In this document: positions 1 through 40,175 of the stretch, piece after piece
Layout: each line of letters starts with the position of its first letter
How positions within the stretch are numbered: position 1 is the stretch's first letter
Assembly (NCBI GenBank): GCA_029550925.1
Contig: JAKPGL010000108.1
Coordinates: forward strand, 1-40,175
DNA length: 40,175 nt
Source: Planctomycetota bacterium
GTDB taxonomy: Bacteria > Planctomycetota > Planctomycetia > Pirellulales > Thermoguttaceae
Reading direction: 5' to 3'
Made by a program: the position numbers and the translations under genes
The notes under the pieces: model-generated
The model's input: the letters and a program-made list of their open reading frames with translations, nothing else
The model's database searches: none
Told to the model about the DNA's origin: nothing

Positions 1-434
1 GTCCCCACCACCAATTCATGGACTTCCATAGGCGTCCGCTGAGCGGTCCGAAGCTGCTCTAACGTTTTGCGGATCCAGTTCTGTCCCTCTTGGATCGAGC
101 GGGTGGTGCCGCCGGAGTGTTGAATAACTAACGTATGGACCGGTCGGCCGCTGATTCGGATCGTCTCCGCCAGTTTTTCTCTGGGAAAACTTTCACATCC
201 GAGCGACACTAGCAATACTGCCCCCACATTCGGGTGAGTACAAATCTGCTTCATCATCCGCTGGCCGTATTCACTCGGATAACAGCCGGGAAAGCCGATC
301 AAATGCACCGGTTCGCCACGAAAGCCCAGAGCAATCTCCCGGGCCACATGATGGGCGCATTCCACCAGATAGGCGACCGCCAGGATATTGCGAATGCCTT
401 TTCGACCGTCGGCTCTCAGATACCCTTGAAGCAT
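1..434 (-). CDS. UxaA-family altronate/galactarate dehydratase-like protein, partial (N-terminal part)
   Basis: The gene runs off the left edge of the window; about 144 N-terminal residues are visible. The start MLQGYLRADGRKGIRN is the typical opening of the C-terminal catalytic domain of altronate and galactarate dehydratases (GYxRxDGRxGxRN), followed by a VECAHHVA segment and GFPGC and LGCE motifs, matching the family's conserved cysteine-containing stretches. These enzymes dehydrate sugar acids (altronate, galactarate) in hexuronate catabolism in the cytoplasm. No SAF domain precedes it, so this is the stand-alone form in which the SAF domain is a separate protein. The ATG at 434 has AGAAGG seven bases upstream, and no other start lies close in frame. 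The exact substrate cannot be told from this fragment. Confidence 0.82.
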   Translation of the reverse strand, partial: MLQGYLRADGRKGIRNILAVAYLVECAHHVAREIALGFRGEPVHLIGFPGCYPSEYGQRMMKQICTHPNVGAVLLVSLGCESFPREKLAETIRISGRPVHTLVIQHSGGTTRSIQEGQNWIRKTLEQLRTAQRTPMEVHELVVG

Positions 435-672
435 GGAACGACCTTCTAAAATGGTTTTGTCTCCTGTTCCTCGGACGCTGCTAAGGGAGAAAAGGGAGTG
501 TCTTTTCGCCTGTTGCGGCGTAGGTTTGGAAAATTCGCACTTTGTATTTTCCAACCAACTCCTTTCCATATTACTTTCCTGACGGTTTTCCCACCAGGGG
601 CAGGTTGACCTTTTATCGGCCGGGGGTAATACTTCTTCAAATTCCCACACAGTGTTTTAGGAGATAATTCGT

Positions 673-1497
673 ATGGAGATCAACTTTCTGACGATCCCAA
701 GCTGCCGGTATGCCTATATAGATCAGGGAGAGGGGACTGCTTGGCTTTTTATTCATGGATTTCCTTTGGATCATCGGATGTGGTTGCCGGTGATCCATCG
801 GATGAGTAAGCACGTGCGGACCATCGCCCCGGATTTGCGAGGTTTTGGCCAATCGGAGTCGCCGGTTGCTCCTGTGGTTACGATGGCTGAGTTCGCCGAC
901 GACCTGGCCCACCTATTAGACGCCTTGGGCGTTCGCCAACGGGCCGTGATCTGTGGGCTTTCCATGGGAGGATATATAGCGTTTGAGTTTTGGCGTCGCC
1001 ACAAGGAGCGGGTAGCTGGGCTGGTGCTGTGCGATACCCGTGCCGCCTCGGATACGCCGGAGGCTGCCCGAGTCCGCGAGGCGACGGCTCAACGGATCCT
1101 GAAAGAAGGCACGAACTTTTTGGCCGACAGTATGCTGCCCCGCCTTCTGGCCTCCCAAACCTTTCAACAGCAACCGGACCTTGCAGAGGAGCTTCGGCAG
1201 CAGATATGCCGGGCCAATCCGCAGGGAGCGGCGGCGGCCACACTCGGCATGGCCCAGCGACGGGACATGCAGCCAGTGCTTCCGGAGATCACCTGCCCGA
1301 CGCTGGTCCTAGTCGGTGCGGAGGATGTGATTTCTCCCCCGGCGGAAATGCGGAGTATCGCAGAAGCCATCCCCAACGCCCAATTTGTGGAAATTGCCGA
1401 GGCTGGGCATTTGGCCCCGTTGGAAAAACCGGGCATCGTAGCCGACGCCTTCTTGGACTTTCTCCGTCGGGCGGCGATTCGTACGAAGTCCGATTGA
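673..1497 (+). CDS. alpha/beta-fold hydrolase
   Basis: A complete 274-residue alpha/beta hydrolase. Visible elements are the oxyanion-hole HGFP motif at 28-31, the DLRGFGQS strand-turn at 54-61, the nucleophile elbow GLSMGG with Ser97, the acid Asp218 in VGAEDVISPP and His246 in AGHLAPLEKP, which together form the usual triad. Length and motif spacing fit the family of small esterases, lactonases and ring-fission hydrolases (3-oxoadipate enol-lactonase-like). No signal peptide is visible, so it is probably cytoplasmic. The ATG follows AGGAGA at a good distance. It is divergent from the sugar-acid dehydratase gene, which gives no firm substrate. The repeat at 1503-1700 begins just after the stop. 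Confidence 0.93.
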   Translation: MEINFLTIPSCRYAYIDQGEGTAWLFIHGFPLDHRMWLPVIHRMSKHVRTIAPDLRGFGQSESPVAPVVTMAEFADDLAHLLDALGVRQRAVICGLSMGGYIAFEFWRRHKERVAGLVLCDTRAASDTPEAARVREATAQRILKEGTNFLADSMLPRLLASQTFQQQPDLAEELRQQICRANPQGAAAATLGMAQRRDMQPVLPEITCPTLVLVGAEDVISPPAEMRSIAEAIPNAQFVEIAEAGHLAPLEKPGIVADAFLDFLRRAAIRTKSD

Positions 1498-1502
1498 ATT
1501 CC

Positions 1503-1700
1503 GGTAACGTTTTCGCCGAATGGAGAACCACAACGTGTCATCCCCGCGGCAGTAGGAATCCAATAAAAAACCTGCTGAAACAGCCGCCCAACGGGACCGC
1601 CTCTGGAAGCCTAGATTCCCGTGTGCGCGGGAATGACAGATCGACATCCCAATTCGTGCAGGAATACGGGAATGGTCGATTTCTCCCAATGAGATGTTAC
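1503..1700. repeat. Family A nested inverted-repeat element, copy 1
   Basis: Left end GTAACGTTTTCGCCGAATGG is a variant of the family consensus GTAACATTTTAGCCGAATG. The inner inverted repeats are TGTCATCCCCGCG near 1535 and CGCGGGAATGACA near 1638-1650. The right end is degraded but still finishes in ATGTTAC at 1694-1700. That terminal TTA (1697-1699) is read on the minus strand as the TAA stop codon of the next gene. The interior differs from copies 2 and 3. Confidence 0.6.
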
Positions 1701-3079
1701 GGCAGGGGCAGTTTTTGCAGTTCGAATGGGAACTCTTCGGTCAGCAGGAGGCCTGGGGCTTCATAAATAAACTTATATTTCTCCACTGCTTCTATCCCCT
1801 CGAACGCATAGCGTAATCCGATCTCTATGTCCGTGTGCCGAAAAGGTTCTACGCCGTCGCTGAGAATTTTTTGGCCTTCTTCCGATTCCAAATAGGCCCG
1901 GTTCCTGTAGAACCAATGGTAATGGGATTGGAACGCCTCGCTGGGCCGATCATACCGCAAGAGCACTTCCACCTGCCACTGCCGGCCCTCTTTGCGGGCC
2001 TCCAACAGGGTTACAGTAGCGCCGGCCCGTCGTTGGGACTGGTTGCGAGCGGCCGATAATCGATCGAAGGAAAACCGCTGTATGGCCCCCGGCAGAGTGG
2101 CCGTCAGCTTTCCTTGGACCGATTCTAGCCGACTGGCGGACCGATCGGGCAGCGCCAGCCGGACCTCTAATTCGGCGGCTTTTTGGCCGACCTTGATCGG
2201 TGCAATGGACTGGGCTTCCGGTCGGGCTGGCGGAAGCGGTCGTCCCTGATCGTCCCGAACCTGGACTGTCTGGTGCGGAAGCCGAAGCACCACCGGACTT
2301 ACCCTTGGCTCCCAGGCCGCCTCCAAGACCAATACCAAATGATCCCCCAATCGGGACCGGTAGTCCCGTTGGGCGATCAGTCGCTGGGCGGCGATCCGCA
2401 GCGGCCCCACATAACAGGCCCCTTGGCTTCGGGGGTGTTCATGTTCCGGTCGAGGCAGGACCATCAGGTCTTCGCCGGGATCATACGGATAGATAGTCAG
2501 CCCGGCCTGGTCGAGCAGTTGGTCCAACAGAGGCCAAAAAGGCTTTTTCGCCGTTTTGGTGGAAAAGGTAAGCCGCTTGGTCAAATCCTGCACATCGCTC
2601 CGCAGTCGTAGGCGATTCCCCGTCTGCTGGTACACCTGCTGAAACACTTCCCAATAGGAAGGCGTCCCCTCCGGCAGGCTGACTACGGAGGCTTGTCGCA
2701 CCGACTCGGCAAGGCGTCGCTGCAATTGTTCCCGTATCCGCGTCAGCGAGACGGCCGTCTGGGGCGACTGCTGGGGATCGACCTCTGGTAAAAGGTCCAG
2801 GATTTTTGGCCCCAGGGCCAAGAGGGCTTCTTCAGCCTGGGCGCGTTGGGCGGCCTGAGGGGCGTCCAATTGCCGAACTAACCGACGGACCCGACCGGCC
2901 AACTCCGTTTGCGGATCGTTGACGCCGGCTTTCTCCTGAGTTTTCTCCTGGGGGGGGGCTTCGGAGAGTGCTGCTGGAGGATCATCTGCCGCAAAGGCCC
3001 ACTCCGCAGCGCCAAGGCCGCCAAATCCCGCCAACCCCGCCGCCGTCCCAAAAACTATGCTCAACAAACAACGCCACAT
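1697..3079 (-). CDS. Secreted or periplasmic protein of unknown function with HEAT-like N-terminal region
   Basis: A 460-residue protein that I cannot assign to a named family. Residues 1-30 form a signal peptide with a hydrophobic core and an AFA-AD cleavage-like site. A Glu/Pro/Ala-rich linker follows (about 31-60), then a helical stretch at about 60-125 (LVRQLDAPQAAQRAQAEEALLALG) that resembles one or two HEAT repeats, as is common in planctomycete secreted proteins. The rest looks beta-rich, with a final segment on the path YAFEGIEAVEKYKFIYEAPGLLL. It lies 120 bases downstream of the 110-residue membrane protein and is probably co-transcribed with it. Its stop codon lies in the end of the family A repeat, so the original C-terminus may have been different. 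Confidence 0.85.
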   Translation of the reverse strand: MWRCLLSIVFGTAAGLAGFGGLGAAEWAFAADDPPAALSEAPPQEKTQEKAGVNDPQTELAGRVRRLVRQLDAPQAAQRAQAEEALLALGPKILDLLPEVDPQQSPQTAVSLTRIREQLQRRLAESVRQASVVSLPEGTPSYWEVFQQVYQQTGNRLRLRSDVQDLTKRLTFSTKTAKKPFWPLLDQLLDQAGLTIYPYDPGEDLMVLPRPEHEHPRSQGACYVGPLRIAAQRLIAQRDYRSRLGDHLVLVLEAAWEPRVSPVVLRLPHQTVQVRDDQGRPLPPARPEAQSIAPIKVGQKAAELEVRLALPDRSASRLESVQGKLTATLPGAIQRFSFDRLSAARNQSQRRAGATVTLLEARKEGRQWQVEVLLRYDRPSEAFQSHYHWFYRNRAYLESEEGQKILSDGVEPFRHTDIEIGLRYAFEGIEAVEKYKFIYEAPGLLLTEEFPFELQKLPLP

Positions 3080-3198
3080 GGTGGAATCTGTCTGTAATAA
3101 TGCCTGCCGTTCCGAAGGATCTCTCCTACCGGCCGGGGCAATTCCTACCGTCTGGAAATTGTCTCCCTATCGGCAGAGACCAATGAGGTCCCAGGAGC

Positions 3199-3531
3199 TT
3201 ACTCGGATTCGATGTGGGTAACCAGATCGCCGGAATAACGAAGCCGCATCCGATATTTCTGCAAAATTCCTCTCCAGATAAAAAGTTCTTGGTTTTTGTC
3301 TCCTTCTCGGCTTGGGCTGCCTTGAATCAATTTATCCACATCCTTTTTGGCCAAAGGGGCTTGTTCGTCTTCCACTTGGGAGGCAATTTTTTGATAGGTG
3401 CTGCTCCACTGGCTACGGACCCGAAGTTCCCAGATGATCACCAGACTTGCTATAATCACAAACACAATCAGTACGATTCGATAGATCGGCATGACGGGCT
3501 TTTTCGCCCCCTGCTCCGACGCATTGTGCAT
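3199..3531 (-). CDS. Small single-span membrane protein, unknown function
   Basis: A 110-residue protein with one membrane segment at about 16-36 (IYRIVLIVFVIIASLVIIW). A short positively charged N-terminus precedes it and a hydrophilic, helix-forming C-terminal domain of about 70 residues follows. Charge distribution suggests the tail faces the periplasm. No known domain is recognised. It is transcribed toward the 460-residue secreted protein on the same strand and the two probably form an envelope operon. The open reading frame on the opposite strand (3214-3876) is a shadow. Confidence 0.75.
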   Translation of the reverse strand: MHNASEQGAKKPVMPIYRIVLIVFVIIASLVIIWELRVRSQWSSTYQKIASQVEDEQAPLAKKDVDKLIQGSPSREGDKNQELFIWRGILQKYRMRLRYSGDLVTHIESE

Positions 3532-4037
3532 GGCTCGGCTCCTTACAGGAAAAAGAAAAGGAAAATATCTCCCGACGCCGCAAAGCCGGTCGTCCGATAC
3601 AATGGACTTTTTACTCTAGGTTCAGCTAAGACGAGAACTCGACTTTTCCACCCGTTGAAAAAGTCTGTTGTATCCTACCTGTCGAGACGAAATCCTGCAA
3701 GAGGGGAGGTTGCCCCAACTCCTCTCAGGGGGCTTCCTGCTAACTCGGTCTGTCAGACAGGTTCGGCTTACCATGGAACAGACCGTGTTATTCAGACCGG
3801 GTTGCTTATGCCATGGAAACCAGGCAGGCAAATCCTAGAAAAACTGGATGTTGGAAGAGGTTCGGGCATGGCATAATCAATCCCACTTTCAATGACAAGC
3901 CAACCCCCGGCTTTTCTTCGGGAAGGTAAAATTTTATTTTAAGACGGTTCTGGCCTGGCGGCGGTTTCGGCAGCTTGTTGGGTGGGTTTCCCTGGAACAT
4001 CCCGGCGTAATACGGCAACACGGAGCGAGACAACAAA
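3532..4037. other. Divergent intergenic region, no gene seen
   Basis: About 500 bases between the minus-strand membrane protein and the plus-strand ABC-F gene. It holds short palindromes, for example GTCTGTCAGAC near 3751-3761, and an A/T-rich tract just before 3940. It presumably contains promoters for both sides, but I could not settle on -35/-10 boxes. Confidence 0.4.
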
Positions 4038-5960
4038 GTGGCTCTTCTGACAGTCGAAAACTTGCGAAAACATTATGGCAGCCAGACGGTGCTGGACGGC
4101 GTGTCGCTGGAGGTTCAGCCTGGGGAACGGATTGGACTTCTGGGACCCAATGGCAGCGGCAAAACGACCCTGCTGAAAATCTTGGCCGGTCTGGAGGAAT
4201 CGGACGGCGGTTCGGTCCATCTTTCTCCCGATGTCCAACTGGGCTACTTGGAACAACAACCCCGGTTTGCCCCAGATCGGACGGTTTGGCAAGAGGCGTT
4301 TAGCGCTTTGGAACACTGGGCCGCCCTGGGACAAGAGGCAGTCCAGATCGCCCACCAACTCAGCCAAACGACCGATCCGGCCGAACATCGTCGATTGGCC
4401 GCCCGGTTCGACCAAATCCACCAACTCCTCCAGCACCACGACGCCTACCATCTGGATCGCAAAGTCGAGCAGGTCCTTACGGGCCTGGGCTTCCGAAAAG
4501 ACCAATGGGAGCAGCCGGTTGGCGTGCTGTCAGGCGGGGAACAGAATCGGCTCATGCTGGCCCGGCTTCTTCTGGGGCAACATGACCTGGTGCTTTTGGA
4601 CGAGCCGTCCAACCACCTGGATTTGGAGATGACGCTTTGGCTAGAAGAATATCTGGCCAATTGCCCCGCCGCCATGATCCTGGTCAGCCACGACCGCTAC
4701 TTCCTCGATCGAGTAACCACCCGGATTGTGGAACTTTTGCAGGGCAAAGTGGAATCATACCCGGGCAATTTTTCCGCCTACTGCCGACTCAAAGCCGAGC
4801 GAGTGTTGGTGCAACGGCGAACCTACGAAAAGCAACAGGCGGCGATTGCCAAGGCGGAAGAGTTCATCCGGCGTTATTTTTACGGCCAGCGCCACGCCCA
4901 GGCGGAAGACCGGCGTAAAAAACTGGCCCGCCTCCAACGGGTCGAACCGCCGCGGGAGATCACCGGACCGCCGATGAGCTTCGGCCAGCCAAGCCGATCC
5001 GGCGACATCGTACTCCGGGTCGAGGGACTTTCGAAAGGATTCGGCCGCACGCTGTTTCGGGACTTGAGTTTTCAGATCCTTCGAGGCCAACGATGGGGGA
5101 TCCTAGGGCCGAACGGCTCCGGGAAAACGACGCTGCTGAAATGTCTGCTGGGCCAACTGACGCCGGATAGCGGAGAGGTGGAACTAGGCCACGGCGTCCA
5201 GGTCGGCTACTTCGATCAGCATGGGACTCAGTTGCCGGAAGAAGAACTCGTGGTGGATGCGATCCGTCCGTCTTCCGGTCAAATGGAAGTTCAACAACTG
5301 CGGGACATGCTCGGACGATTCGGCATTACGGGCGATCGGGCCTTGCAGCCAGTCCGTTCCCTGAGCGGCGGAGAGCGAAACCGCGTCAACTTGGCCCGAC
5401 TGGCCGCCCTCGGCGCCAACTTCCTCGTGCTCGACGAACCGACCAACCACCTGGACCTCTGGGCACGCCAATCGCTCGAAAAAGCCTTGCAAGAGTTTCC
5501 CGGCGCCGTGCTTTTCGTCTCCCACGACCGCTACTTCATCAATCAGGTAGCCGATCACCTCATCGTACTCCAGCCGGATCGGATCCGCATCGTCGAGGGT
5601 AATTACGACACGTATCGTCAAATGGCCGAAACCGTTTGGGCTGAAACAAAAACGTCAACCGGCCAACCCAAAGCCGTCGATACCTCCCCCGCCAAACAGA
5701 AACCGAAAACCGCCGCCCGCCGTGCAGAACAAAAACCCCGACGGAAACGAAAGTTCCCCTACCGCAAATTGGCCGACCTGGAAGCAGAAATCTTCCAGCG
5801 GGAAACTCGCCTGGAAGAACTCTACCAGTTGTTGGCCAGTCCCGAAGTCTATCGCAGCGGCCAACGGGTCCGAGAAGTGCAACAGGAAATCGACCAGCAC
5901 AAACAGGCGTTGACTCTTCTCTACGAACACTGGGAAGAGGCGGTGGAATTGGACATGTAG
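4038..5960 (+). CDS. ABC-F family ATP-binding cassette protein with C-terminal coiled coil
   Basis: A 640-residue soluble protein with two ABC ATPase domains and no membrane segments, the signature of ABC-F ribosome-acting ATPases (Uup, EttA, YheS and resistance factors). Domain 1 has Walker A GPNGSGKTT at 36-44, signature LSGGEQN at 164-170, Walker B VLLDEP at 185-190 and switch SHDR at 217-220. The interdomain linker (about 240-320) is basic and coiled-coil. Domain 2 has Walker A at 357-365, LSGGERN at 442-448, Walker B ending DEP at 466-468 and SHDR at 495-498. A lysine/arginine-rich stretch leads into a C-terminal coiled coil (about 575-640), the Uup/YheS-type tail. The start is GTG: in frame, the upstream codons reach a stop with no ATG. 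The ribosome binding site is weak. A housekeeping translation factor is more likely than a resistance gene, but the sequence alone cannot separate them. Confidence 0.95.
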   Translation: MALLTVENLRKHYGSQTVLDGVSLEVQPGERIGLLGPNGSGKTTLLKILAGLEESDGGSVHLSPDVQLGYLEQQPRFAPDRTVWQEAFSALEHWAALGQEAVQIAHQLSQTTDPAEHRRLAARFDQIHQLLQHHDAYHLDRKVEQVLTGLGFRKDQWEQPVGVLSGGEQNRLMLARLLLGQHDLVLLDEPSNHLDLEMTLWLEEYLANCPAAMILVSHDRYFLDRVTTRIVELLQGKVESYPGNFSAYCRLKAERVLVQRRTYEKQQAAIAKAEEFIRRYFYGQRHAQAEDRRKKLARLQRVEPPREITGPPMSFGQPSRSGDIVLRVEGLSKGFGRTLFRDLSFQILRGQRWGILGPNGSGKTTLLKCLLGQLTPDSGEVELGHGVQVGYFDQHGTQLPEEELVVDAIRPSSGQMEVQQLRDMLGRFGITGDRALQPVRSLSGGERNRVNLARLAALGANFLVLDEPTNHLDLWARQSLEKALQEFPGAVLFVSHDRYFINQVADHLIVLQPDRIRIVEGNYDTYRQMAETVWAETKTSTGQPKAVDTSPAKQKPKTAARRAEQKPRRKRKFPYRKLADLEAEIFQRETRLEELYQLLASPEVYRSGQRVREVQQEIDQHKQALTLLYEHWEEAVELDM

Positions 5961-6365
5961 GCAAGGACGATGCCTGGCAGGCCCGCTCTTTGCGGCGGAG
6001 GACGATGGGGGACTTCGACATGGCAAGGACTCCTGCCGAGTCCCAGCAGGCTCTTTTTCGAGACGAAACTTCTTTTATTCCTGCCAGATTCTTGGAAATG
6101 GCGGCAAAATACCACCCGAAAAGAGGGTTTTTGAGATAGTACCAGGAGATTGAGATTTACCTGTTTTTTCTAATTATTCATAAATTCGCAGAGGTTCCTG
6201 AATTATCTATTTTTCCTAAAGCTCTCATATTATCTAATCGCAGTAATTTTGACCTAAAATTGCTGGGAAGACATTGCCAATAGAAACCTATCCCGGGGGC
6301 GGTCAGAACTGACCCCTCTATAGGGTGGGTGTTTGCCTTGCTCACGTTTAGCCGGAACTTGCTCC
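5961..6365. other. Intergenic region with terminator-like and regulatory-like hairpins
   Basis: About 400 bases without a gene. A hairpin lies at 6027-6057 (see terminator entry). The stretch 6120-6280 is unusually A/T-rich for this window. A perfect inverted repeat GGTCAG-AA-CTGACC sits at 6301-6314, directly upstream of the next gene, within a run of G and C blocks. It could be a leader hairpin or an operator; no known riboswitch is recognised. Confidence 0.4.
6027..6057 (+). terminator. Possible terminator after the ABC-F gene
   Basis: CCTGC (6032-6036) pairs with GCAGG (6046-6050), followed by CTCTTTTT. An alternative pairing GGACT/AGTCC overlaps it. The stem is only five base pairs, so the call is tentative. 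It lies about 70 bases past the ABC-F stop. Confidence 0.4.
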
Positions 6366-8402
6366 ATGGTGTTTTGGGTGATCATGGGGGTAGCGATTGG
6401 GAACCTTCTGCTGGGGTTTGCGCTGGCGGTGTTTTTGAATCGACGATACCAGACCCTAGTAGTTACCGCTCCGGCCTCTTCACAAAATCTTTTCCCTCAG
6501 CCTGCCAGACGCAAAGAAAGCTCGGATACGGAAGCAGCCAGGAGTAGGCCGGACTCCATGTCCGGGCTGGAAACTGCTGCTGAGGCGACGTTGGACGATT
6601 TGGCTTCGGAACCAATCTTGGAAGAACCTTCTGGGGAAGGGTTGTACGACCAAGAAGAATCTCAAACCACGCCGGAAATGCCTTCGGAAATCGAGGAGAA
6701 GACGAAGAGCAATTCTTCCTCGTTGCCCGATACAGAACCTACACAGTCGGCCGATGAGAGCGAAAAGACGCCGGAATCGGCCGAGGCGGAAGTTCCCGCA
6801 GGGCCGAGCGTTCAACAAGAAAATCCGCCCGAAATCCAGGCAAAAGGCGAACCGACAGAAAACATCGCTTCGGCAGAGGAGGGCGAGAAAACACAGGCAG
6901 AGGCTGCCGAGCCGACAGACGCTCCTCCGATCCTACCAGCAACAAGCGTAGGGTCTCCGGACGCCGGAGCCGAATCGCCTTCCAAGTCGAAGCCGTCCCA
7001 GGATACACCTGAACCACCAGGAGAGAAGCGGAGGGAAGGTCTGGCGGGTATTCCTCCCACGGAAGCAGACTCCCGCCGAGCATCGGGCGGCCCCCAGGTG
7101 ATTGCTTCCCCAGAGAAGGGGAAGGGGGTTTCCCCGACCGGCGCATCGCCAGTTTTGGCCACTGCCGACCGATCTTCTTCGAAGGCCGAGGGCGATCTTT
7201 CAACCGATAGATCGAACCCTTCGGAGTCAACAGGCGGAGAAGAAACCTACCCGACCGCACAAAAACCGGCGAAAGCAGGTTCGGAGATTTCCGATCCGAC
7301 AGCCGTTCGCCAACCATCGCGACATACGCAGGGACAAAAGGGGGACGAGCCGACGGCTGCGGCCCAGGCCGATTCGGCCTCCTCGGCCAGCGGTCTGGAG
7401 GCCTCATTGGAACGGGCTTTATCGCAGTGGCAGGCCGAAGCAGCCCGATATTTTGACCATCTCAGCCGAACTCGTGCGAAAGTCCAAAGAATCTCCAACC
7501 GTCCCAAGACCGAAGAGATTTACGCTTCGTTAGGAGAAATCCATCGGGCCGGGCAGGAGTATTTGACTACCGCTCGGCCGGCGCGGGATGCGTTCAGCCA
7601 ACTTGCGAATTTGCGAACCGCAATGACGCCCATGAAGGACCATATCCATAGCTTGGCCGCCAAAGAGGAGACTCTCATTGATTTGACCCCAGACCTGCTG
7701 CCCCAGACAGCGGCCGGTAAAGATAATCATCTGCTCTGTCAGCAGTTGCTTCAGCATACAGATCGGCTGTTGGAGGCCAATCGGAAGGTGCAGTCGGCCC
7801 TGGAGGCGACTAAGCAAGGCACGCCAAAGGAGACGGCGGCGGAAGGTTCGCGATCTCAGAAGTCTGGCAATGGCTCGCTTTTCGACGAGTCGATGCGGAA
7901 AAAGGTCTTCTCCTGGTGGGAGGAGAGCCGACCCCATACCCATCGCCTGAGCGTCATTATCCTGGAGGTCGATGACTTCGAGCGGATCGAAGAAGACCAT
8001 GGACCTTCGATGAGCGAAGGACTGCTCCGGGCGATCGAGAAGCTGCTCGACATTGCACGACAAGAAGAGAATTTTGTAATTCCGCTCACCGGGCCGCGAT
8101 TTGCCTGCTTTTGCCTCAATCGGTCGATGGACAGAGCGGTGGATTTCGCGGAATATATCCGCCAAAGTTTGATCGCCACTCGGTTTTACCGACGGAAAAC
8201 CGAATTGCGGATTTCCATAAGTTGCGGGGTTACCGAGGCCACCAGGGACGATACCCCGGAGACAGCATTGGAACGCGCGGAGGTGGCCGTCCTACAAGCC
8301 CGTCGCTACGGCAAAGGCCGCACGTTCTCCCACGACGGCTATTTCCCCATGCCAGTGCCCGCCCATCCGCTGGCCGTCGCCCCGAAAGAGTTTGAAATCT
8401 GA
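6366..8402 (+). CDS. Membrane-anchored protein with long acidic linker and degenerate GGDEF domain
   Basis: About 678 residues from the ATG at 6366. A TTG at 6333 is an in-frame alternative that would add 11 residues; the ATG is preferred because the membrane segment (about 3-25) then starts at the N-terminus as usual. Residues about 45-370 are low-complexity and rich in Glu, Ser, Pro, Ala and Thr. A helical region follows at about 375-500. The C-terminal part (about 510-655) has the fold pattern of a GGDEF domain: VIILEVDDFERIEEDHG matches the DxDxFKxxND segment, and RISISCGVTEA plus ALERAEVAVLQARRYGKGR match the end of the domain. The GGDEF loop itself is replaced by TGPRFACF. It should therefore lack diguanylate cyclase activity and may be a sensor, a scaffold or a GTP/c-di-GMP-binding protein. 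Partner unknown. Confidence 0.85.
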   Translation: MVFWVIMGVAIGNLLLGFALAVFLNRRYQTLVVTAPASSQNLFPQPARRKESSDTEAARSRPDSMSGLETAAEATLDDLASEPILEEPSGEGLYDQEESQTTPEMPSEIEEKTKSNSSSLPDTEPTQSADESEKTPESAEAEVPAGPSVQQENPPEIQAKGEPTENIASAEEGEKTQAEAAEPTDAPPILPATSVGSPDAGAESPSKSKPSQDTPEPPGEKRREGLAGIPPTEADSRRASGGPQVIASPEKGKGVSPTGASPVLATADRSSSKAEGDLSTDRSNPSESTGGEETYPTAQKPAKAGSEISDPTAVRQPSRHTQGQKGDEPTAAAQADSASSASGLEASLERALSQWQAEAARYFDHLSRTRAKVQRISNRPKTEEIYASLGEIHRAGQEYLTTARPARDAFSQLANLRTAMTPMKDHIHSLAAKEETLIDLTPDLLPQTAAGKDNHLLCQQLLQHTDRLLEANRKVQSALEATKQGTPKETAAEGSRSQKSGNGSLFDESMRKKVFSWWEESRPHTHRLSVIILEVDDFERIEEDHGPSMSEGLLRAIEKLLDIARQEENFVIPLTGPRFACFCLNRSMDRAVDFAEYIRQSLIATRFYRRKTELRISISCGVTEATRDDTPETALERAEVAVLQARRYGKGRTFSHDGYFPMPVPAHPLAVAPKEFEI

Positions 8403-8461
8403 TCCGTTCGCTTCCCGATCTGGCGTCGTTGTTTTATATCCTTTGGCGGCTTAAGTAGTTC

Positions 8462-8697
8462 GTAATTATTCAGCCGAGTGCAGAAGTACCGGAATTTTCT
8501 TAGCAAACCCCGAGATTTTTCCGGCGAATATGTCATTCCCGCTCTAGCGGGAATCTAGGCTTCTTGCAGCCGCTACTTGGGAGGAATAACAACGTAGCCG
8601 CCTCACAGGACCCTGGATTGAGAGCTTGCGCGGGAATGACAGCGCCGGGCAAAATTCGCCTAAAATAAGCCACCTCTGCCTTCGGCTAAAATGTTAC
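8462..8697. repeat. Family A nested inverted-repeat element, copy 2
   Basis: Left end GTAATTATTCAGCCGAGTGC and right end GGCTAAAATGTTAC form imperfect outer inverted repeats. Inner repeats TGTCATTCCCGC (near 8530) and GCGCGGGAATGACA (near 8625-8640) enclose an interior of about 80 bases. The interior is nearly identical to the reverse complement of the interior of copy 3 (14783-14977), whereas the right flanks of the two copies are in the same direction. The right end also supplies the stop codon of the PEP-CTERM remnant. Confidence 0.75.
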
Positions 8698-8926
8698 AGT
8701 AGTTCTATTTTTCCGACGGAAGCAGCAACCGGCCCAAACTCCTAGCACCAGAAGGCCGCCGAAGGCCAGGACCTGTGTAGAAGGCTCCGGAACGATTTGC
8801 AAGAATTCCGCGGGCGTCAGCACCCGGTCGGAAAACCGCACTTCATCCAGCCAGACGTGGAGTTCTACCTGCCGATGGATACAGAATCCATCCGGGGGAA
8901 TGGGTCGGTAGAGCGGCTGAAGGCGG
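8686..8926 (-). pseudogene. Remnant of a LamG-like, PEP-CTERM-sorted surface protein (C-terminal end only)
   Basis: An open frame without a start codon translates to a C-terminal fragment. VWLDEVRFSDRVLTPAEF matches the last strand of LamG/concanavalin-like domains. It is followed by VPEPST, a hydrophobic helix (VLAFGGLLVLGVWAGCC) and a basic end FRRKNR, the three-part PEP-CTERM sorting signal used by exosortase. In frame upstream there is a TAA near 8926 and no usable start, so the N-terminal part is missing. The stop TAG (8688-8686) lies in the end of repeat copy 2. The fragment was presumably left by a deletion; it would not be expressed as a sorted protein. It is missed by normal gene finding because it lacks a start. 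Confidence 0.75.
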
Positions 8927-8928
8927 GG

Positions 8929-9387
8929 TTATCGGTCCGAGTATTTTTCCGGGGAGGATTCCGGAGGGAGGTTCTGCTGGCCGTTGCAGCGGGCCGCCTG
9001 CACACGCCGAAGTTGGGCCTGTAACTTGGCCCGCTCCACCAGATAGGTCGTCCGAAGCCGACCGTAGTAGTGATAAATGGCCACGATGTCCGCCAGGGCC
9101 AAAAGAATCACCCAAAATACCACGAACACCACCCCGCCCCAAAAAATTATTCGGAAGGTGCGGGGAACGGTTTCCGGAATCCATTGGCCCACTAGCAGCG
9201 CCACAGCGGCCCCGGCCAACAGCCCGCTGGTCTGCATCCGGCGCCGATATTGCCGATGCCGATAGTCCCGTTCTTCCGGATCGGGGCTGTCGCGGCTTGC
9301 CTGCCAGGTGCGGCTATGCATCCACAAAAGCACACACGCTACCGCAAAGAAAAAGATCGGAATCAGATAGTTCCCCCAAGTTTCCAT
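8929..9387 (-). CDS. Small multi-span membrane protein, unknown function
   Basis: 152 residues with three hydrophobic segments: about 6-23 (LIPIFFFAVACVLLW), 54-71 (GLLAGAAVALLVGQWI) and 81-108 (IIFWGGVVFVVFWVILLALADIVAIY). A hydrophilic, helical C-terminus rich in Arg and Gln follows. Between segments 1 and 2 is a charged loop (DPEERDYRHRQYRRRMQ). No family is recognised. The reading frame ends immediately upstream of the PEP-CTERM fragment, so the two may once have been neighbours in one transcript. Confidence 0.7.
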   Translation of the reverse strand: METWGNYLIPIFFFAVACVLLWMHSRTWQASRDSPDPEERDYRHRQYRRRMQTSGLLAGAAVALLVGQWIPETVPRTFRIIFWGGVVFVVFWVILLALADIVAIYHYYGRLRTTYLVERAKLQAQLRRVQAARCNGQQNLPPESSPEKYSDR

Positions 9388-9554
9388 TGCACTTATGATT
9401 TGATAGGGAAGAAAAACATTTCGATAAAAGGAATCATATGTTCACGTCATGATTGTTTGCAATAATTATATATCTATAGATGAAGGTAGTATTGCCGCGT
9501 CTGGAAATGGTAAATCCTACAGTCAAGATATGAGTTACAGACTTTTAAGCACTC

Positions 9555-11297
9555 TTACCGTAAGTGTTCCTTCGGTGAAGGTGCGAGGTATTGAAAAAAT
9601 ATCGTTTCTGGAGATCCAATATATTGCCGAAAAAACCAGTCTTTACCGTTTGTTTGGTACTTTATATTCAATTCCCATAAAGAGTGGACTTCTTCAATGG
9701 GGGGGATTGCTATCCATCGCCTCCGAGTAAGAATCGAATCTAAGTGATAATAGAGTTCTAGCATAGGCGAAGTAGCGGCTATTATTACGGCTCCGGCGAA
9801 TATAGCCCGTCGGAGGAAAGGCAATTTTTGTGTCAGTATTTTTGTCCAGAAAATTGACAAAATAAAAAGGCTAGGCATCGAAACACGCATTCCAAGATCA
9901 TTCCCCATTCCGTAGCGAAACATCGGTAAAACAAGAAGAACACTTATACATGCGATGAATAAAGTTCTTTCTCGGCCAACTGTAGGTGGACGGAGAAAAA
10001 ATATAAGGCCAGCTATTATGATTACTTCAATTAGCAAAAAACATATAAGCCGAAATAAATATTTTGACATCGGCCAATCGGAAAATCCTAAAAATCGGAA
10101 TTCTGCCCAAGGATGCTCAGGAAACGGTAAAGGGCCGAATCGGCTTCCATAGTAAAATCCCAACAAAAAGAGAATAGGGAGGCTCGCTAAATTTATCCTA
10201 CTTATCCAATCCGCCGAGATTCGATAGCATATGTTTCCCACTCTAAATCGGGAATCGTGTTGGGCAAACGTATTCTCCTTTTCCTTCAGGAACTCTTCCA
10301 AAAATTCCGCTATCAGAAACGGGATCAGTCCTAATGTTATTAGCGGCGACCATAATGCTGAAAGCATTACGGGAACCATAGCCCATTCCCGCCATCTCAT
10401 GGATGGGCAAAAATATCCCGTCATCATCATCCCTGAACTTATCCACGCTCCCAAGGTTTGGTGAGGAACCCAGAAAAGACATTCTAAATGGAAACCATAA
10501 TTCCAAGCACAAGGGCCTGTCCACCACCGGATATTCCAATTCCACCATCGGATTACAGGCAATTGACTCAGAGAAATATCCCCTGTTGCTAGTTTAAGCA
10601 GGATTGCGCCAACACTCTCCGGAGCAGAGAAGAGAAAGAAGATGATCAAAGATATAAGTATACGTCGTTTTATCAAAACGATAACCCATGCAGTGGAAAG
10701 GAATATGCCTAAAAACGTCCAACCAAAAAGCGCTATATGCCCCCACTCCCAACCTATCCATTTTCCCACAAGAGCAGCAGGTAAATACCAAGCGGTATAA
10801 TAGACCAAAGGAAAATTTCCTCGGTTTGTTTCTAACCAAACGGGCCATGAGGACTCAATCAAATGCTTAAATACGGCATTGTGTTTGAGGTAATCGGAAT
10901 GTTGAGGCCCTACGCCTCCAGCCCCAGAAAGACTTGATATTCCCAGAGAAATCAGTAAGCAGATACCAATATCTCTCCAAAAGTTTTGCTTTTCCCCAGC
11001 GGAATACTGAGGAAATTCCTTTAGCCTCTGGTTTACGAATTGGATAAAAATAACCATTACATAAACAAACAATCCAATTATGGGGAAAGCTAGCCACCAT
11101 CGAAGCCAACCCCAAAAGAAAAGTAAATATGGGATTCCTAGGTAAATGCTGGAGATATTAAAAAGCCAATTAATTCTATTTGGCATGGCGCTACTAGAAT
11201 CCGAAGCCAAGAGAAAGGTTATCTCGTTAGATATATGGCCCTCTTCCAAGTGTAACCCCGGAGTTTTGCCAAATGGGCTGTTCCGGCGGTGATCCAC
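9555..11297 (-). CDS. Large polytopic membrane protein, unknown, AT-rich
   Basis: About 580 residues, with around ten to twelve hydrophobic segments spread over the length. The segment SDYLKHNAVFKHLIESSWPVW followed by YYTAWYLPAALVGKWIG, with conserved-looking acidic, His and Trp residues in the first long extramembrane loop, resembles GT-C-type glycosyltransferase or related integral membrane proteins of envelope polysaccharide synthesis. This is inference from topology only. The start is GTG at 11297 with no clear ribosome binding site; an ATG at 11189 (MPNRINWLF) would begin at the first membrane segment and may be the true start. Base composition is visibly A/T-richer than the neighbours, suggesting recent transfer. 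Confidence 0.75.
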   Translation of the reverse strand: MDHRRNSPFGKTPGLHLEEGHISNEITFLLASDSSSAMPNRINWLFNISSIYLGIPYLLFFWGWLRWWLAFPIIGLFVYVMVIFIQFVNQRLKEFPQYSAGEKQNFWRDIGICLLISLGISSLSGAGGVGPQHSDYLKHNAVFKHLIESSWPVWLETNRGNFPLVYYTAWYLPAALVGKWIGWEWGHIALFGWTFLGIFLSTAWVIVLIKRRILISLIIFFLFSAPESVGAILLKLATGDISLSQLPVIRWWNWNIRWWTGPCAWNYGFHLECLFWVPHQTLGAWISSGMMMTGYFCPSMRWREWAMVPVMLSALWSPLITLGLIPFLIAEFLEEFLKEKENTFAQHDSRFRVGNICYRISADWISRINLASLPILFLLGFYYGSRFGPLPFPEHPWAEFRFLGFSDWPMSKYLFRLICFLLIEVIIIAGLIFFLRPPTVGRERTLFIACISVLLVLPMFRYGMGNDLGMRVSMPSLFILSIFWTKILTQKLPFLRRAIFAGAVIIAATSPMLELYYHLDSILTRRRWIAIPPIEEVHSLWELNIKYQTNGKDWFFRQYIGSPETIFFQYLAPSPKEHLR

Positions 11298-11388
11298 TGA
11301 ATAGCACTATTAAAACTCTCTAAAAATTTTTGAGATTCAATAACAAGACCGGTCGAAAAGGTCAAATTTACAACAAAACTCTATTAGG

Positions 11389-12450
11389 TTACTTTAGCCC
11401 TCGCAGCCATTCTAGCAGGACCCAGCCGACTTTGGCCAGGCTGAGGGCCGAGCATTGTTCTGGGGTGTCGGCCTGGGTGTGCCAAGCGGGGTAATCAAAG
11501 TCGATGATGTTGCAGGTGGCGATGCCGGCGATATTTCGCAGCGGCAGATGGTCGTCCCGCACGAAATGTTTCACCCGGGGAATGAACTCTCGCACGCCCA
11601 GGCGGCGGGCCGTGGCCCAAATCGCCTCCACTAGCGGCCGGGTCTCCCGCCACGACATGCTATGGCCCTCTTGATAAATCTGCAGGTCCTTATCGCCCAC
11701 CATGTCCAGCAGCACCCCCCACCGATACGAATACCCCCGTTTTTGCTGGCGGCGATACTCCTGGGCAAAATAGGTGGAACCGCGAAAATACTCATGAGCC
11801 GGGTCAAAAATAAACTCCTCTCCGTCCCAGAGGGCAAAATCCACGCCATACCGGGATTTTAGCTCTGGCATGTGTCGGCCCAGTTCCATCAGCACGGCCA
11901 CGCCGCTTGCCCCGTCATTGGCCCCGACGAATCGCCCCTTGGGGTTCTGCGGGTCCAGCATGGGCAGGGGCAGGGTGTCGTAATGGGCGCAGAGAAGTAC
12001 CCGCTGCGGCCGATCCGGGTGCCAGCGCACAATCAGGTTGGCCATAGGCACCCGGCTTCCGTCAACCGGATGGGCAATCTCAAATCGTTGGAGTTCCACC
12101 TGGCCGCCCAGTTTGCGGAAATGCTCGGCCAGAAGCTCTTGTTGCCTGCGCATGCCGTCGGAGCCGCTTGGTCGGGGACCGATCTGGCAAAGCTGCTTCA
12201 GAGATTCATACGCCTGCGCCCCGTCGAAGGGGATATTCTCCAGGGCAAGTTCGGATACCGGCGATTCCGACTGCCTGGGCCGACCGCCCCAAGACTCCAG
12301 AGCGATATAACCGAGAAGACCTACCCCCATTCCCACCACCAGCACCGCGCCGAAAAATAGAGTTGGCCCAATGGATCTACGGGGCGTGTCCGTCGGCTGG
12401 GCCGAGTTTGCTGGCCCCCGGCGCTTACGTCGCTTTTTCATCGTCGGCAT
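11389..12450 (-). CDS. M28-family zinc peptidase, glutaminyl-cyclase-like, membrane-anchored
   Basis: 353 residues from the ATG at 12450, or nine bases later at 12441; an upstream frame exists but looks like non-coding repeat sequence. A basic N-terminus (MKKRRKRR) precedes a membrane anchor at about 28-50. The catalytic domain carries the M28 zinc ligands: His156 in AHYDT, Asp179 in NDGASG, the GEE pair Glu211/212, Asp249 in LDMVGD and His324 in WHTQAD. The RDDHLPLRNIAG stretch before it is typical of glutaminyl-peptide cyclotransferases (DDHxPF). So the protein is either an aminopeptidase or makes N-terminal pyroglutamate on exported proteins. The active domain is probably periplasmic. The neighbouring minus-strand genes also encode exported products, but spacing of more than 200 bases suggests its own promoter. 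Confidence 0.9.
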   Translation of the reverse strand: MPTMKKRRKRRGPANSAQPTDTPRRSIGPTLFFGAVLVVGMGVGLLGYIALESWGGRPRQSESPVSELALENIPFDGAQAYESLKQLCQIGPRPSGSDGMRRQQELLAEHFRKLGGQVELQRFEIAHPVDGSRVPMANLIVRWHPDRPQRVLLCAHYDTLPLPMLDPQNPKGRFVGANDGASGVAVLMELGRHMPELKSRYGVDFALWDGEEFIFDPAHEYFRGSTYFAQEYRRQQKRGYSYRWGVLLDMVGDKDLQIYQEGHSMSWRETRPLVEAIWATARRLGVREFIPRVKHFVRDDHLPLRNIAGIATCNIIDFDYPAWHTQADTPEQCSALSLAKVGWVLLEWLRGLK

Positions 12451-12681
12451 CCTTCCGTTTATCCCTCCTGGGTTTTCGGACGGGCCGGGCGCACCCGCCC
12501 TTTCCGGAATCGCGGACAAGCACCCTTCGACGCCGCGTCCGTAAGGAAGCGGCTTTTCAGCCAACAGCACCATCCCATGTACATCCCGCTATATCGGCAA
12601 AAAGCCGATCTTCTTCCTCCGCCCACCCTCATCCCAGCAGGCGAGGCGTCCTGGGCAACATGGCGGGCGATTCTTCCTGGG

Positions 12682-14391
12682 CTATTTATTCCACTCGGCG
12701 ATTTTCTTTTCCCACTCGGCGCGGTTGAAATTGGCCGGTTTCGGGTAATCCTGGTTGGCTTCCAGTTCTTCCCAGGTGGGAGTTTTCGACGGGATGCCGT
12801 CGGGCGGGATGTCGATCTTGGCGGTCCAGGCAATGCCGTTCAAGACCGCCTTTCGGAAGCTGTCGCAGGCCCAATTCCAGTGCCAATGACCGCCGGTAAA
12901 TCCCATGCCTCGGCCGCCGTCGGGCCGCTCGATCACCCACAGCAGATGTTCCGGCATTCCTTTCCGGGAGCGCACCACGGGGTTGCCGCTGTGCGGGCCG
13001 TCCGGACGCTCCCGGGTGCTATCGGGCGGGATGGCTGTCAAAATCGGCGTTACATTCTTCATCCCTTCGGGAAACCGCATGTGATAGTACCATTCGTCGT
13101 CGATGGCAAACGGCTTGACGCCCCGGGCCACCGGATGGTCCGGAAACGACTTAAATTCGGCGGTCCAGAAGGGGTTTACGGACCAATAGGTTTCAAAGTA
13201 GCCCCCGATCCAGCGCAGTAGGGCGTCGCCGGCTTTACCCTTGGGCACTTCGACGGCATAGTGGAGGCAGACCAGGCCGACGCCCTTTTGCATCAGCTTT
13301 TCCACTTCGTCCAGATGGGGCAGGATCGGATGTCCACCACCACCGTCGGAGAAGATCACAATCGTATCGGCCCCTTCCAGGGCTTTCGGATCGTCCGGCC
13401 AGGCGTGTTTATAGACCTTACATTCGACGCCGGGCAGTTGTTCCAGGTATTTGGCCAGCAGCATACAACCGGCATAGTGTTCATGGCCGGCGTATCCGTG
13501 GCTGGGCCGACCGGAAATGAAGACGATGCGTTTTTTCTTTTCCGCGCCGGTCGAGGAAGACGCTTCGGCGCTGGCCATGCAGCAGCGTTCGGCGCTGGGC
13601 TGATCGGTCGAGGAGGTCTTTTCGCCGGACTGGCTTAGGTCTTTAATGCGGATATTGCGGACCTGGATCTTCATGGGCGGCCCGACATGAAGCTGGATAC
13701 CCAGCAGACCTTTGGGCCGCCGCATCTGGACGTCTTCATCGATGCACTCGGCCATTTTTTGGCCATTGATATAGTGAACAAAATGGAATCCTTTCGCCAC
13801 AATCCGGTACTCGTTCCACTGCTCTTTTTTGACGTATTTTTGCAGTTGGGCTGGGTCGCCGAAGGTTTCGACCACTTTGGGTTTATGATCGGGGCCGATC
13901 ATGGTTTTTTGCCCTCGATCGGCTAAGATGCCCCGAAAGCGTTCGCCGTAGAGGATGCCGGAGTAACGATCGCCGGCTTCGATGTCGGCCTGATAGCCGC
14001 CCATGACCCATCGGCCCCACTTTTCCGGATCTTCGAAGCTGCGGTACTGGATGCCGGAATTGCCGCCGAGGATACGGTACTCTAAGCGGAGTTCAAAATC
14101 GCCCACCTCGCCGCCCCGCCAGATGAGGAAGGTATTGGTTTTGATGGGTTTTTCCGCGGTTGTCTGTCCGGTAATCGTTCCGTCTTCGACCCGCCAAAGC
14201 TCCGGATTGCCGTCCCACCCGTTCAAAGTTTTGCCGTCGAAAATGGAGACAAACCCCTTTTCGTCTTTGTCGGCCACGGCGTCGTCAGCCCAACACAGAT
14301 TGCCCCCCATGCCGCTACCCCAACCCACAAACCAACCCCAAACCGCGGCCAGCCCCACACTCCAAGCCAAGTACACTGTCAGTCTCTTCAT
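12682..14391 (-). CDS. DUF1080 (3-keto-disaccharide hydrolase) and ThuA fusion, secreted
   Basis: 569 residues from the ATG at 14391, chosen because a GAGGAGA site lies in front of it and a signal peptide (about 1-35, ending CWADD) starts there. Residues about 45-250 are a DUF1080 domain: FDGKTLNGWDG and a WRVEDGTITGQT opening, GNSGIQYRS in the middle, IQVRNIRIKDL at the end. A Ser/Ala-rich linker (250-285) leads to a ThuA-like domain: RIVFISGRPSHGYAGHEHYAG, then GADTIVIFSDGGGG and GLVCLHYAVEVPKG, ending near the HWHWNWACDSFRKAVLNGIAWTA segment. DUF1080 proteins bind or hydrolyse 3-keto glycosides; ThuA is linked to trehalose and sugar oxidation. The fusion is common in planctomycetes. It probably acts on glycosides in the periplasm. 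A single enzyme doing both steps is inference. Confidence 0.92.
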   Translation of the reverse strand: MKRLTVYLAWSVGLAAVWGWFVGWGSGMGGNLCWADDAVADKDEKGFVSIFDGKTLNGWDGNPELWRVEDGTITGQTTAEKPIKTNTFLIWRGGEVGDFELRLEYRILGGNSGIQYRSFEDPEKWGRWVMGGYQADIEAGDRYSGILYGERFRGILADRGQKTMIGPDHKPKVVETFGDPAQLQKYVKKEQWNEYRIVAKGFHFVHYINGQKMAECIDEDVQMRRPKGLLGIQLHVGPPMKIQVRNIRIKDLSQSGEKTSSTDQPSAERCCMASAEASSSTGAEKKKRIVFISGRPSHGYAGHEHYAGCMLLAKYLEQLPGVECKVYKHAWPDDPKALEGADTIVIFSDGGGGHPILPHLDEVEKLMQKGVGLVCLHYAVEVPKGKAGDALLRWIGGYFETYWSVNPFWTAEFKSFPDHPVARGVKPFAIDDEWYYHMRFPEGMKNVTPILTAIPPDSTRERPDGPHSGNPVVRSRKGMPEHLLWVIERPDGGRGMGFTGGHWHWNWACDSFRKAVLNGIAWTAKIDIPPDGIPSKTPTWEELEANQDYPKPANFNRAEWEKKIAEWNK

Positions 14392-14782
14392 CGTTGGTCT
14401 CCTCTCGAAAGAAGCCATCAGATTCAACAGTCCAGTCGCCACGGAAGCCCCGGAAGTGCAAACGCCCCGTACAATCCGGTCGCCAAGCACCACGGAAGAT
14501 ACGGACGTGCAAGATACTCCAGGTATATTTTGCCCTTTTGGTTTTCCTGCTGGGAAAGCGCCGTCGGCCAAACAGGGCCAGAACCTCCCCTTCCCAGAGG
14601 CGGCATCTTTTCTATTCTATCTTCCGGGGATTGGCGATGGAAGCAGTGCAGCCCGATCCGCTCGGCCTACTCTCCAGCTCTCTTCTTAACCGCTGGGAAC
14701 GGAAGGGCTCTTCCCGCTCACCCCAGACGCCGCTAACCTGGAGACGAGCTCGGTCCAAAAAGGGAAAGCCCCAAAGGTTTTG
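14392..14782. other. Intergenic region with imperfect direct repeat
   Basis: No gene seen. Near 14431-14520 two imperfect direct repeats of about 45 bases share GTCGCCA, CACGGAAG and ACGTGCAA blocks. The promoter of the DUF1080-ThuA gene should lie here. Confidence 0.35.
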
Positions 14783-14977
14783 GTAACATTTTAGCCGAAT
14801 GCAGTACCTTGTCACTGCCGCGAAAGCTCTCAATCCAGGGTCCTATGAGGCGGCTACGTTGTTATTCCTCCCAAGTAGCGGCTGCAAGAAGCCTGGATTC
14901 CCGCTTGCGCGGGAATGACAATTCCGGGCAATTTCCGCCATAAAATCACCCTCCTCTGCATTCGGCTAACATGTTAC
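14783..14977. repeat. Family A nested inverted-repeat element, copy 3 (best preserved)
   Basis: 195 bases. The outer ends GTAACATTTTAGCCGAATG and CATTCGGCTAACATGTTAC are close to perfect inverted repeats. The inner pair is TGTCACTGCCGCG and CGCGGGAATGACA. The interior matches the reverse complement of copy 2. The interior sequence is non-coding, with no transposase. Confidence 0.8.
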
Positions 14978-15133
14978 AGGTTTCGGAGTTTCTAACATGG
15001 TGCAAGAGAAAAAGCGGCAAGATGGACCGACTTTCTGCTTCTTTGTTCACATGTATAGAATCTCCATCTAGCGAAGAACCGCTTGATGGGCGCACTGAGG
15101 GACATGTACTTATGGAAGTCCTTTTCCTCGATG

Positions 15134-15325
15134 CATTGGTATCTCCCCAATTGGGAGTGTGGCGGGAAAGCTGTCTGAAAGACAGCGAACAAACCGCTTT
15201 GTTTTAGAACCTGCCTCCAACAGGAAACCTCTTGGAAAACAATTCATTGGCAAAGCGGGGTCGCCGCCTTTGTCGCCGCACTCCAAAAGGAGCCTCAGCG
15301 GCACCGAGTTGTGTAGATGCCAATA
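15134..15325. repeat. Family B repeat element, copy 1
   Basis: The left end TTGGTATCT (15136) and right end GTGTAGATGCCAA (15311-15323) are inverted. The inside shares ACAAACCGCTTTGTTTTAGA and the CGCCGCACTCC..AAGGAG..CCTCAGCG blocks with copies at 35461 and 37001. Non-coding. Confidence 0.65.
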
Positions 15326-15397
15326 CCCTAGATGGAGTACTGGCCCTCTATAATCTCGTTACCAATGGTTCTATTCTGGAAGCGAAAGGCGGCGGCT

Positions 15398-17557
15398 TTA
15401 CCGTTTTGGGGCGGGTACGCGTTGGAGGGCGGGTAGTTGGGCGGCGGCGGGTTGGACCGCGCCAGAAGGCGTCCCCGGCGTGGGGAGCTTTGGAACGGCT
15501 TTAGCGGTTGGGGGGACCAAGTTGGCAGGGGCGCCTGGTGTGGCAGGAGCGGGCTTTGCCGAAGCAGCGGCCGTCTTTTTGGCCGGTTGATGGACCGTGC
15601 CGGCCAGGTAGTTATCGATCTGGGCGGCATCTTTCAACTGCTGGAAGTATTGCGACATGGCCAGGGCCACCTTTTTCTCGTAGATATCGTCGTGCAGGTC
15701 TTTTCGGACTTCGTCTTTAGAGACCTGGACCGGTTCGGTCTGCCCTTCACAGAAAAGAATCACATACTTGCCTTCGTACTGGAAGATGCCGGAGATTTCG
15801 CCGGGCGAGAGGGCGAAGGCCTGTTGTTCCAATTCGGGACGACCGCCGAAGCGACGGATGGGCGGGATCTGGCCGCCCATCGAGGCGCTAGCCCCGTCCA
15901 TCGAATACTGCCGGGCCAGTTCGCCGAAGTATTCCGCATTCGGCCGACGTCGGGCCAGTTCCCAGACCTCTTGCGCCCGTCGCAGATCGTTCATTACAAT
16001 CGCCCGGCATCGCACCCTGGGACCATAGTTGGCCTGGAAGCCGCGGTCGATGTCTTCTTCGGTAACCTGGACCGAACCGGCGGCCAATTTGCGCAAGGCC
16101 GCTGAGGTCCAAACGGCGTTTCGCCGAAAGATTTCGACGGTCATATTGCTCTGCTCGGTGATTCGGGCCAGATACCCTTCCACATCCGGCGAGCCGTCCT
16201 GTTTGGGCGGCAGGGCTAAAGAAGCTGCTCGGGCAATCTCCTGGTCCAGGTCCGCCTCGGTAACGGTAATATTCTGTTTCTTGCAAGCCTGTTCGATAAG
16301 CTGCCGACGGATCATCCCTTCTAACACCTCTTTGCCGTGGCGGTGGATGCACTGCTCGGCCAGTTCGGCCAAGGTGATGGAGACGGCGCCTTGGGGGGTA
16401 TGGATCACGGCGGCCACGTCGGGCGTTTTTGCTCGACGCTCCTTGTCGTTATAGACCACATCGACCTTCGAGACCTCTTGCAGTTGGCGGAAGATCGTGT
16501 GGGCCACCTTCCGTAGTTTTTGGTCTCGGATGGTCTCTTCCAATTGGGGGAGGATATATTGCATTTCCTTGATGTCTCGGCCAGGGATATGACGTTCGCA
16601 TTTGAGGATGACGTATTGGTCGGCGACTTTGAGCACCGGCGAAATTTCGCCCGGTTTCATGCCAAACGCAGTCTGTTCGATTTCTTTGACGCCCACGTGT
16701 TTTCGGACCGGTTGGATCAGGCCCTCGGCACTGGCGCTATTGACATCTTCGGAATGTTGTTTGGCCAACTGTCCGAACTGATCGGGCTGGGCTGTGGCCA
16801 AGGCGTGGACCCGATCGGCCTTTTCCTTGGAACTACAGACAATCAGCCGGACCTGCACCATCGGCCCATAATGCGTCTCAAACTCCTGCTGAAGCTCCTC
16901 AGGAGTAACCTGGACCTGATCGCCGGCCAATTTGCGCAGGGCTAACGTAGGCCAAATAATGTCATAGGCATACTGGACCGGCGTGATGTCCCGTTCCTGC
17001 TCCAGCAGTTTCAGCCAGCGATCCACCGGCACATTGAACCGCCCGGCCAATCGCTGAATCTCGGCGTCGATTTCCTCATCGGTAACCGTAATTTGTTTCC
17101 GGGTACACTCTTGGACGATGAGTTGTTTGTTGACCATGCTTTCCAGCACGTCTTTGCCGTATTGCCAGAGACACTGCCGGGCCAAGTCCTCCCGGCTGAT
17201 CTCTTCGCCGTTGACCATGGCCACGATTTTGGGAATGGGTTTATGCTGGAAGGCGAACTTCGCCGCGGCGGGTGAAGTCGGAGAAGAAGAACCGACGCCT
17301 TGCGGCGGAAGGGAACGATTCTCTTGAGGGCTTGCGACGCCGACCCCGGGAGACTCCGCCGAGGAGGCCGACTCGCCAGCCGATTGCGCCCGGGCGCCTG
17401 GAGTGCCCCAATAGGCCCGAATCGCCAGACAAATACCCACCACCGCCAATCCGCCCAGCAGCATCCCCCACCGCCACCGCTTCGACGCCCCCCTGTTTTT
17501 TTCTGCGGAATGTTCTAAGCCATGAAAACGTTCTGAAGCACCATGTTTTCGACGCAT
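15398..17557 (-). CDS. Membrane-anchored foldase with two SurA/PpiC (parvulin) modules
   Basis: 719 residues from the ATG at 17557, which has a strong GGAGGG site; an upstream extension in the same frame has none. A single membrane anchor lies at about 31-48, then a Ser/Pro-rich linker. The protein holds two copies of the same unit. Unit 1 has a SurA-N-like chaperone part (about 108-228) and a PpiC rotamase (about 230-325). Unit 2 repeats this at about 378-508 and 510-608. Both rotamases carry the usual FGELA/FGQLA..YS/HSED and GMKPGEIS/ALSPGEIS motifs. The C-terminal end (about 655-719) is rich in Ala, Pro and Lys. The role is prolyl isomerisation and holding of exported proteins in the periplasm, fitting the neighbouring beta-barrel gene. 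Duplication within one chain is unusual compared with single-domain PpiC proteins, though SurA also has two rotamases. Confidence 0.92.
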   Translation of the reverse strand: MRRKHGASERFHGLEHSAEKNRGASKRWRWGMLLGGLAVVGICLAIRAYWGTPGARAQSAGESASSAESPGVGVASPQENRSLPPQGVGSSSPTSPAAAKFAFQHKPIPKIVAMVNGEEISREDLARQCLWQYGKDVLESMVNKQLIVQECTRKQITVTDEEIDAEIQRLAGRFNVPVDRWLKLLEQERDITPVQYAYDIIWPTLALRKLAGDQVQVTPEELQQEFETHYGPMVQVRLIVCSSKEKADRVHALATAQPDQFGQLAKQHSEDVNSASAEGLIQPVRKHVGVKEIEQTAFGMKPGEISPVLKVADQYVILKCERHIPGRDIKEMQYILPQLEETIRDQKLRKVAHTIFRQLQEVSKVDVVYNDKERRAKTPDVAAVIHTPQGAVSITLAELAEQCIHRHGKEVLEGMIRRQLIEQACKKQNITVTEADLDQEIARAASLALPPKQDGSPDVEGYLARITEQSNMTVEIFRRNAVWTSAALRKLAAGSVQVTEEDIDRGFQANYGPRVRCRAIVMNDLRRAQEVWELARRRPNAEYFGELARQYSMDGASASMGGQIPPIRRFGGRPELEQQAFALSPGEISGIFQYEGKYVILFCEGQTEPVQVSKDEVRKDLHDDIYEKKVALAMSQYFQQLKDAAQIDNYLAGTVHQPAKKTAAASAKPAPATPGAPANLVPPTAKAVPKLPTPGTPSGAVQPAAAQLPALQRVPAPKR

Positions 17558-17930
17558 CGCAGCCCTCCATAGCTGAATGGATGATTGAAAGTGCGGGAAT
17601 TGGGTCCAAAGAACAAGTGGGAGCAGTATAAGAGAGGGGGAATAGGCAGGGCAAGAGCGATTTTTCCTTGGGGCTGGATTTTGCTCATTTTGCCCAGACT
17701 GCTCATTTTTCCGGCAAAAAGTATGCCCCAAGATAACACAGACCAACTATGGGGATAAGAGGCTGTCCCGATATGGAAAGTTTGGCCTTGTCCGAGATGT
17801 TTTGGGATGACCGATCTGGAGCACGGGAATCCGCTAAAAACAGGAGTTTTTGCGAAGCTGGGGAATTGATCCGGAACCGGTTCCCATCATTTGGGGTGTT
17901 TCCGAGAGGAATACTGTTGAAGTAATGCCA
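17558..17930. other. Intergenic region, promoter expected, no gene seen
   Basis: About 370 bases between two minus-strand genes. It should hold the promoter of the foldase gene. A perfect 12-base palindrome GGAACCGGTTCC lies at 17873-17884. A clear terminator was not found. Confidence 0.4.
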
Positions 17931-19655
17931 TTAGTAGGTAATCCCGGCCCGGAGCAAGAAGGCGGGGTTGGGCCGGAAGAAGGCGTCGGGATTTCGGCTG
18001 GTGTAGAACAACTCCCGATCGAAGGCGATACCGGCTTCGATATGGCCAGACAAGCCACTAAGGGCCTTAAACTCCAGCCCCACGGCCGCTTCCAGATCGT
18101 TGTAATCCACATGGTCCACAAGATTCCCGCCGACGCTGGCTGGGTCTCTGGTAAACTCCCACGCACCGCCGCCGTATTCGCCCCGCACATACCACCACCA
18201 TTCTGTGGTACCCCAGGTGGTAAGCCGTTGGGTCAGCCTCGGATTGGGGAACAGAATTTCAAACCGCACATCGCTGTTGGGCGTCCAGATGACGCCGCCT
18301 GCCGGGAGCAGCTTGACCCGATTCCGGTCCAGGTACCAGACGCCGAATTTGCACTGGAAGGCCTGATTCAGGGTGAGCACGGCCATGCCTTTGCCTTGGT
18401 ATCGGAGGGCGTCGAAGGTAACCTTTTTGAAGTCAGAATACACGCCGATCCGAAAGCTCAGTTCGCCGCCCAGCCATTGGTTGACCTGCGGGTTCCAGCC
18501 CGCTTCCAGATAGGCGTCGTAGGTGCGGGGGGGCATGTCATGGGGCGAATCGGGGCCGCTCCAAAACCACATGCCGAAACCCGGCGTCACCAGGAGCGGA
18601 GATTGAGTATTCCACAAAAACGGGAAGGCGAACGTGCCGCTTAGTTCCCAGTTGTGGATGCCCAGTTCCTCCGAAGCGTTGCCCGGCATCCAGAGATATT
18701 GGAACTGCCAATGGTCCAGGAGGCGCTGGCCAATTTTGGGAAGCCCTTGGCCGGTGAAATTGCCAAAGACTGGTTGCATGGGATCGGTCGGGGAGACTTG
18801 TGCGCCGGGAGATGCGTAGGGGTCCCACTGCGGGGGTGGTGTACTGATACTAGGGCCTAACATAGCTCCCCCTCCAGCCGAGGGGGACGGGCTGGTGAAA
18901 GGGGCAGAATAGGCGGGCGGGGCATAGGTTCCGCCGCTGCCCGCATAAGGAGATACCCCATAAGAAGGGGCTGCCCCATAATTCGGCGTAGGTTGTGAGT
19001 TGGTCGGCGGGGCGAAAGTGTTCGGCGGCCCAGAAGCCGCCACCCCTCCTCCAGCAGCCCCCGTAGGATACCCAGGATACGAAGTACCAGTTCCCCCAGG
19101 CGGTGTATAGGGGGAAGCCGATGAAGGGGGAGGTGCAGAAACGCTGGGATTAGGTTGGCCATACACACTTCCAGACATAACGCCGCTGGAGCCTGGTTGT
19201 CCGGAGTAAGCACCACTAGTGGACGGATTTGCTGCTGGATACCCCCCGGCCGGATACGATCCCGCCGGAGCACCTGCCGCCGGACTGGCACCCCATGCCC
19301 CCGGTGTACCAGGTTGTGCTCCTGTCGATCCCGATGCACCAGGTTGGTTCCAGCCCGTGGAAGCTTGGGCCAAGGTGTTTGCCGGCGGAGCGGCGGATGA
19401 AGGAGGACTTGGGGTAGCCGTCGCAGGCGCTGAGGCCGCCGGAGCCGAAGGAATGGCGATTGTTTGGCCGCCAGCTTTTTCTACCTTTTGAAAACAGACG
19501 CCCCCACTGAACACGACCCCAACCAACAAAAACAGCCCCTTTTTCCATCTGGCTGAAGGACCAAACCGGAACGTTGAAGGCCGAGGAAACCGTTTTCCTT
19601 GGTTTCGGTCTTTTTCAGACAACACGGGACGCCGAATTGAGTTTTTCCATACCAT
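17931..19655 (-). CDS. Outer-membrane beta-barrel protein, DUF6268-like, with long Pro/Gly/Ser-rich linker
   Basis: 574 residues from the ATG at 19655 (GGGAG eight bases upstream). A basic N-terminus is followed by a signal or anchor segment at about 40-56. Residues 65-310 are almost entirely Pro, Gly, Ala, Ser, Thr and Tyr in short repeats. The C-terminal part (about 330-574) is beta-rich with planctomycete-typical motifs: PPRTYDAYLEAGW, GVYSDF, YLDRNRVKLLPAGGVIWTPN, FPNPRLTQRL and WWWYVRGEYGGG. It ends with a hydrophobic-aromatic strand LLRAGITY, as outer-membrane barrels do. I assign it to the DUF6268-like group from memory of these motifs. It probably sits in the outer membrane, the linker spanning the periplasm. 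Cargo or substrate is unknown. The foldase gene just downstream would suit its assembly. Confidence 0.82.
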   Translation of the reverse strand: MVWKNSIRRPVLSEKDRNQGKRFPRPSTFRFGPSARWKKGLFLLVGVVFSGGVCFQKVEKAGGQTIAIPSAPAASAPATATPSPPSSAAPPANTLAQASTGWNQPGASGSTGAQPGTPGAWGASPAAGAPAGSYPAGGYPAANPSTSGAYSGQPGSSGVMSGSVYGQPNPSVSAPPPSSASPYTPPGGTGTSYPGYPTGAAGGGVAASGPPNTFAPPTNSQPTPNYGAAPSYGVSPYAGSGGTYAPPAYSAPFTSPSPSAGGGAMLGPSISTPPPQWDPYASPGAQVSPTDPMQPVFGNFTGQGLPKIGQRLLDHWQFQYLWMPGNASEELGIHNWELSGTFAFPFLWNTQSPLLVTPGFGMWFWSGPDSPHDMPPRTYDAYLEAGWNPQVNQWLGGELSFRIGVYSDFKKVTFDALRYQGKGMAVLTLNQAFQCKFGVWYLDRNRVKLLPAGGVIWTPNSDVRFEILFPNPRLTQRLTTWGTTEWWWYVRGEYGGGAWEFTRDPASVGGNLVDHVDYNDLEAAVGLEFKALSGLSGHIEAGIAFDRELFYTSRNPDAFFRPNPAFLLRAGITY

Positions 19656-19990
19656 GGGACATGCTCCCGGAGGCTGATTGCGCTTGGGTCCGCAGAAAAG
19701 GCAATGTTTCCAGGAAGGGAAGAAGGTGTTCTGCCCTCCCGAAAGAAAGGTCTTGTACCGTTGAGAAAAGTTTTCCGAAATTCCCACCAAGCACCGAGGA
19801 AGGCTGTTCCATAACAACACTTCTTCTATGGGTCAAGACGGATTCGCTGAAGAGGGGAAAACAGGAAAAATGGGCAATTTAGGAAGCCTCCTTAACAAAA
19901 AAATCCCGGGCCGAGGAGGCCGGCTCCTCGCACCCGGGAAAAATCCCCCACCACACTCTTTTTACCGGTTTATTTCCGGCAGTCGTGTGG
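19656..19990. other. Intergenic region with terminator of upstream gene
   Basis: About 335 bases between two minus-strand genes. It holds the terminator at 19894-19940 and, further on, the presumed promoter of the barrel gene. No gene seen. Confidence 0.5.
19894..19940 (-). terminator. Rho-independent terminator of the glutamate synthase-related gene
   Basis: A strong nested hairpin with outer stem CCCGGG (19905-19910 and 19933-19938) and inner stem GAGGAG/CTCCTC. On the minus strand it is followed by ATTTTTTTGTT. It lies about 50 bases past the stop at 19991. Confidence 0.85.
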
Positions 19991-21667
19991 TTAGCTATCC
20001 AGAATCTGGAGTGCCGCTTCGTTTTGGGCGTCGGCCACGAACGGGATGCCGGTTTCGGCGGCGGTTTCCCGGTTGGCAGCCATGAGATCGTCCCTCGCGA
20101 TTTCCCGGACAGAAAACTTCCGGGCGCCGGCGAGCAGTTGTTGCAGCCCGGCCGCCAGTTTGTCGGCCAAGGTCCACATGGCAATCGCCCCGAACGGGAT
20201 TTTCTGGATTTCTTCTTTGCCGAGCTTGGCTTCCAACTGATAGTAACCGGCGAAGATTTCTTCTGGCCGATCGCCCAGTTCCAAAACCGTTGGCGGCAGG
20301 CGTTCCCAGTTGCCGTGGATGGTATCGACCTTAGTCCATTCGCCTTCGACGACCGCCCCGCCATTTTGTTTTCGGAGCACGCCTTCGATATTGGAACCTA
20401 GGAAACCTGGGATCATCAAAGCCCGTCCCATGCAGACCATCTTTGCAAATGGAGCCCCTAAGGCCAGGGCTTTGAAGATATGGTCTTCCCGGGCCAGTCC
20501 GCCGGCAAAGGCCAGATCCACTACCGGCATACCCCGGTCGGCCAATCGCTTGGCATATTCATAGGCTTTGGTATGGAGCACCAGCGGCGGCACACCCCAG
20601 GTCTCCATCATGTTCCAGGGACTCATCCCGGTGCCGCCGCCAGCCCCGTCAATGGTCAACAGGTCCAGTTGGGCGTCCGTCGCATATCGGATGGCCATGG
20701 CCAAGGCTTCCATGCCATAGGCGCCGGTTTTCAAGGTGATCCGTTGATAGCCCAGCGAGCGGAGATGTTCGACCGCCTGCATCAATTGGTCTCGGACCGC
20801 TTCGGGTGAATCGAGATCGGTATATCCGAGCCGACTGTGTCGGGCAAACGAACGGATCACCCCTTGTTCCCAGGCTTCTTTTACGCCCGGCTCCAAGGGA
20901 TCCGGATCGACCACATAGCCCCGTTGGCGTAAAAACAGGGCGTAGTCATAGCTGGTTACCTGGATTTCGCCGCCGATGTCTTTGGCGCCTTGGCCCCATT
21001 TGAGTTCGATGCAGACCTTTTCGGGGGCGAAACGATCGATCAGATACTCGGCCACGCCGAACCGGGTGTCTTCGACGTTCATTTGGACTAAAATAGCGCC
21101 GTAGCCGTCGTAGTAGCGGAGGAAGGTTTCCACGCGGCGGTCCAGTTCTGGGGCTTTTTCGATTCGGCCGTTTTGGAGGACGGATTGGCGGTCGATGCCG
21201 ACGACGTTTTCGCCTACCACAATGGGAATGCCCACCAGGGCTGCGCCGATGGCAAAACTTTTCCAATATTTTTCCGCCACGAACGTAGAGCCGAGGGCGC
21301 CGGTCATGATGGGCATTCGGCAGCGGATTTTGTGGAGTGCGCCGAATTGGGTTTCCAAGCTGACATTGGGAAAGACACAATCGTCGGCGTTATTGGAGAG
21401 TCCGGGCGGTAGTCCCTTGGCGTCGTAAAGTCGGCCCTGGATCCGCAGGGCATGGTAGCCGACGCCTAGTTGGGTGATATTGGCGCTGCCGGCCGTAACC
21501 ATGCCGAAATCTCTGGGGTAGAGGAGGCGTCGGCCCACCAGGCTAGCCAGCCAGGTTTCGCATTTACCGGCGCAATCGGCCCGGCATAGGGTACACAGGC
21601 CGGATTCGGCGGGGTTGCCGCGGTTGGTGGTAGCAAGGACGTCGTTGGTTTTTCGCCATTGGATCAT
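19991..21667 (-). CDS. FMN-binding glutamate synthase-related protein
   Basis: 558 residues from the ATG at 21667 (AGGAG seven bases upstream). The N-terminus has a four-cysteine motif, C25-x2-C28-x3-C32-x3-C36, likely metal or Fe-S binding. The rest is the FMN-binding barrel of the glutamate synthase alpha subunit: LKWGQGAKDIGGEI, ITLKTGAYGMEAL, LLTIDGAGGGTGMSPW and the VVDLAFAGGLAREDHIFKALALGA phosphate-binding region. The CHLDTCP cluster of true GltB (3Fe-4S ligands) is absent; the sequence there is MVCMGRALMIPG. No amidotransferase domain is present. So it may make glutamate from ammonia or another donor, or do something else in nitrogen metabolism. It stands alone, divergent from an NrpR-type regulator with shared operator-like sites, which supports a nitrogen-linked role. 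Confidence 0.92.
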   Translation of the reverse strand: MIQWRKTNDVLATTNRGNPAESGLCTLCRADCAGKCETWLASLVGRRLLYPRDFGMVTAGSANITQLGVGYHALRIQGRLYDAKGLPPGLSNNADDCVFPNVSLETQFGALHKIRCRMPIMTGALGSTFVAEKYWKSFAIGAALVGIPIVVGENVVGIDRQSVLQNGRIEKAPELDRRVETFLRYYDGYGAILVQMNVEDTRFGVAEYLIDRFAPEKVCIELKWGQGAKDIGGEIQVTSYDYALFLRQRGYVVDPDPLEPGVKEAWEQGVIRSFARHSRLGYTDLDSPEAVRDQLMQAVEHLRSLGYQRITLKTGAYGMEALAMAIRYATDAQLDLLTIDGAGGGTGMSPWNMMETWGVPPLVLHTKAYEYAKRLADRGMPVVDLAFAGGLAREDHIFKALALGAPFAKMVCMGRALMIPGFLGSNIEGVLRKQNGGAVVEGEWTKVDTIHGNWERLPPTVLELGDRPEEIFAGYYQLEAKLGKEEIQKIPFGAIAMWTLADKLAAGLQQLLAGARKFSVREIARDDLMAANRETAAETGIPFVADAQNEAALQILDS

Positions 21668-21702
21668 TGGAGGACTCCTAAGAAAACAACCAAACCGATT
21701 TT

Positions 21703-21720
21703 TCGGCAAATTGTTGCCGA
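21703..21720. promoter_or_regulatory. Inverted repeat TCGGCAA-N4-TTGCCGA in the leader of the glutamate synthase-related gene
   Basis: A perfect 7-base inverted repeat with a 4-base spacer, 36 bases upstream of the start codon at 21667. It shares the half-site TCGGCA with sites at 21884, 21907 and 21937. It may be an operator or an RNA hairpin. Confidence 0.55.
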
Positions 21721-21765
21721 TGCTAGAGACGCTCGATAGATTCTAATCGAGATGATAAGAAAGAT

Positions 21766-21771
21766 ATTATA
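21766..21771 (-). promoter_or_regulatory. Possible -10 box for the glutamate synthase-related gene
   Basis: Perfect TATAAT on the minus strand, about 100 bases upstream of the start. A good -35 box is not evident at 16-18 bases spacing (CCCTTG at 17 bases), so this is tentative. Another A/T-rich box lies near 21876-21886 next to the GGAA-N6-TTCC site. Confidence 0.35.
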
Positions 21772-21852
21772 GTTTTTTAAAAGAAATTCAAGGGGAAATG
21801 ATAGAATTTCGAGGAAAGTAGCCGAAACAAATCGGAAAAATTAAAAATAAAA

Positions 21853-21872
21853 ATCGGAAATACTATTCCGAT
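21853..21872. promoter_or_regulatory. NrpR-type operator ATCGGAA-N6-TTCCGAT
   Basis: A perfect 7+7 palindrome whose core, GGAA-N6-TTCC (21856-21859 and 21866-21869), is the operator motif established for Methanococcus NrpR. It lies in the shared intergenic region between an NrpR-type gene and the glutamate synthase-related gene. Binding is inferred. Confidence 0.72.
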
Positions 21873-21900
21873 CGCTTATAATAATCGGCACTTTTTTCAG

Positions 21901-21929
21901 TTGTTTTGCCGATGAAAATAGGTTATAAT
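21901..21929 (+). promoter_or_regulatory. Probable promoter of the nrpR-like gene, covered by an inverted repeat
   Basis: TTGTTT (21901-21906) and a perfect TATAAT (21924-21929) are 17 bases apart. An imperfect inverted repeat, TGCCGATG (21907) with ATAGG against CCTAT and CATCGGCA (to 21943), spans the -10 box. This arrangement suggests autorepression. Transcription would start near 21936, giving a leader of about 65 bases to the ATG at 22002. Confidence 0.7.
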
Positions 21930-22001
21930 GCCTATCATCGGCAATTTTGCTCTTTCCTATGTCTGTCCACTGCCAATCCACTGGCCCAAAAGGATACCGA
22001 T

Positions 22002-23006
22002 ATGGAAAAAGTCGAACGGAACCGCCTGGCCATCCTGGAAGTCCTAGAAAAAAGCACCGCCCCGTTATCTTCCCCACGCATCGCGCAGTTACTCGCCCAC
22101 ACCGGCCTCACGCTCAGCCAGCGAGCCATCCGCTTGTACCTCCAACAACTGGAACAGGAAGGCCTGACCCAATCCTTCGGCAAGCGAGGGCATATGATTA
22201 CGGAGCAGGGACGCACCGAAATCCATGCCTCCCAAATTCCCCTGCGCATGGGTTATCTGTCGGCCCGCATCGACCAGTTGACTTATGCCATGACTTTCGA
22301 CCTAGCCACCCGCACCGGACAGGTCATCGTCAATACCTCGATCGTCCCCCCACGCATCTTGGCCGAGCACCTAGACAAAATCTGCATAGTTTTTGCCAAA
22401 GGCTATGGCATGGGCAATCGCGTCGGCCTGCTCGGCCCAGGCGAACAGATCGCCGGAATCGTCATCCCCCCCGATAAAGTCGGTTTTTGCACTGTCTGCT
22501 CCATCACGATCAACGGCGTCTTGCTGAAACACGGCATCCCCACCATCAGCCGATTCGGCGGACTCTTGCAACTCCGCAACGGCCAACCCTGGCGATTCGT
22601 CGAAGCCATCCACTACGACGGCACCACCATCGACCCGCTTGAGGTCTTCATCCACAGCGGTATGACGGATTACATGGGCGCTATTACCGACGGCAACGGA
22701 CTGATCGGCGCCGGTTTCCGCGAATTTCCCGAAAACGCCCGGGATAAAGTGCTTCATCTGAGCCAACGGTTCGCCGCCGTCGGCCTGGGCGGCCTGTGGG
22801 AAGTGGGGTTACCCAACCAACCTCTGCTTGGCTTTCCGGTCAGTCCTGGCCGATTCGGTGCGGTGGTCATCGGCGGGCTAAATCCGATCGCTATCCTCGA
22901 AGAACTGGGCTATCGCGTCTCTTCCCGCGCTATGGCCGGCCTGTTGGACTATTGCCGTTTGATGGTCGCCGACGAACTCCACGAAGCGATCAAAGCGTTT
23001 CTATAA
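22002..23006 (+). CDS. nrpR: NrpR-type nitrogen repressor (winged helix plus one NrpR/DUF128 domain)
   Basis: 334 residues from the ATG at 22002 (AAGGAT nine bases upstream). An upstream in-frame TTG at 21906 overlaps the promoter and is rejected. Residues about 1-72 form a winged helix (LAILEVLEKS through the IRLYLQQLEQEGL recognition region and RGHMITEQGR wing). Residues about 75-330 are one NrpR regulatory domain: MGYLSARIDQLTYAMTFDLATRTGQVIVN, FAKGYGMGNRVGLLGPGEQIAG, VCSITINGVLLKHGIPTISRFGG and LNPIAILEELGY. In methanogens NrpR represses nitrogen-assimilation genes and is relieved by 2-oxoglutarate. Archaeal proteins often have two regulatory domains; here there is one. The divergent gene is glutamate synthase-like, and GGAA-N6-TTCC lies between. 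The stop codon TAA is part of the target site of the family C element inserted directly behind it. Confidence 0.93.
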   Translation: MEKVERNRLAILEVLEKSTAPLSSPRIAQLLAHTGLTLSQRAIRLYLQQLEQEGLTQSFGKRGHMITEQGRTEIHASQIPLRMGYLSARIDQLTYAMTFDLATRTGQVIVNTSIVPPRILAEHLDKICIVFAKGYGMGNRVGLLGPGEQIAGIVIPPDKVGFCTVCSITINGVLLKHGIPTISRFGGLLQLRNGQPWRFVEAIHYDGTTIDPLEVFIHSGMTDYMGAITDGNGLIGAGFREFPENARDKVLHLSQRFAAVGLGGLWEVGLPNQPLLGFPVSPGRFGAVVIGGLNPIAILEELGYRVSSRAMAGLLDYCRLMVADELHEAIKAFL

Positions 23007-23132
23007 CTGGAGTTTTGCAAATTTGGGATTTCCACCGATCTTGTACACTACCGACCCTCAAAAATCACAGGATTTTTGAGGGACCTGTTCAGTGTACGAA
23101 CACCCGAACAAGCCCATTTTGCAAAACTCCAG
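23007..23132. repeat. Family C palindromic MITE-like element, copy 1
   Basis: 126 bases with terminal inverted repeats CTGGAGTTTTGCAAA. A central stem is formed by CCTCAAAAATC and GATTTTTGAGG. Direct repeats CTATAA flank it at 23001-23006 and 23133-23138, as expected for a target-site duplication. It differs from copy 2 at about five positions. It encodes nothing. Confidence 0.88.
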
Positions 23133-23178
23133 CTATAACAGAACCGGTTGATGGATATATCAATACAGTAATAGGATT

Positions 23179-24075
23179 ATGGACATCCATCTTTCCCAAA
23201 ACCTGGTCGAGTGCTCCTTTGTCCGTCATGTAGAGCACCATCCCCAGATCGACTCGACCAACAACCGAGCCCGCCGGCTTGCCCTCGGCCAGGAGCCGCT
23301 GCTAGGTCATGCGACCCCCTCTGTGGAAATCCTCCAAAAATCGTTGTCTTGTCTAATCTTGGCGGATCAGCAATCGGCCGGTCGAGGCCGGGGGGGAAAT
23401 CGCTGGTGGACCGGACCAGGCAGTTTGGCGATGAGTCTCCTGATGCCGCCGCTAGCGGATTGGCCTCGGCTTTTCCAACGCTCTCCCCGACAGAGTTCCC
23501 ATTCCTCCTGTGATCCCGCCGAAGAAGGGCCATTCACCTCCTTCCACGCCTCTAGGCCCGCTTTTCAGCCCGGCCTGATCGGACTGGCCGCCGCTTTGGC
23601 AGTCCTGCGCACGGTCCACCCCAGGCTTCCCGCAATCGAGCTTGGCCTCCATTGGCCGAACGATGTTTTCGCCGCCGGGAAAAAGCTGGCCGGGGTCCTG
23701 GTGGAAATTGTAAGTAACGGTCTGGTGGTTGTGGGCATCGGCGTCAATACCAACAACACGTGCCAAGAGGCCCCGGAAGAACTCCGCCCGCGGGCGGCCA
23801 CCCTCCGGGATTTGACCGGACAACCCTATCCCCATGAAGAATTTCTTCCAGAACTACTGGGCCGCTTGGAGCAAGTATTCCAATCCTTGGTTCGACGCCC
23901 CCAGCAGACGGCGTCGGAGGCCGACCAATGGTGCCTCCAAAAAGAACGTCCCTTAACGGTGCAAATTCCTGAGGGGATGGTTTATGGGATATGTCAAGGG
24001 ATCGGCCCCGAAGGAGAACTGCTTCTGAAAACCCCCGAGGGCGTCCGCCGTATTTTCTCTGGGAGTATCAGGTAG
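23179..24075 (+). CDS. birA: Biotin--[acetyl-CoA-carboxylase] ligase
   Basis: 298 residues of a class I (no DNA-binding domain) biotin protein ligase, which attaches biotin to carboxylase carrier proteins through biotinyl-AMP. Visible motifs: IDSTNNRAR at 24-32, the adenylate-binding loop GRGRGGNRW at 68-76, LHWPNDV at 157-163 and KKLAGVLVE at 168-176, which holds the catalytic Lys. VVGIGVNTNN follows. A small C-terminal SH3-like domain ends with ELLLKTPEGVRRIFSGSI. Two insertions (about 41-58 and 98-131) make it longer than typical class I enzymes. The ATG at 23179 has only a weak AGGA site. Its leader holds the family C element, which separates it from nrpR; the two may have been co-transcribed before insertion. 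Confidence 0.92.
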   Translation: MDIHLSQNLVECSFVRHVEHHPQIDSTNNRARRLALGQEPLLGHATPSVEILQKSLSCLILADQQSAGRGRGGNRWWTGPGSLAMSLLMPPLADWPRLFQRSPRQSSHSSCDPAEEGPFTSFHASRPAFQPGLIGLAAALAVLRTVHPRLPAIELGLHWPNDVFAAGKKLAGVLVEIVSNGLVVVGIGVNTNNTCQEAPEELRPRAATLRDLTGQPYPHEEFLPELLGRLEQVFQSLVRRPQQTASEADQWCLQKERPLTVQIPEGMVYGICQGIGPEGELLLKTPEGVRRIFSGSIR

Positions 24076-24103
24076 CACATTTCGGCGCCTTGGTCGAGAA
24101 AAC

Positions 24104-24348
24104 GTATCATTTGAGCCAGTTCGAGGAATATACCATTTCTGGATGAGCTAGAATCCAGCAGCGTCATTCCCGCGAAAGCGGGAATCCAGTTAAAAATAGA
24201 TGGCGGCTTTCAAGATTCCCACCGGGAGTAATTAGCAAGGGATAACCCCAAAGAAGCCTAGATTCCTGCTTGCGCAGGAATGACAATGTTTGCCATTCGG
24301 CTAGAATGCCAGGGACGGCTAGAATGTTACGGACGGCTAGAATGTTAC
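24104..24348. repeat. Family A nested inverted-repeat element, copy 4, with tandem right end
   Basis: Inner repeats CGTCATTCCCGCG (near 24155) and TGCGCAGGAATGACA (near 24270-24285) are recognisable. The interior is unlike copies 2 and 3. The right end is repeated: CGGCTAGAATGCC, CGGCTAGAATGTTAC and CGGCTAGAATGTTAC again between 24297 and 24348. The left end is degraded. It fills the space between the convergent birA and FtsK-like genes. Confidence 0.6.
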
Positions 24349-24377
24349 GAAAAAGGGAATCCTTTTCCGTCGTTCTG

Positions 24378-27300
24378 CTACAATCTTTTGGAGATACGTC
24401 GGCAGAGTTGCTGGCTGACCCATTGGAGGAAGCCGCCATCGGGCGGGGCGTAGGGCCGAAATTTTTCCCAACTGCCCACTCCTTCCAGATACAGCACCGC
24501 CCGTTGCATTCCCAGGTTAGCCGCGATGGTTGAATCCACCAGGTTACTCGAATCCGAGGCGTTCATCGAAAACAGCACTCGCATATCGAACTCCGGCAGG
24601 GCGTGGCGGTCCAGCCAGCGGGTGAATGTGTGGTAACTGTCGCACCAGAGGAGAGTGTGGACGCCCCAGGCAGGGCCTTCCCGGAGGATTTGGGCCAATT
24701 GTTGTGCTGGGCTAGCTGGCCGATCCTCCCCGCCGAGAGAAAAGCCGAAGTCCTCCTCAGCTCGCCGGAGTGTACGGAATCGGGCAAGGTCATACACCAA
24801 TAGATAGATGGGCCGCTCTTGATCCAGATTTTCTGCCTGCCGACGGGCCAATTCGGCGGCAACGGCGCCGATCGTTTGGCCAGCTTGTGCCGGGCCGACC
24901 ACCTCCAGCGGGTAGGGCAACATCCCGGCCAACTGCCGGAAGTAGTCTGCTTCGGAGGCGTCCGGCCGGGTCCCATCGAATAGATACATTTGTACGTATG
25001 GTTTCCCCGACGGGTCTTCCGGCGGATATTGGGCGGCCAGGCTCAAAATCCCGGCGGCAAACAAACCCCGGGCTAGATCGTCCCGGTGGCCCACCATCAA
25101 AAGATTACTGCCGCTTTGGCGGATGAAACTGGCCTGGGTGGGCGGCTTGATCGACACGGCGTCGCCGAGCCAGATGTGCGCGGTGCGAGGCGGCTCTGGG
25201 CAAACTTCCGCCTCCAGCAACGCCCGCAGTTGGGCGTTTTCCTCCAGTTTGGCCGGCACATTCCCTTCGAAAACGATGGGCGATGGGGCCGCGTAGCGCC
25301 GATCGGCGGAAAAATCCCGAAGCTGGGCCAAATACTTTTCCCGTTCGCTATCCGAAAGCCAAAACACTTGGAACGGATGATTGCCTTCATACAACCCGTT
25401 GGCGTCGTTGTAGATGGCCTCGCCGGGTCGGGTCAGGAGCCGGGCCGCCGTGTTCTCTTCGCTCAGGATCAGATGGGCGTCGGTTTCGCTGCATTGCAGT
25501 GCGATGCGGACGGCCATTTGGCCCAAGGTGCTTCGGGGCAAGCTGTAGGCCCCGGCCAAGGTCTGGGACCCCAAAAGCACATGGATGCCAAAGGCCCGTC
25601 CTTGCCGAACCAACCGATCCAGCAGCAGGGCTGCCGCTTGCGCAATTCGGTCGTCTTCGACGAAAAGCTCCTGGAACTCGTCGATCACTAGCAGCACCCG
25701 CGGTAGGCGGACCTGGGGGTTTTGTGCCCGGAAACCGGGGAGGTCCTGAACGCCGTGTTGGCGGAACAGGTCGCCCCGTTCGTGCAAGAGGGCGTCCAGC
25801 CGTTCGAGCACCGACAGACCGAACTCCCGTTCGCTTTCGATGGCGATCACCCGGGCATGGGGCAGGCCGGCCACCGCATAGGCCTTAAACTCCACACCCT
25901 TTTTGAAATCCACTAGGTACAGTTCCACTTCGTCGGGGCTGTAGCGGAGGGCGATTTGGGTGATGAGCACATGCCAGAGGGTCGATTTACCGGAGCCGGT
26001 CTTTCCTGCCGCCAGGACGTGCTGCGAAGTGCCCTCGCCCAGACGGAGATATTGGAATTTCTTGGCCCCAGCTCGTCCCAGGGGGACTTCCAGGCCGTCT
26101 TGGCTTGTAGCGGTCCACCAGTGATCTGGTTCGGGCGTTCCGGAGGCGAAGGGCACTTCGACTTTACCAGCCTCTTGGACTGCCTCGCCCACCCGGCGGA
26201 CGATCTGCGTAAATACTTCGGGCGGCGGAGGCGGATCGGGCGTCAAAACCAGGGGGCCAACCCCCGGATGCTCCCAGACGAATCGGCCTTCCCGCCGCTC
26301 AAGGGTCCATGCATACGGCTGGAGATCGGAGAGGTGAAAATCCCTGGGCAAGCGGAGCCGATCATCCACGCTCATCAGGGTAAACACGCCGCATCGGGCG
26401 CCGCTGGAAATAATGCTGCGGAGTCGGGCTGCTGATTGCTCCTGGAAACCAGCCGGGAAATTGGCGATGACGAGCACCCGATACGGCTCGGCCAATTCGC
26501 CGGCAAAGGCGTTATATTGAACAATTGTTTCAAACTCGTTTCGTAGATAGACCTGCAGGACGGTCTCCATGTGTTGGGTCAAATCGGCCAGGCGTTGGTC
26601 GATGTGGGCCGGTTCGGTCCAGATGCGGCTGGAGACCAGCTTTTCGTCGTAGTCGGCCAGGTGCATGAAGGCCGAAAAGTTTTCGCCCAGGCCCACCGGG
26701 TCAATGATCGTCAGTCGCAGTTTTGCCGGCGGCAGGCTGGTGAGCAGCCGAAGCAGGATTGTTTGCAGAAGTTCGATCGCCTCTTGTCGGCCTTCTTCTC
26801 CTACTCGAAGCAAGAGGAGCGGCCAATCGGGAAACGGCGTCAATGCGGGCGGTTCCCAAGCCGTCTGTCGGACTTGCAACTCCGGATGCTCCGGCATCCC
26901 CCCTGGAACTTGTTCCAACGCAAACCGAAACCGACCGAATCGCACCCCTGGCGGCATCTCGACGGGCGGCGTCCACCGGCTCCAATCCACTCGGTCCCAA
27001 GGCGGGCAGAGCGGATCGGCCCATCGGTGGGCGGCTTCCACGTGGCGGCCAAATCGCTCCACAGTTTCATGCCAACGCTGGCGCAAAGCATTCCACCGAT
27101 GTTGTCGGCGTTTTTCGACCCGTTCGATATACCGCCGGTACCGGGCTTCCAATTGGGCCGACTCGGTCTGAAACGTCTGCTTCAGTTCTTCCGACTGCCG
27201 GTGGAAGTCGGATTCCAGTTGGGCCAGGTGTTGGCGGTGGTCGTCAGTGAGTTTTTGCAACCGGGCCGGGTAGTCGGCTTCCAATTGAGCCAGGGCGGTT

Positions 27301-28433
27301 TGCTGTTGGGTTTGAAGGTGCGTAAGCTCTTGGGAGGCGGTCTGTTCGGCTTGGTGCAGTTGCTGTTTAAGGTTTTCTTCCATGGCCCGTTGGGTCTGCT
27401 GGCAGTGGTGTTGGGCGGCTTGGAGGGCCTGGGCGCGGGCCGATTCCGCCTGATGAACCATGGCCCGGAGCTGTAAGTAGATGGCGCTGGCCTGCCGACG
27501 GGCCTTTGGATAGTAGAGGACCAAAAGACCGAGGACGACGGCCAGTCCGGCGATCGCCCCTTCGGTCCAACCGAGCCAGTTCTGCCAGCCCACCAAAGCC
27601 GCCCCAACCACCGCACCGATCAGCATCCCCAAAAACCCCAGCACTACTGGCTGGCCTTCTTGCAGAAGCGTACCGGCGTTGAACCGGTCTAACCGAGCCA
27701 CCAAGCGACGGGCCTCTGCAGCCAGTTCGCCCAATTGGTGGACTGGATCGGTCTGCGCCCCTGCCGCGACGGCCTGGGCGCCCGGTAGTGCGGAATCGCC
27801 GCCGGGCGATTTTTCTGGCGACTGGGAAAAGTTTTTACTCCATAACCACCGCCCGCGGAGCCGGGCTGCCGCCTGCTGCTGTAACGTGTTGATCTCCTGC
27901 CAGAGGCCCTCAATGCGGGCTTGGGCGGCCTGAAGCTCTAAAAGCGGACGTTTTTTCGTGGCGTCATAGACGGTCTGGGCTTCCCACTGGGTTTCCTGCA
28001 AGCGGCGGCGGTGGTCCTCGGTCTGCTGCTGGATGAGCTCGGCTAGCTCCCGACGCTTTTTTTGGTATTCTCGTTCTAGCCGGGCGTATTCTGCCTGAAA
28101 CTCCGCCTCGGCGGTCTGTCGATTGATCTGATACTGCTCTTGGAGGGCGGCTTGGTCGGCCTGATACTTCTGTTCCAAATCGGCCCGAAGCTTTGCGTAG
28201 CGTTTGTCGGCCGACTGGGTTTTTATAGTCGCCGCGGCAGGGATTCGACGTTCCGCCGGCGCCCGACGACGGTTGATCCGGGCCAACTGCTTTAGCCATT
28301 CATGCCAGGCCCGACAGGAAAGCATCTCGACCGGCGGGGGGGCCGATTCATTGCCTCCCTTAGCATCAGGAACCCTCTCCGGCGGCAAAACAGGCTGTTG
28401 CCCAGCGGTTGCCTCTTCCTGCCGGTCATTCAT
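24378..28433 (-). CDS. FtsK/EssC-like ATPase with coiled coils, two membrane spans and three ATPase modules
   Basis: About 1351 residues from the ATG at 28433; a GTG at 28448 adds five. The ATG overlaps the stop of the upstream gene (ATGAATGA), indicating translational coupling. Order: coiled coil (about 75-195), two membrane spans (about 263-284 and 292-308), a second long Gln/Glu-rich coiled coil (about 315-465), a degenerate ATPase module (about 535-730) with IIDPVGLGENFSAFMHLADYDE, an intact FtsK module (about 770-1035) with Walker A GKTGSGKS at 810-817, Walker B VLLVIDEF at 913-920 and LGSQ after it, and a third degenerate module (about 1085-1335) with MVGHRDDLARG in place of the P-loop. 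One active and two decayed modules with two membrane spans recall EssC/EccC of type VII secretion, not the DNA translocase FtsK, which also carries a gamma DNA-binding domain. Both small partners upstream are helical, supporting a secretion-like machine. Confidence 0.9.
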   Translation of the reverse strand: MNDRQEEATAGQQPVLPPERVPDAKGGNESAPPPVEMLSCRAWHEWLKQLARINRRRAPAERRIPAAATIKTQSADKRYAKLRADLEQKYQADQAALQEQYQINRQTAEAEFQAEYARLEREYQKKRRELAELIQQQTEDHRRRLQETQWEAQTVYDATKKRPLLELQAAQARIEGLWQEINTLQQQAAARLRGRWLWSKNFSQSPEKSPGGDSALPGAQAVAAGAQTDPVHQLGELAAEARRLVARLDRFNAGTLLQEGQPVVLGFLGMLIGAVVGAALVGWQNWLGWTEGAIAGLAVVLGLLVLYYPKARRQASAIYLQLRAMVHQAESARAQALQAAQHHCQQTQRAMEENLKQQLHQAEQTASQELTHLQTQQQTALAQLEADYPARLQKLTDDHRQHLAQLESDFHRQSEELKQTFQTESAQLEARYRRYIERVEKRRQHRWNALRQRWHETVERFGRHVEAAHRWADPLCPPWDRVDWSRWTPPVEMPPGVRFGRFRFALEQVPGGMPEHPELQVRQTAWEPPALTPFPDWPLLLLRVGEEGRQEAIELLQTILLRLLTSLPPAKLRLTIIDPVGLGENFSAFMHLADYDEKLVSSRIWTEPAHIDQRLADLTQHMETVLQVYLRNEFETIVQYNAFAGELAEPYRVLVIANFPAGFQEQSAARLRSIISSGARCGVFTLMSVDDRLRLPRDFHLSDLQPYAWTLERREGRFVWEHPGVGPLVLTPDPPPPPEVFTQIVRRVGEAVQEAGKVEVPFASGTPEPDHWWTATSQDGLEVPLGRAGAKKFQYLRLGEGTSQHVLAAGKTGSGKSTLWHVLITQIALRYSPDEVELYLVDFKKGVEFKAYAVAGLPHARVIAIESEREFGLSVLERLDALLHERGDLFRQHGVQDLPGFRAQNPQVRLPRVLLVIDEFQELFVEDDRIAQAAALLLDRLVRQGRAFGIHVLLGSQTLAGAYSLPRSTLGQMAVRIALQCSETDAHLILSEENTAARLLTRPGEAIYNDANGLYEGNHPFQVFWLSDSEREKYLAQLRDFSADRRYAAPSPIVFEGNVPAKLEENAQLRALLEAEVCPEPPRTAHIWLGDAVSIKPPTQASFIRQSGSNLLMVGHRDDLARGLFAAGILSLAAQYPPEDPSGKPYVQMYLFDGTRPDASEADYFRQLAGMLPYPLEVVGPAQAGQTIGAVAAELARRQAENLDQERPIYLLVYDLARFRTLRRAEEDFGFSLGGEDRPASPAQQLAQILREGPAWGVHTLLWCDSYHTFTRWLDRHALPEFDMRVLFSMNASDSSNLVDSTIAANLGMQRAVLYLEGVGSWEKFRPYAPPDGGFLQWVSQQLCRRISKRL

Positions 28434-28662
28434 GCGCCGATTCTCCACACTCCTTGGCCGCCTCGGAAAAAACCTCTTCCAGTCGGCTGATCGCCTCGAT
28501 GGCCTCCCGCACCCGCCCCTCCAGCGGCGTGAAATAGTGAGTTCGCAAAAACTCCATAGCCGGGTCGTTCCACCGCTCCTGGAGGCCCTCGGTTGTCTTT
28601 TTTAACATATCCAGAGCCTCGTGCAAACGGGCCGCCGGCGATCGAAAATCCCAAAGTCGCAA
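28426..28662 (-). CDS. WXG100-like small helical-hairpin protein
   Basis: 78 residues with predicted helix (about 10-30), a turn with LQERWNDPAMEFL, and a second helix from about 45 to 73 (PLEGRVREAIEAISRLEEVFSEAAKEC). Length, the Trp at the turn (W-N-D in place of W-x-G), the aromatic F/Y residues just after it and the two-helix layout match the WXG100 fold of type VII substrates. This is inference, since the exact motif is not kept. The start is TTG at 28662, chosen because GGAGGG lies eight bases upstream and no ATG is available. It lies three bases after the preceding gene and overlaps the ATPase gene, so all three form one operon. Confidence 0.75.
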   Translation of the reverse strand: MRLWDFRSPAARLHEALDMLKKTTEGLQERWNDPAMEFLRTHYFTPLEGRVREAIEAISRLEEVFSEAAKECGESAHE

Positions 28663-28665
28663 AGG

Positions 28666-29427
28666 TTAACCCTCCGGAGTGCCGTAACTTTCGGATGGGG
28701 AGGCTGCCTCAGCCGATGGGGCGGTGCTCCCGGGTGAGATACTGTGTTTGGAGTCAAGGGAGGAATCCAATGGGGTTAATTCTACCTTAGGGCCAGTTGC
28801 GTGAGGTTGCTCCCCAGAGATTTGGGAATCTGCTTGGGCTGGGGTGGGGGCATCTGGGACGGAAGAGGCTTCGCCGGGGGAACCCCGGCTTGCCGAGGCC
28901 AACCCTTCGACTGCTTCTAAAAGGGATGTAGGCGAAGGGGGGGCCTGTTGACTTATGTAGGACTCCAGCGAGAGGGCCATGCGTCGTAGGGCGGCCAAGG
29001 CCCGGGGATATTCGGACGAAAGCCATTCCATCAACGGCCCCACTTTGCCCCGGTATTCCTCCGTCTGTTTGGCGGTCCGATAGACCCACTGCCGAACCGC
29101 CTGCTGCTTGGCCATCGACAAGTCCAACCGCTTCTGCGCCCGCTGGAGGGCCTTTTTCTGATCGATACAACTGGAGGGAACCTCGTCTGTTCGCTGGAAC
29201 ATGCGGGCTTGCTCCAGTTCTTGGCGGGCGCGGGCCACCTGCTCCCAACTCCGGCGTACCTGGGCCTCCCAGTAACGGGGCCGATCTTGCTCGATCCATT
29301 GGTTGGCCCGGCGGAGTTCTAGGTCCAGGTCGGCCAAGGCGGCCTGGGCCTCCTCGGCAAACCGCACTAGCGCCGCCGCCAAACGGTCCACATCTTCAAT
29401 CGCCAGCACTCGGGCTGATTTGGCCAT
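28666..29427 (-). CDS. Coiled-coil protein of the FtsK/EssC-like operon
   Basis: 253 residues. Residues about 1-165 are almost all helix, with heptad-like patterns (DVDRLAAALVRFAEEAQAALADLDLELRRANQWI, then EQVARARQELEQARMF and QKRLDLSMAKQQAVRQWVY). The C-terminal 90 residues are disordered and rich in Ser, Pro, Ala and Glu. The N-terminal part resembles a family found next to FtsK-type ATPases in other planctomycetes, by memory; it has no named function. The long helical hairpin is compatible with an LXG/WXG-like secreted or structural partner. The start ATG has GGAG eight bases upstream. First gene of the operon; two hairpins lie in the leader (29470-29540). Confidence 0.8.
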   Translation of the reverse strand: MAKSARVLAIEDVDRLAAALVRFAEEAQAALADLDLELRRANQWIEQDRPRYWEAQVRRSWEQVARARQELEQARMFQRTDEVPSSCIDQKKALQRAQKRLDLSMAKQQAVRQWVYRTAKQTEEYRGKVGPLMEWLSSEYPRALAALRRMALSLESYISQQAPPSPTSLLEAVEGLASASRGSPGEASSVPDAPTPAQADSQISGEQPHATGPKVELTPLDSSLDSKHSISPGSTAPSAEAASPSESYGTPEG

Positions 29428-29469
29428 CGGGCATACTCCTGGTCAACGCAGCGCCGGCGTCCCCGCCGA

Positions 29470-29540
29470 TCTTCCATCTTACTGGAAGAGCGGAGGCGCT
29501 AACCGGCCCATCCCCGGCCGAATAAGCCAGGATCGCCTCC
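29470..29540. promoter_or_regulatory. Structured leader with two inverted repeats
   Basis: TCTTCCA-N6-TGGAAGA at 29470-29489 and a perfect GCGGAGGCG/CGCCTCCGC pair at 29490-29498 and 29532-29540. They sit between the thermonuclease stop and the first gene of the FtsK-like operon. They may end transcription from upstream or shape the operon leader; no T-run follows. Confidence 0.4.
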
Positions 29541-29588
29541 GCCCAAGGACAGCTCCGAAAAGGGCGAGGGAACGAACTACTCAGCGAG

Positions 29589-30104
29589 CTACGGCGGCTG
29601 GGAAGCCCACAGACCCCGTCGGGCTTGGCGTGCTTCTTGCTCGGCCAAGGCAAACCGCCATTTCCTCTCTTCTAAGTAGTTGAACTCCGGTCGATGCCGG
29701 GCTAAACCCGCCCGAACAAGTTCCTCGTTGAGCATCCGCTGCCCAACCCACACATAGGCCAATCGCCGACCATACCGATCCTGCCGCTCATAGGGATCGT
29801 CTTCTAGTCGAACCGGACCGGAGGCCAAAAAATTTTCTGCAAACAGAGTGGCCTCTCGGCTGAAAGGCTCAGGCGATTGGCCCGCTCGACCTAATTCCGG
29901 AGCATCCACGCCAATCAGTCGGACGCGAACACCGTCGCTTAGTTCAAAAGTATCTCCGTCGATTACCCGCTTGAGCTCGGCAAAGGAGGAGTGAGGGGTG
30001 GGAGGAGATTCGGAGGGGCCTTGCCGCCCAATCCGTTGCCAACCCACCCAAAGAAGCAGAATAACCAGCAGCACCACCCCCGCCAGAGACTTCGGTCGCC
30101 TCAT
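29589..30104 (-). CDS. Staphylococcal-nuclease-like thermonuclease, membrane-anchored
   Basis: 171 residues from the ATG at 30104; an ATG at 30191 would add 29 Arg-rich residues with little sign of coding. Residues about 7-22 are a hydrophobic anchor or signal peptide. The nuclease domain (about 42-165) keeps the SNase active-site pattern: Asp51 in VIDGDTF, Arg62, Asp67 and Glu70 in RLIGVDAPE, and Arg113 in YGRRLAYVW, with the LNEELVRAGLA segment after it. It should cut DNA and RNA with calcium, in the periplasm or outside. The upstream zinc-ribbon gene is on the same strand and about 90 bases away. Confidence 0.9.
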   Translation of the reverse strand: MRRPKSLAGVVLLVILLLWVGWQRIGRQGPSESPPTPHSSFAELKRVIDGDTFELSDGVRVRLIGVDAPELGRAGQSPEPFSREATLFAENFLASGPVRLEDDPYERQDRYGRRLAYVWVGQRMLNEELVRAGLARHRPEFNYLEERKWRFALAEQEARQARRGLWASQPP

Positions 30105-30194
30105 CGGCCTAAAAGGCCAGCGCGGCGGCGCCCTTCGGCGTCCCGAAAGACGAGCAAACGTACTTCGGCGTCCCAACGGACGCGGCAGCATGGC

Positions 30195-30503
30195 TCAGTT
30201 TTTACTAAAGTGCATCGCCTTGGCCGACTCTCGGCCTATCGGATTCTGGATAAACCGCTTATAACACTCCGAACAGAGATCAAAGCGGAACTCTCGATAA
30301 ACCTCCTCGCTCAATTCGGAGTTGTCCATCTGATGGAGGTGTTCCAGATATTGTTGAATTTCGTCCAGGTAATCTCGGTCGCTTTCCTCGGGCTGAACAT
30401 TTTGGGGGTCTAACGCGGCGGCTGCCTCAATTTTTACTACATATCGAACGTCGGTGTTGGGATCCAATTCCCGTTTACAACAGTCGCAAATATAACGAAT
30501 CAT
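30195..30503 (-). CDS. Small zinc-ribbon-like protein, unknown function
   Basis: 102 residues. An N-terminal cysteine cluster (C6, C8, C9) and a C-terminal C77-x2-C80 frame an acidic helical middle (about 38-72), so two halves could form one zinc ribbon. Starts with MIRYICDCCKREL; ends KRFIQNPIG. No named family is recognised. It is followed by the thermonuclease gene on the same strand and may share its transcript. Confidence 0.75.
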   Translation of the reverse strand: MIRYICDCCKRELDPNTDVRYVVKIEAAAALDPQNVQPEESDRDYLDEIQQYLEHLHQMDNSELSEEVYREFRFDLCSECYKRFIQNPIGRESAKAMHFSKN

Positions 30504-31093
30504 GGAGCCGCTCCTTGCAACACCGTAAAATCCGTTTGGGCACCCCGCCCAAACTTCCTTACCTCCATCCTACCTGCCAAGGCGGCGACTCTGCAAGGGC
30601 GGCTTAGAGAATTTTTTTCTTCCTACCCCCCTTCGATCTGAGATTGCGTAACATTTTAGCCGAATCCAGTACCTTCGTAACCGGGAATCCAGGCGTTTGA
30701 AGAGTTTTTGTTTTCTGTATTCCCGCTTGCGAGGGAATGACCGTTTTGCCAAGAAAATCGCCAAATCGCTACACTCGGCGAAAATGTTGCGGAATTGCTA
30801 AAACCGAAAAACCCACAAGAGGTTTGCTGTTGAGCGTCCGTTCTCTCCGTGGGGCATTACCTATCTCTCGGGTAGGGGAGCGATCGTGCGGGAACACCCA
30901 CAAAATTAAAAACAGAGGGACTAGCAAAACCAGAGAAAATGGGCAATTTCAGACCGCCCCTTTCCCCTCTGGCCGCCTGATTTTCCGATCCCCCGGTTCC
31001 CCGTCGTGAGTTTCTGGAACCTCAGAAAAAGAAAATATGTCCACCTCTTTTGATTCCGAGGTTCCAACGCTCCTCCTGGGCTTCCCGGTACGT
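30504..31093. other. Intergenic region with repeat and inverted repeat
   Basis: 590 bases with no gene. It holds family A copy 5 (30648-30789) and a TGGAACCTC/GAGGTTCCA inverted repeat with a long loop (31013-31066) just downstream of the ferredoxin stop. The rest shows no feature I can name. Confidence 0.4.
30648..30789. repeat. Family A nested inverted-repeat element, copy 5 (short)
   Basis: Left end GTAACATTTTAGCCGAAT is intact; right end CTCGGCGAAAATGTTGC is a slight variant. Only the right inner repeat (TTCCCGCTTGCGAGGGAATGAC) with its own small hairpin is clear; the left inner one is reduced to CGGGAATCC. Confidence 0.65.
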
Positions 31094-31372
31094 CTAGGAC
31101 TCGCAAAGAGGCTTCTTTTTTTCGGTAATGACCGGGCACTTGGCGGCCATTTCCGCGTTCAATTGAATGTAGCTTCGCCACTGCTCTGGGACTTCTTCCT
31201 CCGCATAGATCGCCTCCACCGGGCACTCCGGGACGCAGGCGTCGCAATCGATACACACGGTCGGATCGATATAGAGCATCCTCTCCCCTTCTCGGAACGC
31301 CTCTACGGGACAAACGACCACGCAATCGGTGTACTTGCAATCCAGACATGGTTCACAAACGACATGAGGCAT
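31094..31372 (-). CDS. fdxA: Seven-iron ferredoxin (3Fe-4S and 4Fe-4S)
   Basis: 92 residues from the ATG at 31372 (AAGGAGA eight bases upstream); the longer frame upstream is not supported. It follows the Azotobacter ferredoxin I pattern closely: CKYTDCVVVCPVEAF, CIDCDACVPECPVEAIY, then the QLNAEMA..PVITEKK tail. Expected ligands are C9, C17 and C50 for the 3Fe-4S cluster and C21, C40, C43 and C46 for the 4Fe-4S cluster. A low-potential electron carrier in the cytoplasm. It is shorter than the 106-residue Azotobacter protein, lacking the last part. Divergent from the sigma factor gene with 560 bases between. Confidence 0.93.
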   Translation of the reverse strand: MPHVVCEPCLDCKYTDCVVVCPVEAFREGERMLYIDPTVCIDCDACVPECPVEAIYAEEEVPEQWRSYIQLNAEMAAKCPVITEKKKPLCES

Positions 31373-31934
31373 TTCTCGTTCTCCTTTCCTAGAAAGACAT
31401 AGGCCCTCTTGAAACGAATGTTTTCCTTGAACAGAGGCAACATTTCCGCCGATCGGAGCCGGATAGATTTTCTCCTCTTCAAGGGCTAGGAGGGATGGCG
31501 CGGAATAGCGGCGTCGGTTTCTATCGGATATTCCCAAAAGGCCGGGTTTTGAGGCCCATGGGCTAGAGGTTCGTGCTCTAGGCCGTCCCGACGGCTAATA
31601 GCCGCAGTAGGAATAGTTTCTCCATCTGGCGGAAATGTTCCGCTGCTGGAATCTTTACGAGAGCAAGGGGCTGCTAAATTCACGGAGTCTCCACAATCCT
31701 ATGGAGTTGTTCCCGGCCAGTCAATCCACCACGGTTGGGGAGAGGCGGGCGTTTTGCGTTACCCCCCTCCAGGGGGTAATTCTTTTCTTACTCTCTTGCA
31801 TTCTCAAACCATCTTATTTACAATCAAGAAGAGGAATCGAGCCGACGACCGCAGGGTGTCTGTCTGGTCATCGGGTCGGCAGGTTCAGGAAGGGGAGTAT
31901 CGGCGTTTAATTCTCCTGGTCGAGGAACGAATCC
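31373..31934. other. Divergent intergenic region with a terminator-like hairpin
   Basis: No gene seen. It must hold promoters for the ferredoxin and sigma factor genes. A hairpin with T-rich tail lies at 31759-31790 (see its entry), and a right-end-like piece of family A (GGCGGAAATGTTCC) lies near 31629-31642. Confidence 0.4.
31759..31790 (+). terminator. Terminator-like hairpin upstream of the sigma factor gene
   Basis: TTACCCCC (31759-31766) pairs with GGGGGTAA (31772-31779), followed by TTCTTTTCTT. It points in the same direction as the sigma factor gene that starts 145 bases further on, but no plus-strand gene precedes it. It could be an attenuator or the end of a small RNA. Confidence 0.45.
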
Positions 31935-32516
31935 GTGGCTCTGTCGGAAATCGACCGGAACTTGTTGGATCGCTGCCTGAAGCGGAAACACAGGGGGTGG
32001 GAAGACTTTGTGGACCGCTTTCTGGGTTTAGTCTTGCATGTGATTAAGCACACGGCCCAGGCCCGTGGGATTCGGCTGACGCCCCAAGATCGGGACGATC
32101 TATGTGCGGAGGTCTTTTTGCAGATTGTCCAGGATGATTTTGCGATTCTGCGCCGCTTCCGGGGGCAATCGAGTTTGGCCACCTATCTGACCGTGGTGGC
32201 TCGCCGGATTGTGGTTCGCCGCATGTTGGCGATGCAAGCCCAGAGCACGTTGGGTCAAAACTTGGCCGCCCACGAACCCGCGGCTTCTACCCCCGCCCCT
32301 GAAACCCAATTGGCCAACCGCGAAGAAGTCCAGCGTCTGCTGGCCCAACTCGATGGCGCCGAAGCCCAAATCGTCCGTATGTTCCATTTAGAAGGCCGCT
32401 CCTATCAGGAGATTAGCCAAACCACCGGCGTCCCGGAAAATAGCATTGGTCCCATCCTTAGCCGAGTGCGTGCTAGACTTCGCTCAACCAATTCGACCTC
32501 TGCTTCCGGTGGATAG
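31935..32516 (+). CDS. RNA polymerase sigma factor, ECF-like
   Basis: 193 residues. Region 2 covers about 22-98 (WEDFVDRFLGLVLHVIKHTAQARG, DRDDLCAEVFLQIVQDDFAILRRFRGQSSLATYL, VVARRIVVRRM). Region 4 covers about 127-182 (EVQRLLAQLDGAEAQIVRMFHLEGRSYQEISQTTGVPENSIGPILSRVRARLR), with the helix-turn-helix SYQEISQTTGVPENSIGPILSRV. There is no region 3, as in ECF factors. The start is GTG with GAGG nine bases upstream. No anti-sigma gene follows; the next gene is a transporter. Target genes and signal are not evident. Confidence 0.92.
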   Translation: MALSEIDRNLLDRCLKRKHRGWEDFVDRFLGLVLHVIKHTAQARGIRLTPQDRDDLCAEVFLQIVQDDFAILRRFRGQSSLATYLTVVARRIVVRRMLAMQAQSTLGQNLAAHEPAASTPAPETQLANREEVQRLLAQLDGAEAQIVRMFHLEGRSYQEISQTTGVPENSIGPILSRVRARLRSTNSTSASGG

Positions 32517-32617
32517 TTCGTCTTGGATTCTCCGCGTCCTTCTCGACGGCGGCGCTTTCTTCAAAACCGACATCCGAAAAATGCTATCTCCCTGCCTCTT
32601 GCCGTCTTGAGCTTTTT

Positions 32618-32655
32618 CGGAAAGGTGGAGCGTCCGCTTTCCGCCGCCCTTTTTC
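32618..32655 (+). terminator. Terminator-like hairpin after the sigma factor gene
   Basis: CGGAAAG (32618-32624) pairs with CTTTCCG (32637-32643), followed after a few bases by CTTTTTCC. It lies 100 bases past the sigma factor stop and before the symporter, so the two genes are probably separate units. Confidence 0.5.
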
Positions 32656-32851
32656 CGCTATCCCAATCACCCAATCCCTCCCTCAGCGGCAACCTTCCTG
32701 ATCCCAGGCTTTTGCCGGTTCCTTCTCGTCGGGGGAAAAAAAGACGCCTTCGATTCGCTTGTCGGCTGCCGCATCTTTTGTTAGGGTAGAAAAATTACTG
32801 TCCGCAGAAAAAAACTCCGAAATGCGTCCATCCCATCGGCTAGGAGAATCC

Positions 32852-35458
32852 ATGCCTTTTATCCACATGAGGGGAAAGATGGCAAGCTGCATTTTTTGGT
32901 TCGGCCTTGGGGAAAATCGGCCTTCATGGGAAAGCCAAAGGAGGCCAGGAAAACGATTCCGGGCACGTAACCGGTTGATTTGGACGCTCCTGGGCCTCCT
33001 GGGGGTGATCCTCGGCGGCATGAGGGAGTGTTGGGCGGGGGAAACGGACGCCGCCAAAGCCCTTGGCCGGGATGTCGAAATCAGCGGGCTGGACCTGACG
33101 GTGATCGGGGTATATCTGGTCGGTATTGTAGTGCTAGGCTGTTGGGCCGCCCTGCGACGCAAAGGCTCCCGCGGAAGCGATTACTTCCTGGCCGGCAAAT
33201 CCCTGGGTTGGCCGATCATCGGTCTGGCTCTTTTTGCCACCAATATCTCGACCATCCATCTAGTCAGTTTTGCCCAGAACGGTTACACCTCCGGCCTGGT
33301 CTATGGCAACTACGAATGGATGGCCGCCTTCACCTTGGTGGTCCTGTCGCTCTTTTTTGCTCCGTTCTATCTCCGATCCGGAGTAACCACCCTGCCTGAT
33401 TTCATGGAACGCCGGTATAGTCAGGGAAGCCGAAATTTCTTGGCTATTTTGTCCATCTTCTCGGCCATCGTGGTCCATATCGGTTTTTCGCTCCATACCG
33501 GGGCCATTGTGCTGGAGGGAACGCTGCTGCCCACATTGGGCGTCGAACAGCCGGAACGCTTTCGGGCGCTCACCATCCTGGGCCTGTGCGGGGTAACAGC
33601 CATCTACACCATCGTCGGCGGACTGCTGGCCGTGGTGGTTACTGAATCCATCCAAACGGTGGTATTGCTTTTGGGTTCCTTGTGTCTGACGGCCATCGGT
33701 TTTTGGATGATTGGCGGTTGGAATCGGCTGGTCGAGCTCGTGCATCCGGTCAATCTCTCCATGCTCCGGGCCAGCAACGATCCGACAGAAACCACCTGGT
33801 ATGCCGTGTTTTTGGGGTATCCGGTGTTGGGCATCTGGTATTGGTGTACGGATCAGACGATTGTCCAACGGGTTCTGGGCGCCAAAAGCGAATACGACGC
33901 CCGGATGGGGCCGCTTTTTGCCGGGTTTATCAAAATCCTGCCGGTTTTCCTCTTTGTCTTGCCGGGGGTGATTTGTCTGGGGCTAGTGAATTTGGGCGTA
34001 GAAAATGGCGGTCTGCCGCCGTTGCCGACCCGGCCCGACGGCTCGCCAATGACCGAACGCACCTACACCCACATGATCCAGACCATGCTTTGGCCAGGGA
34101 TGCGCGGCGTGGTCATTGCCGCCATGTTGGCCGCCCTGATGAGCACGGTCTCCGGTTCGCTCAACTCCATTGCCACCCTGGTAAGCTACGACATTTACCG
34201 CCGGTTTGACCCCGGCGCCTCCGAACGCCGACTGGTGCGGGTGGGCCGGATTGTTACTTTCTTGGCTATGTGCGTGGCGGTTGGCTGGTCGCTGGTGATC
34301 GCCCGGCTTGGTGAGACGATCTTTCAGGCGATGGTGGATGTCTTTCCGGTGGTTGCCCCGCCGACGGCTGTGGTATTTTTATGGGGGGTGTTTTGGCGGC
34401 GGACCTCGGCCAGGGCGGCCCTATGGACCCTGGTCGGCGGCGCCTGCGTCGGCATGATGATCTACGGGGCAAAACTGATGGAAAACTTCGGCCTGTTTGA
34501 ACTGCTGCTAGGCCGCTCGCTCCGAGATACTAGCCCACGGCTTGCCGATTTTGTGGCCACCAACGGCCTTTTCATGGCCTTTATTCTCTTTGTGGCCGAG
34601 TCGGTGTTCATCTGGGCCGTTTCGCTGATTTGGCCCCACCAGCACACTCAGGAAAGCCAGGCCCTGGTCTGGCGATCGCCGCTGGATGCCCTCCGGGACG
34701 GATCGGTCCGGCCCGGACTGCGGGACTACCGGGTGGTGGCCGCCCTGCTGGTGCTCGTGATGATCGGTCTGTATTGGGCCTTTTCCACCAAGGAGGTGTA
34801 TTATCCGATCCACGGCCTGGTGAGCCTAAATGGCAAACCCGTTATTGGGGCGGTTGTAGAACTCCAGACGGAGGATCCTCGGCTTTGTGCGGAACTTTGC
34901 ACTGGGATAAAAGGCGAGTACCACTTTGCCACCCCGCAGCGGGCAGGCGGCGCACCGGCTGGTACCCGCTATCGGGTCCGTATCCGGCCAGCCAGGGACT
35001 ATCTGGTTCGGTTGGCTGAACCGCCAAGTCCAACAGAAAAATCGCCAGGGGGGCAAAACTTGTCCCCTAGCGGTCCTGCACCGGCCAGCAACCTGACTCA
35101 TCCAGCAGGCAAACCGAATCCAGCCGCCGCTAAGCAACCGGATTTCTCCGTGAATTCGGGCGAAATGGTCGAGCCAGCCCAAATTGCCGAAGTGCTGGCC
35201 TGGCTGCCCGCTGGCACGCCGGTGCAGGAGAATCTGCAAGCGGGCCAACGGGTCTTCCGGTTCCAAATCGGCCAGGAGACCAAGGAGGTGCGTGTTCCGG
35301 CGGAGGCAGCGGTTCGTCTTGTGCGAGCCACCCCGATTCCGCCGAAATATCAAGAATACGCCGCCTCCGGCATTGAGTGGGCGCTAGACTCTTCCTCCCC
35401 GGCCTTCGATCCGCAAACAGAGCGGTTCCGCTTCGACCTGGAACTAGCCGCCCCATAG
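32852..35458 (+). CDS. Sodium:solute symporter with C-terminal soluble extension
   Basis: 868 residues from the ATG at 32852 (AGGAGA site); ATG 32879, with a GAGGGG site, is a possible alternative. A hydrophobic segment at about 42-56 ends in AGET, like a signal peptide. The SSS core spans about 80-645, with DYFLAGKSLGWPIIGLALFATNIS, the NYEWMAAFTLVVLSLFFAPFYLRSG region and SVSG-like MSTVSGSLNSIATLVSYDIYRR, the sodium-site-like helix. The tail (about 650-868) starts with YYPIHGLVSLNGKPVIGAVVELQTED, a carboxypeptidase-regulatory or transthyretin-like beta domain, then a Pro/Ser linker and a second beta-rich part. Similar tails occur on secreted planctomycete proteins, seldom on a symporter. 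Substrate unknown; sugars are likely by family. Repeat family B copy 2 begins three bases after the stop. Confidence 0.92.
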   Translation: MPFIHMRGKMASCIFWFGLGENRPSWESQRRPGKRFRARNRLIWTLLGLLGVILGGMRECWAGETDAAKALGRDVEISGLDLTVIGVYLVGIVVLGCWAALRRKGSRGSDYFLAGKSLGWPIIGLALFATNISTIHLVSFAQNGYTSGLVYGNYEWMAAFTLVVLSLFFAPFYLRSGVTTLPDFMERRYSQGSRNFLAILSIFSAIVVHIGFSLHTGAIVLEGTLLPTLGVEQPERFRALTILGLCGVTAIYTIVGGLLAVVVTESIQTVVLLLGSLCLTAIGFWMIGGWNRLVELVHPVNLSMLRASNDPTETTWYAVFLGYPVLGIWYWCTDQTIVQRVLGAKSEYDARMGPLFAGFIKILPVFLFVLPGVICLGLVNLGVENGGLPPLPTRPDGSPMTERTYTHMIQTMLWPGMRGVVIAAMLAALMSTVSGSLNSIATLVSYDIYRRFDPGASERRLVRVGRIVTFLAMCVAVGWSLVIARLGETIFQAMVDVFPVVAPPTAVVFLWGVFWRRTSARAALWTLVGGACVGMMIYGAKLMENFGLFELLLGRSLRDTSPRLADFVATNGLFMAFILFVAESVFIWAVSLIWPHQHTQESQALVWRSPLDALRDGSVRPGLRDYRVVAALLVLVMIGLYWAFSTKEVYYPIHGLVSLNGKPVIGAVVELQTEDPRLCAELCTGIKGEYHFATPQRAGGAPAGTRYRVRIRPARDYLVRLAEPPSPTEKSPGGQNLSPSGPAPASNLTHPAGKPNPAAAKQPDFSVNSGEMVEPAQIAEVLAWLPAGTPVQENLQAGQRVFRFQIGQETKEVRVPAEAAVRLVRATPIPPKYQEYAASGIEWALDSSSPAFDPQTERFRFDLELAAP

Positions 35459-35460
35459 GG

Positions 35461-35689
35461 ATTGATATCTACACGTTTTGAACTGCGGTGGGAAGGCCGT
35501 CCGTAGGATGGCCGACAAACCGCTTTGTTTTAGACCTTCCTCCATTCGGGAGAACTTCGTCCATTGGGGAGAACTTCGCTGGAGAAGGTTTTTGTTGCCC
35601 AAGCGGCGTTGCAGGACATGCCCTCCCTTTGCCGCCGCACTCTTAAGGAGGCCTCCCCCTCAGCGACGCCAAGTTATGTAGATACCAAT
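35461..35689. repeat. Family B repeat element, copy 2
   Basis: 229 bases bounded by ATTGATATCTACAC (35461) and TATGTAGATACCAAT (35675-35689), an inverted pair. Inside: GGATGGCCGACAAACCGCTT, TCGGGAGAACTTCG and CGCCGCACTCTTAAGGAGGCC. Part of the inside is duplicated (GGGAGAACTTCG twice). A family A-like right end (CATTCGGCGGAAAAGTGTTCC) follows directly. Confidence 0.75.
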
Positions 35690-35716
35690 ACATTCGGCGG
35701 AAAAGTGTTCCGATTT

Positions 35717-36508
35717 CTATTTTTCCGCCCAAACGGGGGGCAGCATGATTTCGGATTTGGGCAACTTCTTGAAGCACATAAACCAATCCAAGCAGGTTAC
35801 CCCCGGCTCTTTGCCGCGAACGCGGTCTTCGGCGGTTCCGCAGGAACCCGCAGGCGGCACGATCACATCCTCGCCGGGTTGCCAATCGGCTGGAGTGGCC
35901 ACATTATGTTTATCGGTGGTCTGAAGGGCTACCACTAAGCGAAGGATTTCCAATATATTGCGTCCATTGCTCAGGGGATAATAGAGCACCGCTCGGACCT
36001 TCGCTTGCGGATCGATGATAAAGACCGCCCGGACTGCATGGGTATCGTCGGCCGATGGTTGCACCATGCCGTACTTTCGGGCCACTTCCATCTTCAGATC
36101 GGCAATCACAGGAAAGGTTACCTCGACCCCTTCCATGCCTTTGTATCGGATCTTTTCTTTGATCGTCCGGAGCCAAGCGATGTGACTATAGTTGCTGTCG
36201 ATCGATAGTCCGATCAGTTTACAATTGATTGCCTCAAATTGAGGCATCAGCTTGGCAAAGGTCATGAATTCGGTAGTGCACACCGGCGTAAAATCAGCCG
36301 GATGGCTAAACAACACCACCCATTTGCCCTTGTAATCATCGGGGAACTTCATTTTTCCCTGGGTAGTAACCGCTTCAAAGGCCGGTGCTGGCTCACCAAT
36401 CAAAGGAACTCTCGGCGTCACAACCTGTTCGTCCATACTCCATCCTTTCTGGGTAACAAGACAAACCACAAAACATGTCCCAACCAAACAAGCCCATCGA
36501 AACCCCAT
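35717..36508 (-). CDS. Archaeal-type (Prx6-family) peroxiredoxin with possible signal peptide
   Basis: 263 residues from the ATG at 36508. The peroxidatic Cys is C77 in ADFTPVCTTEF, with Thr74 and Arg161 as partners. The C-terminus has C223, C239 and C245 (TCLDWFMCFKK, C-x5-C), the resolving pattern of archaeal thioredoxin peroxidases such as that of Aeropyrum. It reduces hydrogen and organic peroxides, and such proteins form decamers. Two starts are plausible: 36508 with AGGAGGG and a hydrophobic, signal-like MGFRWACLVGTCFVVCLV, and 36436 with AAGGA giving a cytosolic form (MDEQVV). It may be exported, an unusual place for this class. No redox partner gene is next to it. Confidence 0.92.
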   Translation of the reverse strand: MGFRWACLVGTCFVVCLVTQKGWSMDEQVVTPRVPLIGEPAPAFEAVTTQGKMKFPDDYKGKWVVLFSHPADFTPVCTTEFMTFAKLMPQFEAINCKLIGLSIDSNYSHIAWLRTIKEKIRYKGMEGVEVTFPVIADLKMEVARKYGMVQPSADDTHAVRAVFIIDPQAKVRAVLYYPLSNGRNILEILRLVVALQTTDKHNVATPADWQPGEDVIVPPAGSCGTAEDRVRGKEPGVTCLDWFMCFKKLPKSEIMLPPVWAEK

Positions 36509-36667
36509 GTTTCATCCCTCCTCAAAAAAGCCGACACTCCGAACGACCCGCTCTTGCCAAGGAAAAACACTTTCCTAACAAAGCAAACGAACGCGTGGCC
36601 CATCTTGAAAGGTAAAAACTTCACCTAGAAGGCGACTCAAAAATCAACCCAAAAGATGAGAAAAATG

Positions 36668-36832
36668 GAATACTTTAACCGAATGGAAGTCTCCACTCCT
36701 CTCATCCCTGCGAAAGCGGGGCTCCAAGGCACAAATAAAAGAACAGCAAAATTCTGGATTCCCGCTTCCACGGGCACGACAATTGATGCACCTTCTTCCC
36801 AATAGGTATCCTTCCGTCGGCGGAAGTGTTCC
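36668..36832. repeat. Family A nested inverted-repeat element, copy 6 (degenerate)
   Basis: Left end TACTTTAACCGAATGGAAG and right end CCGTCGGCGGAAGTGTTCC are decayed outer repeats. Inside are CTCATCCCTGCGAAAGCGGGG and ATTCCCGCTTCCACGGGC. The general layout is kept. Confidence 0.5.
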
Positions 36833-37000
36833 AGAAACATTATCCCCGAAACTTTTGCCCTTCTCCAATGTAACCAAAAGAGACGCTAATAATTATTTCT
36901 CTGCGAGCAACCAAAGGCAAGAGCCCATCAGTACAGCGAGTTTCCCAAAGAAGCGATGCGAAGGACTTGTACCCAGGGAGTTATTGCTGGTTCTGGGATA

Positions 37001-37201
37001 TAGGTATCTACAAGAATGCAGCGGCAAGGCCGTTCGAAGGATGGCCGACAAACCGCTTCGTTTTAGAGCTTCCTCTATTCGGGAGAACTCCGCTAAAGAA
37101 GGTTTTAGTTGCCCAAGTGGCGTCGCAGGACCTCCCGGTCCTTTGCCGCCGAACTCCTAAGGGGGCCTCCCTCCTCAACGTCGCCGAGTTGGCGATACTA
37201 T
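37001..37201. repeat. Family B repeat element, copy 3
   Basis: 201 bases. Left end TAGGTATCTACA (37001-37012). Inside GGATGGCCGACAAACCGCTT and CTATTCGGGAGAACTCCG match copy 2. Right end GGCGATACTAT is a decayed partner of the left. Confidence 0.7.
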
Positions 37202-37224
37202 GATTCGCGCGAAAACGGCAGTCC

Positions 37225-37297
37225 AGGCTTCCTTGGCATGCCCCCTTGTGTCATTCCCGCGCAAGCGGGAATCTAGGCTTCCTTGGAACGCCCCCTT
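37225..37297. repeat. Family A inner hairpin flanked by a direct repeat
   Basis: ATTCCCGC-GCAA-GCGGGAAT (37253-37272) is the inner family A hairpin alone, like Neisseria dRS3-type repeats. AGGCTTCCTTGG followed by a CCCCCTT block occurs at 37225-37247 and again at 37275-37297, flanking it. This could be a small insertion with a 23-base target duplication or a relic of unequal exchange. Confidence 0.5.
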
Positions 37298-37300
37298 TCC

Positions 37301-38191
37301 TCACCGGCCCCGGAGCCGAAGGAGCGATTTCTCGTAGAATTGGTGTTCGGTTTCCAGGCCGTTTTGTTTGGACCAGTCGGCCAGTTTTTCGTAGCGGGTT
37401 GCCGGATCGACGCCGGTGGCATAGACCAGTTTGGCCAGGCAAATCGGGCAAAGCCAAAGCGGCCGCCGATCCGACTCGGCCCGGTGGTTCGAGCCACACA
37501 TGTTGCACTGAAAATAAACACAGTGAAACATACCGAACATATGGGCCACCTCATGGGTGGCCGTCTTCAGGGTGCGACGCAGACAGAGTAGATACGCCTC
37601 CTTGCCCTGGTCTGGGTCGCCATTTCGATAGATCGACCAGACGCCCACCCGATCCTCCAGCGACGCCTGGCCGAAGACGAAATTCCAGCCCGGCCCTGGC
37701 CAAAGGTCCGAAGTCGTAAGAGCGATCCGGGCCGCCGCATCCTCCGGCAAATCGGGCCGAAGCACCTTCTCCAAGACATAACTGGTCAAAATCTGCCGAT
37801 CGCCCCACAGCGGATGCACCCGTCGGGCTTCTGCCGGAATGATCGACAGGGGCAACTCCTTCTGCATCTGCACCGGCAGGCCAAAATATATTTCCATGAA
37901 GGTAGCGGTTTGCTGGAGGATTTTTCGCTGGGCCGGTCGAAAATCGCCCAGCGGCTGGATGTAGATGACCCGGCGTCGGCCGTCGGCCCGCTGAGGCCGA
38001 CTTTCCACAAATTCTCGGTAGGTTTGCCCTGGCTCTGGATGTACGGCCAGCCAATCGCCCGGCCCAGGCGGCGGTAGCTTCTGATGGAGCGGCAAAAGTA
38101 CCCGGAACTTCGCCGGCAAATCCGAAGGATCGTAGTCGGCTGCCATCGTTAGCCATCCTCCCCAAAGACCTCCTAAAACCATCCATAACAT
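37301..38191 (-). CDS. Archaemetzincin-family zinc metalloprotease
   Basis: 296 residues. The active site at 213-224 reads HEVAHMFGMFHC, then C229, M231 and SN at 234-235, and C248-x2-C251: this is the archaemetzincin pattern HExxHxxGxxxC-x4-CxM with a later CxxC. H213, H217 and H223 bind the catalytic zinc and E214 is the base; the four cysteines bind a second zinc. The start ATG at 38191 has AAGGGG nine bases upstream. The N-terminus (MLWMVLGGLWGGWLTMAAD) looks like a short signal peptide, whereas family members are normally cytosolic. The region between (about 20-200) has no other domain. Substrate unknown. On the same strand as the CorC-like gene upstream but separated by a hairpin cluster. 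Confidence 0.92.
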   Translation of the reverse strand: MLWMVLGGLWGGWLTMAADYDPSDLPAKFRVLLPLHQKLPPPGPGDWLAVHPEPGQTYREFVESRPQRADGRRRVIYIQPLGDFRPAQRKILQQTATFMEIYFGLPVQMQKELPLSIIPAEARRVHPLWGDRQILTSYVLEKVLRPDLPEDAAARIALTTSDLWPGPGWNFVFGQASLEDRVGVWSIYRNGDPDQGKEAYLLCLRRTLKTATHEVAHMFGMFHCVYFQCNMCGSNHRAESDRRPLWLCPICLAKLVYATGVDPATRYEKLADWSKQNGLETEHQFYEKSLLRLRGR

Positions 38192-38315
38192 TTTCGATTC
38201 CCCTTAAAGAAAAGCTATGTCCGTCTGAAAACGTCGCCACTGTCCTGACTAGAAAAAGCCGAGCGGCTGGAGGTGGCTACAGAAACCTCCTCAGGCAGAG
38301 CGGGGCATGAATCGC

Positions 38316-38393
38316 CCGCCTAAACAGGCGGCGTTACGTAGCTTAGGCTGTCTAGCCTGAGCCGTAACGCCCGCCAAACAGCGGGCGTTACGG
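38316..38393. repeat. Cluster of overlapping strong hairpins
   Basis: A perfect 13-base stem, CCGTAACGCCCGC (38362-38374) with GCGGGCGTTACGG (38381-38393), loop CAAACA. A second hairpin CCGCC-TAAACA-GGCGG lies at 38316-38331. A third long pairing, GGCGGCGTTACG (38327) against CGTAACGCCCGCC (38363-38375), is mutually exclusive with both. No T-run follows in either direction. Repeat DNA or an mRNA-end structure for the CorC-like gene. Confidence 0.65.
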
Positions 38394-38412
38394 AACATCT
38401 ATTCCAGATTGT

Positions 38413-39723
38413 TCAGTCTTTTTCCGGCAGTTTTACTAGCACCCGGTCGATCCGCATTCCATTCATTTGGACGACTTCCATCTGGATGCCTTGCCACTGG
38501 AGTCGGTCGCCTGGTTTAGGAATCCGATCCAGCCCTGCCAAGACCAGCCCGGCCACGGTATGAAAAGTGCGGGTTTCCGGTGTGCGAAGATCCTCCCGGC
38601 CAAGCCGATCGAAAAAATCCTCTACATTCATTCGGCCGTCAACCAGCCAGGTCCGCTCATCCTGCTGGATAATCTGTTGTTCTGTATCTAGCCGATGTTC
38701 ATCGTGGATTTCGCCGACCAACTCCTCCAAGACATCCTCCAGGGTCACCAGTCCTTCGGTGCCGCCGTATTCATCCAGCACAATGGCCATCTGGACCCGC
38801 TTTTGCCGAAACATCTCCAAAAGTCGATCAAGCCCCAGCGAACCAGGCACCATCAGCGCAGGCCGAAGCATTTTTCGCAGTTCGATCGGCCAGCCCAAAT
38901 GCTGCTGGCGTAAAAGGTCCTTCGTATAGACAAACCCGATGATGTGGTCGATGTCGCCCTCATAGACCGGTAGCCGGGAAAACCCCGCCATGGCGACAAT
39001 GCCGATGACCTGTTCCGGGGGGGTATCCACATCCATCGCGTCGATTTCAATTCTGGGGTGCATGATTTCCCGCACCGTGCGATCGCCGAATCGCAAGGCC
39101 CGCTGAGCCACGCGCTCTTCGGAACGGGCGATGACTCCCGTAGTAGCTCCTACCTCGAGCCAATGTTCGATCTCTTCCAGAGAGACATCGGTAGAGAGGG
39201 GGCGTCGGCCTCGGAGCAGAAAAACCACCGGCCTGGCCGCCGTCTCGATCAACCATTGCAGGGGCCGCAGCAACCGAACCCAGAGTTCAACCGGCCAAGC
39301 GATCCAGAGGGCGGCCCGGTCGGAAATCCCTTCTGCGAGGCGTCTGGGGATGATCTCTACCAGCAGGCCCCAGACAATCGCCAGCACCCCAACCAACAGC
39401 ACGAAGGCGACTTTCGAACTCCAGCCTTCTGCCCAAGCCCACAGCAGGTTTTCCAGTCGCCGTTGCAAGGGCGTCCAAAGGGTTGCCGTGGACAGACCGG
39501 CTGCGCCAAGCCCTAAAACGCCGATGGTCCACCGCAGGAGCATCCAGACCTCACTTTTCGGGTGTGAGAGGTCCAAGGCCCTTTGGGCGGTGCGTCGGCC
39601 CTGGTCGGTCCATTCCTTCAGGCGACTTCGGGAGACTGTTCGCAGAATGATCTCCGCCCAGGAGAACAACCCGGCTAAGATCAACAAAGTTAATGTGAGG
39701 GCCACAGCGACGGAACTGGTCAT
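38413..39723 (-). CDS. CorC/HlyC-type membrane protein with DUF21-like region and CBS pair
   Basis: 436 residues. N-terminal membrane part (DUF21/CNNM type) has segments at about 5-28, 63-84, 106-126 and 137-170. CBS domain 1 lies at about 222-275 ([51 protein letters not shown]) and CBS domain 2 at about 285-340 ([33 protein letters not shown]). A CorC_HlyC domain follows at about 352-433 and ends in [13 protein letters not shown]. Such proteins are linked to magnesium or cobalt efflux and membrane maintenance; the name hemolysin is historical. The start at 39723 has GGAAG nearby. The full protein seems complete. Confidence 0.93.
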
Positions 39724-39856
39724 GGAGGCTTCCTACCTTGGCTATCCAAAGCCTTGCCCCTCTGGGGAAACTACCTCTTTCGGGGAAGATGCATTCCTGC
39801 CACCCCCTGAGAAAGCATCCCTTCCCCCCTGCCCTGGTGAGCACTCTAGTTAATAG
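39724..39856. other. Short intergenic region before the family C element
   Basis: Contains the presumed promoter of the CorC-like gene on the minus strand; no gene is seen. Confidence 0.3.
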
Positions 39857-39982
39857 CTGGAGTTTTGCAAATTTGGGATTTCCACCGATCTTGTACACTA
39901 CCGACCCTCAAAAATCACGGGATTTTTGAGGGTCCTGTTCAGTATACGAACACCTGAACAAGCCCATTTTGTAAAACTCCAG
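39857..39982. repeat. Family C palindromic MITE-like element, copy 2
   Basis: 126 bases, about 96 percent identical to copy 1 at 23007-23132 by eye. Terminal repeats CTGGAGTTTTGCAAA are nearly complete. The central stem is perfect here: GACCCTCAAAAATC with GATTTTTGAGGGTC. It is flanked by TTAATAG at 39850-39856 and 39983-39989, a 7-base direct repeat. It encodes nothing. Confidence 0.9.
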
Positions 39983-40167
39983 TTAATAGCTTATCATAAA
40001 CGTGATTTTTCTAAAACCTGCCTTCTTCAAGGGGCTTGCCGGGGGGGCATTTACACCCCAAATGGATTGGCCGTTCCACGCTCTCTCGCCTCAGGCTTTT
40101 CCAGTACAGGGGCTTGGAGTGTTTCCCTTGCTGTGGGATAAAGGAAAGAAGAAGGCTTTGGATTTTG

Positions 40168-40175
40168 GTAACATT
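40168..40175. repeat. Possible left end of another family A element, cut by the window edge
   Basis: GTAACATT at the very end follows TTTTG, exactly as at the left end of copy 3 (14778-14790). Only eight bases are visible, so the call is weak. Confidence 0.35.

Follow-up and report, generated by a model that had tools for sequence, protein, structure and literature searches.

The window analysed here, a stretch of 40,175 nucleotides from a planctomycete of the Thermoguttaceae (contig JAKPGL010000108.1), contains a homologue of the nitrogen regulator gene nrpR that stands back to back with a gene resembling part of glutamate synthase (hereafter gltB-like). A preliminary description of this DNA had seen the two as divergent genes on either side of a 334-base gap, and this arrangement is confirmed, with the ORFs at 22002-23006 (+) and 19991-21667 (-). 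The features of the locus are as follows.

19991-21667, minus strand: glutamate-synthase-like gene, 558 aa, matching part of the PF01645 profile and divergent from nrpR
21668-22001, no strand: divergent intergenic control region, 334 bases, 37% GC against 56% for the window
21703-21720, no strand: candidate operator O1, TCGGCA-AATTGT-TGCCGA (perfect), 35 bases from the gltB-like start codon
21832-21837, plus strand: extra half-site TCGGAA, 22 bases before O2
21854-21871, no strand: candidate operator O2, TCGGAA-N6-TTCCGA, a variant copy and the palindrome of the preliminary description
21885-21890, plus strand: half-site TCGGCA, identical in three of three species
21901-21929, plus strand: probable nrpR promoter TTGTTT-17-TATAAT (TTGTTT at 21901-21906, TATAAT at 21924-21929)
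21907-21912, minus strand: half-site TGCCGA between the -35-like and -10 boxes of nrpR, identical in three of three species
21938-21943, plus strand: half-site TCGGCA just 3' of the -10 box, identical in three of three species
22002-23006, plus strand: nrpR homologue, 334 aa, with a winged helix (residues 10-74) and one NRD domain (84-320)

The regulator had been described as a winged helix joined to a single NrpR domain, and both parts were found when sought by profile. The N-terminal winged helix matches PF08461 (HTH_12; E 3.5e-15, 56.1 bits against a cut-off of 21.4), and the remainder matches PF01995 (NRD1_2) in single copy (E 4e-78, 262.4 bits against a Pfam cut-off of 25). This is the sole PF01995 match found in the draft genome (4,903,335 bases in 233 contigs). 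Thermoguttaceae MAGs provide the nearest named relatives of the protein, at 91-93% identity, and the only match in the PDB by sequence is the nitrogen repressor-like protein MJ0159 (3nek; phmmer E 2.3e-27). An AlphaFold2 model (pLDDT 92.2) superposes on 3nek_A with a Z-score of 28.6 and 1.9 A over 220 aligned residues, so the predicted structure has the NRD fold; residues 1-94 of the model match PadR, CggR and many unrelated winged helices. All 22 homologues match the NRD, and 21 of the 22 match HTH_12. A winged helix is a feature of archaeal NrpR too. The archaeal proteins have tandem NRDs and the protein here has one; the 3nek chain of MJ0159 is numbered 321-540, far along a longer protein. 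With the NRD, the winged helix and the predicted NRD fold all present, membership of the NrpR family is supported for this protein.

Immediately 3' of nrpR, the stop codon is overlapped by the first copy of a MITE-like element of 136 bases, which occurs twice in the window (23002-23137 and 39852-39987; 126 of 136 positions identical) and has 25-base terminal inverted repeats, 88% complementary, plus an internal inverted repeat. The 15-base sequence at its end is found again on another contig, as two inverted copies equally far apart (L051, about 3395-3520). The element separates nrpR from a biotin protein ligase-like ORF on the same strand (23179-24075), and the gap past that ORF (24160-24340) contains short repeats including a duplicated CGGCTAGAATG unit. 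No Rfam family matched anywhere in the window at gathering thresholds.

The divergent neighbour is harder to classify. Its protein matches Glu_synthase PF01645 with an E of 1.1e-16 over profile positions 189-309 of 369 only, and an N-terminal cysteine cluster (C25-x2-C-x3-C-x3-C36) is invariant in eight aligned homologues, one of which is a fragment. The structural model is of low confidence (pLDDT 59.6) and matches FMN-type and other TIM barrels, with glutamate synthase 6s6s at rank 44; a search by sequence for a solved relative gave none, the best E being 0.024. Since the same genome has a full Glu_synthase match elsewhere, in an open frame of 1,551 residues, the gltB-like gene is an extra one and its glutamate synthase activity is putative.

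Within the gap, the preliminary description had singled out the palindrome ATCGGAA-ATACTA-TTCCGAT, which indeed lies at 21853-21872, and an inverted repeat of TGCCGAT over the promoter, which is found as TGCCGAT at 21907 and ATCGGCA at 21937. It had overlooked the best copy, O1 at 21703-21720, and its count of four further TCGGCA half-sites has to be lowered to three besides the promoter pair, giving five copies of TCGGCA/TGCCGA in all. The remaining half-sites are TCGGAA (21832 and 21854), TTCCGA (21866) and TACCGA (21995). When the gap was resampled 20,000 times under a first-order Markov model, at least five copies of TCGGCA/TGCCGA arose in 0 resamplings, at least two copies of TCGGHA-N6-TDCCGA in 0 and at least one in 3; at least two perfect 6-N6-6 palindromes of any sequence were seen in 307.

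Alignment of the three species of the genus shows conserved islands that take in the half-sites and the -10 box. O1 is present in both sister species with one arm changed (TCGGCATGATATTGCCAA and TTGGCAAAATATTGCCGA), and O2 is asymmetric in both (TCGGTATCAGTATTCCGA and TCGGCAATAATATTCCGA); O2 was also called as a terminator-like hairpin on the minus strand, one of two terminator-like sites against 0.6 expected in shuffles. The 22-base step from the extra half-site to O2 is the same in both sister species, in one of which the half-site reads TCGGCA. As to the sigma70-like promoter proposed earlier for nrpR, the TATAAT box stands, being conserved in all three species including both sisters, but TTGTTT matches the sigma-70 -35 box at only three of six positions and TTGTTT-17-TATAAT was not among the calls of a promoter scan of the region. 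That scan reported a pair of weak, overlapping minus-strand promoters (21781-21752; 2 against 1.0 expected); O1 would then be situated downstream of the promoter and ahead of the gltB-like start.

We then compared the regions upstream of nrpR across the phylum. PF01995 is present in 8 of 60 genomes of a search among relatives (own genome counted) and in 23 of 392 genomes drawn from the phylum (own genome and G026 counted). The 31 nrpR loci compared comprise the window, two sister species, two further MAGs, five other Thermoguttaceae and the 21 remaining loci of the phylum draw; L019 and L020 were dropped as belonging to the same genomes as L011 and L010. All 1,024 five-base arms were scored as palindromes with spacers of 3-7 in the 350 bases upstream of nrpR. 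CGGCA-N-TGCCG came out on top, with 24 sites in 10,850 bases at 20 of the 31 loci (counts that are not independent, because the loci are related), against 4 CGGCA palindromes with the same spacers in the other 98,464 bases of these loci. The runners-up were the overlapping arm GGCAA, in 14 loci, and then words found in 3 loci. The spacing is sharply bounded: the sites divide into 5 with N4, 8 with N5 and 11 with N6, and none was found upstream of the 31 nrpR genes with spacers of 0-3 or 7-12.

These sites are unevenly spread. An exact copy is present at 15 of 15 loci of family f31 against 5 of the 16 others (the window, L018, L121, L123 and L124), although CGGCA ranks first in both groups alike. 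The exact palindrome is absent within 350 bases of nrpR in 11 of 31 loci, including both sister species and Thermogutta terrifontis (G026), in which looser versions, for example ATCGGTAATTTTGCCGTT and TTTGGTAACATGATGCCGAT, are found near nrpR. The shorter form GGCA-N4-6-TGCC occurs at 27 of 31 loci (15 of 15 in f31 and 12 of 16 elsewhere) and is lacking at the other four, L014, L017, L120 and L125. The exact motif is thus weakened outside f31, where the shorter one is still found in 12 of 16 loci. By family, nrpR was found in seven planctomycete families and has exact palindromes beside it in five, the exceptions being the single f87 and f104 loci; this holds whether the partner gene is gltB-like, gdhA or neither. 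On these sequence comparisons, the operator signature is probably CGGCA-N4-6-TGCCG and differs from the archaeal one. The earlier proposal that GGAA-N6-TTCC is the operator is not supported, as O2 is not kept in the two sister species and CGGCA-N4-6-TGCCG is the enriched motif; the expectation that a palindrome would be conserved at orthologous pairs was borne out in the changed form only.

The same motif led away from the window to glutamate dehydrogenase. In the window's own genome, TCGGNA-N6-TNCCGA occurs at 18 places against 5 for a reversed control pattern. Two of these lie in the nrpR gap; by a mechanical ORF call, 14 of the other 16 are inside ORFs (one of them, at L037, is at the very start of its ORF and ambiguous) and two are intergenic. 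One intergenic site, TCGGCATTAAATTGCCGA, is located about 196 bases before the glutamate dehydrogenase gene gdhA, and the sister species G001 has TCGGCATTTTATTGCCGA before the same gene; no matching gdhA was found in G002, only a second type of GDH-family gene. The gdhA promoter also has TCGGCA-AAAT-TGCCGA (N4), at -67 in the own genome and -57 in G001. The other intergenic site, TCGGGACACCGATACCGA at L038, precedes an ORF that we take by eye to be rpsA-like and has mismatched arms; it was set aside as a probable chance occurrence.

A related pattern, CGGCAAAANTGCCG, was found on both strands at 16 places in seven of eight genomes, against 4 for its reversed control. Twelve fall within ORFs by the mechanical call, one of them (L105) at an ORF start and therefore ambiguous. 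Of the four intergenic sites, three precede gdhA, in G000, G001 and G023, and the fourth is in G023, between glnA and a GOGAT-glutaminase-like gene. The latter name, like rpsA-like, is our reading of the sequence by eye, with no database match behind it. On that contig (G023:C149; L117, L075) the GOGAT-glutaminase-like gene points away from glnA, with CGGCA-type palindromes between the two; the nrpR of G023 adjoins neither a gltB-like gene nor gdhA.

The gene divergent from nrpR in the 31 loci is gltB-like in 8, gdhA in 5 and a GDH-family stretch of 31% identity in 1. Neither gltB-like nor gdhA was found within the flank examined in the other 17, among them all 15 f31 loci. In G016:C54 and G008:C112 (L016 and L018), gdhA replaces the gltB-like gene as the divergent neighbour, while G026 and G030, both with the gltB-like pair, have no PF02812 match at all. 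The preliminary description had seen here a two-gene, self-regulating circuit. Autoregulation is probable, but two genes are too few, because gdhA has sites in this genome and is itself the partner of nrpR in five others.

If NrpR is the protein that uses the gdhA palindrome, this palindrome should be absent from relatives that have no nrpR. We therefore sought gdhA in 32 relatives without a PF01995 match. Sixteen loci at 60-77% identity were taken as orthologues, leaving out the gdhA fragment L233 and GDH-family hits of 26-38% identity; L212 was dropped as having no upstream sequence, and the control set consists of 15 loci from 15 different genomes. An exact CGGCA-N4-6-TGCCG precedes gdhA in five of eight nrpR-bearing genomes (7 sites in 2,800 bases), whereas the 350 bases before gdhA contain none in any of the 15 relatives without detected nrpR (0 in 5,250 bases), three of which are only 78-81% complete, so that nrpR may be missing from those assemblies. 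The association with nrpR has a Fisher p of 0.0017, which becomes 0.005 when the two sister species count as one. Two of the five positives, L121 and L122, have the site in the gap common to gdhA and a divergent nrpR, and the gdhA promoters of three of the eight nrpR-bearing genomes have no exact copy. The controls, too, have many single CGGCA half-sites (28 in 5,250 bases, compared with 34 in 2,800 for nrpR-bearing genomes); four control promoters have relaxed matches and one has an exact pair at a spacer of 11.

Whole amt and Gln-synt_C loci were also scanned for CGGCA palindromes with spacers of 4-6. No palindrome lies just before amt in any of 10 amt loci; L070 has an exact copy inside the ORF that precedes amt, and the one in L072 falls in a short ORF at a distance of over 1 kb. 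An exact copy is present in one of nine Gln-synt_C loci, L075 of G023 (L082 and L083 being weak hits, E about 1e-18), and the glnA of the own genome has one imperfect GGCA-N4-TGCC upstream. With exact copies at 0 of 10 amt promoters and 1 of 9 Gln-synt_C loci, we did not adopt a classic NrpR regulon at amt and glnA as our reading. Separately, G030:C18 has a near-copy, TCGGCAGTTGTTTGCCAA, about 920 bases before amt and outside any long ORF (L068:190-210). Across 21 other planctomycetes, CGGCAAN{2,4}TTGCCG has 73 sites against 35 for its reversed control. The 67 occurrences that were classified (64 loci) comprise 48 inside ORFs and 19 that are intergenic or ambiguous; these 19 include six nrpR starts, three sites that belong to a single local array of repeats and a contig end that looks like an nrpR leader, and the remainder are next to no clear nitrogen gene. 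The array, at G173:C414 (L172:1469-1523), consists of three 20-base tandem units of CGGCAATCCTTGCCG and resembles the operator.

Our preferred explanation, which we consider probable, is a bacterial NrpR regulon for glutamate synthesis with CGGCA-N4-6-TGCCG operators, autoregulation, and repression relieved by 2-oxoglutarate. NrpR would bind these palindromes, probably as a dimer, and would control its own gene, the divergent gltB-like gene and gdhA, which lies at a distance; its targets would thus serve to make glutamate from 2-oxoglutarate. The sites in the gltB-like leader and around the -10 box of nrpR suggest that bound protein may sterically repress bacterial promoters. By analogy with archaeal NrpR, nitrogen shortage would cause 2-oxoglutarate to build up, which would loosen NrpR binding and turn the genes on. 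The domains, the predicted fold, the motif and its spacing rule, the association with nrpR and glutamate genes, and the positions are established directly; repression rather than activation, and 2-oxoglutarate as ligand, are carried over from the archaeal systems. That transfer receives some support from the NRD itself, where MJ0159 has the identical residue at 20 of 33 positions invariant among the bacterial proteins, compared with 64 of 203 over the whole alignment. A broader reading, on which we are evenly divided, is that planctomycete NrpR, from a repressor family mostly associated with methanogens, acts at sigma-70-type promoters with a new DNA specificity and an unusually elastic spacing of 4-6, and controls whichever glutamate-making enzyme a species uses. 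Under this reading fall the exchange of places between gdhA and the gltB-like gene as divergent partner of nrpR, which is observed, and the use of several spacings by one protein, which is suggested because N4 and N6 sites both precede gdhA in a genome with a single nrpR.

The regulon might exist as described and yet respond to another ligand, such as glutamate or glutamine, or work by activation, which we think rather unlikely. The choice of targets fits such a departure, since the sites detected are at gdhA and gltB-like genes, whereas the archaeal regulon covers nif, glnA and glnK-amtB, as listed in the available portion of PMC2723118, and several of them are located 50-300 bases ahead of a start codon, where an activator could act. 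The shared NRD invariants (20 of 33 against 64 of 203) speak against a change of ligand, however, and the two half-sites that flank the -10 box of nrpR favour repression at that promoter.

That the palindromes belong to a different regulator and nrpR is a mere neighbour seems improbable to us. NrpR binding is here a prediction from sequence, and 11 of 31 loci lack the exact palindrome upstream of nrpR, both of which would suit a different protein; such a protein would nevertheless have to explain why exact palindromes go with nrpR in five of seven families, whatever the partner gene, and are found at 0 of 15 gdhA promoters in relatives without detected nrpR. Very improbable, in our view, is that O2 functions as a true operator of the Methanococcus type, with some other role for the CGGCA sites. 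The perfect palindrome TCGGAA-N6-TTCCGA at 21854 does fit the GGAAN6TTCC consensus given in the available text of PMC2723118, but its symmetry is broken in both sister species, the palindrome enriched across loci is CGGCA and not GGAA, and the copies before gdhA are CGGCA and not CGGAA.

The regulator proposed here is related to, and differs from, those studied in archaea. It shares with M. maripaludis NrpR and M. jannaschii MJ0159 the NRD fold and inverted repeats before nitrogen genes, and differs from them in its bacterial host and TATAAT-type promoter. The operator consensus of M. maripaludis is GGAAN6TTCC (PMC2723118, 2009, available portion), whereas the sites here have CGGCA arms and spacers of 4-6. 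Likewise, the archaeal regulon set out in that portion of the paper comprises nif, glnA, glnK-amtB and molybdate transport, in contrast to gdhA and the gltB-like gene. Methanosarcina has a pair of nitrogen regulatory proteins likewise called NrpR, of which NrpRI binds DNA and NrpRII interacts with TBPs (PMC3960522, available portion); the genome analysed here has a single PF01995 match. The presence of NrpR in certain bacteria was already stated in 2009 (PMC2723118, available portion), and what would be new is a candidate bacterial operator and regulon. Among the open-licence matches listed, none was recognised by its title or the start of its abstract as describing either, and those joining NrpR with Planctomycetes were a methanogen genome, going by the part of that paper available, and accidental word matches.

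The preliminary description's central proposal, an NrpR-family regulator in a bacterium with a link to nitrogen assimilation and a palindromic motif, is supported, and the finding is real and somewhat larger than first described. Bacterial NrpR proteins gain a concrete candidate operator and regulon, and the 4-to-6 spacing rule is an unusual and directly testable property. Because Thermogutta terrifontis, a cultured species, has the nrpR/gltB-like pair, the regulon could be tested there. More broadly, our results suggest that a nitrogen repressor investigated in archaea acts at bacterial promoters with an altered DNA specificity, and they may provide a handle on nitrogen control in Planctomycetota.
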